A DNA stretch of 64,000 nt from contig NZ_VAJL01000001.1 of the NCBI RefSeq assembly GCF_006175945.1, positions 992,001-1,056,000 on the forward strand. The letters are read 5' to 3'. How positions within the stretch are numbered: position 1 is the stretch's first letter; every line of letters starts with the position of its first letter. The DNA is from Chryseobacterium mulctrae (lineage in GTDB: Bacteria > Bacteroidota > Bacteroidia > Flavobacteriales > Weeksellaceae). This document shows, in pieces, positions 1-64,000 of this stretch. The notes below the pieces were generated by a model. The model ran no database searches. It worked only from the letters and a program-made list of their open reading frames with translations, and was not told the DNA's origin. A program made the position numbers and the translations under genes.

Positions 1-1
1 A

Positions 2-1198
2 TACACAGACCCAAAAGCGACAGCCGAACAGAAAAGAGAAATTCAAAAAATAAATCAGAAGCAAAACAACGAACTGAATCTTAATTTTCTAAAAAAAATG
101 ACCGATAGTAAAGAACAGTTACGAGAGAAAATGGCTTTTTTCTGGCACGGACATTTTGCGACGAGAATCAATAATCCAAAATTCAATCAACAGCTTTTAA
201 ATACAATCCGAGAAAAATCTTTGGGAAATTTTAAAGATTTACTGTTTGAAGTAAGCCGTTCTCCTGCAATGCTTAGCTTTTTAAATAATCAACAAAATAA
301 AAAAGATCATCCCAACGAAAATTTCGCCCGTGAAGTGATGGAATTATTCACAATGGGTCGTGGAAATTATACCGAAAAAGATATTAGGGAAGCCGCAAGA
401 GCTTTTACAGGATGGGGTTATGATAAAGAAGGAAATTTTAATGAAAGAAAAAAACTTCATGACACCGGAACAAAAACTTTTCTTGGAAAAACCGGAAATT
501 TTACCGGAGACGATATTTTAAATATCATTTTGGAGCAAAGATCTACCTCAGAATTCATTACTACAAAGATCTATACCTTTTTCGTTAATGAAAAGCTTGA
601 TCCCGTTAGGATCAAAGATCTAAGCGAAGATTTTTATCGGTCCGGATATGACATCAAAAAACTGATGTCTGAGATCTTTTCAAGCTCATGGTTTTATGAA
701 AAAAAAAATATTGGCAACCGTATAAAATCTCCCACAGAATTATTTACCGGAATGATGAGAATGCTTCCGATGAATATTCAAAACCCTGAAAACATTACGG
801 TTTACCAAAAACTTTTAGGTCAGATGTTACTTTACCCACCCAATGTTGCAGGTTGGCCTAATGGAAAATCGTGGATTGACAGCTCTACTTTAATGTTAAG
901 ACTTCAGATTCCGCAAATCTGGTCAGGCTTACGTCCTATGGAATATTCAGCAAAAGAAGATGATGATATGGAAATGGGAATGAAATCGCGGGAAGCTTTA
1001 AATAAAAGTTTCAAAAATCCAAATATCATTATCGACTGGAATAAAGTTGACCAAGCTTTAGCGCAGAAAAAAGCAGAAGATTATCTGATCGTCAACTCGG
1101 AATCATTGGATATGGATATTGTGAATCAGTTTTCAGATAAAAGTATTAAAATGAATGTGATTAATCTGATGTCTACACCGGAATATCAGTTAATGTAA
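2..1198 (+). CDS. DUF1800 family protein (5' end outside window)
   Basis: The reading frame is open from the first codon of the window, so the N-terminus is missing; the first visible ATG (98) is internal. The visible part carries DUF1800 hallmarks: MAFFWHGHFATR, NENFAREVMELFTMGRG followed by ARAFTGW, and near the end PPNVAGWPNGKSWIDSSTL. The family is usually about 450-550 residues, so roughly 400 visible residues are most of it. Function is not established. DUF1800 genes are typically followed by a DUF1501 gene, as here (next gene at 1285), and the pair is probably exported and acts together. Family assignment is confident; role is unknown. Confidence 0.88.
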   Translation, partial: YTDPKATAEQKREIQKINQKQNNELNLNFLKKMTDSKEQLREKMAFFWHGHFATRINNPKFNQQLLNTIREKSLGNFKDLLFEVSRSPAMLSFLNNQQNKKDHPNENFAREVMELFTMGRGNYTEKDIREAARAFTGWGYDKEGNFNERKKLHDTGTKTFLGKTGNFTGDDILNIILEQRSTSEFITTKIYTFFVNEKLDPVRIKDLSEDFYRSGYDIKKLMSEIFSSSWFYEKKNIGNRIKSPTELFTGMMRMLPMNIQNPENITVYQKLLGQMLLYPPNVAGWPNGKSWIDSSTLMLRLQIPQIWSGLRPMEYSAKEDDDMEMGMKSREALNKSFKNPNIIIDWNKVDQALAQKKAEDYLIVNSESLDMDIVNQFSDKSIKMNVINLMSTPEYQLM

Positions 1199-1203
1199 GG
1201 AGT

Positions 1204-1245
1204 TAGAAGTTAGAAGTTAGAAGTTAGAAGTTAGAAGTTAGAAGT
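1204..1245. repeat. Tandem repeat, 7-bp unit TAGAAGT x6
   Basis: Six perfect copies of TAGAAGT run head to tail, with partial copies on either side. They lie between the DUF1800 stop (1198) and the DUF1501 start (1285). The tract is non-coding. Its copy number could change by slippage, altering spacing in the intergenic region. Confidence 0.95.
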
Positions 1246-1284
1246 TAGAGAAAGCTAGTTTTATTTAATCAAAGAAAAAAAATT

Positions 1285-2475
1285 ATGATCATAAAGAGAA
1301 GAGAATTTTTAAAGATAAGTTCATTGGCAACGGCTTCCTTATTGGTTCCGAATTTTTTGCAGTCGATGGCTTTAGATAATGCTTTGAATCCAAGTCAGAA
1401 GATATTGATTGTTTTGCAGTTTACAGGTGGTAATGATGGTTTAAACACGATTATTCCGACAAAAAACGACATTTATTTTAAAGAAAGAAATACTATTGCG
1501 GTCAAAGATTCATTAGCTTTAAATGATGAAACGGGAATTAATCCTTCATTGTCTTATTTTAAAGAATTGTTTGACAGCGGCGAACTTTCCCTGATGAATA
1601 ATGTGGGTTACCCAAATCCTGATAAATCGCATTTCAGAAGCATGGATATTTGGCATTCTGCAAGTAAAAGCGATGAGTTTTTGGAAACAGGTTGGCTCGG
1701 AAGATTTCTGGATGAAGAATGCTATAAATGCGAACATCCAACGCAGGCTTTGGAAGTTGATGACATGCTAAGCCTGGCTTTAAAAGGAGAAAATAATAAA
1801 GCTTTTGCCTTTAAAGATCCAAAAAAACTATATCAAACCAGTCAGGAAAAATATTTTAAATCATTGTACAATAATGACCATCATCACGATGACGAAACCG
1901 TTTCTTATTTATACAAAACTTTAGGCTCTACGATCAATAACGCTGATTATATTTTCGAGAAAAGTAAAGCAAAAAAATCGACTCAGGAATATCCGAATTC
2001 TAAATTGGGAAAAGACTTTAAAACTGTTGCTTCATTAATAAAATCTGACATTAATACGCAAGTTTATTATCTTTCTATCGGAAGTTTTGATACGCACGTT
2101 AATCAAAATGAAAGACAGCAAAAGCTGTTCGGAGAGATCAATGATGCCGTAAAATCTTTTGTTGCCGATATGAAATCGAACGGATTATTTAATGATATTT
2201 TGCTCATGACATTTTCAGAATTCGGAAGACGTGTTGCCCAAAATGCAAGCAAAGGGACCGATCACGGAACGGCCAATCAAATGTTTTTTATCAGCGGAGG
2301 ATTAAAAAAGAAAGGAATTCTAAATGCCCTTCCCGATTTACAAAATCTTAATGAAGGAGATTTAATTTATACCGAAGATTTCCGAAAAATCTACGCAACA
2401 GTTCTTAAAAACTGGCTGAATGCAGATTCGTCAAAAGTGTTGGGCTGGAAGAACGGCATTTATGATTTTATTTAA
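1285..2475 (+). CDS. DUF1501 family protein with Tat signal
   Basis: 396 residues. The N-terminus has a twin-arginine signal (KRREFLKISSLATASLLVP), so export in folded form by Tat is expected. DUF1501 motifs follow: VLQFTGGNDGLNTIIP near residue 43, FLETGWLGRFLDE near 130, and FSEFGRRVAQN...GTDHGTANQMFFISGG in the C-terminal third. The family is distantly related to the alkaline phosphatase/sulfatase fold, and the DHG segment resembles metal-ligand positions there. It follows the DUF1800 gene in the same direction across a repeat-containing spacer of 86 bp. The substrate is unknown. Confidence 0.9.
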   Translation: MIIKRREFLKISSLATASLLVPNFLQSMALDNALNPSQKILIVLQFTGGNDGLNTIIPTKNDIYFKERNTIAVKDSLALNDETGINPSLSYFKELFDSGELSLMNNVGYPNPDKSHFRSMDIWHSASKSDEFLETGWLGRFLDEECYKCEHPTQALEVDDMLSLALKGENNKAFAFKDPKKLYQTSQEKYFKSLYNNDHHHDDETVSYLYKTLGSTINNADYIFEKSKAKKSTQEYPNSKLGKDFKTVASLIKSDINTQVYYLSIGSFDTHVNQNERQQKLFGEINDAVKSFVADMKSNGLFNDILLMTFSEFGRRVAQNASKGTDHGTANQMFFISGGLKKKGILNALPDLQNLNEGDLIYTEDFRKIYATVLKNWLNADSSKVLGWKNGIYDFI

Positions 2476-2599
2476 TTAAGCTAAAAATTCACTCATCTTA
2501 TATTATTCTTAGTTCATAGCTTTATTTCCTTAGTTCAAAAAATAGTTGTTGATTCAAATCGAGTATTCATGATACTTTTACGCCATAAAATCAATAATT

Positions 2600-3280
2600 A
2601 TGACAGAAAAACGTATCAACAGAGAGCTTATATTTTTAAGAACTTTCGCCTTTTCGATGGCCATTGCAATTTTCTTTTTAGTTAATTCAGCTTTCAAAAG
2701 TAATGGAAATCAAAAGTTTTCAGAAATCGATGTCGAAAGAATTAATATCGTTGAAAAAGATGGTACTGTTAAAATGGTAATTACCAATGTAGATCGTTTT
2801 CCCAACGGAAAAATCAAAATAAACGACGTTTACACCAACGAAAAGCGTAAAAAACGTTCCGGAATGTTGTTCTTCAATGAAGAAGGTCTGGAATGTGGCG
2901 GTTTTATCTATGACGGTAAAAAAAATGCAGACGGTCATTCTTCAGGACTTTCATTCACACATGATCAATACGATGGCGACCAAATCATGCAATTGTTATC
3001 TGAAGATTATCAGAAGGGCAATGAAAGGTTTGTGGGAAGCAGCCTTACATTCAACGATCGTCCTAAAAATGAATCTCAGAGAACTAAAAATTTTGGACAA
3101 GGAACACCAAGAATTATGCTTGGAAAATCTCGCGGACAAAGAGATGGATTGTTTCTTTTTGATGCAAAAGGATTGCCTAAAGCCATGTTTTATGTAGACA
3201 AAGAAAACAAAGCAAAGCTCGATTTTTATGATGATAAAGGAAATATTACAGCTTCATTTCCCGAGGATTCTTCAAAATAA
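2600..3280 (+). CDS. Membrane-anchored hypothetical protein
   Basis: 226 residues, not recognised. One hydrophobic segment at about residues 14-31 follows a basic N-terminus, suggesting an uncleaved anchor with the rest outside the membrane. The soluble part is hydrophilic and glycine/aspartate rich, with repeated short strands ending in segments such as GLFLFDAKGLPKAMFYVD and KAKLDFYDDKGNI, which suggests a beta-rich fold. It stands alone: a 124-bp gap upstream with a plausible TACTTTTA -7 element, and a palindrome downstream that may terminate it. Confidence 0.75.
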   Translation: MTEKRINRELIFLRTFAFSMAIAIFFLVNSAFKSNGNQKFSEIDVERINIVEKDGTVKMVITNVDRFPNGKIKINDVYTNEKRKKRSGMLFFNEEGLECGGFIYDGKKNADGHSSGLSFTHDQYDGDQIMQLLSEDYQKGNERFVGSSLTFNDRPKNESQRTKNFGQGTPRIMLGKSRGQRDGLFLFDAKGLPKAMFYVDKENKAKLDFYDDKGNITASFPEDSSK

Positions 3281-3312
3281 ACCGTAAACACATTTTCAAT
3301 TATAAAATTTAT

Positions 3313-3342
3313 AAATAGTTCTGTATTTTTATAGAACTATTT
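3313..3342. terminator. 10-bp inverted repeat between two genes
   Basis: AAATAGTTCT and AGAACTATTT form a perfect 10-bp inverted repeat with a 10-nt loop, followed by TTGTTG. It could be the terminator of the upstream gene or, lying 16 bp before the sensor kinase start, an operator. The weak T-run leaves both options open. Confidence 0.55.
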
Positions 3343-3357
3343 TGTTGTAACAAAATC

Positions 3358-4383
3358 ATGAAGAAAATTTTAACCGAAATACAGCAGAACAAATACTTTT
3401 TACTCTTTATTTTTCTATTTTCTTATGTGCAAACCATAGAAATCCGTTTTCAGACAGAAAGAGAGATCAACTGGTACACTTTCACACCGGAAGCTCCCGT
3501 TTTGTATTTTGTAAACGCTGGTATTCTCTTTCTGATTATGCGTTTTCTGATGATGTATTGGCAAAAATCAGACAATTTCAATTTTAAAGAAATTTTTAAA
3601 ATTTTTGGAACTTCCCTTCTTCTGTATTTGGTGATCCTTACTATTTTTAAACTTATTGTCGCTTTTATTTTTAATACTTTTGAAAGGAATTTTAATGCAC
3701 AAACATTTCTCAACAATGCTATTTCAGATTTTTTGAATGCTTTTATTTACGGAAGTTTTTTTCTTGCTTTTTATTATTACCAAAAAAATCAGAAAAACCA
3801 GAAACAGATTGCAGCTTTTAATGAAATACTTTCCGAGACCAAGATCAATCAGCTTAAAAACCAACTCAACCCCCATTTTTTATTTAACAATCTGAATATT
3901 CTCGACCAGCTTATTGAAGAAGATAAAGCACAAGCTTCAGATTTCCTCAACGAATTTGCAGATATTTACCGCTATGTTTTGCAGGTTTCAGATAGAAGAT
4001 TAGTAGAAATTGATGAAGAACTAGCTTTCGTTAAAAAATATTTCAAACTGATTCAGCACAAATACGGAAAATCTTATCAATTGGAAATAAAGAATAATCA
4101 ATTGCAAGGTTTTATAGTTCCGTTAAGTCTTCAGTTATTATTGGAAAACGCCATTCAGCATAATTTCGGAACAGAAACAAAACCTATTTTTATCACCATC
4201 AGCATTGATAAAGATCTTACTGTTTCAAATAATATTATTCAAAAAAGAAACACAAAATCTCCATCAGGAAAAGCATTGAAAAACCTCAACGAACAGTATT
4301 TTTTACTGATCGAAAATCAGATAAAAATTCAAAATACCAGCGATCAATTTTCCGTAACCTTACCTATAATTCAAAAATCATGA
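3358..4383 (+). CDS. LytS/YehU-type sensor histidine kinase
   Basis: 341 residues. Four hydrophobic segments (about 13-25, 47-68, 84-104, 125-141) make a membrane sensor region without a recognisable extracellular domain. A coiled linker leads to a His_kinase domain (PF06580 type): NQLKNQLNPHFLFNNLN with the likely phospho-acceptor at H173, then LLLENAIQHNFG as the N-box of a degenerate ATPase domain. The gene overlaps the response regulator by 4 bp (ATGA), so the two are translationally coupled. The signal is unknown; relatives often sense membrane or cell-wall state or small metabolites. Confidence 0.92.
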   Translation: MKKILTEIQQNKYFLLFIFLFSYVQTIEIRFQTEREINWYTFTPEAPVLYFVNAGILFLIMRFLMMYWQKSDNFNFKEIFKIFGTSLLLYLVILTIFKLIVAFIFNTFERNFNAQTFLNNAISDFLNAFIYGSFFLAFYYYQKNQKNQKQIAAFNEILSETKINQLKNQLNPHFLFNNLNILDQLIEEDKAQASDFLNEFADIYRYVLQVSDRRLVEIDEELAFVKKYFKLIQHKYGKSYQLEIKNNQLQGFIVPLSLQLLLENAIQHNFGTETKPIFITISIDKDLTVSNNIIQKRNTKSPSGKALKNLNEQYFLLIENQIKIQNTSDQFSVTLPIIQKS

Positions 4384-5144
4384 TAAGAATAGTCATTATT
4401 GAAGATGAAATTCCGGCAAGAAAAAAACTTATTAGATTTATTGATGAGTTAAAAGAAACTACAGAAATCATTGCAGAAATTGATAATGTGGAACAGGCTA
4501 TAGATTTTTTAAAAACAGAAAAATCTGTTGATCTTATTATTTCGGATATTGAATTGTTAGATGGAAATGCGTTTGAAATTTATGATCAGGTGAAAATTTC
4601 CTGTCCGATTATTTTCACAACCGCTTATGACCAATTTTGGATGAATGCTTTTGAAACAAACGGAATTGAATATCTTCTGAAACCTTTTACTTTAGAGCGT
4701 TTTCAAAAAGCATGGAATAAGTTTTCAGTATTAAATAAATCTCATGCTTCTGATGAAATTTTATTAAAAATCAGTCAGATTCAAAAAGAGATTCAACCTA
4801 AAAGTTTCAAAGAACGATTCAGTGTAATCAGCAATAAAGGAATTTATTTTTTAGAAACTGAAAATATCGCATTTTTTAAAGCTGAAGAAGGAGTTATTTT
4901 TGCGTTCGATGATTCCGGTAAAAAACATTTACTCAACCAAACCGTGCTTAAAGAAATAGAATATCAGCTTAATCCTAACGAATTTTTCAAGATCAATCGG
5001 AGCGAACTTGTCAATAAAAAAAATATTATAAAACTGGAGCGTTATTCGAAAAATGCTCTGTCTTTAGAAATTAAAGGTTGGGAAAATCCACTTATCACAA
5101 GCCAAAGTCAGACAGTCGATTTCAGAGAATGGATTGAAAAATAA
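4380..5144 (+). CDS. LytTR-family response regulator
   Basis: 254 residues. The receiver domain (1-120) has acidic residues E8-D9-E10, phospho-acceptor D56 (LIISDIELLDG), the conserved Thr in FTTAYD and the Lys in YLLKPF. The C-terminal LytTR DNA-binding domain starts near residue 145 (RFSVISNKGIYFLETENIAFFKAEEG) and ends with NEFFKINRSELVN, the usual beta-strand signature. It is the cognate partner of the overlapping kinase. A bidirectional terminator begins 3 bp after the stop. Confidence 0.93.
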   Translation: MIRIVIIEDEIPARKKLIRFIDELKETTEIIAEIDNVEQAIDFLKTEKSVDLIISDIELLDGNAFEIYDQVKISCPIIFTTAYDQFWMNAFETNGIEYLLKPFTLERFQKAWNKFSVLNKSHASDEILLKISQIQKEIQPKSFKERFSVISNKGIYFLETENIAFFKAEEGVIFAFDDSGKKHLLNQTVLKEIEYQLNPNEFFKINRSELVNKKNIIKLERYSKNALSLEIKGWENPLITSQSQTVDFREWIEK

Positions 5145-5146
5145 AA

Positions 5147-5167
5147 ACCTTCCCAAATTAGGAAGGT
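5147..5167. terminator. Bidirectional terminator hairpin
   Basis: ACCTTCC and GGAAGGT form a perfect 7-bp stem around CAAATTA, with A-rich sequence on the left and a T-rich run on the right. It separates the LytTR regulator on the plus strand from the convergent small ORF on the minus strand. Confidence 0.85.
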
Positions 5168-5175
5168 CTATTATT

Positions 5176-5313
5176 TTAATGAGGCGAAGGAATGGATTTC
5201 ACATCTTTTTCTTCTTTGTTTTTATCGAGTTTCTCGGTAACTTTCTTAATGATAAATTCTATAACAATCGGCACAACAAGCGCCACGACAGCTTTTAATA
5301 TTCTGGATTTCAT
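5176..5313 (-). CDS. Small membrane peptide, 45 aa
   Basis: A 45-codon frame starting MKSRILKAVVALVVPIVIEF and ending SIPSPH. It has one hydrophobic helix (about residues 6-22) followed by a highly charged lysine-rich tail (IIKKVTEKLDKNKEEKD). This amphipathic pattern, an A-rich leader before the ATG and a shared terminator downstream support a real gene. Function is unknown; no family recognised. Confidence 0.55.
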   Translation of the reverse strand: MKSRILKAVVALVVPIVIEFIIKKVTEKLDKNKEEKDVKSIPSPH

Positions 5314-5373
5314 AATAATTTTATTTGCGAAATTAAATTACAACTTTCAAGCCAAGTTTTTAATTAAATAGAA

Positions 5374-6396
5374 TTATGACTCTTCATTTGTTGTATTTTG
5401 AGCATTATAATTTGAATGAGCAATTCTAATACTTTTTGCAATTCTCTGTTTTAGCTTTCTCGGGCCTAAAACCGTTAAAAACTCTCCCATTCCCAAGATC
5501 ATTCGTTCCAGTTCAAAGTTGAGCTGTACACAAATTTTAAAAGTCGTTCCGTTTTCATTTTCTTTAATAATTTCCTGAGAATGATGAAATGGCTTGGTTT
5601 TAACGTAAGGTGCATGTTCTGAATTAACAAAAAATACAACATTTTGAGGTCGCTGAGTTTCTGAAACAGTTGCTCCAATCACTTCCCCGAAATAGCGGTC
5701 TGCATCAAAATCTTTATCGATATATTCCGTTTCATGGTCTGTTTCAATGGTTATCATTCGGTCTAAAGCCAAATTGTAAATCGCCTTTTTGTGCCAACAG
5801 ATCAAAAACCAACGGTTGTTATATTCTTTCAGTAATTGAGGATGAACCGTCAAAAAATTCTCTTCTCTTGCCTTAAAACTTTTATAACAAATCTTTAAAA
5901 CCTTTTTATTTAAAATACTTTCATACAAAACATCAATATGCTCCAAGCCTTTCAATTGCTCATTTTTATCTAAATGAATGATCGATTTCTGGCTGGTAGA
6001 ATGGATAGAATCTTCCAACTTCTGAATCACACCATTCATTTCCTTGAACATCGAAAAATCTTTGAACTGCTTTAAGATCTGTATCGCATTATTCATCGCT
6101 TTCAGATCATTTTCGTTCACTGAAATCTGATGAATACTGTAATCTGGGTCGCTGTAACGGTAATATTTTTTTTCAAAAACTTCAATTGGTGCTTCATATC
6201 CAAACTTTTCGCTTCGCATATTCTGCAAATCAAGTTGTACCGTACGTTTGCTGACAAAAGATTCTTTTCCTTCAAATTCAAAAAGCGCTTCGGAGCATTC
6301 GTCGATCAAATCTTCCAAAGTGTATTTTTTGTACTTATTCTTCAAGCATTTGTCTAAAGTTTTGTAGCGGATTAAAGCGTTTTTGTTAGATGACAT
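5374..6396 (-). CDS. WYL-domain transcriptional regulator
   Basis: 340 residues. An N-terminal winged-helix region (about 1-75, with RTVQLDLQNMRS as recognition-helix-like) precedes a helical linker and a WYL domain near residues 150-260. The usual W-Y-L core is seen as NNRWFLICWHKKAIYNLALDRM. A C-terminal WCX-like extension ends the protein. WYL proteins bind nucleotides or single-stranded nucleic acid and often control DNA-repair, RNA-repair or defence genes. The gene lies about 1.1 kb from the rtcB promoter, which makes it a candidate regulator of the palindrome there, but this link is only inferred from position. Confidence 0.88.
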   Translation of the reverse strand: MSSNKNALIRYKTLDKCLKNKYKKYTLEDLIDECSEALFEFEGKESFVSKRTVQLDLQNMRSEKFGYEAPIEVFEKKYYRYSDPDYSIHQISVNENDLKAMNNAIQILKQFKDFSMFKEMNGVIQKLEDSIHSTSQKSIIHLDKNEQLKGLEHIDVLYESILNKKVLKICYKSFKAREENFLTVHPQLLKEYNNRWFLICWHKKAIYNLALDRMITIETDHETEYIDKDFDADRYFGEVIGATVSETQRPQNVVFFVNSEHAPYVKTKPFHHSQEIIKENENGTTFKICVQLNFELERMILGMGEFLTVLGPRKLKQRIAKSIRIAHSNYNAQNTTNEES

Positions 6397-6507
6397 AAAA
6401 TAGGTTGAGGTTTAGATTAAGACTAAAGCAGGATGAATTCCCCTCCTTTGGAGGGGTGGCGAAAATTCGTAGAATTTTTGACGGGGTGGTTTAAAATGAA
6501 CATCCAA

Positions 6508-6576
6508 TTTGTCATTCCGTAGGAATCTAAGCAACTACTTATAAAAATTTTGCAGAGATTCCTACGGAATGACAAA
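6508..6576. repeat. REP-like inverted repeat, 21-bp arms
   Basis: Arms 6508-6528 and 6556-6576 are perfect 21-bp reverse complements with a 27-bp spacer, containing the core TCATTCCGTAGGAAT. Intergenic palindromes of this kind are dispersed in Chryseobacterium-like genomes. The repeat lies between the WYL gene and the HopJ-like gene; a GC-rich stretch just before it (6441-6491, CCCCTCC...GGAGGGG) is also palindromic. Confidence 0.85.
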
Positions 6577-6594
6577 CTATATGAATAAACAAAT

Positions 6595-6927
6595 CTATTT
6601 TCTCACCAAAGCCTTCCCTTCAAAAGAAATCCCGTCCCAACCGAATTCCATAAAATTTCTGATGTTTTGATGATCTGTTCCTTCAGGGTTCTGCAAAACA
6701 TCTTTTCTATAAAATTCTCCGAAAAGGTTTAATGTTTCTTCTTTTGATAAATCATTCAATTTTGCAAAACTGAAAACTTTGCAAGAACCATTATTTTGAT
6801 CTGCTTCATTTACGGTATTTCCGTTGGTAAATTTTGTGGGAGTAAAGTCGTAATGCTCATCAATAAAAGCAATAACATCTTTAAACTGAATTTCTTCCGC
6901 TGATTTTTCTAATTGTTCAAATAACAT
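6595..6927 (-). CDS. HopJ family protein
   Basis: 110 residues matching the HopJ type III effector family (PF08888) along its whole length: an FKDVIAFIDEHYDFTPTKFTNG segment, a Gly-Ser-Cys-Lys-Val-Phe-Ser-Phe-Ala core (residues 47-56) and NFMEFGWDGISFEG at the C-terminus. Despite the name, close relatives occur in many free-living bacteria without type III secretion, so an effector role should not be assumed. It shares orientation with the next gene (12-bp gap) and is probably co-transcribed with it. Molecular function is unknown. Confidence 0.85.
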   Translation of the reverse strand: MLFEQLEKSAEEIQFKDVIAFIDEHYDFTPTKFTNGNTVNEADQNNGSCKVFSFAKLNDLSKEETLNLFGEFYRKDVLQNPEGTDHQNIRNFMEFGWDGISFEGKALVRK

Positions 6928-6938
6928 AATCTTTTATT

Positions 6939-7412
6939 TTATATTTTTATTAATTGTTTATCTTCCAGGCTTAGATTTTCTAACCTAATTTCTATATTAC
7001 TATAAATACCGGGCGTAGTTTGAAATTCTATAAAAACATCTTGATTAAATGAATGCAAATTGAGCTTATATAATTGGGGAATTTGCGCCGTAGGAAACTG
7101 TTCTTTATAAATATCTTCGCGATGGGTCAAAATAACCAAACATTTATACCATTTTAAATTTCGAAATTCTGAGTAGCCAAAAATGAAAAGAGCATCCTCT
7201 AAAATGTAAACATCGGCTTTATTAAACCTGAAATCGTGATTTCTTTTTCCCGTAGCAAAACAAAAACAACGGATGTCTTTTAGTTCTTTCGTTATTATCA
7301 TCTTACTTTCTAAAAGTTGTCTGTTCAGCTTTTTGATAGAATCTGATTTTTGCCAAAAAACCAATACAACAAAGCCAAAAAATAAAACGAATGTCAAGAT
7401 TGGGAATAGCAT
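6939..7412 (-). CDS. Hypothetical protein with N-terminal membrane helix
   Basis: The open frame extends to 7496, but that start would run through the rtcB promoter module (7453-7487). The internal ATG at 7412 (MLFPILTFVLFFGFVVLVFW) is preferred and gives 157 residues. It has one strongly hydrophobic N-terminal segment, then a soluble part with DIRCFCFATGKRNHDFRF and EDALFIFGYSEFRNLKWYKCLVILTHRED, which looks like a small beta-rich domain. Not recognised. It is divergent from rtcB and precedes the HopJ-like gene. Confidence 0.65.
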   Translation of the reverse strand: MLFPILTFVLFFGFVVLVFWQKSDSIKKLNRQLLESKMIITKELKDIRCFCFATGKRNHDFRFNKADVYILEDALFIFGYSEFRNLKWYKCLVILTHREDIYKEQFPTAQIPQLYKLNLHSFNQDVFIEFQTTPGIYSNIEIRLENLSLEDKQLIKI

Positions 7413-7452
7413 AACACAATTTTTTTCAAAAATAATTAAAAATATCATTACT

Positions 7453-7487
7453 GCGCAAAAAGATTGCACACTTATGTTTTTACTTTG
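7453..7487 (+). promoter_or_regulatory. Palindromic operator plus promoter of the rtcB unit
   Basis: GCGCAA-AAAGA-TTGCAC (7453-7469) is an imperfect palindrome, followed 12 bp later by TACTTTG (7481-7487), a Bacteroidetes-type -7 element (TAnnTTTG). The same module with identical spacing precedes the first rlaP gene (14074-14108), where the palindrome is perfect. The 12-bp spacing and the shared TACTTTGCAT strongly suggest one regulator and one promoter type for both units. Confidence 0.75.
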
Positions 7488-7501
7488 CATCAACAAAATG
7501 A

Positions 7502-9040
<1,539 letters not shown>

Positions 9041-9064
9041 ATTTTCTAAAATTTCATAATGGTG

Positions 9065-9174
9065 GGAACAGTAGCTCAGATGGTAGAGCAACAGGATTAC
9101 TTTTCGCTTACGGCAAAGAAAGTTCCTATGAATTAAGGTTGTTGGTCGCAGGTTCGAGCCCTGCCTGTTCCTCA
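9065..9174 (+). ncRNA. tRNA-like RNA with hairpin insertion in the anticodon arm
   Basis: A tRNA frame is evident: acceptor stem GGAACAG (9065-9071) with CTGTTCC (9165-9171), D arm GCTC-AGATGGTA-GAGC (9074-9089), and T arm GCAGG-TTCGAGC-CCTGC (9148-9164) abutting the acceptor stem. Between the D and T arms are 58 nt instead of about 23. This stretch contains a hairpin in place of a normal anticodon arm: AGGA/TCCT (9093-9096 with 9124-9127), ACTTT/AAAGT (9099-9103 with 9119-9123) and GC/GC around TTACG. A weak outer helix (ACAG with TTGT, 9091-9094/9139-9142) is an alternative. The 3' end reads TCA instead of CCA. The insertion includes GGCAAAGAAAGTTCCTAT (9112-9129), repeated exactly at 9232-9249. 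It lies 24 bp after rtcB on the same strand. Possible roles are an intron-bearing tRNA, or a decoy or sensor substrate of the RtcB system. It is not a normal elongator tRNA. Confidence 0.75.
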
Positions 9175-9231
9175 AAATATTGAAAATGTTTATATTCAAC
9201 AATTAATCATTTTCATTTATTAAAAAATTAA

Positions 9232-9400
9232 GGCAAAGAAAGTTCCTATTGATTTCCCACATTTACTTTCCGCCTTTTTACAAATTACGAGGCAAAGGGA
9301 GTTCCTATATTTGGATAATTACTCCCCGCCTTTTATAAAACTATAGGTAAAAGGAGTTCCTATATATTTCATTAAAAGAACTACTCCTCACTTATTTTTT
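9232..9400 (+). promoter_or_regulatory. Three tandem terminator-like hairpins sharing a TTCCTAT motif
   Basis: Three units start at 9232, 9291 and 9346, each beginning GGYAAA-RR-AGTTCCTAT. Each pairs with a downstream strand: GGC/AAAGT with ACTTT/GCC (9265-9274), GGC/GGGAGT with ACTCCC/GCC (9321-9330), and AGGT/GGAGT with ACTCC/ACTT (9383-9393). Stems differ in sequence but keep pairing, which is compensatory change. Each stem is followed by a T-run, as in intrinsic terminators, and TTCCTAT stays in the 5' side of the loop. Strands of neighbouring units can also pair with each other, so alternative folds exist. The array fills the leader of the gene at 9415. The first unit is identical over 18 nt to the insertion in the upstream tRNA-like RNA. 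Confidence 0.75.
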
Positions 9401-9414
9401 TAAAATTAAAAACA

Positions 9415-11166
9415 ATGAAAACATTAAAATTATTCAACGCTGTATTGGCAAGAAAATCTAATGAAAAGCCATTTATTTCAGATGAAGGTTTTATCATTGA
9501 GTCTGATGCACTTTGGGCTAAAAAAGAAATTATTTCTTATTATTCAAAAGAAAAACTAAATGGAAATGATTTAAACAAAACCTTTCATAAATCGTGGCAG
9601 AAAATTAAAGAAAGCTCTAGAATTGAATTATTAATCGAACAAATCAATCATTATATTTCAACGTATGGAAGTGATTTTCAAAATGAAATTTATATTCCTA
9701 AAGAAGTGTTGAATGTTCCTGATTTGAAGTTAACTTTTAAAGTAATTAAAGCCTATACTCAAGAAGAAATGCAGGAAAAATGTCTTTCTCTTTTGAAATC
9801 AGGTATTGCTTTGAAAGAAGAAACAATTGATGATTTGCTTTATATTTTGCATACCGAACTGGAATATGATTTTACAGGAAAAGAAAATATCCGAAACAAA
9901 GAAGCGGTGATAAAAATTGCCGACCGATACGATATTTATCCTGAAAATCCCGTTGAATTTTTCCGTTATGTAATTTATAAAACAACCCGAACAACGCTTT
10001 TAATCAAAAGCAATGACTTAATAGATGATATCAAGAAAAGTAAATTTAATCCAACTTATCTGTTTGAAAACTTCGGGTTGGAAAAAATGGCAGAGATCTT
10101 TAACCGATTCAAACCTTTGTTTTTAGCTTATAAAAACAGAGCACCAAAAACGATTAATAAAATTTCAAAACTGTCAAAAGTTTACCATCAACCATTAATC
10201 TCAAATCCTTTGAATAATGCTACAAATATTTTGCTGGAAAACAGTGATTTACATTGGCTGGAAAATGCTACGCCTTTTGCTTTGTTTAAAGCTTTATCGG
10301 CTTGTTATTCCAGAATATATGGTCAGAATACTTTTGTATACAGAATAAGAAACGGAAAATCTTGGACAAAAAGAGGAACTGCTACTTCTGTGAATGAATT
10401 AAACTATGATTTTATCTTAAATTATTTAAAATCAAAATATAATCTTTCTGAAAAGAAATTCTATTTCCCTAAAGATGTCGCATTTGGTTTACCTACTTCT
10501 GAGAAAATGTTTGTTGGAAATATTCCGACCGGAACGAGATTTTATGGAGAAAGACTGGCTGTCGGAATTTACTGGGAAGATGCTTGGGGAGCAAATGACC
10601 TTGACCTTTCCGGATTGAATATTGCCGGAAAAATCGGGTGGAATGCAGCTTATAATCAAGATAATGGGCAGTTGATGTATTCCGGAGATATGACTTCTGC
10701 TCCAAATGGTGCTGTAGAATATCTTTATGCCAACAAATATTTAAATACTCTAACGCTTGTAATGAATAGTGTTTTCTCGGGAGATGCTAATTGTGGTTAT
10801 AAAATCGTTATCGGAAAAGGAGATGATATTTCTTACGATTATATGATGAATCCTAACAATCTTTTTGCGGAAGCTAAGTGTAATTCGGTTCAAAAACAAA
10901 CGATTTTAGGTATGCTACTTCCAAAAGATGGAAAACAATGTTTCGTCTTATTGAATTTCGGAGCTGGAAACTCTCATGTTTCAGGAACTTCCGAAGTTTC
11001 TACAATGGCGACGAATGCACTGTATCAGCAATGGTATGAATTGATTTCTTTCAATCATTTGATAGAAAAACTGGGCGCAATCATCACTTCAGAAAAAGAA
11101 GAAGCAGACTTTGATTTCTCTTTAGAAACCTTGGAAAAAGATAGTTTTACCAAAATTTTCAAATAA
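9415..11166 (+). CDS. RtcB-linked protein of unknown function, 583 aa
   Basis: Not recognised as a whole. Residues 1 to about 340 are alpha-helical and charged (e.g. LLIEQINHYISTYGSDF, EEMQEKCLSLLKSGI), loosely like the helical repeats of RNA-binding TROVE/Ro60 proteins, but no von Willebrand A metal-site motif (DxSxS) is present. The C-terminal part, from about residue 365, looks like a beta-sandwich: GIYWEDAWGANDLDLSGLNI (D395, D397), KIGWNAAY and YSGDMTSAPNGAVEYLY. The D-L-D-L-S plus S-G-D-M-T pattern recalls calcium-binding TerD-type domains, at low confidence. No signal peptide is visible, so it is probably cytoplasmic. The start follows an A-rich leader directly after the three-hairpin array. 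Its position behind rtcB and the tRNA-like RNA suggests a role in the same RNA-damage response, perhaps binding the tRNA-like RNA. Confidence 0.7.
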   Translation: MKTLKLFNAVLARKSNEKPFISDEGFIIESDALWAKKEIISYYSKEKLNGNDLNKTFHKSWQKIKESSRIELLIEQINHYISTYGSDFQNEIYIPKEVLNVPDLKLTFKVIKAYTQEEMQEKCLSLLKSGIALKEETIDDLLYILHTELEYDFTGKENIRNKEAVIKIADRYDIYPENPVEFFRYVIYKTTRTTLLIKSNDLIDDIKKSKFNPTYLFENFGLEKMAEIFNRFKPLFLAYKNRAPKTINKISKLSKVYHQPLISNPLNNATNILLENSDLHWLENATPFALFKALSACYSRIYGQNTFVYRIRNGKSWTKRGTATSVNELNYDFILNYLKSKYNLSEKKFYFPKDVAFGLPTSEKMFVGNIPTGTRFYGERLAVGIYWEDAWGANDLDLSGLNIAGKIGWNAAYNQDNGQLMYSGDMTSAPNGAVEYLYANKYLNTLTLVMNSVFSGDANCGYKIVIGKGDDISYDYMMNPNNLFAEAKCNSVQKQTILGMLLPKDGKQCFVLLNFGAGNSHVSGTSEVSTMATNALYQQWYELISFNHLIEKLGAIITSEKEEADFDFSLETLEKDSFTKIFK

Positions 11167-11330
11167 TATTTAGCTGTCATTTTGAGTGAAAAATCTTGAA
11201 ATGATGGCTTGTTTTAAAAATCATTATTTTTATCTTCAATAAAATCTTTGTGAATTAAAAACGGAATGAATTAAAACACTTTGCGTCTTTGCGTTTCACC
11301 AAAGAACCCAACATTAGAGTTTGATTTTTT

Positions 11331-11405
11331 TCTCTCGCAGATTTAGCAAATTAAGCAGATTTTATAAATGTAATTATCGGTGAAATCAAACTAATCTGCG
11401 AGAGA
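11331..11405. repeat. Inverted repeat, 13-bp arms
   Basis: TCTCTCGCAGATT (11331-11343) and AATCTGCGAGAGA (11393-11405) are perfect reverse complements; TTTGATTT and AAATCAAA lie beside them. A nearby CTTTGCGTCTTTGCG stretch (11279-11294) recurs in similar form at 13989-14000. These are dispersed intergenic repeats. The palindrome lies at the convergent end of the 583-aa gene and the cob genes and may serve as a bidirectional terminator. Confidence 0.75.
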
Positions 11406-11406
11406 A

Positions 11407-11961
11407 TTATATATTAATATTCTTAATTGAAATCAAACCACTTTTCACATCAATTACAGTTCTTTTTCCATAATCAATCTGAAGATTAAACATATTCTCC
11501 AAAGGGAATTTGAGAATAGACTGAAGGATTAATCGAATGACTCCGGCATGAGTGACAATTAAAATTTTGTTGATGTCTTTTTTAGAAAGCAGTTCATTCC
11601 AAAACTCAGAAACACGATTTTGCATTTCTAATAAATTTTCACCATTTGTTGCTTTTACATTGATAAAATCTTCATACCAAGGATTAATTTCTTCTTTCGG
11701 AATTTCTGTCCATTTTTTCATTTCCCAGTCTCCGAAATTCATTTCTTTAATTCTTTCATCAGTTTGATAATGAAACTGAAAATATTTTGCCAATAATTGG
11801 CATCGTTGAGACGGACTCGAAATAATTAAGTCAAAATCTGAATCAATTTGAATCGATTTAAAATCTTCAACATAATTTTTACGCAAAGACATTTCGGCAA
11901 ATCCATAACACAGATTATCCGGATTTTCAACGGCAGTATGACGAATTAAATGAATTTCCAT
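11407..11961 (-). CDS. cobC: Histidine phosphatase, probable alpha-ribazole phosphatase
   Basis: 184 residues with the phosphoglycerate-mutase-like signature LIRHTAVENPDNLCYG at the N-terminus (RHT in place of RHG, usual for CobC), a second catalytic segment MNFGDWEMKKW and the late His in ILIVTHAGVIRLIL. The gene overlaps the end of cobS by 16 bp and is third in the cobT-cobS-cobC order, which supports alpha-ribazole-5'-phosphate dephosphorylation in assembly of the B12 lower ligand. Without that context it would only be a generic histidine phosphatase. Confidence 0.85.
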   Translation of the reverse strand: MEIHLIRHTAVENPDNLCYGFAEMSLRKNYVEDFKSIQIDSDFDLIISSPSQRCQLLAKYFQFHYQTDERIKEMNFGDWEMKKWTEIPKEEINPWYEDFINVKATNGENLLEMQNRVSEFWNELLSKKDINKILIVTHAGVIRLILQSILKFPLENMFNLQIDYGKRTVIDVKSGLISIKNINI

Positions 11962-12728
11962 ACGATAATTGTCCCTAAATAAAGTAAAACTTCACAAACC
12001 TGCTGCACCGTTCCCAAACAATCACCTGTATATCCACCAATGTGTTTTTTGAAATACCAACCCAAATATATTTTTCCGGTATACGCAAAAAGCAACGCAA
12101 AAATCAATCGCCAATCGGGAATTAAAGAAAAAGCCAATAAAACAGCCATAAAACTGATGGATAAAGACTTTCCGTCTAATGCTTTATTCGCCAATGGTTT
12201 TGATTTGCTCACATCAATATCTGTAACGTATTGATGCGTATAAATCATTGTTCCTGCAATAAATCGGCTTGAAGTATGGGCAAAAATAATAATGGCAAAG
12301 GTTTTCATTACATCTAAAGTTCCCAATTCTTTAATGCTTAAAAATTTTAGAGCAAACAACAAAATAATTCCAATCGCACCATAAGCTCCGACACGACTGT
12401 CTTTCATAATGGTCATTATTCTTTCCTTGCCATAACCACCACCAAAACTGTCACAGACATCAGTAAAACCATCTTCGTGAAAAGCCCCGGTCAACAAAAC
12501 ACTTGCGCTCATCATCAAAACAATGGCAATTTCTAAATTGAAAAGCTGAAAAGAGCCATATAAAACAACCGCATTAATCAACCCAACCAACAATCCAACC
12601 CAGGCAAAATACTTTTGAGATTGGTTCATAATTTCATTGGAATACGGAATTTTAAAAGGAACCGGAATTCTTGTAAAAAACATCAGCGCCGTTGCGAAAT
12701 AAATCAGTTCATTCTTTACAGCCTTCAT
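11946..12728 (-). CDS. cobS: Adenosylcobinamide-GDP ribazoletransferase
   Basis: 260 residues, hydrophobic throughout with about six membrane segments. It shows typical CobS motifs: FFTRIPVP near the N-terminus, GAFHEDGFTDVCDSFGGGYGKERIMTIMKDSRVGAYG in the first half, and GGYTGDCLGTVQQVCEVLLYL at the end. It joins adenosylcobinamide-GDP to alpha-ribazole to make adenosylcobalamin. The start directly abuts the cobT stop, indicating an operon with coupled translation. Confidence 0.94.
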   Translation of the reverse strand: MKAVKNELIYFATALMFFTRIPVPFKIPYSNEIMNQSQKYFAWVGLLVGLINAVVLYGSFQLFNLEIAIVLMMSASVLLTGAFHEDGFTDVCDSFGGGYGKERIMTIMKDSRVGAYGAIGIILLFALKFLSIKELGTLDVMKTFAIIIFAHTSSRFIAGTMIYTHQYVTDIDVSKSKPLANKALDGKSLSISFMAVLLAFSLIPDWRLIFALLFAYTGKIYLGWYFKKHIGGYTGDCLGTVQQVCEVLLYLGTIIVWKFI

Positions 12729-14876
<2,148 letters not shown>

Positions 14877-14893
14877 GAAAAAATATAAACTGC

Positions 14894-15625
14894 ATGAAAA
14901 ATATAATAGCTCTATCTCCAATGTACACGGAAGACAGCAATAACCTGAAAAAAGCATCGCTCAATTCACCATACGAATTGAACCGTTTTAATGCAAAATG
15001 GAACGTTCCTGAAGAATTTCGAGCAGATGTGATTGCAGTATATGGCGAAGATATTTATGCAGAAATTGTTGCTGAACAATGTAATTTAACGTTAACAAAG
15101 CCTGATGATAATTGGCTTTCAAAGATTTCGGAAGAATTTATCAAACGTAAAATTTCTTACGGGCAATTGAAGGATTTTGTACATGAAGAAAATATTTTCA
15201 TTAAATGTTCTGATTTTAAAAGTTTCAAAGCCGGAGTTTTCGATAAAGTCACCAATATCAAAGGTTTTGATTCTTTAGATTTAGACATTACCGTTTTTAC
15301 TTCACAAGTTGTGGAATGGGAACTTGAAGTAAGATGTTTTGTTCTAAACAATGAAATAAAAACTTATTCTTCTTATTGGCGAAATAATGCTTTTGACACC
15401 AACCTGCTTTCTGAAACGGAACAAAAAGATTTATTTGAGTTTTTCAAAAATTTCATTCAACAATATTCTGAAACACTACCCAAAGCAATTGTTTTAGATT
15501 TTGGAACAATCAAAGGAAAAGGCTGGGCTCTGATTGAAGCAAATCCGGCTTGGTGTTCTGGTTTGTATGCTTGTGACGCAGAGAAGGCTTTGGAAGTAAT
15601 TGTTGAGAGTTGTGTGAAAAATTAA
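14894..15625 (+). CDS. R2K-clade ATP-grasp domain protein (DUF4343-like)
   Basis: 243 residues. A divergent ATP-grasp pattern is visible: a Lys in NIFIKCSDFKSFKAG (about 101-113), E-L-E-V-R in VEWELEVRCFVL (about 140-151), and the metal-binding end AIVLDFGTIKGKGWALIEANPAWCSGLY with D202, E215 and N217. This matches the R2K family-3 type (formerly DUF4343), predicted to modify proteins or RNA-linked targets by forming an amide or similar bond; the substrate is unknown. It is probably co-transcribed with the preceding rlaP gene, and a terminator follows 16 bp after the stop. Confidence 0.72.
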   Translation: MKNIIALSPMYTEDSNNLKKASLNSPYELNRFNAKWNVPEEFRADVIAVYGEDIYAEIVAEQCNLTLTKPDDNWLSKISEEFIKRKISYGQLKDFVHEENIFIKCSDFKSFKAGVFDKVTNIKGFDSLDLDITVFTSQVVEWELEVRCFVLNNEIKTYSSYWRNNAFDTNLLSETEQKDLFEFFKNFIQQYSETLPKAIVLDFGTIKGKGWALIEANPAWCSGLYACDAEKALEVIVESCVKN

Positions 15626-15640
15626 GGTTAATTAAATTAT

Positions 15641-15669
15641 AAAAGTTCCTTACTCAAAAGGAACTTTTT
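15641..15669 (+). terminator. Intrinsic terminator after the rlaP/ATP-grasp pair
   Basis: AAAAGTTCCTT (15641-15651) pairs with AAGGAACTTTT (15658-15668) over 11 bp, followed by TTACTATC. It marks the end of the first two-gene unit. Confidence 0.85.
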
Positions 15670-15696
15670 ACTATCATTGCTACAAAAACAGAAATC

Positions 15697-16329
15697 ATGG
15701 AAACAGAAAATATCATCAAACTTTTACAAAAGCATAAACAAAATCAAAAAACTGATTCCCATCTCAATACGAAAAATACATCTCAATTCTCATACATAAA
15801 ACTGAATTATGATATTGATTTACCTTGGGAAATAATATATTTCTATAGCCATTTCAATATTGAGGATGATGTTATCAATTCTATTTTATATAATAATTTT
15901 AGAAGCATAAAAATATTTTATAATAAAATATTTATTGAGTATTGTGTGGAAAAATGGATAACACAATTTAATGAAGATGATACTGAAAATAGTTTAGAAA
16001 ATATTTTAGAAGAAGCAAGTTATAATTTCAATTTAAAAAACAATGCTTTTGAAGGAGGCAAAGATGAAAATTTCATGCAAAAATGTTTTATTGAATTGAA
16101 TTCAGATTCGGATTTTTGTTTTTCAATAGGACTTGATGTTACTTCCGATTGTGGTGGAACTGTATATTTCTTAATCAATGGTGAAAAATCCGGTCATTTA
16201 ACTACCGATTTTGGACATGAACAAATTAATCATGGAGGAATGCAACTTTATTACAGTCCTTTAGAGGAGAAAAACACATGGCATTGCTTAAAAATGTATG
16301 AAGAATTAATTATTAATTCTTTGAAATAA
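15697..16329 (+). CDS. Hypothetical protein, possibly SUKH/SMI1-like
   Basis: 210 residues, more AT-rich and asparagine-rich than its neighbours, hinting at separate acquisition. The segment KLNYDIDLPWEIIYFYSHFN and the later DSDFCFSIGLDVTSDCGGTVYFLINGEKSGHLTTDF recall SUKH/SMI1-KNR4 domains (immunity or binding modules), but the match is weak and by eye. No signal peptide. It starts 27 bp after the preceding terminator and is followed 14 bp later by the primase-like gene, so it may head the second sub-operon. Confidence 0.55.
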   Translation: METENIIKLLQKHKQNQKTDSHLNTKNTSQFSYIKLNYDIDLPWEIIYFYSHFNIEDDVINSILYNNFRSIKIFYNKIFIEYCVEKWITQFNEDDTENSLENILEEASYNFNLKNNAFEGGKDENFMQKCFIELNSDSDFCFSIGLDVTSDCGGTVYFLINGEKSGHLTTDFGHEQINHGGMQLYYSPLEEKNTWHCLKMYEELIINSLK

Positions 16330-16343
16330 ATTTATAAAACCAA

Positions 16344-17054
16344 ATGAACTACAAAATTATATTCAACGATGAAAAGCTGCAACAATTCATCGACTGGCTG
16401 CCCGATTTATTACCGAACGAACAATATTATGTTGCGCTTTTGGCAAGAAAAAAATATAATCCGGAAACTGGTTTGAAGGCAGACAAAGCGCAGTTAAAAC
16501 GATTTACATCAACAAAAGAAAGACTTTTGCAGAAAATCAAACAGCTTGAACTTCCTTTAGGGTTATACGAATCCGGAAACGCTACAGTTTCTCAAGATAA
16601 TCTGGCAATTTATATTACACCTAATCCTCGAGATTTACATAAAGCTTCTTTATTTTTATTGAAAGAAATTTCGGAAAAACTGATTCGGAACGATAGTGCT
16701 ATTCATCCTCATACATTAGCTTTAAATTTAATTCAGACTACAGCTTCAAGAAAAATCTTCTTTGATCTGGATATTGATTTCACGATTAATGATCATCAGA
16801 AAGCAATTGAAAAATTCAAAGCAGATATTTCAGATTGCATTAATGCTGATTGCCTTATTTTTATCAAAACAAACGGCGGATTACATTGCTTAATTAATTT
16901 GCAGAATATTGAAACAAAATATCAGAAAACTTGGCATCCAAAAGTTTCACAGCTTACCTGCAATGAATATGAAGTTACGATGAATGGAGATAATGTTCTT
17001 CCAATTGTTGGATGTATTCAGGGAATTGATTTTTCACCATATTTTTTAGATTAA
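16344..17054 (+). CDS. Primase-fold (AEP-like) protein
   Basis: 236 residues. The N-terminal half (KADKAQLKRFTSTKERLLQKIKQLEL and on) is helical and lacks a recognised domain. The second half has archaeo-eukaryotic primase (AEP) hallmarks: RKIFFDLDIDFTI with D141, D143 and D145 as metal ligands, then IFIKTNGGLHCLINL with the G-x-H motif (H181), and a late IQGIDFS that could supply the third acidic residue. It is short for a working primase, so a dedicated RNA or DNA end-extending enzyme is more likely. It lies 7 bp upstream of the second rlaP gene. The AEP call rests on motif spacing, not on a profile search. Confidence 0.6.
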   Translation: MNYKIIFNDEKLQQFIDWLPDLLPNEQYYVALLARKKYNPETGLKADKAQLKRFTSTKERLLQKIKQLELPLGLYESGNATVSQDNLAIYITPNPRDLHKASLFLLKEISEKLIRNDSAIHPHTLALNLIQTTASRKIFFDLDIDFTINDHQKAIEKFKADISDCINADCLIFIKTNGGLHCLINLQNIETKYQKTWHPKVSQLTCNEYEVTMNGDNVLPIVGCIQGIDFSPYFLD

Positions 17055-17061
17055 ACAAATT

Positions 17062-18117
17062 ATGACCATCCAAGACTTAAAATCCCGCAACCTCATCCTC
17101 TTCCAATCCATCTCCGGAAGCCGCTCTTTCGGACTCGCTACGGAAAACTCAGATACAGATATTCGGGGAGTGTATTATTTACCGAAAGAAGATTTTTTTG
17201 GTTTAAACTATATTCCTCAGATTTCTAATGAGACGAATGATATTACGTATTATGAGATTGGAAGATTTGTAGAATTATTGCAGAAAAACAATCCGAATAT
17301 TCTGGAAATCTTGGTAAGTCCGGAAGATTGTATTCAACATAAAAACCCGTTGATGGATTTACTGAAGCCTGAAGATTTTCTTTCCAAATTATGCAAAGAT
17401 ACTTTTGCAGGATATGCGATTTCACAAATCAAAAAAGCAAAAGGACTCAACAAAAAGATATTGAATCCGATTGATAAAGAAAGAAAATCGATTCTTGATT
17501 TCTGTTATATTTTAGAAAATAACAGCTCTGTTCCGTTGAAAAAATGGTTGCAAAAAAGTGGTTTAATTCAGGAAAAATGTGGATTAGTCAACATCGACAA
17601 TACCAAAGGAATGTTTGCGCTTTTCTACGATGAATCAGGAGATTTAAACTACAAAGGAATTTTTCAAAATGAAGAAGCCAATCAGGTTTCCGTTTCATCC
17701 GTTCCGAAAGGTGAACGATCTTTGGCGTTTATGTTTTGTAATCTCGACGCCTACTCTACTTATTGCAAAGATTACCGTGACTATTGGAAGTGGGTTTCAG
17801 AGAGAAATGAAGACCGTTATAATGTCAATCAAAATCATGGACAAAATTACGACAGCAAAAATATGATGCACACTATTCGGTTATTGCAGTCTTGTGAACA
17901 GATTTTCAAAACCGGTTCGTTACAAATTCGGGTAGAAAACCGGGACGAATTGTTAGACATCAAAGCCGGAAACTGGTCGTATAAAAATGTAATGAATAAA
18001 GCTGAAGTACTGATTAAATCAATCGAACATCATCATTCAAAGTCTAATCTTCCGGACACACCGGATTTGGAAAAGACAACCAGAATTTTAGTAGAAATAA
18101 GAAATTCTTTATACTGA
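17062..18117 (+). CDS. Second RlaP-type nucleotidyltransferase
   Basis: 351 residues, about 100 longer than the first copy. The catalytic motif FQSISGSRSFGLATENSDTDIRGVYYLP has GS at 19-20 and metal ligands D31 and D33. The helical C-terminal part has KMMHTIRLLQSCEQIFKTGSLQIRVENRDELLDIKAGNWSYK in its last third, typical of larger RlaP/COG3541-like members. The two copies are clearly divergent and not a recent duplication. It ends the operon, and a strong bidirectional terminator follows. It probably acts on RNA ends in the same pathway as the gene at 14127. Confidence 0.8.
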   Translation: MTIQDLKSRNLILFQSISGSRSFGLATENSDTDIRGVYYLPKEDFFGLNYIPQISNETNDITYYEIGRFVELLQKNNPNILEILVSPEDCIQHKNPLMDLLKPEDFLSKLCKDTFAGYAISQIKKAKGLNKKILNPIDKERKSILDFCYILENNSSVPLKKWLQKSGLIQEKCGLVNIDNTKGMFALFYDESGDLNYKGIFQNEEANQVSVSSVPKGERSLAFMFCNLDAYSTYCKDYRDYWKWVSERNEDRYNVNQNHGQNYDSKNMMHTIRLLQSCEQIFKTGSLQIRVENRDELLDIKAGNWSYKNVMNKAEVLIKSIEHHHSKSNLPDTPDLEKTTRILVEIRNSLY

Positions 18118-18130
18118 ATTAAAAAAACAA

Positions 18131-18155
18131 AAAAGGCTCCGATTCGGAGCCTTTT
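18131..18155. terminator. Bidirectional terminator
   Basis: AAAAGGCTCC (18131-18140) and GGAGCCTTTT (18146-18155) form a perfect 10-bp stem flanked by A and T runs. It separates the RlaP operon from the convergent cold-shock gene. Confidence 0.92.
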
Positions 18156-18197
18156 ATATGATATTATCTATCGAGTTTCAATACCAAAACCGCATGA

Positions 18198-18632
18198 TTA
18201 CTTAACCATTCTGATTTCTACGGCAACAAAACCTTTCGGAGATTTCTCTTTTTCGAAAGATACTTTATTTCCTTTTTTGATAGGTTCCATACAGTTGTTA
18301 CTGTGGAAGAAAACATTTTCTTTAGAACCGTCTTCTGTAATAAAACCATAACCTTTTTCACTGAAAAATGTTACAATTCCTGTTTTTACCAATTCTTCAG
18401 CTTCAATAGGAGCTGCACCCAATTGGATATTGTTGATATCAAACTCTTCAACATTGCTGTTGTCTGGTGGTGTAGAAGTCAACTGACCATTTGCATCAAC
18501 ATACATGATCATGTCATCAAGACCTTTACCTTTGTTGTTGACTGTTTTACGCTCTTCTCTTTTCTGAGCTTTTTCTTTTGCTTTCTGAACTTTTTTCTTG
18601 AAATTTTCTTTTTTTGAGAAAGAATCCGCCAT
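18198..18632 (-). CDS. Cold-shock domain protein with N-terminal extension
   Basis: 144 residues. The last 65 form a CspA-type domain: TGIVTFFSEKGYGFITEDGSKENVFFHSNNC carries the RNP1-like (KGYGFI) and RNP2-like (VFFH) nucleic-acid-binding motifs. The first 80 residues are unusual: a lysine/glutamate-rich start (SKKENFKKKVQKAKEKAQKREERK) and a linker. This is a recurring architecture in Flavobacteriia; the protein likely binds RNA. Its upstream region is exceptionally long (about 740 bp), which could hold a long regulatory 5' UTR as in other cold-shock genes. Confidence 0.9.
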   Translation of the reverse strand: MADSFSKKENFKKKVQKAKEKAQKREERKTVNNKGKGLDDMIMYVDANGQLTSTPPDNSNVEEFDINNIQLGAAPIEAEELVKTGIVTFFSEKGYGFITEDGSKENVFFHSNNCMEPIKKGNKVSFEKEKSPKGFVAVEIRMVK

Positions 18633-19367
18633 ATATTGTATAAAATTTATTTGTTACGTGCTGATTGTTAAAGATAAAACTTCTTTTTGAAATCTATCTT
18701 ATTATAACCAAATACTTTTCCCGATTAAATCAGAAAGGTATTATAGTTTTTCAGTAATAATAAAAGATTGCCGACACAAGTATTTTCTGAGGAATAAATT
18801 GAGGCATCTGAAATGTGAAAACTGAGAGAAAAATAAATGTTTTAAACTTTGTCTGAAACAAAAGCTTGAAAACCTTTCTATTAATTGCTTTTGCAAATAT
18901 ACGATAAATATTATTGGGATTTATGCTAAATCTAACTTTTTCATATTCAATAATTTATAAAGTCCTTTTTTCTTCATTAAAATACTGCTTCGTACATGAC
19001 TTTTTTTTCGCCAATAAAAGATTCAAGTAGATTCTATGATGCTTAAGTAATTCAAAAGTTTACCAAGAAAATTGATAACTCAGTTTCTTTTACATTTTGT
19101 AAACTTTTGAACTTCTATCTTTTAATTATTTCTTTTGCACCTTTTTCGGTAAAATATTTTTGCTGAGAAAATAATAATTAAACTCGTTATGCATTTTGAA
19201 TCCTGTCTTTCAAAAATATGTAAAATGCCTTTGTATAACTTGAAAACAATCAGATTTTAAAATCCGTTTTATGACTTTTCGTTCAACGAAATATAATTAT
19301 TAAAAAAGGATATTCATAAAATATTTCTTTCAGGTTGTAACAAATAAATAAATCAAACAACCAATTA
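18633..19367. other. Long AT-rich intergenic region
   Basis: About 735 bp between divergent genes, with no convincing frame and no tRNA-like or repeat structure. It should contain the promoter and leader of the cold-shock gene on the minus strand and the promoter of the MarR gene on the plus strand. Confidence 0.5.
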
Positions 19368-19381
19368 ATTGATATATCAAT
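19368..19381. promoter_or_regulatory. 14-bp palindrome, candidate MarR operator
   Basis: ATTGATATATCAAT is a perfect 14-bp palindrome 31 bp before the MarR start codon, with a partial repeat (AATTGATAA) just after it. MarR proteins usually bind such palindromes in their own promoters. Confidence 0.6.
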
Positions 19382-19412
19382 AATTGATAAGTCATTATTA
19401 AAACAATTCATT

Positions 19413-19853
19413 ATGGAAAAATTAGATTCAATTATATTTTACAATATCGATAAAGCAATCAGAGCATACAGAAATTATGCTCAAAGACAACTTAAACTTC
19501 ATGGTTTTACCATAACAGTCGACCAATGGCTGATTATAAAAGCGATCCTTGAAAACCCCGGAATCACTCAGAATGAACTTGGAGATCTGGTTTTTAAAGA
19601 CAATGCATCGGTAACAAGAATAATCGATTTGCTGGTAAAATCTCAATATATCATTAGAAGTGTACACTCTGAAGACCGAAGGAAAACCAATCTTGAAGTA
19701 ACAGATAAAGGTCTGAAAACCATTAAAGAAGTTCAGAAAATAGTAGAACAAAACAGGAAAATCGCTTTGGAAGGAGTTTCTAAAGAAGAATTGCAAATCA
19801 TGAACAATGCATTATTAAAAATTTCACAAAACACAATTAACACCAAAAAATAA
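19413..19853 (+). CDS. MarR family transcriptional regulator
   Basis: 146 residues with a winged-helix core: LTVDQWL-like TITVDQWLIIKAILENPGITQNELG, then DNASVTRIIDLLVKSQYIIRSV as recognition helix and HSEDRRKTNLEVTDKGLKTI as the wing. MarR proteins are dimeric repressors that release DNA on binding small molecules. The stop lies only 6 bp before the TonB-dependent receptor, so it probably co-regulates that gene and itself through the palindrome at 19368-19381. Confidence 0.92.
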   Translation: MEKLDSIIFYNIDKAIRAYRNYAQRQLKLHGFTITVDQWLIIKAILENPGITQNELGDLVFKDNASVTRIIDLLVKSQYIIRSVHSEDRRKTNLEVTDKGLKTIKEVQKIVEQNRKIALEGVSKEELQIMNNALLKISQNTINTKK

Positions 19854-19859
19854 AACACC

Positions 19860-22286
19860 ATGCTACGAATAATTCTATTTGTTTTTGTTTGGCTGATGTC
19901 TTTTTTCAGCCTCAAAATTTCGGCACAAACTACTACTTCCCAAAGTCATTCTCTCTCAGGAAGTATCGATTCCGGCAAAGTCAATCAGGTTGAAATTAAT
20001 TTATTCAATTCTGAAAACAAGCTGGTAAAAACAGAAATTGCAGATCAAAACGGAAAATTTACTTTCAATGATCTTATCGATGGAAACTATATTGTACAGA
20101 TCAACAAAAGTGGTTCTGAAGCGTATAAATCTGATCTAATTTCGGTAAAAGAAAACACCAATCTTCCCATTATTCATTTAAACGAAAAAACAATTGAAGC
20201 CGTTACGATTACCAAAGCAAAACCTTACATCGAGCGACAAGACGGGAAAATGATTCTGAATGTAGAAAACAGCATCGCAGCAACAGGAACTTCTGCTTTT
20301 GAAGTTTTGGAAAAAGCTCCAGGCGTAAATATTGACGGAAGCGACAACATCAGTCTGCGTGGAAAAGGAAATCTTCTCATTCAGATTGACGGTAAAAACA
20401 CACCGATGACCGGAACCGATCTTGCCAATTATCTTCGTGGAATTCCATCTTCGAGCGTAGAAAAAGTAGAATTTATTACCAATCCATCAGCAAAATACGA
20501 CGCTGCAGGAACTTCAATCATCAATATTAAGCTTAAAAAAGATCAGCGAAAAGGGACGAACGGAAGTCTTTCCACTTCTTTGGGAACCGGAAAATACATT
20601 AAAAACAACAATAATTTCAGCATCAATCACCGCAACAAAAAAGTAAATATTTTTGCGAATTACGGTTTTGCCTACAGAGAATTTTACAATCATTTGGTTT
20701 TAGACAGAAACTTTTACAACGACAATGGAAATTTTGAAAAAGCTTATCTGCAGGATAATTATTTGAAATTTAATTTCAGAAATCATATCGCAAAAGCCGG
20801 AATGGATTATTATCTGAATGATAAAAATATCATTGGTTTTTCGGCTGGTTTCGTAAGCAACAGGTTTGATCCGAGAGGTGATAATTCGAGTTTGGTTTTA
20901 GGCAGCAATCAGCTTCCTGAAAGTACTTTCACCTCACAAAACAGATCAAAAGATCACTGGAAAAATGTTTCTTTTAACCTTAATCATAAATATAAAATCG
21001 ATTCTTTGGGTTCTGAACTGACCACCGACTTCGATTACATCAATTATTCAAATACTTCGCTCCAAAATTTTGATACGAGAAATTACGCTATCAACGGTAA
21101 TCTTAATAGTTTTGATATTTTAAAAGGTGACATCAATGGGAATCTGAATATTTATTCTTTAAAGTCTGATCTATCTAAAAGCTTAAAAAACAACTGGAAA
21201 ATAGAAACCGGAATTAAAACCAGCTTTGTAAAAGCAGATAATGACATGCAGTTTTTCGATGCCACTTCGGGAGTTTCAATTATTGATCAGAACAAGACCA
21301 ATCATTTCATTTACGAAGAAAACATCAATGCTTTATATGGAAATGTTTCTAAAAAATGGGACAAATTCAGTGCTATATTTGGTTTAAGAGCAGAAAACAC
21401 CAACGTTACAGGAAATCAGATAACAACCAATCAGGTCAACAAAAAGAATTATACCCAATTGTTTCCGAGTGCCGTTTTTTCTTATGATTTGAGTGAAAAA
21501 AATAACATTGAACTAAATTTCAGCAGAAGAATTACAAGACCAAGTTACAATCAGTTGAATCCTTTTAAATTCTATCTCGATCCGACCACCTACAAAGCCG
21601 GAAACCCTGATCTGAATCCACAAACCACGATGAATTATGAGTTGACGTACAGCTTGCAAAACAAATATTTTGCAACATTCAGCTACAGCAAAACATCTGA
21701 TAATATCACCGATGTTCTAAAACCTACTGTAGAAAACGGTAATATTGTGGTGGTACAGACCAATGATAATTTAAGTTCCGCATCTTATTTAGGATTGTAT
21801 CTTATTGCGCCTGTAAAAGTGACAAAATGGTGGGATATGAATAACAGCGCCAATTTCTATTACGGAAGCTACACCGGAAATATTGCTGATACCTACATTA
21901 AAAACCAGGGAAATTTCACTTTCAACGTCAACAGCATCAATTCTTTTAAACTTGGAAACGGCTTTACAGCCGAGCTTACAGGAAATTACAGAGCAAGAGA
22001 AGTCTATGCTTATATGGATCTGAAACCTAACTGGTATCTTAATATCGGTGCTCAAAAGAAATTTAAAAACAACAGCACTTTGAAGTTTTCGTTTAACGAT
22101 ATTTTCTTCACCAGCAATCCTGAAGCAAGAAATGTCTACTCCAATTATATCGAAAATTTTGTGGTTCGCAGAGAAACCCGTGTTGCAACACTTTCTTACA
22201 CCTATAATTTTGGTTCATCTAAAAACGGACAGACAAGAAAAACCGGTGGTGCAGATGATTTGAAGCAAAGAATCGGGAATGGATAA
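19860..22286 (+). CDS. Outer-membrane TonB-dependent receptor-like protein
   Basis: 808 residues. A signal peptide (LFVFVWLMSFFSLKISAQ) is followed by a carboxypeptidase-regulatory-like beta domain (about 30-105), a plug-like domain (FEVLEKAPGVNIDGSDNISLRGKGNLLIQIDGK, NPSAKYDAAGTSIINIKLKK) and a large beta-barrel of the OMP_b-brl_3 type rich in alternating aromatic strands, ending in VATLSYTYNFG. No clear TonB box was identified. These proteins import or export compounds across the outer membrane; the substrate is not predictable. The gene forms an operon with the MarR regulator, suggesting induction by a toxic or foreign small molecule. Confidence 0.88.
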   Translation: MLRIILFVFVWLMSFFSLKISAQTTTSQSHSLSGSIDSGKVNQVEINLFNSENKLVKTEIADQNGKFTFNDLIDGNYIVQINKSGSEAYKSDLISVKENTNLPIIHLNEKTIEAVTITKAKPYIERQDGKMILNVENSIAATGTSAFEVLEKAPGVNIDGSDNISLRGKGNLLIQIDGKNTPMTGTDLANYLRGIPSSSVEKVEFITNPSAKYDAAGTSIINIKLKKDQRKGTNGSLSTSLGTGKYIKNNNNFSINHRNKKVNIFANYGFAYREFYNHLVLDRNFYNDNGNFEKAYLQDNYLKFNFRNHIAKAGMDYYLNDKNIIGFSAGFVSNRFDPRGDNSSLVLGSNQLPESTFTSQNRSKDHWKNVSFNLNHKYKIDSLGSELTTDFDYINYSNTSLQNFDTRNYAINGNLNSFDILKGDINGNLNIYSLKSDLSKSLKNNWKIETGIKTSFVKADNDMQFFDATSGVSIIDQNKTNHFIYEENINALYGNVSKKWDKFSAIFGLRAENTNVTGNQITTNQVNKKNYTQLFPSAVFSYDLSEKNNIELNFSRRITRPSYNQLNPFKFYLDPTTYKAGNPDLNPQTTMNYELTYSLQNKYFATFSYSKTSDNITDVLKPTVENGNIVVVQTNDNLSSASYLGLYLIAPVKVTKWWDMNNSANFYYGSYTGNIADTYIKNQGNFTFNVNSINSFKLGNGFTAELTGNYRAREVYAYMDLKPNWYLNIGAQKKFKNNSTLKFSFNDIFFTSNPEARNVYSNYIENFVVRRETRVATLSYTYNFGSSKNGQTRKTGGADDLKQRIGNG

Positions 22287-22308
22287 GTTATTGTGAGAAA
22301 CTAATAAC

Positions 22309-22343
22309 TGTCATTGCGAGGAACGAAGTGACGAAGCAATCTC
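22309..22343 (+). repeat. 35-bp REP, copy 1
   Basis: A 35-bp element beginning TGTCATTGCGAGGAACGAAG, itself partly palindromic. Its exact reverse complement lies at 23155-23189. It belongs to a widespread type of dispersed repeat in bacterial genomes. The two copies bracket the decayed region between the receptor gene and pnp. Confidence 0.92.
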
Positions 22344-22406
22344 TAATTTGCAAAAATCCTCTTTGTCATTCTGAAAGAATCTAAACACTTATATCAATCA
22401 TTAAAA

Positions 22407-22435
22407 AAGTCCGTCTTAAAATTTGAGACGGGCTT
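22407..22435. terminator. Terminator after the TonB-dependent receptor
   Basis: AAGTCCGTCT (22407-22416) pairs with AGACGGGCTT (22426-22435) with one G-U pair, followed by a run of T. It lies 120 bp after the receptor stop. Confidence 0.85.
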
Positions 22436-22466
22436 TTTTATTTAAGAAAGTTTAGAAGCTTTAAAG

Positions 22467-22781
22467 CTAATTGCTTTTCCCATATAGTAATATATCTGAA
22501 ATCCAATATATTAATTTAAATTTTAAATCATAATCCATATCAATCATTTCAGCTCTTTGACAAATTTCTAATAGTTTAGCTAGATTATCAACATGTTGAA
22601 CTGGACTTCTTTTAAATAAGTCTTTTAGTTTATGAACACCTTTGAATGCATTAGAATTTAAAATTTTCTCTTCAATTTTTTGACGTAATTGGTCTGGAGT
22701 ATTAGTAGTCGCAATTGTTTTAAAATCTTTGATATATTCATCATTAGAATGAATTACAGAGCTTAATCTAAAAAAAGAAGT
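22467..22781 (-). pseudogene. Remnant reading frame, about 104 codons, no start
   Basis: The minus strand reads a continuous coding-like frame, including HSNDEYIKDFKTIATTNTPD and KIEEKILNSNAFKGVHKLKD, ending in YWISDILLYGKSN. It begins directly after an in-frame stop (22782-22784) and lacks an ATG, RBS or promoter. It looks like the C-terminal remnant of a larger gene whose 5' part was lost. The family is not recognised; the helical content is compatible with many accessory ATPases. It lies between the two inverted 35-bp repeats. Confidence 0.55.
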
Positions 22782-23024
22782 CTATCTGAATGAACTTTGT
22801 CTTTCTTAGCGATTAAAAACGCAAGGATAGACAAGGAATTTTAAAAAAAATACTGGAATAAGATATACAAAGCCGTTTCACTTATTTCCGAAAAACAAAA
22901 TTTAAAATGCACAACGGGTTGATATAATATAAAATATCATTCTTCCATCCAAAAAACCTTATCCCACATTCCTTAATGCTCCAAATGAGCAATATCTGTG
23001 TAGAAAAATAAATCACGAAGTAGC

Positions 23025-23043
23025 AGAACTCCGTAGGAGTTCT
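23025..23043. repeat. Small palindrome AGAACTCC-gta-GGAGTTCT
   Basis: A perfect 8-bp inverted repeat with a 3-nt loop inside the gene-free stretch 22782-23244; the core resembles the dispersed TCCGTAGGA palindrome at 6508-6576. The rest of that stretch shows nothing coding. Confidence 0.75.
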
Positions 23044-23154
23044 ATCTCAATTCCATAAATATTATTATTACTTGCAAGTGCTTAACGCTCGCTCAAGTTA
23101 GATCAGTTATTGAGAGAAACAATTCAATCATATATAAGATTATTTTATCAAATT

Positions 23155-23189
23155 GAGATTGCTTCGTCACTTCGTTCCTCGCAATGACA
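23155..23189 (-). repeat. 35-bp REP, copy 2 (inverted)
   Basis: The exact reverse complement of 22309-22343, 811 bp away. An imperfect copy of AGTTATTGWGAGAAAC also occurs near both (22287-22301 and 23104-23119), in direct orientation. Confidence 0.92.
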
Positions 23190-23197
23190 TAAAACAA

Positions 23198-23220
23198 AAC
23201 CACCGAGAAATTCGGTGGTT
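23198..23220 (-). terminator. Terminator of pnp
   Basis: AACCACCGA (23198-23206) and TCGGTGGTT (23212-23220) form a perfect 9-bp stem just after the pnp stop on the minus strand, with T-rich sequence downstream in that direction. Confidence 0.88.
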
Positions 23221-23244
23221 TTAATATAATCGATTATAATAATC

Positions 23245-25506
23245 TTAAGCTTCGTTCAAAGGCTTGTGCTCTCCCGGTTGGTCTCTTCCTTCTGGGTTTA
23301 CTTTTCCTTCCGGTCTTGCAGGTCTTTCAGGCCTATTTTGTCCTTCTGGTCTTCCCTGTCCTTCTTCTCTTGGTTTTTGTTCAGGTCTTGGTGGTCTTGG
23401 CAACAAAACTTTTCTAGAAAGTTTCATTTTCTTACGGTCATCGTAACCCATAAATTTCACCTCAACTTCGTCACCTTCTTTGTAAGGAACTTTATCAAGA
23501 CGAGCCCACTCGATTTCAGAGATGTGAAGTAATCCTTCAGTACCTTTTGCAATTGCTACGAAAGCTCCGAAATCCATTACTTTGACTACTTTACCTTGGT
23601 AAACTTCACCTACAACAGGTACAAAAGTAATTTCGTTGATTCTTGCAATCGCCTCGTTGATTTTCTCTCTGCTAACACCAGAAATTTCGATTCTTCCGAT
23701 CTCACCAACTTCTTCAATTGCGATAACCGTGTCAGTATCTTTCTGCATTTGCTGAATGATTTTCCCACCAGGTCCAATTACAGCACCGATGAAATCTTTA
23801 GAGATTTCCATCATTACCATTTTAGGAGCGTGAGGTTTCACATCTTCTCTTGGAGCAGAAATTGTTTCATTCAATTTATCTAAAATATGAAGTCTTCCGT
23901 TTCTAGCCTGTAGAAGCGCTTTCTCCATAATATCCATAGAAAGTCCCTGGATTTTGATATCCATTTGGCAAGCGGTGATTCCATCTGCAGTTCCTGTTAC
24001 TTTAAAGTCCATATCACCTAAGTGATCTTCGTCTCCTAAGATATCAGAAAGTACAGTGAATTTTCCAGTTTTTACGTCAGTTACCAATCCCATTGCAATA
24101 CCAGAAACTGGTTTTGTAATTTGAATACCTGCATCCATCAAAGCTAAAGTTCCTGCACAAACAGTTGCCATAGAAGACGAACCGTTTGATTCTAAAATAT
24201 CAGAAACGATACGGATAGTATAAGGGTTTTCTTCAGGGATCATATTTGCCAAAGCTCTTTGAGCTAAGTTTCCGTGACCAACTTCTCTTCTTGAAGTTCC
24301 TCTTAAAGGACGAGCTTCACCTGTTGAGAATGGCGGGAAGTTATAATGTAAGAAGAATCTCTCATCATAATTTACCATTACGCTGTCTACCATGTTCGCA
24401 TCTTTTACTGAACCTAAAGTTACAGCTGTTAAAGATTGAGTTTCACCTCTTGTAAAAATTGCAGAACCGTGAGCTCCAGGTAAATAATCGATTTCAGACC
24501 AGATTGGACGAATCGTTTCAGGATCACGACCATCAAGACGAATTTTGTCATTGATAATCATCTGACGCATCGCTTCTTTTTCTACATCGTGGTAGTATAC
24601 TTTTGCGAAAGGAGTTACTCTTTCTAATTCTTCAGCGTCTTCTACATACTGAGCTAAGAATTCAGCCAAAACAGCTTTGAATTTCTCACCTCTTTCTTCT
24701 TTGCTTGAAGGAGTTTTTGCTACTTCGTATACTTTATCGTAAGTTTCTTTCCACACTTTTTCACGAATTGCTTCGTCGTGATTTTCGTGGCTGTATTCTC
24801 TTTTAGGGAATGATTTACCTACTTTTTCAGCTAATCTTTCCTGAGCTTCAACTTGTTTTTTAATTTCAACATGAGCGAAGTTAATAGCTTCAAGCATTTC
24901 TGCTTCAGAAATTTCTTTCATCTCACCTTCTACCATTACGATAGAGTCTTTCGTTGCTCCAACCATGATATCAAGGTCAGCCAATTTAAGATCTTCGAAT
25001 TTAGGGTTGATAGAAAGTTCACCGTTGATCCTTACTACTCTTACTTCAGACATTGGTCCGTTGAAAGGAATATCTGTAATAGCAATCGCTGCAGAAGCTG
25101 CAAGACCTGCTAAATCGTCAGGAATAGATTCTCCGTCATAAGAAATTAATGAAATCATTACCTGCACTTCTGCATGGAAATCTTCCGGGAATAATGGTCT
25201 TAGAACTCTATCCACCAAACGCATCGTCAGGATTTCCTGATCTGAAGGTCTAGCTTCTCTTCTGAAAAAGTTTCCAGGGATTTTTCCACCAGCGTAGAAT
25301 TTTTCTCTGTAATCAACTGTTAATGGTAGGAAATCTACACCGTCTTTAGCTTCTTTGCTTGCTACTACGGTTGCTAAAAGCATTGTTCCGCCCATTTTTA
25401 CTACTACAGATCCGTCAGCTTGTTTTGCCAGTTTCCCTGTTTCTAATGTGATTTCTCTGCCGTCTGCAAGAGTAATCAACTCTGTAATTGCTTGAGGTAT
25501 ACTCAT
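23245..25506 (-). CDS. pnp: Polyribonucleotide nucleotidyltransferase (PNPase)
   Basis: 753 residues from the ATG at 25506 ([18 protein letters not shown]); an upstream in-frame start adds 11 residues but is less typical. Two RNase PH-like domains are seen (first: [27 protein letters not shown]; second: [32 protein letters not shown] and [20 protein letters not shown]). They are followed by a KH domain ([20 protein letters not shown]) and an S1 domain ([21 protein letters not shown]). A proline/arginine/glutamate-rich tail after S1 is an added low-complexity extension. PNPase degrades RNA 3' to 5' with phosphate. Confidence 0.97.
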
Positions 25507-25648
25507 AAATTGTTTTGTGTTGCGCTCCGTATTGAGCACTTTAATTATTGATATTTTCGTCTAAATGTGATGCAAATTTAGTGTTTTTGTTTTAAATAGA
25601 ATGGCGAAACTTATTAGGGCTAAATTTCAAGTATTCCATTTAAAATAA

Positions 25649-26839
25649 TTACGGATTTTTCTTATTAAAAATTCTGTAACCCAGCCTCCATTCTATATAA
25701 TCGGCTTTGTGAAATTTAAATGATCGTAAACCAATTCCTATCAACAGATTCTTCCCGACTGTGTATTGGAAACCAACTCTCTGATAGAAAATAGTTTTAT
25801 CATAACGTCGGTCAATTTCTTTTTTAAATATATAAAATCCGGGTTGAATCTGAATGGCAAATCTTGAAATTGAAAGTCGATAAGAAGGGAAAATATTCAA
25901 TAAAACCTGATCACGCTGAAATCTTTTTGTGCTTTGTATGACTCCATTTTCATCCTGATAAAATTTATGATTGTAATCTTCATCATACATTACACCAATT
26001 CCTAATCCGAGAGAAGATTTATAAGTAACTTGCCTGTGGTAAACCGTTTCTATTCCCCAGTTCTGATAATATTTACCTTCAAATTTTCTGATCATATCAA
26101 CATCAGATTCCTGAAAACCGGGATCTACTCCATAAAAAATAGAATGCCTTACTCCGCCAAAAACATTTACATCCAAGGTAGAATATTTATCAAATGCCGA
26201 CAAAGAATCATGTGGAGCAAATTGCCTTTCATCAAAATGATAAGTCAGGGAAAGTTTTGGAGAAAAAGTATTCATTCCTTTATTCGGAAGTTTTAAAGCT
26301 CCGTTTGAAAAATGATTAAAATTTAAGCCTAAACCTAAGTCAAAATGTTTTCCTAAATAATATTTATAATTAGCTCCTAAATTAATATAAATACTCACTG
26401 ATGAACCAAAAGTCTGATTAATATATCCTTTTTTCAAATCATAGGGAGTCCAGTTGAAGGCAAAACCACCACTTGTTTCATAGTTCCAGGAATGAGTGGG
26501 TGTTTCTTTAATAACTCCACCAAAAGTTCCGTAAACAGCAAAAGGTTTTCCCATTTCACTGTTTTTAAGGTAATCAAAAGCTATAATCCCTCCACCGTAA
26601 TAAGGTTTTCCAAATCTTCTGTGCCATTCCTGACTTCCATCTGTTTGTGTGGTAAGCTCTGCAGAAACCCCGATAAATTCTCTATGTTTAAGTTCTTTGA
26701 GATAATCATTGGTTCCCAGAAATTTCCCGAACTGCATACTTACAGAGCCCTGCAAATTTGGTCTGGAAATGGTATCCAAATCCTGAGAATTGTAAAGAGC
26801 TGATGTTAAAAGAAAAAAATAGAGATAAAAATGTTTCAA
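25649..26839 (-). CDS. Acyloxyacyl hydrolase (PagL-like) outer-membrane protein
   Basis: 396 residues with signal peptide (MKHFYLYFFLLTSALYNS). The first half matches the lipid A 3-O-deacylase family (PF09411): GGGIIAFDY, then LGANYKYYLGKHFDLGLGLNFNHFSNGALKLPNKGMN. The NHFSNG segment supplies the catalytic His and Ser pair (HxS) of PagL. The rest (about 230-396) adds more barrel-like strands, longer than classical PagL of about 170-190 residues but common in Bacteroidetes. It probably removes acyl chains from lipid A in the outer membrane. It lies between rpsO and pnp. Confidence 0.82.
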   Translation of the reverse strand: MKHFYLYFFLLTSALYNSQDLDTISRPNLQGSVSMQFGKFLGTNDYLKELKHREFIGVSAELTTQTDGSQEWHRRFGKPYYGGGIIAFDYLKNSEMGKPFAVYGTFGGVIKETPTHSWNYETSGGFAFNWTPYDLKKGYINQTFGSSVSIYINLGANYKYYLGKHFDLGLGLNFNHFSNGALKLPNKGMNTFSPKLSLTYHFDERQFAPHDSLSAFDKYSTLDVNVFGGVRHSIFYGVDPGFQESDVDMIRKFEGKYYQNWGIETVYHRQVTYKSSLGLGIGVMYDEDYNHKFYQDENGVIQSTKRFQRDQVLLNIFPSYRLSISRFAIQIQPGFYIFKKEIDRRYDKTIFYQRVGFQYTVGKNLLIGIGLRSFKFHKADYIEWRLGYRIFNKKNP

Positions 26840-26944
26840 ATCTGTAATTTAAATTTTTAAAAACAGCAAATTTAAACGATTTCTTTAAAGATTTATAAAT
26901 TTTAGTACTCAATTTTTAGGATTTAAAAAATTAAAGCACAAAAA

Positions 26945-26968
26945 AAGCAACCTCTTTCGAAGTTGCTT
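26945..26968 (-). terminator. Terminator of rpsO
   Basis: AAGCAAC (26945-26951) pairs with GTTGCTT (26962-26968). Transcription on the minus strand from rpsO meets the T-run (26935-26946 reads A on the plus strand) after the hairpin. Confidence 0.85.
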
Positions 26969-26991
26969 CTTTATTTTGGAAACCGGATAGA

Positions 26992-27261
26992 TTATTTTCT
27001 TAATCCTAGTTCAGCGATAATCGCTCTGTATCTTGTAATATCTTTTTTCTTAAGATAATCCAATAAACTTTTTCTCTTACCTACTAATTTCACCAAAGAT
27101 CTTTCAGTGTTGAAATCGTGACGATTTGCCTTCAAGTGCTGAGATAAGTGGTTAATTCTGAACGTGAAAAGAGCTACTTGTCCTTCAGCTGTTCCTGTGT
27201 CTTGTGCAGATTTACCGTGCTTTGCGAAAATTTCTGCTTTTTTTTCTGTTGTTAAGTACAT
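26992..27261 (-). CDS. rpsO: 30S ribosomal protein S15
   Basis: 89 residues, standard length, with the family signature TAEGQVALFTFRINHLSQHLKANRHDFNTERSLVKLVGKRKSLLDYLKK and the RYRAIIAELGLRK end. It binds 16S rRNA helix 22 early in 30S assembly. In many bacteria rpsO is directly followed by pnp; here a PagL-like gene and a terminator intervene, so the ancestral neighbourhood is kept but transcription is probably split. Confidence 0.98.
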   Translation of the reverse strand: MYLTTEKKAEIFAKHGKSAQDTGTAEGQVALFTFRINHLSQHLKANRHDFNTERSLVKLVGKRKSLLDYLKKKDITRYRAIIAELGLRK

Positions 27262-27547
27262 TCCAATATTGTTTAATGATTATTATGTAACGGGTGCAAA
27301 AGTACGACTATTTTTTTAATCACCAAAACACTAATTAAAATTAGAAACAAAACGCTCATTAAAAATCTCCATATTATTTATAAATAATACATTATCAGTA
27401 TTTTTTAATAATTATTTAAGGAAACCATCAGACTGTGGAGACATTATTGATTTCATATATTAAAATTGATAGAAAAATATGTTAACAAATTCTTAAAAAA
27501 ATTATGCCATCCCATTAAAAGACAGTAATTTTACAGCCGACAAAAAG

Positions 27548-28105
27548 ATGAAGAATTTTTTATTTTATACGCTTATTTCTTCTGTGTTTATCCTCAGTGT
27601 TTCTTCTGTAAAAGCGCAGAAAACCTCGGATTATGATAAAACAAAGAAAGTTTTATACTTCAATCCTGAAGTAGAACCCGATATTGAAGAAATAAAAGAA
27701 CCCACCAATCTTGCATTCTTCAGTGCATTTTCGGATAACATCAGCGCTTTCCGTAAAAACAAAATGCTGAGATCTGAAGTTCAGGTTTCTTTTGACAGCA
27801 TTGATTCTAAAACCATTACCGAATACAGCAAAAACAACGATGCCGATTTTGTGATTGTTCCAAAAGTAAAATATTTCAAAGTAGGATTAGGAAAATACGT
27901 TTTCTCTAACCAAGTTGTCGTAAGCATGAAGCTTTTTGATGCAGAAGGAAACTTAATTACCTCTTCAGAATACGATACTTACCGAAAAAATATGCGCCTT
28001 TTAGGCTCTACCGAAAATTCGATAAAAATAGGAACCAACGGCGCCATGAAAAACATTCTTAAGGAATTAAGAAAGATAAAACCTTCTGCAGAAGCCGGTT
28101 TCTAA
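27548..28105 (+). CDS. Secreted/periplasmic hypothetical protein
   Basis: 185 residues with a signal peptide (FLFYTLISSVFILSVSSVKAQ). The mature part has LAFFSAFSDNISAFRKNKM, then KNNDADFVIVPKVKYFKVGLGKYVFSNQVVVSMKLFDAEGN and a basic C-terminus. The middle alternates hydrophobic residues as in beta-sheet proteins; the whole suggests a soluble alpha/beta periplasmic domain. Not recognised. It stands alone with its own leader, upstream of mgtE by 83 bp. Confidence 0.7.
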   Translation: MKNFLFYTLISSVFILSVSSVKAQKTSDYDKTKKVLYFNPEVEPDIEEIKEPTNLAFFSAFSDNISAFRKNKMLRSEVQVSFDSIDSKTITEYSKNNDADFVIVPKVKYFKVGLGKYVFSNQVVVSMKLFDAEGNLITSSEYDTYRKNMRLLGSTENSIKIGTNGAMKNILKELRKIKPSAEAGF

Positions 28106-28188
28106 ACTTTAAATAAACCTTAAATTTGATACATCATTCTCTCATTCTAAAAATTTGAGTTATTTTTGCATATCAAAAATTTCAGGTT

Positions 28189-29511
28189 TTGAATTCTACA
28201 CACGAACTTACATTTAATCCAGCCGATATTGCCGAAAGACTCAGTGAACTTCCCGCTGATGAAAGGCTACTCGCTTTTTTGAAAGTTCCGAAGCAGTACA
28301 AAGCCGATGTTTTTTCGCATTTAGACCCTGATTTTCAGGAGGAAACCATTCGAAGCATTGGAAGTGATGATGTTTCAGAAATTCTGAATGCGATGACTCC
28401 CGATGACAGAACGGCTCTGTTTGAGGATTTTCCGGATGAACTGATCAAATATTCAATCAATCATCTTAATCCGCAGGAAAGAAGAATTGCCCTGAAACTT
28501 CTTGGCTACAATTCTGATTCTATTGCACGTCTGATGACTCCTTATTACATTCAGATCCGAAAAGAATGGACAGTAAAAAGATGTCTTCAGCAAATAAAAA
28601 AAGTTGGTAAACGGGTAGAAACCATCAATCACCTGTATGTAGTTGATGAAAGAAATCACCTTATTGACGATTTAGCTTTAGGAAGTTTATTGTTGGTGGA
28701 AGAAGACACTTTAGTTTCCGAACTTACAGACAATCAATTTGTTGCTATTAAAACAACAACATCCAAAGAAGATGCCGTTACCTATTTTGAAAAGTACGAC
28801 AGAACCGCACTTCCCATTATTACCGAAGCCGGAGTTTTGGTCGGAATTGTAACGATTGATGATATTTTAGATCAAATTGAATCACAAAACACCGAAGATA
28901 TTCAAAAATTCGGGGGACTTGAAGCTTTAGATTTACCTTATACCCAAACTTCTTTGATCGAAATGATCAAAAAAAGAGGAATGTGGTTGGTTATTTTATT
29001 TTTCTCTGAAATGCTGACCGCTTCTGCGATGGGATTTTTTGAAGATGAAATTCAGAAAGCTGTTGTCTTGGCATTATTTGTTCCGCTAATCATTTCAAGT
29101 GGAGGAAATTCTGGTTCTCAGGCTGCAACTCTGATTATTCGTGCAATGGCGTTACAGGAAATCGGTTTAAAAGATTGGTGGTATGTAATGAAAAAAGAGA
29201 TTTTCACCGGACTTTTATTAGGCGGAATCTTAGGTATCATAGGTTTTCTTAGAATTATGATTTGGCATAAAGTCGGTTTTTTCGATTACGGAATTCATTG
29301 GGCTTTTGTAGGCTTGAGCGTTGGGGTTTCTTTAGTAATGATCGTTTTATGGGGAACACTTTCGGGTTCTATGGTTCCTTTTATTCTTAAAAAACTAAAA
29401 CTCGATCCTGCAACTTCTTCTGCTCCGTTTGTTGCTACTTTGGTAGATGTTACCGGATTAATTATTTACTTCTCGGTTGCCGGGCTTTTCTTAACCGGAA
29501 AACTTTTGTAA
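28189..29511 (+). CDS. mgtE: MgtE magnesium transporter
   Basis: 440 residues from a TTG start; no better ATG lies nearby and the N-terminal [23 protein letters not shown] fits the MgtE N domain. It has the superhelical N domain, two CBS motifs (about 130-240, with [23 protein letters not shown]) and five membrane helices with the Mg2+ pore segment [19 protein letters not shown]. The CBS domains sense cytosolic Mg2+ and gate the channel. Likely monocistronic or coupled to the BtuF-like gene 23 bp downstream. Confidence 0.94.
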
Positions 29512-29534
29512 TTTTAGGCAAAGTCTGAAATTTT

Positions 29535-30263
29535 ATGAGAGTTGTATCTTTAGTTCCTTCTATTACAGAAGCTTTATTTGATTTAGGTTTAACAGAAAAT
29601 GAAATTGTCGGAAGAACAAAATTCTGCATTCATCCCTCAGAAAAAGTAAAAAATGTAGGAATTATTGGTGGTACAAAAAACCTTAATATTGAGAAAATTA
29701 AAAGTTTAAAACCCGATTTAATCATTGCCAATAAAGAAGAAAACGTTAAAGAGCAGGTTGAAATTTTAATGAAGGATTTCAAAGTAATTGTTTACAACAC
29801 AGAGACGATTGAAGATAATTATTACTTGCTGAAAAACCTAGGATTACTATTTAACAAAGAAGTAAGAGCACAAGTTTTCAATCTAAAGATCTACGAGATC
29901 CTCGATCAGACCAAAATCAATTCAACAATAAAAGTGGCTTATCTTATTTGGAATAATCCTTATATGACGGTCGGTTCAGATACTTTCATTCATCATGTTT
30001 TAAGTGAAATCGGTTTTGAAAATATATTTAAAAATCAAACCCGTTATCCGGAAATCCAAGCTGAAGATTTAGTTGAAGCAGATGTCATTATGCTATCTTC
30101 CGAGCCTTTTCCATTTAAAGAAAAACATATTGCCGAACTGAAAAAGGTTTATCCTGATAAAAAAATTATGATTGTTGATGGTGAAGCTTTTTCTTGGTAC
30201 GGAACACATATTGCGAAATATGAGAGTTATTTTAAAGAACTGATTGCTGAAATTAATATTTAA
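29535..30263 (+). CDS. BtuF-like substrate-binding fold protein without signal peptide
   Basis: 242 residues starting MRVVSLVPSITEALFDLGLTENEIVGRTKFCIHP, the typical start of BtuF/FecB-like helical-backbone metal-receptor domains. GTKNLNIEKIKSLKPDLIIANKEEN and the late MIVDGEAFSWYGTHI also fit. Unlike transport-associated BtuF, no signal peptide or lipobox is visible, so it appears cytoplasmic and cannot act as a classical periplasmic receptor. Such versions are widespread in Bacteroidetes and may bind corrinoids or metals. The window also encodes cobT, cobS and cobC-like genes, but far away. Confidence 0.8.
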   Translation: MRVVSLVPSITEALFDLGLTENEIVGRTKFCIHPSEKVKNVGIIGGTKNLNIEKIKSLKPDLIIANKEENVKEQVEILMKDFKVIVYNTETIEDNYYLLKNLGLLFNKEVRAQVFNLKIYEILDQTKINSTIKVAYLIWNNPYMTVGSDTFIHHVLSEIGFENIFKNQTRYPEIQAEDLVEADVIMLSSEPFPFKEKHIAELKKVYPDKKIMIVDGEAFSWYGTHIAKYESYFKELIAEINI

Positions 30264-30347
30264 GTTTAGCTAAAGCCCAATGATTTTTTTTAAAATTATT
30301 AAATGGGCTAAAGCCCGTCTCTATTGATATTTCACCCACAAAAAAAA

Positions 30348-30370
30348 CTCCGACTTAAAAAAAATCGGAG
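30348..30370. terminator. Bidirectional terminator
   Basis: CTCCGA (30348-30353) and TCGGAG (30365-30370) around an A-rich loop, flanked by A-run and T-rich tail; it separates convergent genes. Just upstream (30301-30316) is another dispersed palindrome with GGGCTAAAGCCC. Confidence 0.75.
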
Positions 30371-30394
30371 CTTATATTTTATATTGAAATAAGA

Positions 30395-30844
30395 TTACAA
30401 AATCTTTGAAACTTCATTACAAAGCCATTCCAATAATTCTAAATCTTCTTTGGTGAAAGGATCGATCGTGTGAGAATCAATGTCAATCTGACCGATGTTT
30501 TCGCCATTTTTAAAAATAGGAACTACAATTTCAGCTTTTGTATCAATCGAACAGCTCAAATAATTATCCTGCAAATGTACATCGGGAACGATAAATGTTT
30601 CGTTGGAAACAGCCACCTGTCCGCAAATACCTTTTCCATAAGGAATAATCGTATGATCAGTTTCAGCTCCTACGTAAGGACCTAATTTCAGCTCGTCTTT
30701 ATCCCCGTTTTTAAAGTAAAAACCCGTCCAGTTGAAATAAGATATTTCCTGATCTAATAAATGACAAACTTTTTCAAGCTTCTCCTCAATATTATGTTTT
30801 GGACTTTCAAGAATAGACGAAAGTCTTTTTTTTAATTCAGACAT
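30395..30844 (-). CDS. Free methionine-R-sulfoxide reductase (GAF domain)
   Basis: 149 residues forming a single GAF domain. The fRMsr pattern is clear: YFNWTGFYF, PYGKGICGQVAVSNETFIVPDVHLQDNYLSCSIDTKAEIVVPIF and IGQIDIDSHTIDPFTKEDLELLEWLC. The cysteines in GICG and YLSCS correspond to the redox-active pair. The enzyme reduces free methionine-R-sulfoxide using thioredoxin and protects against oxidative damage. The neighbouring gene upstream (30856) is in the same direction with an 11-bp gap, suggesting an operon. Confidence 0.9.
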   Translation of the reverse strand: MSELKKRLSSILESPKHNIEEKLEKVCHLLDQEISYFNWTGFYFKNGDKDELKLGPYVGAETDHTIIPYGKGICGQVAVSNETFIVPDVHLQDNYLSCSIDTKAEIVVPIFKNGENIGQIDIDSHTIDPFTKEDLELLEWLCNEVSKIL

Positions 30845-30855
30845 TGTAATATTTT

Positions 30856-32283
30856 TTATGAAAATTGTTTTAAAGAAAGCTCGTTTTTAAAGCCGAACAT
30901 TCCTCTTTCTTTTATCATTTCTGCAACACCTTCAGGAACCTGGTTTTCCCAACCGCCGATATTACAAGCAATTTTTCTTAGAATTTCTCTTGAATATATT
31001 TCTAAAAATTCAGGATTGTAGTTCGTAATATCTACAATACGGTTGTTGTGTTTGAAATATTTGTACAATTCTTTTAGATTCTCTTCTACTTTTAGGTTTG
31101 AAGAATCTAATAATTCGTGAGTTTCAGGATCTTTGTACGGATACAGATAAACTCTCATTCCGTTTCTGAAAAATTTACCAAAAGCTTCCAAAATACCTCC
31201 TGAAAGATCTTTATAATATTTCTCGTCAAATACCATCAACATATTATTTACCCCCATCGTTACGCCAATATCACCATTGGTATAATGTGAGAAATAATCG
31301 ATCAGTCTGTAATATTCTGAGAAGTTTGAAATAATAACGGTATATCCCAATTTACCCAAAACATCTACACGATCAAGAAAATCTCTTTCATCAATATCTC
31401 CGTCTGCACGAAGGTTTGAAATGGTAATTTCAATAAGAATTTCTGTTTCTTCCTGTGTACAGATTGCGTCTTTCAGGAACATATCCATTCCGTTTCGAAG
31501 CATATCTATATTTACTTTTGTCACCGGTCTGAAACTTCCTCTTACCGCAAAAATGTTTTTCTTGTACAAAATATCTGCAGGAAGCATATTATTTCCTTCA
31601 GAATTGAAGATTACAGCATCGGTCATATTATTTTTTACCAGCTGCAAAGACATCAGTCTATTGTCAACATACGCAAAAGCCGGACCGCTGAAATCGATCA
31701 TATCAATCTCTAGGTTATCTGTAGAAACCTCATCATAAAGAGACTCTATCAACCTTCTTGGATTGTCGTAATAATTATATGCTCCGTAAATAAGATTTAC
31801 ACCAAGATTACCCAGTGTTTCCTGCTGCAAAGTAGCATCATTTTCTTTGAATTTTACGTGAATTACAATCTCGTTGTAATCTTCATTTTCTTTCACCTGA
31901 AAACGAATTCCGACCCAACCGTGACCTTTTACGGTTTTATCAAAATTGATAGTCGTTACTGTATTGGCATAAGAAAAATATTTTCTTCCGGGATTAGTAT
32001 CTCTGGAAATTCTTTCTTCAATTAGCGAAACTTCATAGCGAAGCATTTTTCTAAGTCTGTTTTGAGTAACATACCTGTTTTTTACTTCTTTTCCGTAGAT
32101 GGCATCACTAAAATCTTTGTCGTAAGCCGACATTGCCTTAGCAATTGTACCGGAAGCCCCCCCTGCTCTAAAAAAGTGTCGTACAGTTTCCTGCCCTGCT
32201 CCAATTTCTGCGAAAGTACCATAAATAGTAGGATCTAGATTAATTGTTAATGCTTTTTGTTTAGGAGTTAATTTCTGATACAT
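30856..32283 (-). CDS. Conserved cytoplasmic protein of unknown function, 475 aa
   Basis: Not assigned to a family I can name with confidence. The N-terminus KLTPKQKALTINLDPTIYGTFAEIGAGQETVRHFFRAGGASGTIAKAMSAYDKDFSDAIYG is very distinctive and glycine/alanine rich, followed by NRYVTQNRLRKMLRYEVSLIEERI. The middle has DMIDFSGPAFAYVDNRLMSLQLVKNNMTDAV. There is no signal peptide or membrane segment. Length and evenness of sequence suggest a conserved housekeeping protein of the phylum. It is transcribed with the fRMsr gene. Confidence 0.75.
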   Translation of the reverse strand: MYQKLTPKQKALTINLDPTIYGTFAEIGAGQETVRHFFRAGGASGTIAKAMSAYDKDFSDAIYGKEVKNRYVTQNRLRKMLRYEVSLIEERISRDTNPGRKYFSYANTVTTINFDKTVKGHGWVGIRFQVKENEDYNEIVIHVKFKENDATLQQETLGNLGVNLIYGAYNYYDNPRRLIESLYDEVSTDNLEIDMIDFSGPAFAYVDNRLMSLQLVKNNMTDAVIFNSEGNNMLPADILYKKNIFAVRGSFRPVTKVNIDMLRNGMDMFLKDAICTQEETEILIEITISNLRADGDIDERDFLDRVDVLGKLGYTVIISNFSEYYRLIDYFSHYTNGDIGVTMGVNNMLMVFDEKYYKDLSGGILEAFGKFFRNGMRVYLYPYKDPETHELLDSSNLKVEENLKELYKYFKHNNRIVDITNYNPEFLEIYSREILRKIACNIGGWENQVPEGVAEMIKERGMFGFKNELSLKQFS

Positions 32284-32337
32284 TAGGACATTAAATTTTT
32301 CGTAAATTTACCAAAATTAAAACAACCTCAAAAGAAA

Positions 32338-33105
32338 ATGAAGTTGAAATTTTTAGGAACCGGAACTTCCCAAGGTGTCCCCGTTATAGGCTGCACTTGT
32401 GAGGTATGTACTTCTCAAAATCCAAAAGACACCCGTTTCCGGGCTTCAGCGATGATTACCACCGATGAAAACAGGAAAATATTGATCGATTGCGGACCCG
32501 ATTTTCGGCAGCAAATGCTTATCAATAAAGAAAATCACATCGACATTACGCTTCTTACCCATGAGCATAATGATCACGTGATTGGTTTGGATGATATGCG
32601 TCCCCTTATTTTTAAAAGTGGCAAAAACATGCCCATTTATTGTCTCTCAAGAGTTGGACAGGAAGTTAAAAACCGATTTCCTTATGCTTTTGCAGACATT
32701 CGTTATCCCGGAGCGCCTGCCTTTGATTTGCACGAAATCACTCACGAAAAGTTTACTGTTGTAGATACAGAAATTACTCCTATCGAAGTAATACATTACA
32801 AGATTTCTATTTTAGGATATAAGTTTAAAAAGCTCGCCTATATTACTGATGCCAATTTTATTTCTGATTCAGAAAAGGAAAAACTACAAGATTTAGATGT
32901 ACTTATTTTAAACTGTATCCGAAAATTTGATCCTCATCCCGCTCATTTTGTATTGGCGGATGTTATTAATTTACATAATGAGCTAAAACCTAAAAAATTA
33001 TTTCTAACTCACATCAGTCATCATTTTGGATTGCATGATATTGAAGATAAGCTACTTCCTGATGGAATACATCTTGCCTACGATGGTTTGGAAATAAATT
33101 TTTAA
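32338..33105 (+). CDS. MBL-fold metal-dependent hydrolase (PhnP-like)
   Basis: 255 residues of the metallo-beta-lactamase fold: MKLKFLGTGTSQGVPVIGCTCEVC at the N-terminus (zinc-binding cysteine cluster of PhnP-like enzymes), ILIDCGPDFRQQ, and the HxHxDH motif LLTHEHNDHVIGLDDMRPL, with later metal ligands in YITDANFI and FLTHISHHFGLHD. PhnP relatives are phosphodiesterases. The precise substrate is unknown. It has its own promoter region divergent from the 475-aa gene. Confidence 0.88.
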   Translation: MKLKFLGTGTSQGVPVIGCTCEVCTSQNPKDTRFRASAMITTDENRKILIDCGPDFRQQMLINKENHIDITLLTHEHNDHVIGLDDMRPLIFKSGKNMPIYCLSRVGQEVKNRFPYAFADIRYPGAPAFDLHEITHEKFTVVDTEITPIEVIHYKISILGYKFKKLAYITDANFISDSEKEKLQDLDVLILNCIRKFDPHPAHFVLADVINLHNELKPKKLFLTHISHHFGLHDIEDKLLPDGIHLAYDGLEINF

Positions 33106-33124
33106 AATTTTTCTTCAAAAAGCT

Positions 33125-33154
33125 TTTGAACATTGAAAAAACTTCCTATATTTG
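33125..33154 (+). promoter_or_regulatory. Consensus promoter for tRNA-Leu
   Basis: TTTG (33125-33128) and TATATTTG (33147-33154) separated by 18 bp match the Bacteroidetes housekeeping promoter (TTG...TAnnTTTG) very well. The tRNA-Leu gene begins 45 bp downstream. Confidence 0.75.
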
Positions 33155-33198
33155 CACACCAATTTGAAACAAACAATAACGTTTGAAGTAAACATCAA

Positions 33199-33280
33199 GC
33201 CCAGGTGGCGGAATTGGTAGACGCGCTGGTCTCAAACACCAGTTCTTAGGAGTACCGGTTCGATCCCGGTCCTGGGTACA
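33199..33280 (+). tRNA. tRNA-Leu (anticodon CAA)
   Basis: Acceptor stem GCCCAGG (33199-33205) with CCTGGGT (33271-33277); anticodon stem CTGGT/ACCAG around CTCAAAC gives anticodon CAA, reading UUG. There is an extended variable region (TTCTTAGGAGTA) of class II type, though short, and a T arm CCGG-TTCGATC-CCGG. The discriminator is A and no CCA is encoded (ACA). The gene is an integration site: the recombinase on the opposite strand ends inside it. Confidence 0.93.
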
Positions 33281-34803
33281 AGACCGGAAAGAGGTGATAA
33301 TTCACTATTTTTCCGGTTTTTTTTAGCTCGTAAATCATTGTTAATCTGATAGATATAGGACAACAAAACGTTAGGTCGCATAGTTCGATAATGATTTTCA
33401 AAAAATTCCAATTTTTCAGGGAATATCGAACTAATTATTTGACGTTTCAATGTGATATCCCCACTACTAAAGACTTTAGCAAGATCTACAACGTTCGATA
33501 ATGCATGGTCAAGTAGTTTCGGAAAATCTATTTTGTTTTTATCTTTTACTTTGGTCAGGTTGCTTTCTAACTTTTCAATTTTGTCCTTGCAATCAGTCTT
33601 AATTTCCAAGTATTCCTCATTATCAATGACATCTTCCAACAGTTTGTTTCTTGCCAACTTTAACCTGTTATTCAGTCCATCAATTTCAAGTAATACCTTT
33701 TTTCTTTGATGTTGAGGATTATCGATAAACTTCTCAAAATTGTGTTTCAAGACCTTTCTCAAGTATTTTTTGATGGACTCCCTCATTTCTAAAGCTTCCA
33801 GTACTTCCAAGAATTTATTATTGATAATTTCTGCTTTATAACGATATCCGCATGGTGACTGACAATGGTAGTAATAATATTTCTTAGAGTGTCCTGTAGA
33901 TGCACTACCGGTTATTAAATGACCACATTCCGGACAGATTAGAAATCCTCTCAGGGGAAGATTATCGTCAGATAATATTTTTACATTGGGTCTTGCAAGA
34001 TTTGCATTGCCATCCATTATATTTTGGACTTTTTCGAATAATTCCTCACTGATCAAAGGTTCATGAATACTTGGAACAAAATGAGCCTCCTCGTCATTGT
34101 ATTGTTCTACATAAATTTTTCCGCAATATGCAGTATTCCTTAAGCCGGCAAGAAAAGCACTGACTTTTACAGTTTTCCCTTCCCGTTTGTTCATCATATC
34201 CATGATCTGGCTGGCTGAGTAAACGCCTTTCGCCATTTCATTAAATGCCCATTTCATATTGGAAGCTTCTGGTTCTTTTTGAGTGACATACTTCTTCCCG
34301 TTCTCCGTGATCTTATTGACATATCCATAAGGCGCCCTTCCCATCAACCTTCCTTCTTTTCTTGCACGACGCATTCCATAGTAGGTATTCAGGGCACGTC
34401 TGTCGTTTTCAACTTCCGGTGCAGCAAGATAGATTGCCAGCATCATCTTATTTTCGGGAATGGAAAGATCCAGGGGTTGTTCAATGGCTTGCGGTTCCAC
34501 ATTAAGCTTTTTGAGGATATTGATCATTTGATAGGCATCGCCGGCGTTTCTGCTAAAACGATCCCATTTTGTAAACAACAATAAATTGGTTCTTGAACTC
34601 TTTCTCTTAAGTGTATCTAGCAGTTTGATCCATTCAGGCCTGTTAAAGGTCTTGGCTGAATAATCTTCATAAATGACTTGTCCCACTACGATACTATTAT
34701 TTTCACAGTAGCGTCTCAGTCTTTCTTCCTGATCTCTTTGTGAATACCCTTTATCTGCCTGCTCATCAGTTGAAACACGAATATATAAATCTGCTTTTTT
34801 CAT
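33232..34803 (-). CDS. Large serine recombinase (integrase) at tRNA-Leu
   Basis: 523 residues. The catalytic N-terminal domain has YIRVSTDEQADKGYSQRDQEERL with the nucleophile Ser, and FTKWDRFSRNAGDAYQMI. A recombinase domain follows (RKEGRLMGRAPYGYVNK), then a zinc ribbon (CPECGHLITGSAS...YYYYHCQSPCGYRY) and a coiled-coil (about 365-440). These enzymes integrate and excise elements between short attP and attB sites. The last about 15 residues (LVPRTGIEPVLLRTGV) are read from the antisense of tRNA-Leu, and the TGA stop falls in the anticodon loop. This indicates that the att core lies in the tRNA gene and the element end supplies the recombinase C-terminus. Confidence 0.93.
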   Translation of the reverse strand: MKKADLYIRVSTDEQADKGYSQRDQEERLRRYCENNSIVVGQVIYEDYSAKTFNRPEWIKLLDTLKRKSSRTNLLLFTKWDRFSRNAGDAYQMINILKKLNVEPQAIEQPLDLSIPENKMMLAIYLAAPEVENDRRALNTYYGMRRARKEGRLMGRAPYGYVNKITENGKKYVTQKEPEASNMKWAFNEMAKGVYSASQIMDMMNKREGKTVKVSAFLAGLRNTAYCGKIYVEQYNDEEAHFVPSIHEPLISEELFEKVQNIMDGNANLARPNVKILSDDNLPLRGFLICPECGHLITGSASTGHSKKYYYYHCQSPCGYRYKAEIINNKFLEVLEALEMRESIKKYLRKVLKHNFEKFIDNPQHQRKKVLLEIDGLNNRLKLARNKLLEDVIDNEEYLEIKTDCKDKIEKLESNLTKVKDKNKIDFPKLLDHALSNVVDLAKVFSSGDITLKRQIISSIFPEKLEFFENHYRTMRPNVLLSYIYQINNDLRAKKNRKNSELSPLSGLVPRTGIEPVLLRTGV

Positions 34804-34821
34804 TTTTACAATCTTAAAATA

Positions 34822-34983
34822 TTATTCATCTAAAAACTGCCTTATAGTTACTGTTAATAGCATTTTTAGAAATTCTACAATTTGTTCCGCTTCAGGAACT
34901 GTTAATTCAACTCCCTCCTCTTCTTTAAATATTTTGATAACCTCTTCAATGCTAATATTTTTAATCTCAGGTGTCCTTTCCAT
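34822..34983 (-). CDS. Small acidic protein upstream of the recombinase, 53 aa
   Basis: A 53-codon frame, MERTPEIKNISIEEVIKIFK to LLTVTIRQFLDE, ending 18 bp before the recombinase start in the same direction. It is acidic and predicted all-helical (EEEGVELTVPEAEQIVEFLKMLL). The tight linkage suggests translation from one mRNA and a role as accessory factor of the recombinase or of the element, but no family is recognised. Confidence 0.6.
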   Translation of the reverse strand: MERTPEIKNISIEEVIKIFKEEEGVELTVPEAEQIVEFLKMLLTVTIRQFLDE

Positions 34984-35473
34984 AACCGATATCTTTTAAA
35001 TAAAAATATTCGGCACAATTAATCATCATTAGTTATGACACTCATGTGTTTCAGTTGGCATAGAAGTGCTGATTCATTATTAATCTATTAAAGGTAAATT
35101 CTTATTTATGATCTTCATCCCCTTGCGTGAAGATAACCTGTGTATATGTTTCATCAGTGAAATCTACGTACACAGATCTGCTGTAAAATATTACATTAAT
35201 TGATTGATTTTCCGTATAAAAATTTTAAATAGCAACACAGAGAAAATTGTTGCGGTAGAAATTCGTCATTCTAATATGTAGCTAATATATAAATAATCAA
35301 TCAGATGTAAAAATCAGTTTAGGTAGTGTCTGAAAATTCCATAATTTTTTCTAACTTCACTTTGGCTCCAAAAGATAAAGTAGAAATGAAATTAGATAAT
35401 TTTATGATTTATCTCTAATCATTGAGTGATTACTAAGTTCTGCAGACAGTATGATTTTGTGACATATTTATAA
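34984..35473. other. Intergenic stretch in the mobile island
   Basis: About 490 bp with no supported gene. It contains scattered stop-interrupted frames (for example from 35384, MKLDNFMIYL then stop) that look like insertion-sequence debris. It may hold the recombinase promoter near 34990-35040. Confidence 0.45.
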
Positions 35474-35527
35474 ATATCGGCAAGAATAAAAACTTTATGA
35501 ATGAAATTCTGCTATTTTTGCCGATAT
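35474..35527. repeat. Inverted repeat with 10-bp arms
   Basis: ATATCGGCAA (35474-35483) and TTGCCGATAT (35518-35527) are perfect reverse complements with a 34-bp spacer. It lies just downstream of the resolvase remnant (35557) and upstream of no intact gene. It may be a recombination site, such as a resolvase res half-site pair or an element end. Confidence 0.6.
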
Positions 35528-35556
35528 GGGAGATTCAACTCTTTTAATAAAACAAT

Positions 35557-35646
35557 TTAGTTCATCCTATCCTTTACAAAAGCTGACACAGTCAATCGAT
35601 GTACACCCAAGATTCGACCTATAGCGGAATATGATGGAAAAGACGG
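35557..35646 (-). pseudogene. C-terminal HTH fragment of a resolvase/invertase
   Basis: The minus strand encodes PSYSAIGRILGVHRLTVSAF followed by VKDRMN and a stop. This is the helix-turn-helix end of small serine recombinases (pattern S-A-I-G-R-I-L-G-V-H-R-x-T-V). The frame stops next to the left end of the IS21-type element, so the rest of the gene was lost or displaced. Confidence 0.6.
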
Positions 35647-35814
35647 TCAAATTGACCACCTAATTTCGGAGTAAATTGACCACTGATTTCGGAGCAAAGT
35701 GACCACCACTTTCCGGTCCAAAATGACCACCTGTTATCTGGGTTATATTTGAGATAAAAACGACTTGATTTTTTCATGATGTTAGCGTCATACATTCGTT
35801 AAAAAAAGCGGATT

Positions 35815-37365
35815 ATGGCAAATAAAATAACAGACATGAGTAAAATTAGAAAAGTCATAAAATTCTACAGCACTGGAAAGAGCAAGTTATTTATAAGCAG
35901 CTATTTATCCCTTTCCAGAAATACCGTTAAAAAATACATCTCATTGTATGAGATTCTGGGCTTAAACCTTGATGCGATCAATGCCAAGACAGATGCCGAG
36001 CTGGAACTTTTGTTTTCCAATACCACCGCGGAGTCCATTAGCCCCAAACTACAGTCCCTGTACGATTTTTTCCCAAAGATGGAACGTGAGCTCAAAAAGG
36101 TAGGAATCACTATCCATCATATGTGGGAGCAATATCTTGCACTGCATCCTGATGGTTTTCAGAGTTCACAGTTCCGGCATCATTACAAGATATGGGGCAA
36201 GCGTGTGAACCCGGTGATGCATATGAATCACAAATCCGGTGATAAGATGTATGTCGATTATGCAGGGAAAACACTCTCCATTATTGATAAGGAAAGCGGG
36301 GAGCTTAAAGAAGTTCAGTTTTTTGTAGCTATTCTGGGAGCAAGCCAGTACACGTATGCTGAAGCCTCTATGAGCCAGCAGAAGGAAGATTTTGTACGTT
36401 CTGTAGAAAATGCCATCCGCTTTTTTGAAGGCACACCGGCAGCGATCGTTCCTGATAATTTAAAATCCGCAGTGATCAAAAGCAGCCGTTTTGAACCCAC
36501 CATCAATGAGACCCTGGCCGATCTGGCCGAACATTATGAAACGACCATCTTGCCTGCCAGGGCTTACAAACCGAGGGATAAATCCTTGGTAGAGGGAGCG
36601 GTAAAGATCCTGTACAGAAGGATCTACGCCAACCTTCAACAGGGATCCTGCGGCCTGGATGAACTAAATAGTGAGATCTGGGATCTGTTGGACTCTCATA
36701 ACAAACGCAAGCTCACAGGACGCCCTTACTCCCGCTACGAGCTGTTCCTGGAGGACGAGAAGCAGCAGCTGCGCCCACTGCCTGAGCGTCGTTTTGAGAT
36801 CAGGTACCAATCCTTTGCAACAGTGATGCAGAACGGGCACGTACAGTTGAGCCGGGATAAGAACTACTACAGTGTTCCGTACCAGTATATCAAGAAAAAG
36901 ATCAAGATCCTATACACATCTTCCACTGTGGAGATCTACTATAAATACAACAGGATCGCGATGCACAGACGCAATTACAAGCCTTATGTCTACACGACCA
37001 TTACAGAACATTTAGCCAGCACCCACCAGTTCGTGGCCGGATGGAGTGCTGCCCGCTTTATCGATTGGGCAAACAGTATTGATACTGCAGTGGGAGAATA
37101 TATCCTCCAAATTATCGACAGTCGGAATCATCCCGAGCAAGCTTACAAAAGCTGCCTGGGAATCCTGAAGTTCGAAAAGAAAGTAGGAAGAGAGCGATTG
37201 ATAAATGCTTGTAAACGGGCATTGGATTTTAAGATCTACAGCTTTAAGACCGTACAGAAGATATTGGAGAACAATCTGGATCAGATGATCGATCCGGAAA
37301 AAGAAGAAAAGGAGCAGGAACTGCCTGATCACGGCAACATCAGAGGAAAACAATATTATCATTAA
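35815..37365 (+). CDS. istA: IS21-family transposase IstA
   Basis: 516 residues. An N-terminal helix-turn-helix (MSKIRKVIKFYSTGKSKLFISSYLSLSRNTVKKYISLYE) precedes a DDE integrase core: GDKMYVDYAGKTLSI, AIVPDNLKSAV and PRDKSLVEGAVKILYRRIY contribute D, D and E. A C-terminal beta region (NGHVQLSRDKNYYSVPYQYIKKKIKI) is typical of IstA. Base composition is visibly richer in GC than chromosomal neighbours, consistent with foreign origin. It cuts and joins DNA ends with IstB's help; the frame is intact. Confidence 0.96.
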   Translation: MANKITDMSKIRKVIKFYSTGKSKLFISSYLSLSRNTVKKYISLYEILGLNLDAINAKTDAELELLFSNTTAESISPKLQSLYDFFPKMERELKKVGITIHHMWEQYLALHPDGFQSSQFRHHYKIWGKRVNPVMHMNHKSGDKMYVDYAGKTLSIIDKESGELKEVQFFVAILGASQYTYAEASMSQQKEDFVRSVENAIRFFEGTPAAIVPDNLKSAVIKSSRFEPTINETLADLAEHYETTILPARAYKPRDKSLVEGAVKILYRRIYANLQQGSCGLDELNSEIWDLLDSHNKRKLTGRPYSRYELFLEDEKQQLRPLPERRFEIRYQSFATVMQNGHVQLSRDKNYYSVPYQYIKKKIKILYTSSTVEIYYKYNRIAMHRRNYKPYVYTTITEHLASTHQFVAGWSAARFIDWANSIDTAVGEYILQIIDSRNHPEQAYKSCLGILKFEKKVGRERLINACKRALDFKIYSFKTVQKILENNLDQMIDPEKEEKEQELPDHGNIRGKQYYH

Positions 37366-37377
37366 ATATCAACAGTT

Positions 37378-38115
37378 ATGAACGAACCGACAGTGAGCAA
37401 AATGAAGCAAATGAAGCTTTACGGCATGCACAATGCCTTTAAGACCGCTATTGAAAGCGGAAGGACAGACCATTATACCCTCGACCAGTTTATATCGATG
37501 CTCATCGATGCCGAATGGGATGAGAGGCACAACAGGCGCATAGAGCGAAGCATCAAAAATGCAAAGTTCCATTACAGGTCCAGTATTGAAAGTATCAACT
37601 TCGATGACACCCGCAATCTCGACCGTAATCTGGTAATGCGTCTTGCAGGATGTGAGTTCGTAGAAAAAAATGAAAACATCCTGATCACAGGAAGTACAGG
37701 CGTGGGTAAAAGTTACCTGGGAACCGCATTGGGCTATCAGGCCTGTATCGAAGGCTTCAAGGTCAATTATTTTAATACTTCCAAGCTGTTTGCCAAACTA
37801 AAAATGGCAAAAGCAGACGGGTCATACCTGCGCGAACTTGCAAAAATACAAAGACAGGATGTGATCATCCTTGATGATTTTGGTCTTCAGGCTTTGGACA
37901 GTGCCAACAGGATAACCCTTCTGGAGATCATAGAAGACCGTCACAACAACGGATCCATCATTGTAACATCGCAGATCCCGGTGCAGGGCTGGTATGACAT
38001 TATTGGTGAAAAGACCATTGCCGATGCTATTCTGGACAGACTTATACATCAGTCTCACCGCCTGGAACTCCAGGGGGAATCTATGAGAAAAAAGAGAGGA
38101 GTTAACAGGGAGTAA
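37378..38115 (+). CDS. istB: IS21-family helper ATPase IstB
   Basis: 245 residues of the DnaC/IstB AAA+ type: Walker A ITGSTGVGKSYLGTALGYQAC (about 101-121), Walker B DVIILDDFGLQAL, sensor segment GSIIVTSQIPVQGWYDIIGEKTIADAILDRLIH. It drives target capture for IstA. It starts 12 bp after istA. No frame damage, so the element may still be mobile. Confidence 0.96.
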   Translation: MNEPTVSKMKQMKLYGMHNAFKTAIESGRTDHYTLDQFISMLIDAEWDERHNRRIERSIKNAKFHYRSSIESINFDDTRNLDRNLVMRLAGCEFVEKNENILITGSTGVGKSYLGTALGYQACIEGFKVNYFNTSKLFAKLKMAKADGSYLRELAKIQRQDVIILDDFGLQALDSANRITLLEIIEDRHNNGSIIVTSQIPVQGWYDIIGEKTIADAILDRLIHQSHRLELQGESMRKKRGVNRE

Positions 38116-38236
38116 TTATTTATTATATTTGAATACTAATTGACACATGAAAAACAAGAGTTTTTATCAAATTTAAGGGTGGTCAATTTAAACCGAAATT
38201 ACCTGGTCACTTTGAATTGAAATTGGGTGGTCAATA

Positions 38237-39313
38237 TCACTGGAATTTACACCCAAGACCAACCACGTGATACTTTTGACGAAGTGACTTACTTATGAAA
38301 TAAGCATCTCTCCAACTCGTTGTTAATATAGCAATATCGGATAATTCAGCTTTACCATCACTTATAAGCTTGGCTATGGTATTAGCTATGTAATCATTAT
38401 TATTGTCATTTTTGGTTTCACAAATTACTATATCAAAATTAAAGTCTTTGTACTTTGAATCATTCTGTAATTCAATATGATCTTTAAAAAGAATTGAGTA
38501 TCCTTTAACTATATTTGTAGTAGAACGATATGTTGTATCTAAATTTTCTATTTCTGCTTGAAAATCATATGATGCTCTACTGAATGCATTATCAATAGCT
38601 CCAGCAAAGGCATATATTTTTTGTTTTTCATCTCCAACCATAAAAAATGTACAATCTTCAGATTCATTTCGAATAGCCTTTAAAATTTCGTATTGAAATA
38701 TATTTGTATCCTGAAACTCATCAATCGATATTTCGTAAAATTTATTTGCTATAGATTGTGCAACAAAATCATTTTCAGAAACAATCTTATGTGATTTGAA
38801 TAAAATTTCATTGAAATCTATTGCCTTTTTATCTCTTAAGAAATTGAAATATAATTCAGAAATATATATCCACGATTCAATGTTATCAGTATTTGAACAA
38901 TCTAAATCACCATTTAAAAGTCTTTTTATTTTACTTAGTTCATCAAGTGGATTATCTCCTAACTCAATATCGGAGTTTATTTCTATAAATTCTTTCAGCT
39001 CATCATATGAAATTATTCTTGGCTTATGCCATTTGTAAATCCAAGAAAAGGGTCTTAATATAAATTCAAGGCAAAATCTATGAATTGTACCAATAAATAT
39101 ATCTTTATCATCGGTATTTAATCTACTAGCAATTTCATCTGCGGCAGCATTTGTATAAGTTATAAGAGCTAAAGACTTATGTTTAGGAATAGACTCAAGT
39201 TTTTTTTGTGCTCTAGCAATTAGAGTTTTTGTTTTACCTGTTCCTGGAGAGGCGCTTACTATTGTATTTCCAGAGATTTCAAATGCTGCTTTCTTCTGCC
39301 TACTATTTAGCAT
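38237..39313 (-). pseudogene. UvrD/Rep-type helicase, truncated (Gabija GajB-like)
   Basis: 358 residues of a superfamily 1 helicase: Walker A NTIVSASPGTGKTKTLIARA (16-35), motif Ia ALITYTNAAADEIASRL, motif II EISIDEFQDTN, motif III VGDEKQKIYAFAGA, motif IV-like NLDTTYRST. The frame ends at residues about 350 (VVGLGCKFQ), beside the IS21 right end, so the motif V/VI region is missing and the helicase cannot be complete. It overlaps by 11 bp the C-terminal fragment of an OLD-type nuclease gene upstream; this order and the overlap fit a Gabija gajA-gajB pair. GajB normally has about 490 residues. Confidence 0.75.
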
Positions 39314-39623
39314 TTATAGAAATTTTTTTACAATTTGCAATGTGTGTAATAGCATTTTTAATATAGCCTGGCACAATGAATTCCCCATAAATTAGCGCCC
39401 CTCCCTCAATTAAAATACTTAGTTCTTGAGCAAACCTTCCCTTTTTTATAGTATTGTCAATTCTTTTAATTAACTCAGACTCCCAAAGTTCAGGATTTTC
39501 CCTTGTTTTTTCAATTAAATTATCATAAGATTTTGAATGTCCTAAGTTTTTAAAGCATTCTTTTAAATATTCTGTATTGATATCAGATGAAGGAAATAAA
39601 TCAATTTCTAATGTTTTTTTTAA
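39303..39623 (-). pseudogene. C-terminal fragment of OLD-family nuclease (GajA-like)
   Basis: The minus strand reads about 106 codons: [40 protein letters not shown] and later TIKKGRFAQELSILIEGGAL to the stop, overlapping the helicase start. The K-K-G-R-F-A-Q-E-L element and the IPGYIKNAI-like end are typical of OLD/TOPRIM nucleases such as GajA. The ATPase and most of the TOPRIM domain are absent. The 5' side joins a ligD fragment directly at about 39620, so the gene was cut by a rearrangement. Confidence 0.6.
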
Positions 39624-39862
39624 CCATACGGATGATCTTCTACCATCATCGCAAGTCTTTTGATATTCGGATCCAGTGAAGGCCCTTTCGGTACCGCCCA
39701 GCTTTTCAGGACGCCATCCATTTCCAGACGAAAATCATAATGCAAATGTGAAGCATCGTGTTTCTGAACGACAAATCTCAATTCTTTTCCTGACGGAACA
39801 CCGCCGAAGGGTTCAGGTGTTTTGTCTTCTGATCTTTTTTTATGATATTTTGATAAGCTCAT
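39620..39862 (-). pseudogene. 5' fragment of ligD (3'-phosphoesterase domain)
   Basis: 80 codons with [40 protein letters not shown] and [20 protein letters not shown], the start of the LigD 3'-phosphoesterase domain (H-D-A-x-x-L-H-Y-D-F-R). The frame breaks at DHPYG, where intact proteins continue with the Y-x-x-F-E-G-x-I-P segment. The ligase and polymerase domains are absent. It probably no longer acts in end joining. Confidence 0.8.
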
Positions 39863-39957
39863 ATTAATTTCTTTAACAAAAAAAATCTCCCTGACAATGC
39901 CAGAAAGATCAGATCATTAAAAAGCTTTCTGCTGTTTGCTGTTTGCTTTTTAAATTA

Positions 39958-40146
39958 TTATTTATGCTTATCTTTTAAATAAGCTTCAAGTGTCTTGCGG
40001 TCATTAGACCCCGTTGCCCGGATTGCTCCGGTTACTGCCTGTGAGCTTACGCCCAGTTTATCTTTGAAATATTGAATTTCATAATTTTCAGAACCACTGA
40101 CCTGGCTGCGGTCACGCTGGTCTTTTTTTGATTTATTGTCTGCCAT
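39958..40146 (-). CDS. DUF3606 family small protein
   Basis: 62 residues: a charged start (MADNKSKKDQRDRSQVSGSE) then NYEIQYFKDKLGVSSQAVTGAIRATGSNDRKTLEAYLKDKHK, the DUF3606 pattern of a small helix-turn-helix-like module. Often found next to ligD-type or stress genes in Bacteroidetes and Proteobacteria. Function unknown; likely an intact small DNA-binding or stress protein. Confidence 0.8.
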   Translation of the reverse strand: MADNKSKKDQRDRSQVSGSENYEIQYFKDKLGVSSQAVTGAIRATGSNDRKTLEAYLKDKHK

Positions 40147-40407
40147 AATGTGATTTTGATGAAAAGAAACAAATAAAATGCCAGTGTAATGACATCAATA
40201 GCCACAAAGCGAAGATTACATGTTGATTGTAGAATAAAAGTTTCAAAAGAAGAACCAATATTCATTTACAGAGCCTTATCCACAGGAATACGAAATTGGC
40301 TGCCTAGAAATAAGTTTTTGTACAAAAGTCACATCACATAATTCCATATTCTCAGTGATTTTCAAATAATTAATAAAAATAAGAATCCTTCAGTCAACCC
40401 AAATAAC

Positions 40408-40866
40408 CTAACAACTTATTGCAATTTTCTTTTTATCAATAAATTTCTGTTTCAATTCCATCATATCCTCACTGACTTTTTCATCAAGTATTTTGGCATA
40501 ATGCTGTGTTGTCTTAATACTCTTATGACCTAGCATTTTACTCACACTTTCAATTGAAACCCCGTTAGATAAAGTGATCGTTGTTGCAAAAGTATGGCGT
40601 GCAATATGATAGGTCAATTCTTTGTTAATTCCGCACAGGTCAGCAATCTCTTTAAGATATGCATTCATTTTTTGATTACTAAGAATAGGCAGCAACTTTC
40701 CAGTATTAAGACATACAGGGTGATTTCTATACTTTTCAATAATTTTCTCTGTTTGAGAAAGCAAGGGAATATTAGAAGTAGTTTTAGTTTTCTGACGTTT
40801 GGTATAGATCCATTGAGAACCATCAAGTCCTAAATTGATATTTTGGTATGTTAACCCGTAGTGCAT
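40408..40866 (-). pseudogene. Tyrosine recombinase, C-terminal fragment
   Basis: About 150 residues retaining ELTYHIARHTFATTITLSNG (box II His/Arg), VSKMLGHKSIKTTQHYAKIL (His and catalytic Tyr). The N-terminal half with the first catalytic Arg is missing. The apparent ATG lies inside the left end of the adjoining IS982-type element, so the gene was cut by that insertion or a deletion next to it. Matches the Bacteroidetes phage-integrase/mobilisation type. Confidence 0.82.
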
Positions 40867-41830
40867 TATAAAAAAGGTTACTCATAATACGAAAATTTCG
40901 TATATTGTATTGACTATCAATCTAATACGTTATGAATAACCTAGATGCAATTTACGATTTTATTTTAAAGGAATTAAGAAAATTAACCATCAAAGAAAAT
41001 TTTTATTTCAAACCAATTAAACCAAAATTATCTGATTTAGAGCTCATTGCAATAAATATTTCTGCGGAATATTTATCGATAGATTCAGAATATCAGTTGT
41101 TTAGATACCTCTCTAATTCAAAACTAAAGGGAATGATTGAGAGAAGTGTGTTTAATCGCAGAAAAAGAAAGCTTTTCTTACACTTGGAAAATATTAGAAA
41201 ACTTATGGTTGCTAAATTTAATGAGATGGAAACCACTTTTATTGTAGATTCGATGCCTTTAGAAATCTGTAAAAACGCAAGAGCGAACCGCTCTAAAATT
41301 TGTAAGGAAAATGAATTTTCGTTTCCCAGCAAAGGTTATTGCGCTTCTCAATCGAGTTATTATTATGGTTACAAATTACATGCTGTTTGTTCTGTTTCCG
41401 GAGTTTTCCAAAGTTTTGATATTTCTACAGCAAGCATTCATGATATTCATTTTTTGCAAGATATCAAGCATCAAATGAACAATTGTACGTTGATTGGAGA
41501 CAGGGGTTATTTATCCACCCAAGTGCAAACAGATTTGTTCAATTATGCGAATATAAAGCTGGATACACCCATGAGAAACAACCAAAAAAATTATCAAAAA
41601 CAAAAATATATTTTCAGAAAATCCAGAAAAAGAATTGAGACTTTATTCTCTCAACTTTGCGACCAATTTAAAATCAGAAACAATTACGCAAAATCTTTTA
41701 ACGGTTTTAAAAAAAGGGTATTGAGCAAAATAACAGCATTAACTTTCATTCAGTTTGTAAATGTTTTTGTTTTCAGTAGAAAAATGAATAGACTTAAAAT
41801 TGAATTAATTTAATAATGCACTACGAGTTA
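40853..41830. mobile_element. IS982-family insertion sequence
   Basis: About 980 bp. The ends TAACCCGTAGTGCATTATA (left) and its near-complement ATAATGCACTACGAGTTA (right) are 18-bp inverted repeats with one mismatch, the type seen in IS982 elements (ACCC...). One transposase gene fills the interior. The target duplication could not be identified: flanks read GTATGT and GTATAT. Confidence 0.85.
40932..41813 (+). CDS. IS982-family transposase
   Basis: 293 residues, standard length. It has ELIAINISAEYLSIDSEYQLFRYL at the N-terminal side, then the DDE core: FIVDSMPLEICKNARANRSKIC, YGYKLHAVCSVSGVFQSFDIS, TLIGDRGYLSTQVQ and a late KSRKRIETLFSQLCDQFKIRNNYAKSFNGF carrying the acidic Glu. The frame is intact. 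A palindromic sequence upstream (TACGAAAATTTCGTA, 40889-40903) may shape its promoter. Confidence 0.95.
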   Translation: MNNLDAIYDFILKELRKLTIKENFYFKPIKPKLSDLELIAINISAEYLSIDSEYQLFRYLSNSKLKGMIERSVFNRRKRKLFLHLENIRKLMVAKFNEMETTFIVDSMPLEICKNARANRSKICKENEFSFPSKGYCASQSSYYYGYKLHAVCSVSGVFQSFDISTASIHDIHFLQDIKHQMNNCTLIGDRGYLSTQVQTDLFNYANIKLDTPMRNNQKNYQKQKYIFRKSRKRIETLFSQLCDQFKIRNNYAKSFNGFKKRVLSKITALTFIQFVNVFVFSRKMNRLKIELI

Positions 41831-41912
41831 GTATATTAAAAATAACTTTGCAATGTTCCCCTATTTTTATCTTTAGTATTCATAAATTTGCAGTTATCTA
41901 TAACAATTAACT

Positions 41913-43256
41913 ATGATCAAAAGTTACCCCACAAAGCCGATCGACAAGATCACACAGCCCGTTCAGCGATTTATCCAGCAGGAAAAGTCCGGAGGATTAC
42001 TTTTAGGGATCAGTGTGATCATTGCTTTGATTTTGGCCAATTCACCATTATCCGATGGCTACCATCATTTTCTGGAGCAGACCTTTGGATTTCAATGGAA
42101 TGGGGAAAGTTTTTTCGATTTTACCGTCCATCACTGGATCAATGACGGATTGATGTCTGTTTTCTTTTTCGTGGTGGGGCTTGAGCTTAAACGGGAGATC
42201 ATCGGTGGTGAGCTTTCCAATCCGCGGAAAGCCATGCTTCCCATTGTTGCGGCAGTTGGGGGAATGGTCATGCCGGCATTGATATTCCTACTGCTCAATC
42301 CTTCCGGAGAAATGCATAAGGGATGGGGCATCCCTATGGCCACAGATATTGCTTTTGCTTTGGGCGTGCTTTTTCTATTGGGAAAAAAGATCCCACTCTC
42401 CTTGAAGGTATTTTTAACTGCCTTGGCAATCGTAGATGATCTGGGAGCAGTCCTGGTAATCGCATTTTTTTATACATCGAACATTGAAATGACCTACTTG
42501 CTGATAGGACTTGGCATTCTTGCAGTGATGTACCTGGGGAATAAGCTTGGCGTCAGATCGATCTTTTTTTTCGCATTCCTTGGTATCTGCGGTGTATGGA
42601 CATGCTTTGTAATTTCAGGCGTTCACGCCACGATCGCTGCTGTTCTGGCGGCTTTTACCATTCCGGCAGATGTGAAGATCAAGGAAAATCTGTTCATTGC
42701 CAAGATCAGCAGCTATCTGGAAAGGTTTAAAAATTTAGACCCTACTGAAAATACACCTACATTGACCAACGACCAGCTGCATGTCCTGGAAAAGATCAAT
42801 GAGGCGACAAATGCCGCCACTCCTCCCCTTCAGATATTGGAACACGCAATGCATCCCGTTGTAACTTTCGTTATCATCCCGATCTTTGCAATAGCCAATG
42901 CCGGGGTATCGTTTAATATTGACCTTAACAGTTTATTTGACACCAATATCGCATTGGGTGTAGCATTGGGCTTGTTGGTCGGAAAGGTCTTAGGTGTTGT
43001 CGGCTTCACTGCTGTTTTTATTAAACTAAAAATTGCCCAATTACCTGAGGGAATGAATATCCGTAATCTGCTCGGACTTGGTTTTCTGGCATCCATTGGA
43101 TTTACAATGTCCCTGTTTGTGACCTCCCTTGCCTTTAGCCACGAAGAATACCAGACACAGGCAAAGATCGGCATATTTGCAGCCTCATTGATCGGAGGAA
43201 TCATAGGCTATATCATTCTTAACAAAGATTCTAAACCAACTCAAACCGATGAATAA
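41913..43256 (+). CDS. nhaA: Na+/H+ antiporter NhaA
   Basis: 447 residues with about eleven membrane segments. NhaA signatures are FQWNGESFFDFTVHHWINDGLMSVFFFVVGLELKREIIGGEL, GWGIPMATDIAFALGVL with the ATDIAF motif, LTALAIVDDLGAVLVIAFFYT with the essential Asp pair, and GMNIRNLLGLGFLASIGFTMSLF. It exports Na+ (and Li+) in exchange for protons. The frame overlaps the next gene by 8 bp, so they are co-expressed. A consensus-like promoter (TTG, then TATCTTTAG) is seen near 41852-41880 just after the IS982 end. Confidence 0.96.
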   Translation: MIKSYPTKPIDKITQPVQRFIQQEKSGGLLLGISVIIALILANSPLSDGYHHFLEQTFGFQWNGESFFDFTVHHWINDGLMSVFFFVVGLELKREIIGGELSNPRKAMLPIVAAVGGMVMPALIFLLLNPSGEMHKGWGIPMATDIAFALGVLFLLGKKIPLSLKVFLTALAIVDDLGAVLVIAFFYTSNIEMTYLLIGLGILAVMYLGNKLGVRSIFFFAFLGICGVWTCFVISGVHATIAAVLAAFTIPADVKIKENLFIAKISSYLERFKNLDPTENTPTLTNDQLHVLEKINEATNAATPPLQILEHAMHPVVTFVIIPIFAIANAGVSFNIDLNSLFDTNIALGVALGLLVGKVLGVVGFTAVFIKLKIAQLPEGMNIRNLLGLGFLASIGFTMSLFVTSLAFSHEEYQTQAKIGIFAASLIGGIIGYIILNKDSKPTQTDE

Positions 43257-44535
43257 TATCTTTAATTTTATTAATCTTCACAATGGTGAGGAGAAAAAGG
43301 ATAAAGTACTGGAAAATGTGACGTCCAACATCTCGTTCAGAGGTTCCAATCTCTGGATATTAGCTTGTGCTATCATCATTGCATCCGTTGGGCTTAACGT
43401 CAATTCTACTGCGGTCATTATTGGGGCCATGCTTATTTCTCCATTGATGGGTCCTATTGTAGGAGCAGGATTTGCGCTTGGAACCTATAACTTTCCTCTG
43501 CTCAAGAAATCTTTTAAGAACCTTCTTATCGCAACGGTAGTGAGTTTATTGGTTTCAGGATTCTACTTTTACATAAGTCCCTTCAAGGATGTACAGTCAG
43601 AACTTTTGGCAAGGACTGCACCTAACATCTACGATGTTCTCATCGCATTTTTTGGTGGTCTGGTCGGGGTCATTGCGATAACCAGGGTAGAAAAGGGAAA
43701 TCCTATTCCGGGCGTAGCGATCGCCACTGCATTGATGCCTCCTTTGTGCACCGCCGGATTTGGTCTGGCAACTTTTAATTTCTCCTATTTTCTGGGTGCC
43801 TTTTACCTTTATACGATCAACTGCTTTTTCATATGCATTGCGACTTTTCTTGTTGTGAAATATCTGCATTATCCCTCCTCTATTGTTGACAGCAAATATG
43901 AAAAAAGGATCAGGTACAGCATATCTTTCTTAATATTGGTAATGATCGTTCCCAGTTCATATCTGGCCTACAATCTGTACAATGAAAAGAAATTCACGAA
44001 GACCGCAGAAATTTTTCTTCAGAAAGAATTTGAAAAAAATGGATACACATTGATCTACAAAAAGATAAACTACAACGCCAATCCCAAGACCATCGACGTT
44101 GCATTCCTAAATAAAAAATTCACTGCCGAAGAGATCAAGTCTTACAACAAGATGCTTTCTGATAACGGGCTTGCAAACACAAAGATAAACCTCAGGCAAA
44201 ACAATTCCGATCTGAAATCAGAGATACTGAGTGAGATCAACAAAAACAACACTACCTTATCGGAGAAGGACATAGCATTATCCAGCCTGCGGTCAGAACT
44301 GGATAATTATAAAGTGTCAGACTCCACATTAGGCAAAGAGATACAGATCCTATATCCGGATATGTCCGGCGTTTCTTACGGAAAGATAGCCCAATATCCC
44401 GAAACGGACAGTGCAAGGCTCCAATTTGTGATGATCTACTCTGGAAAAAAAGTGAATGAATTACAGCTTAAAAGCTGGCTTGAAAAAAGACTGAATGAGA
44501 AAAATGTCAAACTTTTAAACAATTCTGAAAACTAG
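43249..44535 (+). CDS. DUF389 family membrane protein
   Basis: 428 residues. The first half is the DUF389 membrane domain: LWILACAIIIASVGLNVNSTAVIIGAMLISPLMGPIVGAGFALG and GVAIATALMPPLCTAGFGLATFN, five to six helices. The second half (about 240-428) is a soluble region with a coiled coil (LSEINKNNTTLSEKDIALSSLRSELDNYK) near 330-355. Function is unknown. It overlaps nhaA and is likely part of the same ion-homeostasis operon. Confidence 0.9.
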   Translation: MNNIFNFINLHNGEEKKDKVLENVTSNISFRGSNLWILACAIIIASVGLNVNSTAVIIGAMLISPLMGPIVGAGFALGTYNFPLLKKSFKNLLIATVVSLLVSGFYFYISPFKDVQSELLARTAPNIYDVLIAFFGGLVGVIAITRVEKGNPIPGVAIATALMPPLCTAGFGLATFNFSYFLGAFYLYTINCFFICIATFLVVKYLHYPSSIVDSKYEKRIRYSISFLILVMIVPSSYLAYNLYNEKKFTKTAEIFLQKEFEKNGYTLIYKKINYNANPKTIDVAFLNKKFTAEEIKSYNKMLSDNGLANTKINLRQNNSDLKSEILSEINKNNTTLSEKDIALSSLRSELDNYKVSDSTLGKEIQILYPDMSGVSYGKIAQYPETDSARLQFVMIYSGKKVNELQLKSWLEKRLNEKNVKLLNNSEN

Positions 44536-44552
44536 ATTGAAATATACTTCAA

Positions 44553-44582
44553 AAATGCCATTCCAATTTTGGAATGGCATTT
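44553..44582. terminator. Bidirectional terminator
   Basis: AAATGCCATTCC (44553-44564) and GGAATGGCATTT (44571-44582) form a perfect 12-bp stem between the DUF389 gene and the convergent dapB remnant. Confidence 0.92.
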
Positions 44583-44596
44583 TCCACAGATATATT

Positions 44597-45364
44597 TTAA
44601 GATAACATATCTGGAGTCTGAGCGAAAAAGTAAGGTCGCAGGATGTCTTCAAAATTGTACATTCCCTTCAGTTTGTTTTTAAGGTTCTCAGCGACAAACA
44701 ATGCACCGCTTCCGAAAGCCTCTCGTGATATTGACTCGTGGACAAGACGAATGGTCTGGTAAGGAAATCCAAATATGACCTCGTGTTTTCCAACGATACC
44801 GCCAGCCCTGACAGAGTTGATGCTTTCTGTCTCTATATCCAAAGTTTCCGCAATTTTCACTACTGTTCCCGAAACACCGGATTTTGCCTTAAAATGTTCT
44901 TAAACCACTTCTATATTAACACCGGCGCTATATTTTTTAAGAGCAATGCCGCAAACAAAAAGTAGTTGACGCCCAGCGTAATATAAGGCGACCAAAAAAC
45001 CACAGTGTCCCTTACAAGTTCTTCAGAACTCTGATGTCATTTTCTCTGTAATGCGAAATGGCTGAGATGATCTTGATCTTTTTACGGGCTGCGACCTTGC
45101 CATAAAGATGAATGCTTTCTTCGTTGGAAAAATCAATAATAAAGTCTACTGGATGATCCTCAAGTAATGTTTCAATGTCCGTGCTGCTTTGAGAATAGAT
45201 CAATGCGTCATCCGGTGAAGATATTCCAAGAATATCTTTTGCAGAAAGCTTATTAAGCATATCAGTTTTCTTCAGAACCCATTCAAGTGAAAATCCTTGT
45301 GCTGAAGAATGACATTTGCTACCGCTTTACCTGCCTTCCCAAATCCTAATAATCCTATCTTCAT
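44597..45364 (-). pseudogene. dapB-like reductase gene with multiple frameshifts
   Basis: Joining three frames yields a dihydrodipicolinate-reductase-like protein: MKIGLLGFGKAGKAVANVIL at the start (Rossmann loop), then DDALIYSQSSTDIETLLEDHPVDFIIDFSNEES, FWSPYITLGVNYFLFAALLL, SGVSGTVVKIAETL and SVRAGGIVGKHEVIFGF. Breaks occur near 45300, near 45015 and near 44925, so the ORF is inactive. An intact chromosomal dapB must lie elsewhere. It is placed between nhaA/DUF389 and the CLC gene, where a dapB-like gene appears to be part of the original cassette. Confidence 0.75.
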
Positions 45365-45589
45365 AATTACAATTTTTTATATTTTTTAATTGATGATTTC
45401 GAATAATTGATCGTAGTAAGATACAAAAAAAATGAAAGATCGTTTTCTACCATACTTTTAGGATACAGATCTTATTGATTTTACTGAGATAGAGATGCCT
45501 ATCCCATAAGCTTTTGGTATATTTGCAATAACCCTAAAAATTGCGCATTCTAATCAAGATCCTAGCGCTAATAAAAGCGATCCAAATAA

Positions 45590-47437
45590 GTGAATATCAA
45601 CAATAAAAAAAGATATATAAGTTTTCTCAGGTTCAAGAGAGACTTCCAAAAATATGGACTTGAAAAGGCCCGCAGCTATGAATTGATCCTCCATTGGCTC
45701 AACAACAGGCTCAGCCGCAGCCAGTTTTTACTTCTCTCCGGAATCCTAGTGGGCTGTACAGCAGGTCTGGCTGGTGTTCTGCTGAAAACAATAGTACACA
45801 ATATCCATTTCTTTATCACGAACAAGGTTCATTTTGAATATCAGATCCTGTTCTATATCATTTTTCCTTTTTTGGGAATCGTATTGACAACCAGCATCGT
45901 GTTGACGATATTCAAAGGACAGGACAGAAAAGGGATAGGCGCCATATTGTATGAGATCGCTCAGAATTCGAGTATCGTCTCTTCCGTGAAGACCTATTCC
46001 CAAATTGTCCAAAGTGCAATAACCGTAGGTCTCGGAGGATCTGCCGGTTTAGAAAGCCCTATCGCTGTGACTGGTGCGGCCATTGGTTCCAATTACGCGC
46101 AGACATACCGCCTGAATTACAAGGAACGAACACTACTTTTGGCAGCCGGAGCCACATCTGGTGTTGCCTCTGCTTTCAACGCTCCTATCGCAGGGGTCAT
46201 GTTTGCCTTTGAAATCCTACTGACAGGCGTGGTCTTTACGGATTTTATCCCGCTGGTAGTTGCTGCGGTATGTGGTAGCCTCTTATCCAGAATTCTGCTT
46301 CAGGAAGATATACTTTTTAGGTTCCATACCAGAGAAGCATTTGATTACAGGAATCTACCCTACTATCTTATATTAGGTATTGTCACAGGACTGTATGCAA
46401 GATATTTTTTAATGGTTTCCCAAAAGGTAGAGCATTTTATCAAAGGTCTGAAAATGTCCAGATTGCGGAAGGCAATGCTGGGCGGTGCCATCCTATCGTT
46501 ACTCTGCGTGCTTTTTCCGCCACTGTTCGGAGAAGGTTACGATACCGTGAAAGCTTTTACCAATGGTAATACCAACTCGATCATCGAAAACAGTCTCTTT
46601 AGATATTTTGACATCAAAGAATGGACGATCATTGTATTTCTAATTTGTGTATGCCTGTTAAAGGCTTTTGCAACATCTTTCACCATTTTCAGCGGCGGAA
46701 ACGGAGGTAATTTTGCACCATCACTTTTTGCAGGAGGAACCGTCGGATTTTTATTTGCCGTAATCTGCCAGCAGATCGGCTTTAAGGACGTTCCTGTATC
46801 AAACTTAGTTCTGGTAGGAATGGCCGGTGCGATGAGCGGTGTTCTTTACGCCCCGCTAACTGCCATATTTCTAATTGCTGAGTCCAGTTTTGGATACGAC
46901 CTTTTTATACCTTTGATGATCGTTTCAGTGATCTCTTACCTCATTGCAAAATGGTTTTCACCGATATCCCCAGAACTAAAATCTTTGGCCGACCAGGGTA
47001 AGATTTTCACGAATCAGCATGACGAGAATCTTCTTTTCTCACTCCATACAGAAGATTTCATTGATAGATACTCCCAAACCATTAATGAAAATGCTTCAAT
47101 AGAAGAATTGTCTGATCTAGTTAAGAACGGGAACAAGAATTTTTTCGCAGTTATCGATGATCATAAAAAGTTAAGAGGTATTCTAACGTTAGATGATATC
47201 AGACCTTATTTTTTCAATGATGAAAATGATTTGACCCTTACGATAACAAAAATAATGAGAGCCCCGGCAGCATTCATCCATCCCGACGATAAGCCGAGAG
47301 AGATACTCCAGATCTTTGACAACACTGGTACGTGGAGCTTGCCTGTCGTCGATCAGCAGAATATCTTCCTTGGGTTTATTTCGAAATCATCGATTTTAAT
47401 GAGTTACAGGCAGTTGCTGAAAGGATATTCCAATTAA
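45590..47437 (+). CDS. CLC chloride channel/antiporter with CBS domains
   Basis: 615 residues from a GTG start. CLC motifs are VGLGGSAGLESPIAVTGAAIGS (GSAGLE with the gating Glu), ATSGVASAFNAPIAGVMFAFEILL, FSGGNGGNFAPSLFAGGTVG and GMAGAMSGVLYAPLTAIFLIAE. A C-terminal pair of CBS domains (about 475-610) with GILTLDDIRPYFF and LPVVDQQNIFLGFISKSSIL is present. It may move chloride or exchange Cl- for protons and help with acid or salt stress. The gene is transcribed away from the dapB remnant. Confidence 0.92.
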   Translation: MNINNKKRYISFLRFKRDFQKYGLEKARSYELILHWLNNRLSRSQFLLLSGILVGCTAGLAGVLLKTIVHNIHFFITNKVHFEYQILFYIIFPFLGIVLTTSIVLTIFKGQDRKGIGAILYEIAQNSSIVSSVKTYSQIVQSAITVGLGGSAGLESPIAVTGAAIGSNYAQTYRLNYKERTLLLAAGATSGVASAFNAPIAGVMFAFEILLTGVVFTDFIPLVVAAVCGSLLSRILLQEDILFRFHTREAFDYRNLPYYLILGIVTGLYARYFLMVSQKVEHFIKGLKMSRLRKAMLGGAILSLLCVLFPPLFGEGYDTVKAFTNGNTNSIIENSLFRYFDIKEWTIIVFLICVCLLKAFATSFTIFSGGNGGNFAPSLFAGGTVGFLFAVICQQIGFKDVPVSNLVLVGMAGAMSGVLYAPLTAIFLIAESSFGYDLFIPLMIVSVISYLIAKWFSPISPELKSLADQGKIFTNQHDENLLFSLHTEDFIDRYSQTINENASIEELSDLVKNGNKNFFAVIDDHKKLRGILTLDDIRPYFFNDENDLTLTITKIMRAPAAFIHPDDKPREILQIFDNTGTWSLPVVDQQNIFLGFISKSSILMSYRQLLKGYSN

Positions 47438-47523
47438 ACATTACTATCAAAAGGATCTAAAATTATGTACCTATTAATAGACAAGTGGAGTAGGAATGAA
47501 TTTTGTTATGATTGAGAAAAAAA

Positions 47524-47667
47524 ATGGAAGGAAAGCAATTATTTAATTACGAAGACAGCGAAAATAAAGATAATTCAGCTGAAGACAAACAAAAACCTGA
47601 TGTCAATATTTTTCTAAAAGTCATTCAAATTATATTGAGCATCATCTTAGGCGCAATGCATGTCTAA
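47524..47667 (+). CDS. Small membrane-tail protein, 47 aa
   Basis: A 47-codon frame, MEGKQLFNYEDSENKDNSAE then a hydrophobic C-terminal helix (VNIFLKVIQIILSIILGAMHV). It overlaps the start of the next membrane-protein gene by 8 bp, and an A-rich leader precedes its ATG, suggesting translational coupling. It may be an accessory subunit; no family recognised. Confidence 0.6.
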   Translation: MEGKQLFNYEDSENKDNSAEDKQKPDVNIFLKVIQIILSIILGAMHV

Positions 47668-48034
47668 AGAATTAAATATTTCATATTGGTTTATTGGAGG
47701 GCTTATCATTTGGGGAATTATCGCATTTTTGAGAAGGAATGGAATACTCATACCTCTAATCAATGATCATTTGACTGATCTATACAGTGTCCCTATGTTC
47801 AGTTATACGATAATGAAAATCATGAAGCTCACCTATTATCCGGATTGGAGACCGGATCTGAAGTTTTTGCTGGGAGCTGCACTTAATCTGACCATTGTAT
47901 TTGAAATTATATGTCCGTTACTATCAGCAAGATATACAGCTGATTTTATAGATATTATCTGCTACTTTTCAGGTGCGCTAATATATCATTTAGTATTACA
48001 GAGAATTTATTATGTAGATTCAAAATCATTATAA
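47660..48034 (+). CDS. Small membrane protein, hypothetical
   Basis: 124 residues with four hydrophobic segments: YWFIGGLIIWGIIAFL, VPMFSYTIMKIMKLTYY-like, FLLGAALNLTIVFEIICPLL and DIICYFSGALIYHLVL. The start overlaps the preceding small ORF. It resembles short VanZ- or magnesium-citrate-like membrane proteins in Bacteroidetes only in general hydrophobic pattern; no firm family. Part of the ion-homeostasis island. Confidence 0.7.
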   Translation: MSKELNISYWFIGGLIIWGIIAFLRRNGILIPLINDHLTDLYSVPMFSYTIMKIMKLTYYPDWRPDLKFLLGAALNLTIVFEIICPLLSARYTADFIDIICYFSGALIYHLVLQRIYYVDSKSL

Positions 48035-48140
48035 TTGAATTCAAGGCCATCAATACGCTAAGGATACGTTACTGCGGTCAGGAACAATATATTTTCTTAA
48101 AATGTGAGGTTTTTTTCTGTAGACCCCTGTATTACTGATC

Positions 48141-49367
48141 CTATGCTTCTCTTTTAAGATATTCCATGACACGCGTCGCCGTAAGGCCATGAATCAAAAT
48201 TGAAAAGAGAATCGTTAAAGAAACAGCAGCCCACAATTCATCCTGATGTTCAAAATTATATTTGCTGAAAGCAAATGCAAGATAGAATATCGAACCCATC
48301 CCACGGATGCCAAAAAATCCGATCGCCAGCCTTTCTTTGTTTTTCATTTTTGAGGAACTCAATGCCAGCCATCCAAAGACAGGTCTTACTATTAGCAGGA
48401 AAGTTACCGAAAACACAACCATTTTCAAAGTTATGGGTTCTAGAATACCCATTGCTAATGCTCCTCCGAAAATAATCAGTAGCAGGCAGACTAGCAGCCT
48501 TTCTATCTGATCGGTGAAAGAATGAAGTGTATCGTGATACTGGTGATCTTTCTCAAAATGCCTTAGTGTGATTGCACAGATAAAAACTGCAATAAATCCA
48601 TAACCATGAACAATTTCTGTTATACCATACACTAGTAAAGTAGCAGCAACTGCCACCAGACCATCTCTGGTTCGTAGGATCTCATATTTTTTGGACACTC
48701 TGAATAACAAAATGCCAAAACCTTTGCCTGATAGAAATCCGATCACAATACCGGCAACTATTCGGTAGATAACATCAAGAGCAAACCACTCTAAAAAGCT
48801 GCTTTCTTTGCCTGTGAACATAAGACCAATAGTAATGGCAAGCCAGGTAAATGGGAAAGCGACTCCGTCATTGAGTCCAGCCTCTGACGTGAGCGCAAAT
48901 TTGGTCTCTGATTTCATTCCCTCATTTGGAGGTCCCACCTGTACATCCGATGCGAGGACAGGATCCGTCGGAGCAAGAACAGCACCAAGAAGTACTGCTG
49001 AAGCAAGACCGAAACCTAAAAAATAATAGCCCATTACCGCTGCTGCACCAATACACAATAACATGGTAAAACTTACAAGTTTCAACGGGGATGACCAGGT
49101 TTTAAAAGAAAATTTCCGGTCGATCTTGATCCCAGTACCCATAAGCGAAATAATAACAATCAACTCGGTTAAATGAAGCGTCAGATTTTCATTTTTTTGA
49201 GGCATTGGGTTTGGCAGAAGATCGGGAGCCAGTAGATAAAGTGCAAACCCTGTTGCTACATAAAAAATAGAGTACGAGATGCCAGTTTTTTTTGAAATTT
49301 TGGGCATCCATGTCACACTGAAAATGGCAGCGCCGAGTATTACTAAAATAATCAGATATTGATCCAT
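48141..49367 (-). CDS. CPA1-type cation:proton antiporter
   Basis: 408 residues from ATG at 49367 (MDQYLIILVILGAAIF). The frame extends upstream to 49451 but the extra residues are polar and unlikely. About 12 membrane helices; the segment LGAVLAPTDPVLASDVQVGPPNEG and TSEAGLNDGVAFPFTWLAITIG (GLNDG with the ion-binding Asp) are typical of NhaP/CPA1 exchangers. FGIRGMGSIFYLAFA resembles the R-G-x-x-S end. It exchanges Na+ or K+ for protons and adds to the salt-tolerance set. Confidence 0.9.
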   Translation of the reverse strand: MDQYLIILVILGAAIFSVTWMPKISKKTGISYSIFYVATGFALYLLAPDLLPNPMPQKNENLTLHLTELIVIISLMGTGIKIDRKFSFKTWSSPLKLVSFTMLLCIGAAAVMGYYFLGFGLASAVLLGAVLAPTDPVLASDVQVGPPNEGMKSETKFALTSEAGLNDGVAFPFTWLAITIGLMFTGKESSFLEWFALDVIYRIVAGIVIGFLSGKGFGILLFRVSKKYEILRTRDGLVAVAATLLVYGITEIVHGYGFIAVFICAITLRHFEKDHQYHDTLHSFTDQIERLLVCLLLIIFGGALAMGILEPITLKMVVFSVTFLLIVRPVFGWLALSSSKMKNKERLAIGFFGIRGMGSIFYLAFAFSKYNFEHQDELWAAVSLTILFSILIHGLTATRVMEYLKREA

Positions 49368-49560
49368 AGAGAACGTAAATTTATTATTGCTAAAAGTATT
49401 TTTTGAATTGCTGTAATATTCAGTACGTTTAGGCGAAGCTGTAATACTCAAGCGGCTTGAGGTGAAATATCAAATATCCCGCCACGGCTTCTTATGGTGA
49501 AATACACCCAACAGATGCCGAACTTTTCTAGCTCGATTTACGAAAATTGACAAATATTTT

Positions 49561-49977
49561 TTATTGTTGTACAATATGTTTCCATGTTGTTTTACAACTG
49601 TCTTTCCATGAAGCCTCGAAATCGTCACTATATAATAATCTTGATGGAATTAAACTATAATTTATTCTTTTCGTCTGTCTCCGGCTTTTAATAAACAAAA
49701 ATGGAGTACCTGCTGGTTTATAGATTGAATCGTCCATTTTAATATTATTAATATTTTGGCCTATGAATACTAGTGTATCCTTAGTTTTTGATTTAATTTT
49801 GATATGAGTTAAGAGATCATTAGACCTAACAGAAACTTTTTTTAAAACGATTCCGTCGAAGCCAGCCTTTATATCTTGTATAATAAATTTATCATTATTT
49901 ACTCCACTATCTATGTAGAAAATAAAAATTATAACTACAAAAAAAATTGCTAGAATAGAAAAAATTGTAGTTCTCAT
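49561..49977 (-). CDS. Membrane-anchored hypothetical protein
   Basis: 138 residues: an N-terminal hydrophobic segment (IFSILAIFFVVIIFIFYI) followed by a soluble, basic region (FDGIVLKKVSVRSNDLLTHIKIKSKTKDTLVFIGQN) and an SRRQTKRINYSL part. Not recognised. AT-rich like the decayed sequence upstream, to which it may once have been linked. Confidence 0.55.
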   Translation of the reverse strand: MRTTIFSILAIFFVVIIFIFYIDSGVNNDKFIIQDIKAGFDGIVLKKVSVRSNDLLTHIKIKSKTKDTLVFIGQNINNIKMDDSIYKPAGTPFLFIKSRRQTKRINYSLIPSRLLYSDDFEASWKDSCKTTWKHIVQQ

Positions 49978-49987
49978 CTTAAAATAT

Positions 49988-50235
49988 TTATTGCCATGCG
50001 CTAATAGTTGAACAGAATAATTTCGTATCTAAGTCTGTTCAAAATCCTATACCAGTAGAAGGAGTCACCCAGGTTAGAGGACTTTTCTGTCCTTTCCATA
50101 ATTCTCTTACTCCACTTTGATCACACGAAGAGTCGCTGCCTCAAAAAATTCCAACACCGATAGATACTCCAGAAGATTTTCCTGCTTAGTCTTTTGCATT
50201 GAGTGCACCAAAGTCTGATTATCAAAATACTCTTA
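49988..50235 (-). pseudogene. Decayed coding sequence
   Basis: Two overlapping broken frames on the minus strand: VHSMQKTKQENLLEYLSVLE to a stop at 50107, and in another frame GVRELWKGQKSPLTWVTPST, then a stop, then TDLDTKLFCSTISAWQ to 49988. They look like shattered ends of one or two genes. Together with 50236-50429 (no gene seen) this is an inert stretch of the island. Confidence 0.4.
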
Positions 50236-50429
50236 ATAGAACTTACTAATGCCAATTTTGTCCACCATTATATCTTTTGACTCATTGGAAGATTTAATAA
50301 ATAGAAAATGCTATACAGTTAGAAAATCTCATCATCATTAATTAAAATTATCTATCCGGAATTAAGATATTTGTCTTTTTTAAGTGTACCGAAATCCATT
50401 TGCTTGAAACTTGGACTAAATTATTAAGT

Positions 50430-52448
50430 CTATAGAGAATTATTATCACTGCTTATAAACATTTCGTTTGACTCTTCAGCTACTATCTTAAGGAACCGGT
50501 CATAGTGTTTTAGCACATCGCTGATTAACTCATTTTTGGTAAAGTACTGGACATCGTATCCTTCCCGTGAATCCCCAAAATAGGTTTTAGGGAAATACGT
50601 AACATTGCTATCCAGGTCTGGTAGGTTGTCATCATCCACCATGTATTCGGAAACGATTCTTTTCTGCCCCATCACGCCATAGATAAAATTATTGACCACA
50701 TCGTGATGGATCTCTAAATGGATCTTTAAATCGTCCGGTAAGTAATTGATCTCAACGGCAATTCCATTTAATAAAAATTCTTCCTTTAATTCTGTGAAAG
50801 CAGGCAAGACCTGATCGTCCATAAACGTTTTCACGGATTCTTTCGTTTTGAAAGAAACAATTTTTTTTAGCCGTTCTTTCCAGAATTCGCCTGACCAAGG
50901 TACTGTAGAAACCGAAAGTCCTTTTTCATAGTATCGGTAATCTATCACTAGTGCTTTCATCAATGAGACAACAAATAAAATCATAATGACTGCAAACGGC
51001 AGCGCAGTGATAAGTGTCATCGTCTGCAATGCTTGAAGCCCGCCTGCATTAAGTAGCATAAGGGCTAATGTTGCCAGAAGTATTCCCCAGAATACCATTT
51101 GGATTTTAGGTGATTTACTTGAATTTTTTGAGGATATACTATCCATTACCAGCATTCCTGAATCTGCTGAAGTAACGAAAAAGATTATTATTATTGCCAG
51201 AACAATAAAACTTAAAACTTTGGAAAGTGGAAGATATTCTAAAAACCTGAACATCAAAGCATCAGGATCAGAAACCAAGGCACTTAGTGCGCCATTCGCC
51301 ACGTTGAAGTCAAACCAAATAGCACTGTTCCCAAAAACCGACATCCAGATAAAATTGAATAATGTGGGAATAATCAAAACAGCGGCAATGAATTCACGGA
51401 TACTCCTTCCTTTTGAAATTTTAGCAATAAATAAACCTACAAAAGGTGACCAGGAAATCCACCATGCCCAATAGAGAATGGTCCAGTTATAAAACCAAGA
51501 GAGTGTTTTTTCCTCATAAACGTGGGTGTTGAAAGTCAGGTCAAAAAAGTTATTGATATAATTGCCCAGACCATAGGTGAAACTTCCAATCAGATAAACG
51601 GTCGGTCCTAAAAACAGGACAAATAAAAGGAGGATAATAACGATAACAACGTTGATATTACTTAAGATCTTAACTCCCTTATTAACTCCTGATGTCGCGG
51701 AAAAAACTGCGATTGATACTAAGACTAGAACAATTAATATCTGATAGGTGAATCCCGTCTCGGGCAAGATTTTCATCGTTTCTAATCCTGAATTAATTTG
51801 AACAACCCCAAATCCCAGCGTTGTTGTAATACCGAAAAAGGTACTGCATAAAGCAAATATATCAATCACATCGCCCCATTTACCTTTAATTCTGTCCTTT
51901 AACAATGGATACAGGCAACTGCGGAGTGACAAAGGAAGTCTGTAACGATAGGTAAAATATGCTAAACAGAGACCTACGAGACCATAAATTGCCCAGGCAT
52001 GGATACCCCAGTGGAAGAAGGTGTAAAGTTGTGCATTTTTTGCCCTGCTGATAATATGGCTTTCAGAAAAAGCATCTGTAGAATAATGCTGCATTGGTTC
52101 TGCGACGCTGAAATACATCAGTCCTATTCCCATGCCGGCAGCAAAAAGCATGGAAATCCAGGAAAAAAAAGAATGTTCAGGTTTACTGTCGTTAGTGCCT
52201 AATCTGATTTTTCCGTACTTGCTAAACATCAGAAACACGAGAAATATCACAAATATGGTCACACACCATACGTACACCCAGTTGAGATTTACAAAAATAA
52301 AATTCTTAATCACATCTAAAACAGCCTTGATCTCAACAGGAAACAATACTGAGAAAATACATATCCCCACTATAAATATTAAACTGGGTATGGTGACCCC
52401 TTTATCGAATGTAAATCTGATTTTTGATGTGGGTTTGGATGAATTCAT
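50430..52448 (-). CDS. BCCT-family transporter (betaine/choline/carnitine type)
   Basis: 672 residues from the ATG at 52448 (MNSSKPTSKIRF); an upstream in-frame start adds 22 unlikely residues. Twelve membrane segments with BCCT signatures: FFSWISMLFAAGMGIGLMYFSVAEPM, FHWGIHAWAIYGLVGLCLAYFTYR, FYNWTILYWAWWISWSPFVGLFIAKISKGRSIREFI and FVTSADSGMLVMDSIS. A cytosolic C-terminal tail of about 150 residues (after about 530) follows, probably sensing osmolarity. It imports compatible solutes with Na+ or H+. It completes the osmotic/ion set of the island. Confidence 0.95.
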   Translation of the reverse strand: MNSSKPTSKIRFTFDKGVTIPSLIFIVGICIFSVLFPVEIKAVLDVIKNFIFVNLNWVYVWCVTIFVIFLVFLMFSKYGKIRLGTNDSKPEHSFFSWISMLFAAGMGIGLMYFSVAEPMQHYSTDAFSESHIISRAKNAQLYTFFHWGIHAWAIYGLVGLCLAYFTYRYRLPLSLRSCLYPLLKDRIKGKWGDVIDIFALCSTFFGITTTLGFGVVQINSGLETMKILPETGFTYQILIVLVLVSIAVFSATSGVNKGVKILSNINVVIVIILLLFVLFLGPTVYLIGSFTYGLGNYINNFFDLTFNTHVYEEKTLSWFYNWTILYWAWWISWSPFVGLFIAKISKGRSIREFIAAVLIIPTLFNFIWMSVFGNSAIWFDFNVANGALSALVSDPDALMFRFLEYLPLSKVLSFIVLAIIIIFFVTSADSGMLVMDSISSKNSSKSPKIQMVFWGILLATLALMLLNAGGLQALQTMTLITALPFAVIMILFVVSLMKALVIDYRYYEKGLSVSTVPWSGEFWKERLKKIVSFKTKESVKTFMDDQVLPAFTELKEEFLLNGIAVEINYLPDDLKIHLEIHHDVVNNFIYGVMGQKRIVSEYMVDDDNLPDLDSNVTYFPKTYFGDSREGYDVQYFTKNELISDVLKHYDRFLKIVAEESNEMFISSDNNSL

Positions 52449-52678
52449 ACAAAAAGAAATTGTTAGAGTACTTTCAAATATACAGCTTTTAAAATAGTAA
52501 AACCGTAAGAACATTCTGTAAGACTCGTAAGTATTGCAACATTTCTCTGTACTATTCTTCTATTCGTTCACACTCTTCTTAAAGATTTTCAACAGTCAAA
52601 GTGTAGCATATTATTTTTTCAGCAATAGAAAATACTAGGACAATAATATAACTTATCTTTAGCCTACAACAGAAAAAA

Positions 52679-52786
52679 ATGATATACAGAGTTTATAAAT
52701 TTGTTCCTGATAATTTTGAAATTCTTTCTAAATCTTCCACCAAATATTTCGATAACTCTTCGGTTATGGGTACAAAAAACCTCTGA
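52679..52786 (+). CDS. Short frame at the island edge, 35 aa
   Basis: ATG at 52679 opens MIYRVYKFVPDNFEILSKSS and ends TKNL 108 nt later. A TATCTTTAG -7-like box lies 22 bp upstream and the stop falls in a strong terminator. Could be a truncated host gene at the island boundary or a tiny real gene. Confidence 0.35.
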   Translation: MIYRVYKFVPDNFEILSKSSTKYFDNSSVMGTKNL

Positions 52787-52806
52787 AATATTTTTCAGAG
52801 GTTTTT
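52775..52806. terminator. Strong bidirectional terminator
   Basis: AAAAACCTCTGAAA (52775-52788) and TTTCAGAGGTTTTT (52793-52806) form a 14-bp perfect stem with a 4-nt loop and a T-run. It lies between the short frame and the convergent LRR gene. Confidence 0.92.
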
Positions 52807-52871
52807 GCTTTTTAGTAATAACAAAAAAAAGAAAATATTTTTATTATTAGTTTTAAATTTTTAGAACACAA

Positions 52872-53768
52872 TTAAAAATAAATCTGAGTATTCGGCATTT
52901 GTTTCCTCAAATTTTCAACTTGAGCTGTATTCAGAGGATTTCCCGTAAGAATAAGTGTTTTTAAGTTTTTTAAATCAGTGATTTCTTTCGGTAATGATTT
53001 TAACTGATTATTCGCCAAATTAAGACTGATGATATTTTTTAAATGTTTTATTTTAGGCGAAATCTCAGATATTTTATTCTCTCCTACATTCAAAAACTCA
53101 AGATTTTTTAAAGTCAGAATGTTTTTTGAGACTGTAAGCAACATATTTTTTTGCAGCTCAAGATATTTGAGCTTATTGGGAAACCCGGTTTCGTTAAGAT
53201 CGTTAATCTGATTCGACGAAAGATTCAGAAACTTAAGGCTTTTTATTTTATCAACATCAGAAACCATACTAATCTGGTTGCTGTGTAAATTGATCTCTTC
53301 AAGTCCGGTAATTTCCGTCAGAGCCTTTGGAAAAACGCTGAGGTTATTGGCATCGAGATGTACCACTTTAAGATTTTGAAGTTTGGCAAACTCAGGATTA
53401 AGCTCTGTCAACTGATTAAGATTCATAGAAAATGTCGTCAGTTTTTTAAGCTTACTGATTTCATCCGGAATATATTTAATGCTGTTTTCGTTAATATTAA
53501 GAATCTGAAGTTGTGAAAGTGAAAAAAGTGCATCGTCCAGCTTTTCAAAATTATTTCCCATCATATTCAGAAAAAAAACAGAATCTATTTTCCTGATATC
53601 GGGCGGCAGATTAAATAAACCTTTATCTCTGAAACTTAAGCTGTAAACAGTTTTATCAGATTTCAAAGCAGCCTCCATATCTGTGTAAGTAGGATATTTT
53701 ACAGGATCGATCTGTGCATTTATATTAGCGATACACAAAAACGACAAAAGGCAAATATATTTTTTCAT
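52872..53768 (-). CDS. Leucine-rich-repeat protein, secreted
   Basis: 298 residues from the ATG at 53768, chosen over an upstream TTG. A signal peptide (KYICLLSFLCIANINAQ) leads into a leucine-rich-repeat solenoid of about nine repeats of 22-23 residues, such as LQILNINENSIKYIPDEIS, LKVVHLDANNLSVFPKAL and IISLNLANNQLKSLPKEI. This fits the periplasmic or surface class of LRR proteins used in binding. No C-terminal sorting domain is seen. Ligand unknown. Confidence 0.88.
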   Translation of the reverse strand: MKKYICLLSFLCIANINAQIDPVKYPTYTDMEAALKSDKTVYSLSFRDKGLFNLPPDIRKIDSVFFLNMMGNNFEKLDDALFSLSQLQILNINENSIKYIPDEISKLKKLTTFSMNLNQLTELNPEFAKLQNLKVVHLDANNLSVFPKALTEITGLEEINLHSNQISMVSDVDKIKSLKFLNLSSNQINDLNETGFPNKLKYLELQKNMLLTVSKNILTLKNLEFLNVGENKISEISPKIKHLKNIISLNLANNQLKSLPKEITDLKNLKTLILTGNPLNTAQVENLRKQMPNTQIYF

Positions 53769-53780
53769 AAACAAAAAAAA

Positions 53781-53805
53781 GGTCGCCGAAAAAACTCCGA
53801 CGACC
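53781..53805 (-). terminator. Terminator of the PhoX-like gene
   Basis: GGTCG (53781-53785) with CGACC (53801-53805), extended inward by CCG/CGG-like pairs with one mismatch. On the minus strand the hairpin is followed by a run of T (A on the plus strand 53773-53780). Confidence 0.8.
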
Positions 53806-53822
53806 GTTATAAAGTATTAAAA

Positions 53823-55994
53823 CTATTTTTTAAGAATCTTAGTTGTCTTCTGGAATCCGTCTGCTTCAATATTTAATATTAAAACTCTTGATGCCTGAAG
53901 CTCGCTTGTAAAATCTAGATCTAAACTTGTTGTAGAACCAGTCATTTTCTTTTTATACACAACTTTTCCGTCAATGCTGTACGCAGTAATTTCAAGATTT
54001 TTCAGTGCTTTTGGAGAATTAATTTTCACAATTCCTGAGGTAGGATTCGGAGCAACCATCACATCATTTTCATTAACAACTTCTACCGTACCCAAACTTC
54101 CCGTAGTTCCCAAAAACTGTTGTAAAGCAACTACAATTGTAGCAGATTTTCCTCTGTAATCTATTGTATTTCCTGTAGCATCTACATCAGTAGAAATTGT
54201 AGAATTCGGATGTTGAATTGAGAAGAAACCAAATTTCTTATCTGGTGTGAAGGTAAGACCTGTAGGTTCTGATCCTGCAGGCATTGATGCGAATAATCTC
54301 ACATTAGGATTTGCCTGTGTATGATCTGGACCAATCACCCAAATGTAGTTTTTACCACCATCCTGAAGTACCCAAAGATTTCCAAGTTCATCAAAAGTAA
54401 GGTTATCGTTTCCGTCTCCCCAAGCCTCAGTTTTTACTCCTTGAGCAGTATTGAATGAATAAGTAGTTGATGCACCTCCAACGAAAGTTTCTACGTTTGA
54501 AAGCGTCATTCCGTTGTCTGTCATTCTGTACACTTTGTCTAATCCTTTTGCCGTAAAGTAAATTTTACCGTCAAGTGGACTTATCTCAACATCTTCTACT
54601 CCATTAAAGGAAGTACCCCCCAATGACTGAGCCAAAGCAGCTGTATTATTTTGATCTGCCTGAAGTTTATTTGGAATCTGAATCCATTGTCCTGTAGTTG
54701 CAACCGGATTTCCGCCACTTAATCCCTGATCAAGTTTCAAAACATACAAATTTCCTGAAGCCAGATTGTTTGGAGTATCCATCACATATTTGTAAACCAT
54801 GTGAGTTCCACCGTCTTCACCATAATAAGCAGTAGTTCCCGCGTTGTTTACAACCACATTCTCATGATTCATAATTCCCATCTGCCAAAGCTTGTCTTTA
54901 GTTCCTGCTTGGTTATGAGACATTACTTGTGCTGTTGCAGGATCAATTTCTACCAACCATCCATAATCTTTGTATCCATCGGCATTAAGATCATTTGAAG
55001 TCACAGATTCTTCAGCTGTCACTACTGTTCCCCAAGGTGTAACACCTCCCGAACAGTTTCTGATCGTCTGCACAAGACTCGGTGCTGAAAAGCTCACCGC
55101 TCTTGATTTTGTCAACTGCCAAAGTTTAGTTGATGTATTATAATTAACTTCTGCCATGGTAACACCTCCTGGGTTAGTTTCATGGTTTACAGAAAGATAT
55201 CCGTCGGTACTGCTATTATTTTTAGCAACATAAGCTGTAAAGTCATTAAGACCACCAACCAATCCGCCACCTTCTGTATAATTATCCCCTTCTTTTAAGA
55301 TTAACTGATATTTGTGTTCAGCAGGGATAATTAATTTTGCAGTCTGCGTAGTCGGAACAATTGAGGTAAAACAGCTGATGTGAGCTCCTGTACAGTTAGA
55401 AACCGGTGGAGTGACAGTTGCAGTTGTTTTAAGATATGCATCTATTGTTAAATCTGAACTTGAAGCGCTTCTATTGTGCAATTCAATTGAAATTCTGTTG
55501 TTTCCCTGTACAAATTTGTTTTTAGGAATAGAGAATATATTAATAGCCGTTTCTGCAGCCCCGTCAATCGTTGTACTCGAGAAAGTACCATGAGAAACAG
55601 CTCCAGCAGGCATATTGTCTCTTATTACTTCTTCACCGTTTAGATAAACAATGATTCCATCATCTCTTCTCACGCCAAATTCCATCGTATTGGTAAGATC
55701 TGCCAAATTCACGGTAAAATCTTTGATAAGATAAGCGGTATCTACACCCGAGATGAAAGAAGTCGTAACAGGATCGCCATATCCTAAAGGTCCGTTTCCT
55801 ACCGCCCAGTTTGAAACATCATAATTGGAACTTTTCCAGGTTGCGGGCAATGCAACATCTGCGTCGTTGTACTTCCATGCACTTTGCAATGCAAAAATCG
55901 TAGTCTGTGCCTGGATCATCGATGTCGTCATCAATGCCAAAGCTGCGATACTAAGTAGTTTTCTTTTCACTTTTATTAAAATTTCATTTACCAT
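53823..55994 (-). CDS. PhoX/DUF839-like protein with T9SS sorting domain
   Basis: 723 residues; a GTG at 55970 (VKRKLLSIAALALM) may be the true start, giving a cleaner signal peptide. A jelly-roll carbohydrate-binding-like N-terminal part (about 40-195, with GVRRDDGIIVYLNGEEVIRDNMP) is followed by a PhoX/DUF839-like beta-propeller: GGLNDFTAYVAKN, FNGVEDVEISPLDGKIYFTAKG and LTFDELGNLWVLQDGG. The C-terminus (VAPNPTSGIVKINSPKALK onward, ending TTKILKK) is a type IX secretion sorting domain. Likely a surface-attached or released phosphatase-like enzyme; catalytic activity unproven. Confidence 0.85.
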   Translation of the reverse strand: MVNEILIKVKRKLLSIAALALMTTSMIQAQTTIFALQSAWKYNDADVALPATWKSSNYDVSNWAVGNGPLGYGDPVTTSFISGVDTAYLIKDFTVNLADLTNTMEFGVRRDDGIIVYLNGEEVIRDNMPAGAVSHGTFSSTTIDGAAETAINIFSIPKNKFVQGNNRISIELHNRSASSSDLTIDAYLKTTATVTPPVSNCTGAHISCFTSIVPTTQTAKLIIPAEHKYQLILKEGDNYTEGGGLVGGLNDFTAYVAKNNSSTDGYLSVNHETNPGGVTMAEVNYNTSTKLWQLTKSRAVSFSAPSLVQTIRNCSGGVTPWGTVVTAEESVTSNDLNADGYKDYGWLVEIDPATAQVMSHNQAGTKDKLWQMGIMNHENVVVNNAGTTAYYGEDGGTHMVYKYVMDTPNNLASGNLYVLKLDQGLSGGNPVATTGQWIQIPNKLQADQNNTAALAQSLGGTSFNGVEDVEISPLDGKIYFTAKGLDKVYRMTDNGMTLSNVETFVGGASTTYSFNTAQGVKTEAWGDGNDNLTFDELGNLWVLQDGGKNYIWVIGPDHTQANPNVRLFASMPAGSEPTGLTFTPDKKFGFFSIQHPNSTISTDVDATGNTIDYRGKSATIVVALQQFLGTTGSLGTVEVVNENDVMVAPNPTSGIVKINSPKALKNLEITAYSIDGKVVYKKKMTGSTTSLDLDFTSELQASRVLILNIEADGFQKTTKILKK

Positions 55995-56130
55995 GCAAAA
56001 CTATTTTTTTTGCTTCGGCATTGCGTTACGCTATCTTTAATTAAACCCCGATGAATATTAAGATAACTGAAAGTAAATGTTACGAATTTTAACTTATTAT
56101 TAAATTTGAAATTTATGTAAAACCGAAGCT

Positions 56131-57972
56131 TTATTTCGCTAATTTCTTAGCCTTGCTGATGTCTGTTAAAGTATTTAGAAAACTGATGAGTTGCTTTTTT
56201 TCAATTTCCGTTAGATTAAGTTTATCTGCAGGAAGCGTTTGATTTTTCATTGGCAATCCTAACCCTTCACCACCTCCTTCATTATAAAATTCGATCACTT
56301 CTTCAAGTGTATTAAAAGCTCCATTATGGAAGTAAGGTTTTGTTAAGGCAATATTTCTCACGGTCATGGTTTTAAATGAATTTTCGTAGATCCACGAATT
56401 TTCTTTTTTCACATTAGAATTTATTCTTCCTCTGTCACCATCGAGTTCTATAGGTAAATTTAAAATTGGTTTTTTAGTCACTCCTAAAACTTCAGATTCA
56501 TTTTCATTAAAAAAAGGTGGAACAAGTCCTGAAAAATGCGGCGCAAAATGGCAAGTCGCACAATTGGCTTTCCCCATGAATAGATTATAACCTTTTTTAG
56601 CATCTTCAGAAATTTCCTTTTCGTTTCTCATAAAACGGTCAAAATCACTTTCAAACGAATACAGAGATGCCACAAAAGAACTTAACGCTTTCGAAAAATT
56701 TTGTTTATTAATTTTTCCGTCTTTAAAAACTTTTTTAAACTCTTTTTTATACTCTTTATTGCCATTCAGCTTTTGTACAATTTTTTGATAATCGGTATTA
56801 AATTCATCCTGATTATAGATCACATGTTCCGCCTGCTGCTCAAGATAAAAAGCTCTCATATCATAAAAAAACCTTTTCGCAAAAACTGCATTATACAAAG
56901 AAGGAGAATTTCTTAAAACCGTTTTTCCTTCTACATTGCTTGCCGATTTCTGTTTTAGGTCGGTGTATGCATTTTCTGGCAGGTGACAACTTGCGCAACT
57001 CATCGCTTCATTCGCACTGAAACTTTGGTCATAGAAAATCTTTTCACCCAATTTTTTTAATTCTTCAGAATCTTCAGAAGGTTTTAAAATCGTATAAAAA
57101 TAAGGATCAAAAAAATCTGCTTTAAAAAAATCTTTATTTGAAACATTCCAGCCCGAAAAATTCTTCAAATCATCAGGATTTCCATCCCAACTGCCCAATT
57201 CTGCATATAAAGGCTGAACAAATTCTTTATAAAATTGTATTCTGTCGAACGACTCAAAATCGGTTTTCTTTCCAAGATAAACAATCGCTTTTTGAATAAG
57301 TAAATTGGCTTTTTCTGTTTTAAAATTTCTAAAATAAGCCTCATCATTGATGTATTCACTCATTCCTTTTAAAGCATGAGCAGCCTCCTCAGAAATATTG
57401 AGCGAACCCGGAGTATCAAAACCAGTCACTCCCAAACTGTAAATTCTAATAAGTTCTATTCGCAAAGGCAAAGTCTTGTTGTTTCCCGAGCTTAATCCGT
57501 TATTCAAAGCACTTAAATAAAAGTTTGCGTAACTGTTGTACAGAAAATTGGTAATTGTACTTATTTCTTCTTTTTGCTCATTGGCCTCGTCAGAAAAAAT
57601 AAGTTCGTCTAAAACCTGTAAACCTTCGGGAGGCAAAGTGTAAGCAGAAGTTCCGGCAGCTTCTATATGAAAAAGTGGCGCTGCATTAAGGTGAGTTTTG
57701 GTAAATTCAGGATAATAATAAGCGATGAAAAATTCTACTTCTTTAAAAGAATTTCTGGTATTTCTTAAAGTTTGCTGAAGTTTTTCTAAGGAAATTTTTT
57801 CTTGTGAATAAAGTTCTACATCATTTTTCAGATACTCTAATTCAATTTTAAAATCACGTAAACCTCTGTTTATAAATTTATTGTCATTTTTCACGCCCTG
57901 ATCAACAGAGTTAAAAGACATCACAGAAAAAATGAAAGCACATGGAATAAGCAGTAAAAGATAATATCTCAC
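56131..57972 (-). CDS. Di-haem cytochrome c peroxidase-like protein
   Basis: 613 residues. An N-terminal hydrophobic segment (YYLLLLIPCAFIFSVMSF) targets the periplasm. Residues about 30-290 are helical and unassigned. The C-terminal half is a CcpA/MauG-type domain: KLGEKIFYDQSFSANEAMSCASCHLPE with the first haem site CASCH, and NCATCHFAPHFSGLVPP with the second CATCH. FFYDMRAFYLEQQAEHVI and TVRNIALTKPYFHNGAFNTLEEVIEFYNEGG with the distal ligand region support the call. It reduces peroxide or oxidises an unknown protein partner. Single gene unit. Confidence 0.9.
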   Translation of the reverse strand: MRYYLLLLIPCAFIFSVMSFNSVDQGVKNDNKFINRGLRDFKIELEYLKNDVELYSQEKISLEKLQQTLRNTRNSFKEVEFFIAYYYPEFTKTHLNAAPLFHIEAAGTSAYTLPPEGLQVLDELIFSDEANEQKEEISTITNFLYNSYANFYLSALNNGLSSGNNKTLPLRIELIRIYSLGVTGFDTPGSLNISEEAAHALKGMSEYINDEAYFRNFKTEKANLLIQKAIVYLGKKTDFESFDRIQFYKEFVQPLYAELGSWDGNPDDLKNFSGWNVSNKDFFKADFFDPYFYTILKPSEDSEELKKLGEKIFYDQSFSANEAMSCASCHLPENAYTDLKQKSASNVEGKTVLRNSPSLYNAVFAKRFFYDMRAFYLEQQAEHVIYNQDEFNTDYQKIVQKLNGNKEYKKEFKKVFKDGKINKQNFSKALSSFVASLYSFESDFDRFMRNEKEISEDAKKGYNLFMGKANCATCHFAPHFSGLVPPFFNENESEVLGVTKKPILNLPIELDGDRGRINSNVKKENSWIYENSFKTMTVRNIALTKPYFHNGAFNTLEEVIEFYNEGGGEGLGLPMKNQTLPADKLNLTEIEKKQLISFLNTLTDISKAKKLAK

Positions 57973-58141
57973 AGTTTTAATCGCAAAAGTAACCTGATTA
58001 GATTACAGGAATTTTACGCATAAATTAAATAATGTTTACGATTTGCGCTCGCCAAGCCTTCTGTTTTAGTTTATTGTAAAAATGAAATTCTATTTTAGAA
58101 AATGAGTCTCTAATTTTATAATTTCAAAGATTTTCATTTAA

Positions 58142-59563
58142 TTATTTATCTAAAATACTTTGTACTTTTTCTCCAATTATTTTCAGTCTCAGAATACTTT
58201 CAGGAGTGATTCTATCGGCGAATATAATTCTGAAATGATGGCTGTATGCATCAGTGTACGAAAATGTATCTCCGGGTGTAAAAGCGATTTTTTGACTTTC
58301 ACAAAATTTATAGAAATCTGGCATATTTATGCCTTTAGGAAGTCTTCCCCAAATGCTGTAACCGCCTTGAGGTCTGTGAAAATAACATTCTTTTGGAAAG
58401 TATAATCGTAATGCATTAAGAAGTTCTACGCATTGAATTTCTAATTGTTTTCGAAAAAAACGAAGATGTCGGTCATAAGAATTTTCGTTTAACAATTGTA
58501 TCATTAATTCCTGAAAAATAGGCACTACAGACCTTCCCAAAGAAAACTTTATTCTTTCAGCTTGTTCAAAAAACCGACCTGTATTCAGCCATCCCAGACG
58601 AATTCCTGGTGCTAAAGTTTTTGAAAATGATGAATAGGTCATTACCCAACCCTCTTTATCAAAATTACCAATTGTTGAAGGTCTTTCTCCATCAAAATAA
58701 ATGTCACCATAAATATCATTTTCAATAATCGGAATCTCATTATTTTCCGCAATCGAAACAAGTTCTTTCTTTGTTTCGTCTGATATTAAAATTCCTGTGG
58801 GATTATGAAAATTTGGGGTTACAACAACAGCACGAATATTATTTTCAGTTACAGCATCTTTTAGATAATCTATATCAAAACCGTTTTTATAATGAACTGG
58901 AATTTCAATTATCTTCAGTTTTAAATTTGAAATTACCTCCAAAACAGAGAAAACACACGGACTTTCTACAGCAACCACATCAGCAGGTTGAGTTACTGAA
59001 GCCAACGCAATATAAAGCGCCTGCAATGCACCATCTGTAATAATTAGCTGTTCTGAATTTATTTTACAGCCAAATTTTATTATTCGTTCAGCAATTTGAT
59101 TTCTTAAAACTTCCGATCCATTCGCAGGATAATACCTGAGAATTGATGCTCCTTTTTTCCGAATTACTTCCTGCATTTTTCTTAAAATCAATTTTTGAGG
59201 AACAAGCAAATCTGTCGGTGCAGCGGTATTAAATGAAATTTGTTCAAAAGACTTACCTGACTTTGAAGTGAGTTTTACCTTTTCATCAAACTCCGAATTT
59301 CTTACAACTGGCGAAAATGTTGGTAAATCTTCAGGAATATTTTCATTTGTTTTTATAGTAACAAAAAATCCTGAGCGAGGGCGATTTTCAACCCAGCCTT
59401 TCATGACAAGATAATCATAACCATTTTGCACGGAAGTAATGCTCAGTTGATACTGTTCTTTAATTTCCCTTACAGAAGGTAGCCGATCGCCCGAAGTAAA
59501 AACTCCACTTTTAATCTGTTCCTCGATGACCGAAGTAAATATCTGATATTTAAAATTCTGCAT
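58142..59563 (-). CDS. MocR/PdxR-type GntR regulator with aminotransferase domain
   Basis: 473 residues. The N-terminal GntR winged helix (SGVFTSGDRLPSVREIKEQYQLSITSVQNGYDYLVMKGWVENRPRSGFFV) is fused to a fold-type I aminotransferase domain with PLP-binding SSFSKTLAPGIRLGWLNTG (Lys of the Schiff base in SKT). MocR proteins sense PLP or amino acids and bind direct repeats. Three CTGTWCCG repeats lie in the divergent promoter region (59579-59640), next to the GNAT gene it probably controls. Confidence 0.93.
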   Translation of the reverse strand: MQNFKYQIFTSVIEEQIKSGVFTSGDRLPSVREIKEQYQLSITSVQNGYDYLVMKGWVENRPRSGFFVTIKTNENIPEDLPTFSPVVRNSEFDEKVKLTSKSGKSFEQISFNTAAPTDLLVPQKLILRKMQEVIRKKGASILRYYPANGSEVLRNQIAERIIKFGCKINSEQLIITDGALQALYIALASVTQPADVVAVESPCVFSVLEVISNLKLKIIEIPVHYKNGFDIDYLKDAVTENNIRAVVVTPNFHNPTGILISDETKKELVSIAENNEIPIIENDIYGDIYFDGERPSTIGNFDKEGWVMTYSSFSKTLAPGIRLGWLNTGRFFEQAERIKFSLGRSVVPIFQELMIQLLNENSYDRHLRFFRKQLEIQCVELLNALRLYFPKECYFHRPQGGYSIWGRLPKGINMPDFYKFCESQKIAFTPGDTFSYTDAYSHHFRIIFADRITPESILRLKIIGEKVQSILDK

Positions 59564-59578
59564 TATTTTATAACGAAT

Positions 59579-59640
59579 CTGTTCCGAACAAATTTACAAA
59601 ATTTCAATCTGTACCGTTTTATTAGCTTAAAACTGTACCG
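59579..59640. promoter_or_regulatory. Three CTGTWCCG direct repeats, candidate MocR operator
   Basis: CTGTTCCG (59579-59586), CTGTACCG (59609-59616) and CTGTACCG (59633-59640), spaced 30 and 24 bp start to start. A -7 box TAGCTTTG (59663-59670) follows, then the GNAT ATG at 59686. Direct repeats between a MocR gene and its divergent target are a known layout for this family. Confidence 0.72.
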
Positions 59641-59685
59641 ATATTATCATTCTCAAATAACTTAGCTTTGAAAAAAAAATTAAGA

Positions 59686-60204
59686 ATGGAGATTGTTTCA
59701 AAATTTGTGGTAGGTTCAGATCAGGGAGTCGATGAGTTTTTCGATGTTAAAAAAGCTTTTATTAAAAGCTCATACAAAGAGATCGTTGCACCGGAAATTA
59801 TAGAGAATTACATTAAAGAACATTTTGATCACAGAAAAATGATCAATGTTTTAAATGATTTTTCCAATCAATTAATTATGGTGTTTGCAAATCAGCAACC
59901 TGTAGGATATTGCTTTTTTCAAACCGGATTTTCTTATCCAGAAGCTAGTGAAAATCAAAAAATGACAGCTATCAAAGAATTTTCTATTCTTCAGGAATAT
60001 GATTTGCCAGAAGTGAGACTTTCTCTTTGGAATAAAGTAAAATCAGCAATTCAATTTGCTGATAGTATTTGGATTAATATTAGAGAAAATAATTCAGAAA
60101 TTCAGTTTTTTAAAGATCAAAAATTCGTTTTTGTAAAAGATACGGTTTCAGAACCATTCAATCTTCCATCATCCATTTATGAATTAGATTTAAAGAAATC
60201 ATAA
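59686..60204 (+). CDS. GNAT-family N-acetyltransferase
   Basis: 172 residues from the ATG at 59686 (MEIVSKFVVG). A TTG start 18 bp upstream is rejected because it lies within the likely -7 box. The pattern fits the GNAT fold: IMVFANQQPVGYCFFQTGF as beta-strand 4-5 region and SIWINIREN-like later strand with FFKDQKFVFVKDT. The acyl-CoA pyrophosphate loop is weak. It is divergent from a MocR regulator and probably acetylates an amine or amino acid derivative. Confidence 0.7.
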   Translation: MEIVSKFVVGSDQGVDEFFDVKKAFIKSSYKEIVAPEIIENYIKEHFDHRKMINVLNDFSNQLIMVFANQQPVGYCFFQTGFSYPEASENQKMTAIKEFSILQEYDLPEVRLSLWNKVKSAIQFADSIWINIRENNSEIQFFKDQKFVFVKDTVSEPFNLPSSIYELDLKKS

Positions 60205-60205
60205 A

Positions 60206-60862
60206 TCATTTATTATAAATCCACATCAGCAAAGGCTTTTCAGAGTTTTGAATAATCGGGTCTAATTCTTTCATCGCATTATTGGAAATCGTAGGACAAC
60301 CCCATCCTTCCGGAGAACCTTTTGGATAAATTTCTTCATCGCTCATCAATTCCCAGGAATGAAAAACAATGAATCTTTTCAGCGCATTATTATTTGTTTC
60401 TTCTAAACCGTGCATCAAATATTTTACATGAATTCCCCAGTCACTTCTTCCTCTTTCTCCCAATTGATATTTCCCCAAAGCCGAAAGATGACTTCCGTCT
60501 TCGTTACTGAATTCGGGATTTTCTTTTGATTCATCGCTGCTCCAATTATTGTTTCCACAACCGTGACCTACCAAATATTTATTTGAAATTTTTTGTTCCT
60601 TAAAATCCCAGATTATAAAACGGCTGAGTCCGGAATGCAGACTCATATCAATTAAAATACAAAAATCAGTGTTCATTTTTTTGCTTTTGCAAAACACAAG
60701 GGCTTCTTCCGCTTTCTTTTTTGTTTTGATTAAATCTAATTCAGGCTTTATAATTTCACTGGTCTTTTCATTTTCAGAAACAGTGTTGTCAGCAACCTTT
60801 TTCGATTCATTTTGACATGATGAAAAAATGATAACTAAGAAAATTAAATGGAAAATTTTCAC
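60206..60862 (-). CDS. Murein L,D-transpeptidase-like lipoprotein (YkuD_2)
   Basis: 218 residues with a lipoprotein signal (IFLVIIFSSCQNES, Cys at about 16). The catalytic domain is of the YkuD_2 type (PF13645): ALGKYQLGERGRSDWGIHVKYLMHGLEETN, FIVFHSWELMSDEE and the nucleophile segment GSPEGWGCPTISNNAM with Cys in GCPT. This family modifies peptidoglycan cross-links. It lies 5 bp downstream of the DUF2459 gene on the same strand, so co-expressed. Confidence 0.85.
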   Translation of the reverse strand: MKIFHLIFLVIIFSSCQNESKKVADNTVSENEKTSEIIKPELDLIKTKKKAEEALVFCKSKKMNTDFCILIDMSLHSGLSRFIIWDFKEQKISNKYLVGHGCGNNNWSSDESKENPEFSNEDGSHLSALGKYQLGERGRSDWGIHVKYLMHGLEETNNNALKRFIVFHSWELMSDEEIYPKGSPEGWGCPTISNNAMKELDPIIQNSEKPLLMWIYNK

Positions 60863-60867
60863 AAGAT

Positions 60868-61551
60868 TTATTTATAATGTAAGAAAATACCATAATCTGT
60901 TGGAGTCCACCACGCTGCTTTTTGTCCTGCAGCTTTCAATGCATCATTTGCCCAAGTGTTACATGTATTTAGGAAACTATAACTTCCTTTCGCATCATAA
61001 AACGCATCATTATCACTGTAAACAGCTTTCGTAGGAATTAATATATAATTTCCGTTTGCATCTCTGTCAAATTTAGTATCTATAAATTTCTCTAATTCTG
61101 TGTATTGTTTTTTACTGATCATTATTTTTTTACAATCAGAAGCTTCGGTCATCGTATGGTAGAACGAAGTGTGCATTGCAGATTCGCTCATCCAAAAGGC
61201 GGCTTTCACGGCTGTAGAAAATTTCAGATCTGCCCAGGTTGGTGTATCCAGATAAAAACCTTTGTCGCCCCAGCCGATTCCTACATAATTGTAATCCGAT
61301 TTTTTCGAGGTCGTATTTGCAAACGGAATTTTTGCGCTCCAATCATGTAATTCATTTTTTACAGGCATTACAATGTCGGTATGAACACCATTTGTATAAA
61401 TGTAAATCGGAATTTCTTTTTGCTCGCCATCATCTTTTGCCGAAACTTCGATAAAAGGAAGCAAATAACCAAGAATTGCGTACAGAACGACGATTCCGAG
61501 AATGAAACCGAGAGTTTTGAGGAAATAGATCAGTATAATTTTCACATTCAT
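60868..61551 (-). CDS. DUF2459/TIGR02117 family protein
   Basis: 227 residues. An N-terminal membrane segment (FLKTLGFILGIVVLYAILGYLLPFI) precedes the family signature IYIYTNGVHTDIVMPVKNELHDWSAKIPFAN, GIGWGDKGFYLDTPTWADLKF and SFLNTCNTWANDALKAAGQKAAWWTPTDYGIF. The conserved His, Asp and Cys suggest a hydrolase-like, possibly peptidase or amidase role, but function is unproven. Pairs with the L,D-transpeptidase-like gene. Confidence 0.85.
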   Translation of the reverse strand: MNVKIILIYFLKTLGFILGIVVLYAILGYLLPFIEVSAKDDGEQKEIPIYIYTNGVHTDIVMPVKNELHDWSAKIPFANTTSKKSDYNYVGIGWGDKGFYLDTPTWADLKFSTAVKAAFWMSESAMHTSFYHTMTEASDCKKIMISKKQYTELEKFIDTKFDRDANGNYILIPTKAVYSDNDAFYDAKGSYSFLNTCNTWANDALKAAGQKAAWWTPTDYGIFLHYK

Positions 61552-61655
61552 GTTTATAGATATTGGAGTTTAATAAAATTTAATCTAAATTTTTTCTAAA
61601 AGTATTTATTTTAATTCAAAAATTAATTAAATTTAACTAACAAACATTCACAAAT

Positions 61656-61736
61656 ATGCTTAAAAACACGAAATCCCAAAAAAGATTTAAAGTAAGAGTA
61701 AAAACAGCTCCTAAAAGAACCCAGAAAAAACGTTGA
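61656..61736 (+). CDS. Very short basic peptide, 26 aa
   Basis: ATG at 61656 opens MLKNTKSQKRFKVRVKTAPK and continues RTQKKR to a TGA at 61734. Half of all residues are basic, recalling small ribosome-associated peptides of Bacteroidetes, but I cannot place it in a family. A-rich leader before the ATG (ACAAATATG). Confidence 0.5.
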   Translation: MLKNTKSQKRFKVRVKTAPKRTQKKR

Positions 61737-61916
61737 TTTTCTTAAAGACATTCTCTTTTTGAAAGTCAATTTTTCTTTTGTAGAAAGGGCTTTTTAAACT
61801 TTTACGAATCAAAATCTTTTATTTCTTTAAAACTAAAGTTTTAAGGAATGATACAGTAACCTCATTATTTTTGGAGAGTAAAATTTCCGAACAGGTTTTT
61901 TCACCTTTATATTTTA

Positions 61917-62861
61917 CTATAATTCTTTTGAAGACTGATTCAAAAACTCAATATTTCTTTTTAAACCGGCAAATTTTGTACGCTTCACAGGTGATTTCCG
62001 GAATATTTCAGAGAATATTTCCTGAGTTAATTCTTTCCATTCCCCTTTTTTGAAATTTTTTAAAGCTTCATTAGGTTTAAATTTAGCCTGAAGATTCGGC
62101 GCCGAAAAACGGTTCCACGGACAGACATCCTGACAAATGTCGCAACCAAACATCCAGTCCTCCATTTTATCTTTAAAATAATCCGGAATTTCAGTTTTTA
62201 ATTCAATCGTTGCATACGAAATGCATTTACTTCCGTCAACAATTTTCTCCGAAACAATCGCATCTGTCGGACAAGCGTCAATACATTTCCTGCAGCTTCC
62301 ACAATGATCTGTTGTTTCATGATCCGGAATTAAATCTAAATCACAAATAATTTCAGCCAAAAAATAAAACGAACCGCTTTGTTTGGTGATTAAGTTGGCA
62401 TTTTTACCAACCCAGCCGATTCCTGATTTTTTCGCCCAACTTCTTTCCAAAACTGGCGCAGAATCTACGAAAACACGGAAACCAAAATCTCCGATTTCCT
62501 CTTGCAGTTCAGAAACCATATCACGCAGAATTTCCTTTACCACTTCATGATAATCTTCAGCATACGCATATTTTGAAATTTTAAAATTCTCTAATGCAGA
62601 AATTTTTTCTTCAGGAAAATAGTTGTAAGAAAGCGAGATCACAGATTTTGAACCTTCTACCAACAATCTAGGGTCTAATCTTTTATCGAAATGATTTCCC
62701 ATGTATTTCATTTCGCCATGGAAGTTATTTTTAAGCCATTTTTCCAAATGCCGTGCATCTTCTTCCAAGAAATCTGCTTTGGAAATTCCACAATTCTGAA
62801 ACCCAAAACTTTTAGCTTTAGATTTTATTAATTGAGAATATTTTTCAGCTGTTGAATTCAT
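61917..62861 (-). CDS. queG: Epoxyqueuosine reductase QueG
   Basis: 314 residues. The cobalamin/DUF1730 part has ISLSYNYFP and [22 protein letters not shown]. The iron-sulfur part has [16 protein letters not shown] and [15 protein letters not shown], two ferredoxin-like 4Fe-4S clusters. QueG completes queuosine synthesis in tRNA using cobalamin, so it may use the cofactor assembled with cobT, cobS and the cobC-like gene elsewhere in the window. No HEAT tail is present, giving the short QueG form. Confidence 0.95.
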
Positions 62862-62933
62862 AGATTTCGCATTGCAAACTTAGGATTAATTAGTATATTC
62901 GTGGGCTTAAAATAAATCATATTTCAATAAAAC

Positions 62934-64000
62934 ATGAAAAAATTATTTTTACTCTTTTTACTTTTATTTATTTGCAATTTTAATGCTCAAATAAAGTACG
63001 AACCTGGCTACTTTATTGACAACACAAATTTAAAAAAAGAAGTTCTTATAAAAAATGAGGGTTGGAAAAATAACCCTGAAAAATTTGAGTATAAAAATGA
63101 CAACTCTTCCCAGGCAAAAACCTTAACTATAAATAATGTTAAGGAGTTTGGAGTAAATGATAAACAAAGATTTATTCGTAAGACTGTATCAATAGATCTT
63201 TCTTCTGAGGAAATTAATAGACTTACTGATGACAAAGAAATTAATTTTAAAGAAAAAACTATTTTTCTAAATTATGTTATTCAGGGAAAAGCAAGTTTAT
63301 TATCTTATCATGATGGAAATATTAAAAAATATTTCTACATGATTGATGAAAGTGAGCCAAAGCAACTTGTTTACAAGCCTTTCTTAATAAACCAGAGTCA
63401 AATATCATATAATAAAAAATATCAAGATCAAATAAAAGAAAATTTAATCTGTGATAATATTACGAGTTCTGAAATTTCTCAAGCAAAATACAATCAAAAT
63501 GATCTTTCTAAACTATTTACAAAATACAATAGTTGCTCTAATAATCAAACAATTGATTATAATAAAGAAAAAAGAAGTAACAAAGATGCAATTAGTCTAA
63601 GTATCCGACCTGGTGTCGTTTTTTCTTCATTAGATTTAATAAGTAAATACAATAAAGATAATTATACTGATTTTGGTTCAAAAACGCTCTTTAGAATAGG
63701 AGTAGAGTTAGAATATATTCTTCCTTTCAATAGAAATAAATGGGCATTATTTGCAGAACCAAATTTTCAATATTTCAAAGCTGAAAAAACAATTGTACTT
63801 TTCGAGCAAACTCGTGAACGAAGTATTGATTACAAAAATATTCAAATTCCTTTTGGTATAAGACATTATTTTTTCCTTAATGATAATTCTAAAATATTTA
63901 TGAATGTTGCTATCGGAATAAATGTACCTATAAGATCAGATATAAAATTCTCTAATGATCCAAATGCGAACAAAATTTCAAATGGTACTCCTATACTCTT
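62934..64000 (+). CDS. Outer-membrane beta-barrel protein, 3' end outside window
   Basis: The frame from ATG 62934 (MKKLFLLFLLLFICNFNAQ signal peptide) stays open to the window end. Residues up to about 215 are polar and unassigned; the last part (SLSIRPGVVFSSLDLISKYN, RIGVELEYILPFNRNKW, IQIPFGIRHYFFL) alternates like membrane strands of porin-type barrels. The gene is divergent from queG with a 72-bp gap. Function unknown. Confidence 0.75.
   Translation, partial: MKKLFLLFLLLFICNFNAQIKYEPGYFIDNTNLKKEVLIKNEGWKNNPEKFEYKNDNSSQAKTLTINNVKEFGVNDKQRFIRKTVSIDLSSEEINRLTDDKEINFKEKTIFLNYVIQGKASLLSYHDGNIKKYFYMIDESEPKQLVYKPFLINQSQISYNKKYQDQIKENLICDNITSSEISQAKYNQNDLSKLFTKYNSCSNNQTIDYNKEKRSNKDAISLSIRPGVVFSSLDLISKYNKDNYTDFGSKTLFRIGVELEYILPFNRNKWALFAEPNFQYFKAEKTIVLFEQTRERSIDYKNIQIPFGIRHYFFLNDNSKIFMNVAIGINVPIRSDIKFSNDPNANKISNGTPIL

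Follow-up and report, generated by a model that had tools for sequence, protein, structure and literature searches.

The window analysed here, a 64,000-nt stretch of the genome of Chryseobacterium mulctrae, carries an RNA ligase gene followed by a tRNA-like RNA and by a gene, TerD583, whose leader contains three hairpins. The features are listed below, with positions counted from the first letter of the window.

5374..6396, minus strand: WYL/WCX transcription regulator (domain match)
7452..7470, plus strand: probable operator, palindrome TRCGCA-N7-TGCGYA with one half-site altered (the search pattern itself does not match)
7481-7487, plus strand: promoter-like element TACTTTG beside the probable operator
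7655..9040, plus strand: rtcB RNA ligase gene (PF01139, 125 bits), likely start at 7655
9065..9174, plus strand: tRNA-like RNA (RF00005 score, stem inspection and covariation)
9065-9071/9165-9171, plus strand: its acceptor stem, 7/7 pairs
9074-9089, plus strand: its D arm (D stem 9074-9077/9086-9089), 4/4 pairs
9091-9094/9139-9142, plus strand: its short anticodon stem ACAG/UUGU
9099..9129, plus strand: two-strand motif within the RNA, with helix 9099-9103/9119-9123, GC/GC at 9106-9107/9113-9114, A-rich side 9115-9118 and UCCUAU at 9124-9129 facing the tRNA body
9148-9164, plus strand: its T arm (T stem 9148-9152/9160-9164), 5/5 pairs
9172, plus strand: its 3' end, U73 followed by CA
9230..9276, plus strand: leader hairpin 1, motif with UUCCUAU in the apical loop; fold z -3.66 (9228-9282); counterparts in relatives
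9289..9332, plus strand: leader hairpin 2, motif copy; fold z -3.58 (9288-9338); counterparts in relatives
9343..9395, plus strand: leader hairpin 3, motif copy ending 19 nt 5' of the TerD583 ATG; counterparts in relatives
9415..11166, plus strand: TerD583, 583-aa protein with N-terminal helices and a predicted C-terminal TerD-like fold (377-532); no family match
13995..14876, plus strand: RlaP-type RNA-repair nucleotidyltransferase (PF10127)
14894..15625, plus strand: R2K-clade ATP-grasp protein
17062..18117, plus strand: second RlaP-domain protein

The sequence-only reading had described an RNA with perfect acceptor, D and T arms, 58 nt between the D and T stems, no credible anticodon and a TCA 3' end, beginning 24 nt after the rtcB stop (9040), and had proposed scoring it with a covariance model. 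These coordinates hold, as do all pairs of the three arms, and the RF00005 tRNA covariance model matches the RNA at 48.8 bits (gathering 29, E 2.2e-7 for the whole window). The RF00005 alignment places a 44-nt insert in the anticodon region. The 58-nt stretch comprises the ACAG/UUGU stem and an ACUUU/AAAGU helix whose far end is closed by GC/GC, with an A-rich side and with UCCUAU toward the tRNA body. A 7-nt anticodon loop with a credible anticodon is absent from the RF00005 alignment, ARAGORN calls no tRNA at 9065-9174, and by eye none of the Chryseobacterium copies has a usable anticodon. Two candidate assignments were dropped: a group I intron (the insert has 44 nt and no group I Rfam match) and an alanine-type G3:U70 identity (G-U occurs at that pair in just 9 of the 30 sequences described below).

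Single-sequence folding gives the RNA an energy no better than that of shuffled sequences (z -1.09), and the conserved fold (-21.9 kcal/mol) differs from the minimum-energy fold (-30.5 kcal/mol). Because folding energies alone fail to show a structure, the proof is comparative. Thirty tRNA-like RNAs picked for diversity, that of the window included, were drawn from the distinct sequences of two overlapping searches (30 and 57). In this set 749 of 750 cells are paired, and pairing falls to 31-45% of cells in slid controls; related species contribute rows that are not independent of one another. Thirteen of the 25 pairs are changed on both sides, compensatory changes occur in five of the six helices, and the covariation score is 0.380 compared with 0.139 in shuffles; further pair types number 28, as many as in the mean of the shuffles, and this measure lends no support. 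Pairing in the acceptor and T stems is partly selected for, because the searches required these pairs. No such selection acted on the motif helix, where one pair is doubly changed and three vary on one side, or on the short anticodon stem, where both pairs are doubly changed.

The 583-aa family was used to scan species genomes; 125 stretches were confirmed, and the best 80 of them were retained. In 57 of these 80 loci a tRNA-like RNA forms all 12 pairs of the acceptor and T stems and has both strands of the motif in full, which bears out the earlier description of a structured motif inserted into an intact tRNA body at an RNA-repair locus. A decayed elongator tRNA with a chance insertion would account for the missing anticodon and for the ARAGORN miss. 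We consider this explanation extremely improbable and take it as refuted by the compensatory changes; conservation in 57 of the best 80 loci speaks against it as well, and the genome holds no parental tRNA beyond matches of 18-22 nt. Neither of the outcomes that would have overturned the sequence-only reading, arms not conserved in relatives or a decayed tRNA, holds. The best non-self match of the RNA in its own genome, of 22 nt, is the first leader hairpin.

The insert motif recurs three times downstream of the RNA (9230-9395), a repetition that does not appear in the sequence-only reading. Its consensus is 5'-GC-ANA(N)-helix-GU-UCCUAU-3' against 5'-AC-helix-(U)C-GC-3'. In the 5' leader of TerD583, the strand GGCAAA-helix-UUCCUAU (GGUAAA in the third copy) is repeated in ordinary hairpins; in the tRNA-like RNA the order of the strands is reversed, which amounts to a circular permutation of one motif. 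The third hairpin alone folds with an energy no better than shuffled (z -0.85, 9338-9402). Pairing of the leader helices was assessed with the 3' strand anchored on the conserved flank, independently of complementarity, in 171 distinct hairpins, after leaving out 6 of 223 occurrences that have no 3' anchor. At four variable positions 643 of 684 cells are Watson-Crick, against a shuffled mean of 398 and maximum of 436, the rows from related species again being not independent.

Motif hairpins lie upstream of TerD583 in 78 of the best 80 of the 125 stretches (three in 51 loci, two in 19 and four in 8). Of the two loci without hairpins, L085 starts at a contig end and L073 is a true miss, with no motif strand in the 1.9 kb upstream of a TerD583 match that begins at residue 86. 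Many leader copies of the motif come without any tRNA part, and the leader loops of Chryseobacterium are short and contain no recognisable tRNA pieces. A T arm is found within a leader hairpin in 15 of the best 80 bacterial loci, usually followed by a small closed stem. By eye, the apical parts of the leader hairpins at -192 and -137 in L106 and L117 look like anticodon arms, with loops CUUUUAA and CUUUGAA.

The protein encoded behind the leader belongs to no Pfam, NCBIfam, PADLOC or PHROGs family, with no Pfam or NCBIfam match up to E 0.1. Scanning members of its family with the threshold relaxed to E 10 yielded nothing beyond weak, scattered matches, all to unrelated families (best 0.0039). 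Structure modelling gives a TerD fold in the C-terminal part; the match comes from a second structure aligner, Foldseek giving no match at E 0.001 or below and the curated TerD sequence models none. Residues 111-300 are mostly modelled with pLDDT > 80 and have no confident fold match. Compared with the TerD tellurite-resistance and stress proteins, TerD583 has no Pfam TerD match and carries a helical N-terminal region fused to the predicted fold. Profile comparison finds no TROVE similarity (the profiles are shallow), and the lack of a Ro60-like match in the second structure aligner excludes nothing.

The sequence-only reading placed its emphasis on the link with rtcB, and the co-occurrence counts shift that emphasis to TerD583. 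Among 99 relatives, TerD583 is present in 40 (a count that includes G012, G021, G033 (inner stop) and G035 (remnant only)) and rtcB in 59, comprising 59 of the 60 genomes of the genus among those 99. A strict search pattern, with the motif strands in the order of the tRNA-like RNA, matches 28 of the 40 genomes with TerD583, none of the 59 without it, and none of the 19 that have rtcB but no TerD583; within rtcB-bearing genomes the association gives a Fisher value of 1e-7, with species not independent. Because the pattern is strict, 28 of 40 is a lower bound, and the other 12 genomes include both variants missed by it (as in L008, L011 and L018) and losses (L013, L014). Based on these counts, the tRNA-like RNA belongs with the TerD583 gene and not with rtcB, and RtcB was dropped as its partner. 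A search for unlinked copies with the strict pattern matched one of 18 genomes, namely L060's own copy; as this search missed the known copies of L104, L106, L117 and L133, it is uninformative for the 13 others.

TerD583 is sporadic: the gene was found in 19 of the 246 genomes scanned from the order, two of these matches being weak and partial, in 7 of 395 from the phylum and in 3 of 299 from another family. Hosts of the module include Chryseobacterium, Epilithonimonas, Flavobacterium, Winogradskyella, Tenacibaculum, Kordia, Bizionia, Pedobacter and Roseivirga. An rtcB match accompanies it in 70 of the best 80 loci, five of these at 28-30% identity and thus another kind of RtcB. A strict copy of the tRNA-like RNA is missing in 23 of the best 80 loci and decayed examples exist; the RNA is accordingly not essential to the module.

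The palindrome TRCGCA-N7-TGCGYA lies upstream in 57 of 79 loci, compared with 1.0 expected from shuffles, and is mostly followed by a TA-TTTG-like element. It stands 5' of rtcB in Chryseobacterium, 5' of the tRNA-like RNA or of the hairpins in most others, and 5' of both places in L057, L059, L061 and L126. A WYL/WCX regulator gene is nearby in the window and in L104, the two loci checked, and we infer that the regulator at 5374..6396 is a candidate reader of the operator. Other features of the window were recorded in passing. A structured-looking element (GCCCGACTTGAACGGAGC ... GGCGG), present in a single copy, occupies 7534-7640, 5' of the likely rtcB start. At 33199-33279 the end of a tRNA-Leu(CAA) overlaps the end of a recombinase-like ORF on the opposite strand (33199-34803), an overlap that makes this a likely integration site. 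An S15-Flavobacteria ribosomal protein leader (RF03161) lies at 27259-27304 on the minus strand.

The closest known system is that of Rsr and YrlA, in which a tRNA-like RNA, its protein and RtcB are encoded in one operon (PMC7790460, PMC8394870). Both systems join a tRNA body with acceptor, D and T arms to a stem and encode it with RtcB. The tRNA-like RNA described here differs in having normal tRNA ends, in the repetition of its motif in the leader of the partner gene and in a partner without detectable TROVE similarity. By analogy the module may work like a Ro/Y particle, yet it is not one by the comparisons made here: the acceptor, D and T arms are present as in YrlA and bacterial Y RNA, the RNA is not among the 10 matches of the YrlA model RF02553 up to E 10, and the adjoining gene has neither a Pfam match nor TROVE profile similarity.

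The genome does have a TROVE (Ro60) gene, about 0.37 Mb from the tRNA-like RNA, and 46 of the 99 relatives have one. A tRNA-like body near rtcB resembles the YrlA setting, and the RNA could on that ground be the Y RNA of the genome's own Ro60/TROVE protein. This is highly unlikely, given the distance between the two, the missing YrlA match, the absence of TROVE from 4 of 40 TerD583 genomes and the fact that two of the eight scanned TROVE loci have a YrlA match of their own nearby, below the gathering score. In the TROVE locus of the same genome (G000:C1:1376440-1377180; L188, L189) a Flavo-1 RNA adjoins, as it does in total at four of the eight scanned TROVE loci. Two genomes (G019:C1 and G022:C4) have a second, weaker match to TROVE, situated within some 6-10 kb of TerD583.

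Five loci from Flavobacteriaceae and Bacteroidia (L060/L051, L104, L106, L117 and L133) carry an intron-like version of the RNA, with an insert of 38-41 nt inside the anticodon stem. When this insert is removed, a perfect stem and a loop YUCAUAA result and ARAGORN calls a tRNA-Met(CAT) with anticodon CAU; in a sixth locus, L123, removal of a 45-nt insert leaves a Leu(CAA). The cut points were chosen by eye to restore the stem, and these ARAGORN calls have no shuffled control. Because the stem letters differ between loci, the anticodon arm in the five CAU loci looks maintained. In the genomes of these five loci, a search with the L117 form gave no further match that exceeds 77% across most of the query. 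The loop YUCAUAA is absent from the Chryseobacterium versions, and the distance from the motif to the presumed joints varies, by eye, from 2 to 7 nt on one side and from 10 to 16 nt on the other.

TerD583 relatives also occur in 86 IMG/VR stretches, of which 80 were kept, on contigs of up to 424 kb that are viral according to the IMG/VR listing. Among the 65 distinct viral loci (those with at least 400 nt upstream), a motif strand lies upstream in 42 and a complete helix in 39, while 23 have no motif strand with the pattern used; 14 further viral stretches with a fixed leader pattern stand outside these counts. Motif density is 1.66 copies per kb upstream; for the same loci, the reverse strand and the DNA downstream have 0.0089 per kb. 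By protein identity, the complete helix is found in 11 of 13 viral loci at 50% or more, 12 of 15 at 35-49% and 16 of 37 below 35%. A viral locus has up to 7 motif copies and a bacterial locus 2-4. Five or more ordinary tRNA genes accompany 28 of the 80 viral loci kept, near-duplicates included, and three or more accompany 8 of the best 80 bacterial loci.

The isolate Synechococcus phages S-CRM01 (34%) and S-CBWM1 (31%) encode a TerD583 relative, annotated as a hypothetical protein, within their tRNA arrays. Motif hairpins precede the gene in both, with a strand that reads GUUCCU(U/G) or similar: S-CRM01 has five candidate motif sites, and S-CBWM1 has one directly 5' of the gene and one inside the tRNA array. 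The gut phage Phass-1 encodes a 28% relative with a hairpin cluster downstream, rather than upstream, of the gene; six motif-strand-like sites, four with a clear matching strand, lie there (L298, 10000-10420). Neither the motif nor the permuted bodies described below are annotated in the stretches of the three phage records that were examined. Phage tRNA arrays with RNA-repair genes have been described (PMC7824862), and the isolate-phage homologues of TerD583 sit in such arrays.

In several viral leaders a permuted tRNA lies between the motif strands: the 3' half, a short linker that closes the acceptor stem, and then the 5' half. In one example (L280) the minimum-energy fold yields a motif helix enclosing a T arm, a closed acceptor stem and a D arm, with the anticodon stem missing. 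A strict scan of the family loci found 25 permuted architectures, of which 6 have a fully complementary motif helix of standard pairs (4 distinct after removal of the duplicates L263=L264 and L279=L237); the two shuffled controls yielded 0 and 4 architectures, none of them with a motif helix. The scan did not require the motif, and most of the other architectures look like neighbouring tRNAs of an array. The second L263 body is in the scan but has no 6-bp helix, and the first L280 body, the second L215 body and those of L218 and S-CRM01 were recognised by eye. The permuted body of S-CRM01 has, by eye, a 9-bp acceptor stem closed by UUCG, and the minimum-energy fold of the element does not reproduce the permuted cloverleaf. 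In the cases looked at, the tRNA part is on the UUCCUAU side of the motif helix, from which it follows that both chain orders can present one shape. The permuted leader copies share with YrlA a topology in which the two ends of the chain lie at the stem (PMC8394870).

Two related observations were made by eye or in passing. In tRNA-array stretches of L123 (~12275) and L124 (~13981), an acceptor stem in permuted order is closed by a 4-5-nt linker and has no UUCCUAU motif; these may represent a further type of permuted tRNA, or arrays that were misread. In L263 (~5936-6030), a motif hairpin seems, by eye, to contain a tRNA-like stretch whose order is normal rather than permuted.

The intron-like and permuted forms raise the possibility that the motif serves as a signal for splicing, much as the bulge-helix-bulge does in archaea. 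Its edges would be cut by an endonuclease, either TerD583 or another protein, RtcB or another ligase would join the ends, mature tRNAs would arise from intron-bearing or permuted precursors, and the leader hairpins would also be cut, for control. The restored stems and tRNA calls in the five CAU loci and in L123, the lack of another close match in the five CAU genomes and the adjacency of RtcB in Chryseobacterium are consistent with this explanation, as is the un-permuting of viral bodies, in which Thr(GGT) is the most frequent ARAGORN call for L263 and L280. Un-permuting 7 of the 27 candidate hairpins gave an ARAGORN call in 5; because each yields several anticodons and there was no control, these identities are suggestive only. 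Against splicing stand the use of chosen or many cut points for these ARAGORN calls, with no shuffled control, the varying joint distances, the Chryseobacterium copies without a usable anticodon, the many leader copies without a tRNA part and the absence of the strict pattern from the 19 rtcB-bearing genomes without TerD583.

In a bulge-helix-bulge, a 4-bp helix at the exon joints is flanked by two 3-nt bulges, one on each strand. An assignment of the motif to this class was rejected, as its conserved elements are on one strand and, by eye, its distances to the joints vary. Intron-bearing or circularly permuted tRNA genes of archaea and algae resemble the present loci in being interrupted or permuted at a conserved helical motif with an RtcB-type ligase nearby (PMC3400036). 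The present loci differ in the placement of the conserved elements on one strand, in the varying joint distances and in the many copies that could not yield a usable tRNA.

We rank splicing below binding because the Chryseobacterium copies have no YUCAUAA loop and the joint distances are inconstant, and we regard it as unlikely. The sequence-only reading had offered an intron-bearing tRNA spliced by RtcB; this fits the five loci that leave a tRNA with a CAU anticodon and does not fit the Chryseobacterium copy. A wider form of the idea, for which we see about the same small chance, is a protein-dependent splicing and rearrangement of tRNAs in bacteria and their phages, in which the motif would mark introns and permutation joints, TerD583 would recognise or cut it, and RtcB-type ligases would join the products. 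Such a system would assemble tRNAs at times when tRNAs are being attacked, and the RNA of Chryseobacterium would be its regulatory descendant.

The neighbouring genes suggest a further role. Genes for RlaP and R2K proteins occur in related islands, as do an RF-1-domain protein encoded next to an RtcB-like gene, a ligase of the Rnl2 type and a nucleotidyltransferase of the poly(A)-polymerase/CCA type; tRNA arrays of 6-18 genes are found there too. In Flavobacteriaceae, arrays of 15-18 ordinary tRNAs lie near the module (L060 4140-5858, L117 4003-5695, L133 1915-4260, and L124); in the L117 island the RF-1-domain protein adjoins the RtcB-like gene, and L133 has the Rnl2-type RNA ligase. These loci look like islands of spare tRNAs and repair genes. 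A decoy for anticodon nucleases and a damage sensor were among the ideas of the sequence-only reading. The tRNA body and the tRNA pieces in leaders could be decoys for tRNA-cutting nucleases of the host or of a rival, whose cutting would alter TerD583 binding and switch the repair genes on. The RtcB, RlaP and R2K genes of the window, the composition of the related islands, the T arms in leader hairpins (15 of the best 80 loci) and the anticodon-arm-like pieces in L106 and L117 (by eye) all fit such a bait or sensor, and nuclease inhibition was suggested for YrlA by Hughes et al. (PMC7790460). In Chryseobacterium, however, the anticodon, the usual target, is missing and the short leader loops offer no recognisable tRNA pieces; in Salmonella, YrlA was not a substrate of the RecA-dependent nuclease (PMC7790460). 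We think it rather improbable that the module serves as bait or sensor.

Taken together, a three-part module of tRNA-like RNA, leader hairpin array and TerD583 is well supported by comparison of sequences: by the structure and covariation of RNA and hairpins, by the genomic link with TerD583 and by the recurrence of hairpins and gene from bacteria to tRNA-rich phages. TerD583 is the likely binding partner of the RNA. We hypothesize, with somewhat more confidence than doubt, that TerD583 binds the motif together with the tRNA body, that the tRNA-like RNA is its stable partner, like a Y RNA without TROVE, and that the leader copies provide feedback control. As stable partner, the RNA would present the acceptor and elbow of a tRNA to RtcB or to other enzymes of tRNA handling or repair; alternatively, it could compete with tRNA-cutting nucleases. 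When in excess over the RNA, TerD583 would occupy the motifs of its own leader, with the last motif directly 5' of the start codon, and its translation would be shut down. In the permuted leader copies the tRNA body would lie on the other side of the same motif helix, both topologies forming one three-dimensional object. Several points count against this binding model: the tRNA-like RNA is lost or degraded at some loci, L073 has no motif strand and neither do 23 of the 65 viral loci with the pattern used, the N-terminal region gives no confident fold match, the leader can be the target of something other than its own protein, and the apparent anticodon arm kept in five relatives is not required by a pure binding site.

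In operators of the thrS type, an mRNA leader mimics the tRNA ligand of the encoded protein. By analogy, the TerD583 leader may mimic the RNA ligand of its own product; the mimic differs from the thrS type in being a motif with or without a tRNA body, present in several copies, some of them circularly permuted.

Judged from the sequences compared, the tRNA-like RNA module is real and conserved, and it is undescribed so far as the literature was searched: no title or abstract start describing the RNA, the motif or TerD583 was found, a weak result as subscription papers were mostly not covered. The RNA, its recurring motif and the TerD583 relatives in tRNA-rich viruses point to an undescribed RNA-protein system. 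If the binding model is right, it would be a second, independent answer to the Ro60/Y RNA idea, with a tRNA-shaped RNA and its own protein in RNA-repair loci, and with a feedback exerted by the motif copies and the permuted mimics of tRNA that the mRNA leader contains. A protein family without known function would be tied to phage tRNA arrays and bacterial RNA repair, and with the sequenced, isolated phage S-CRM01 available as a test case, the role of tRNA-like RNAs beside RtcB would become testable.
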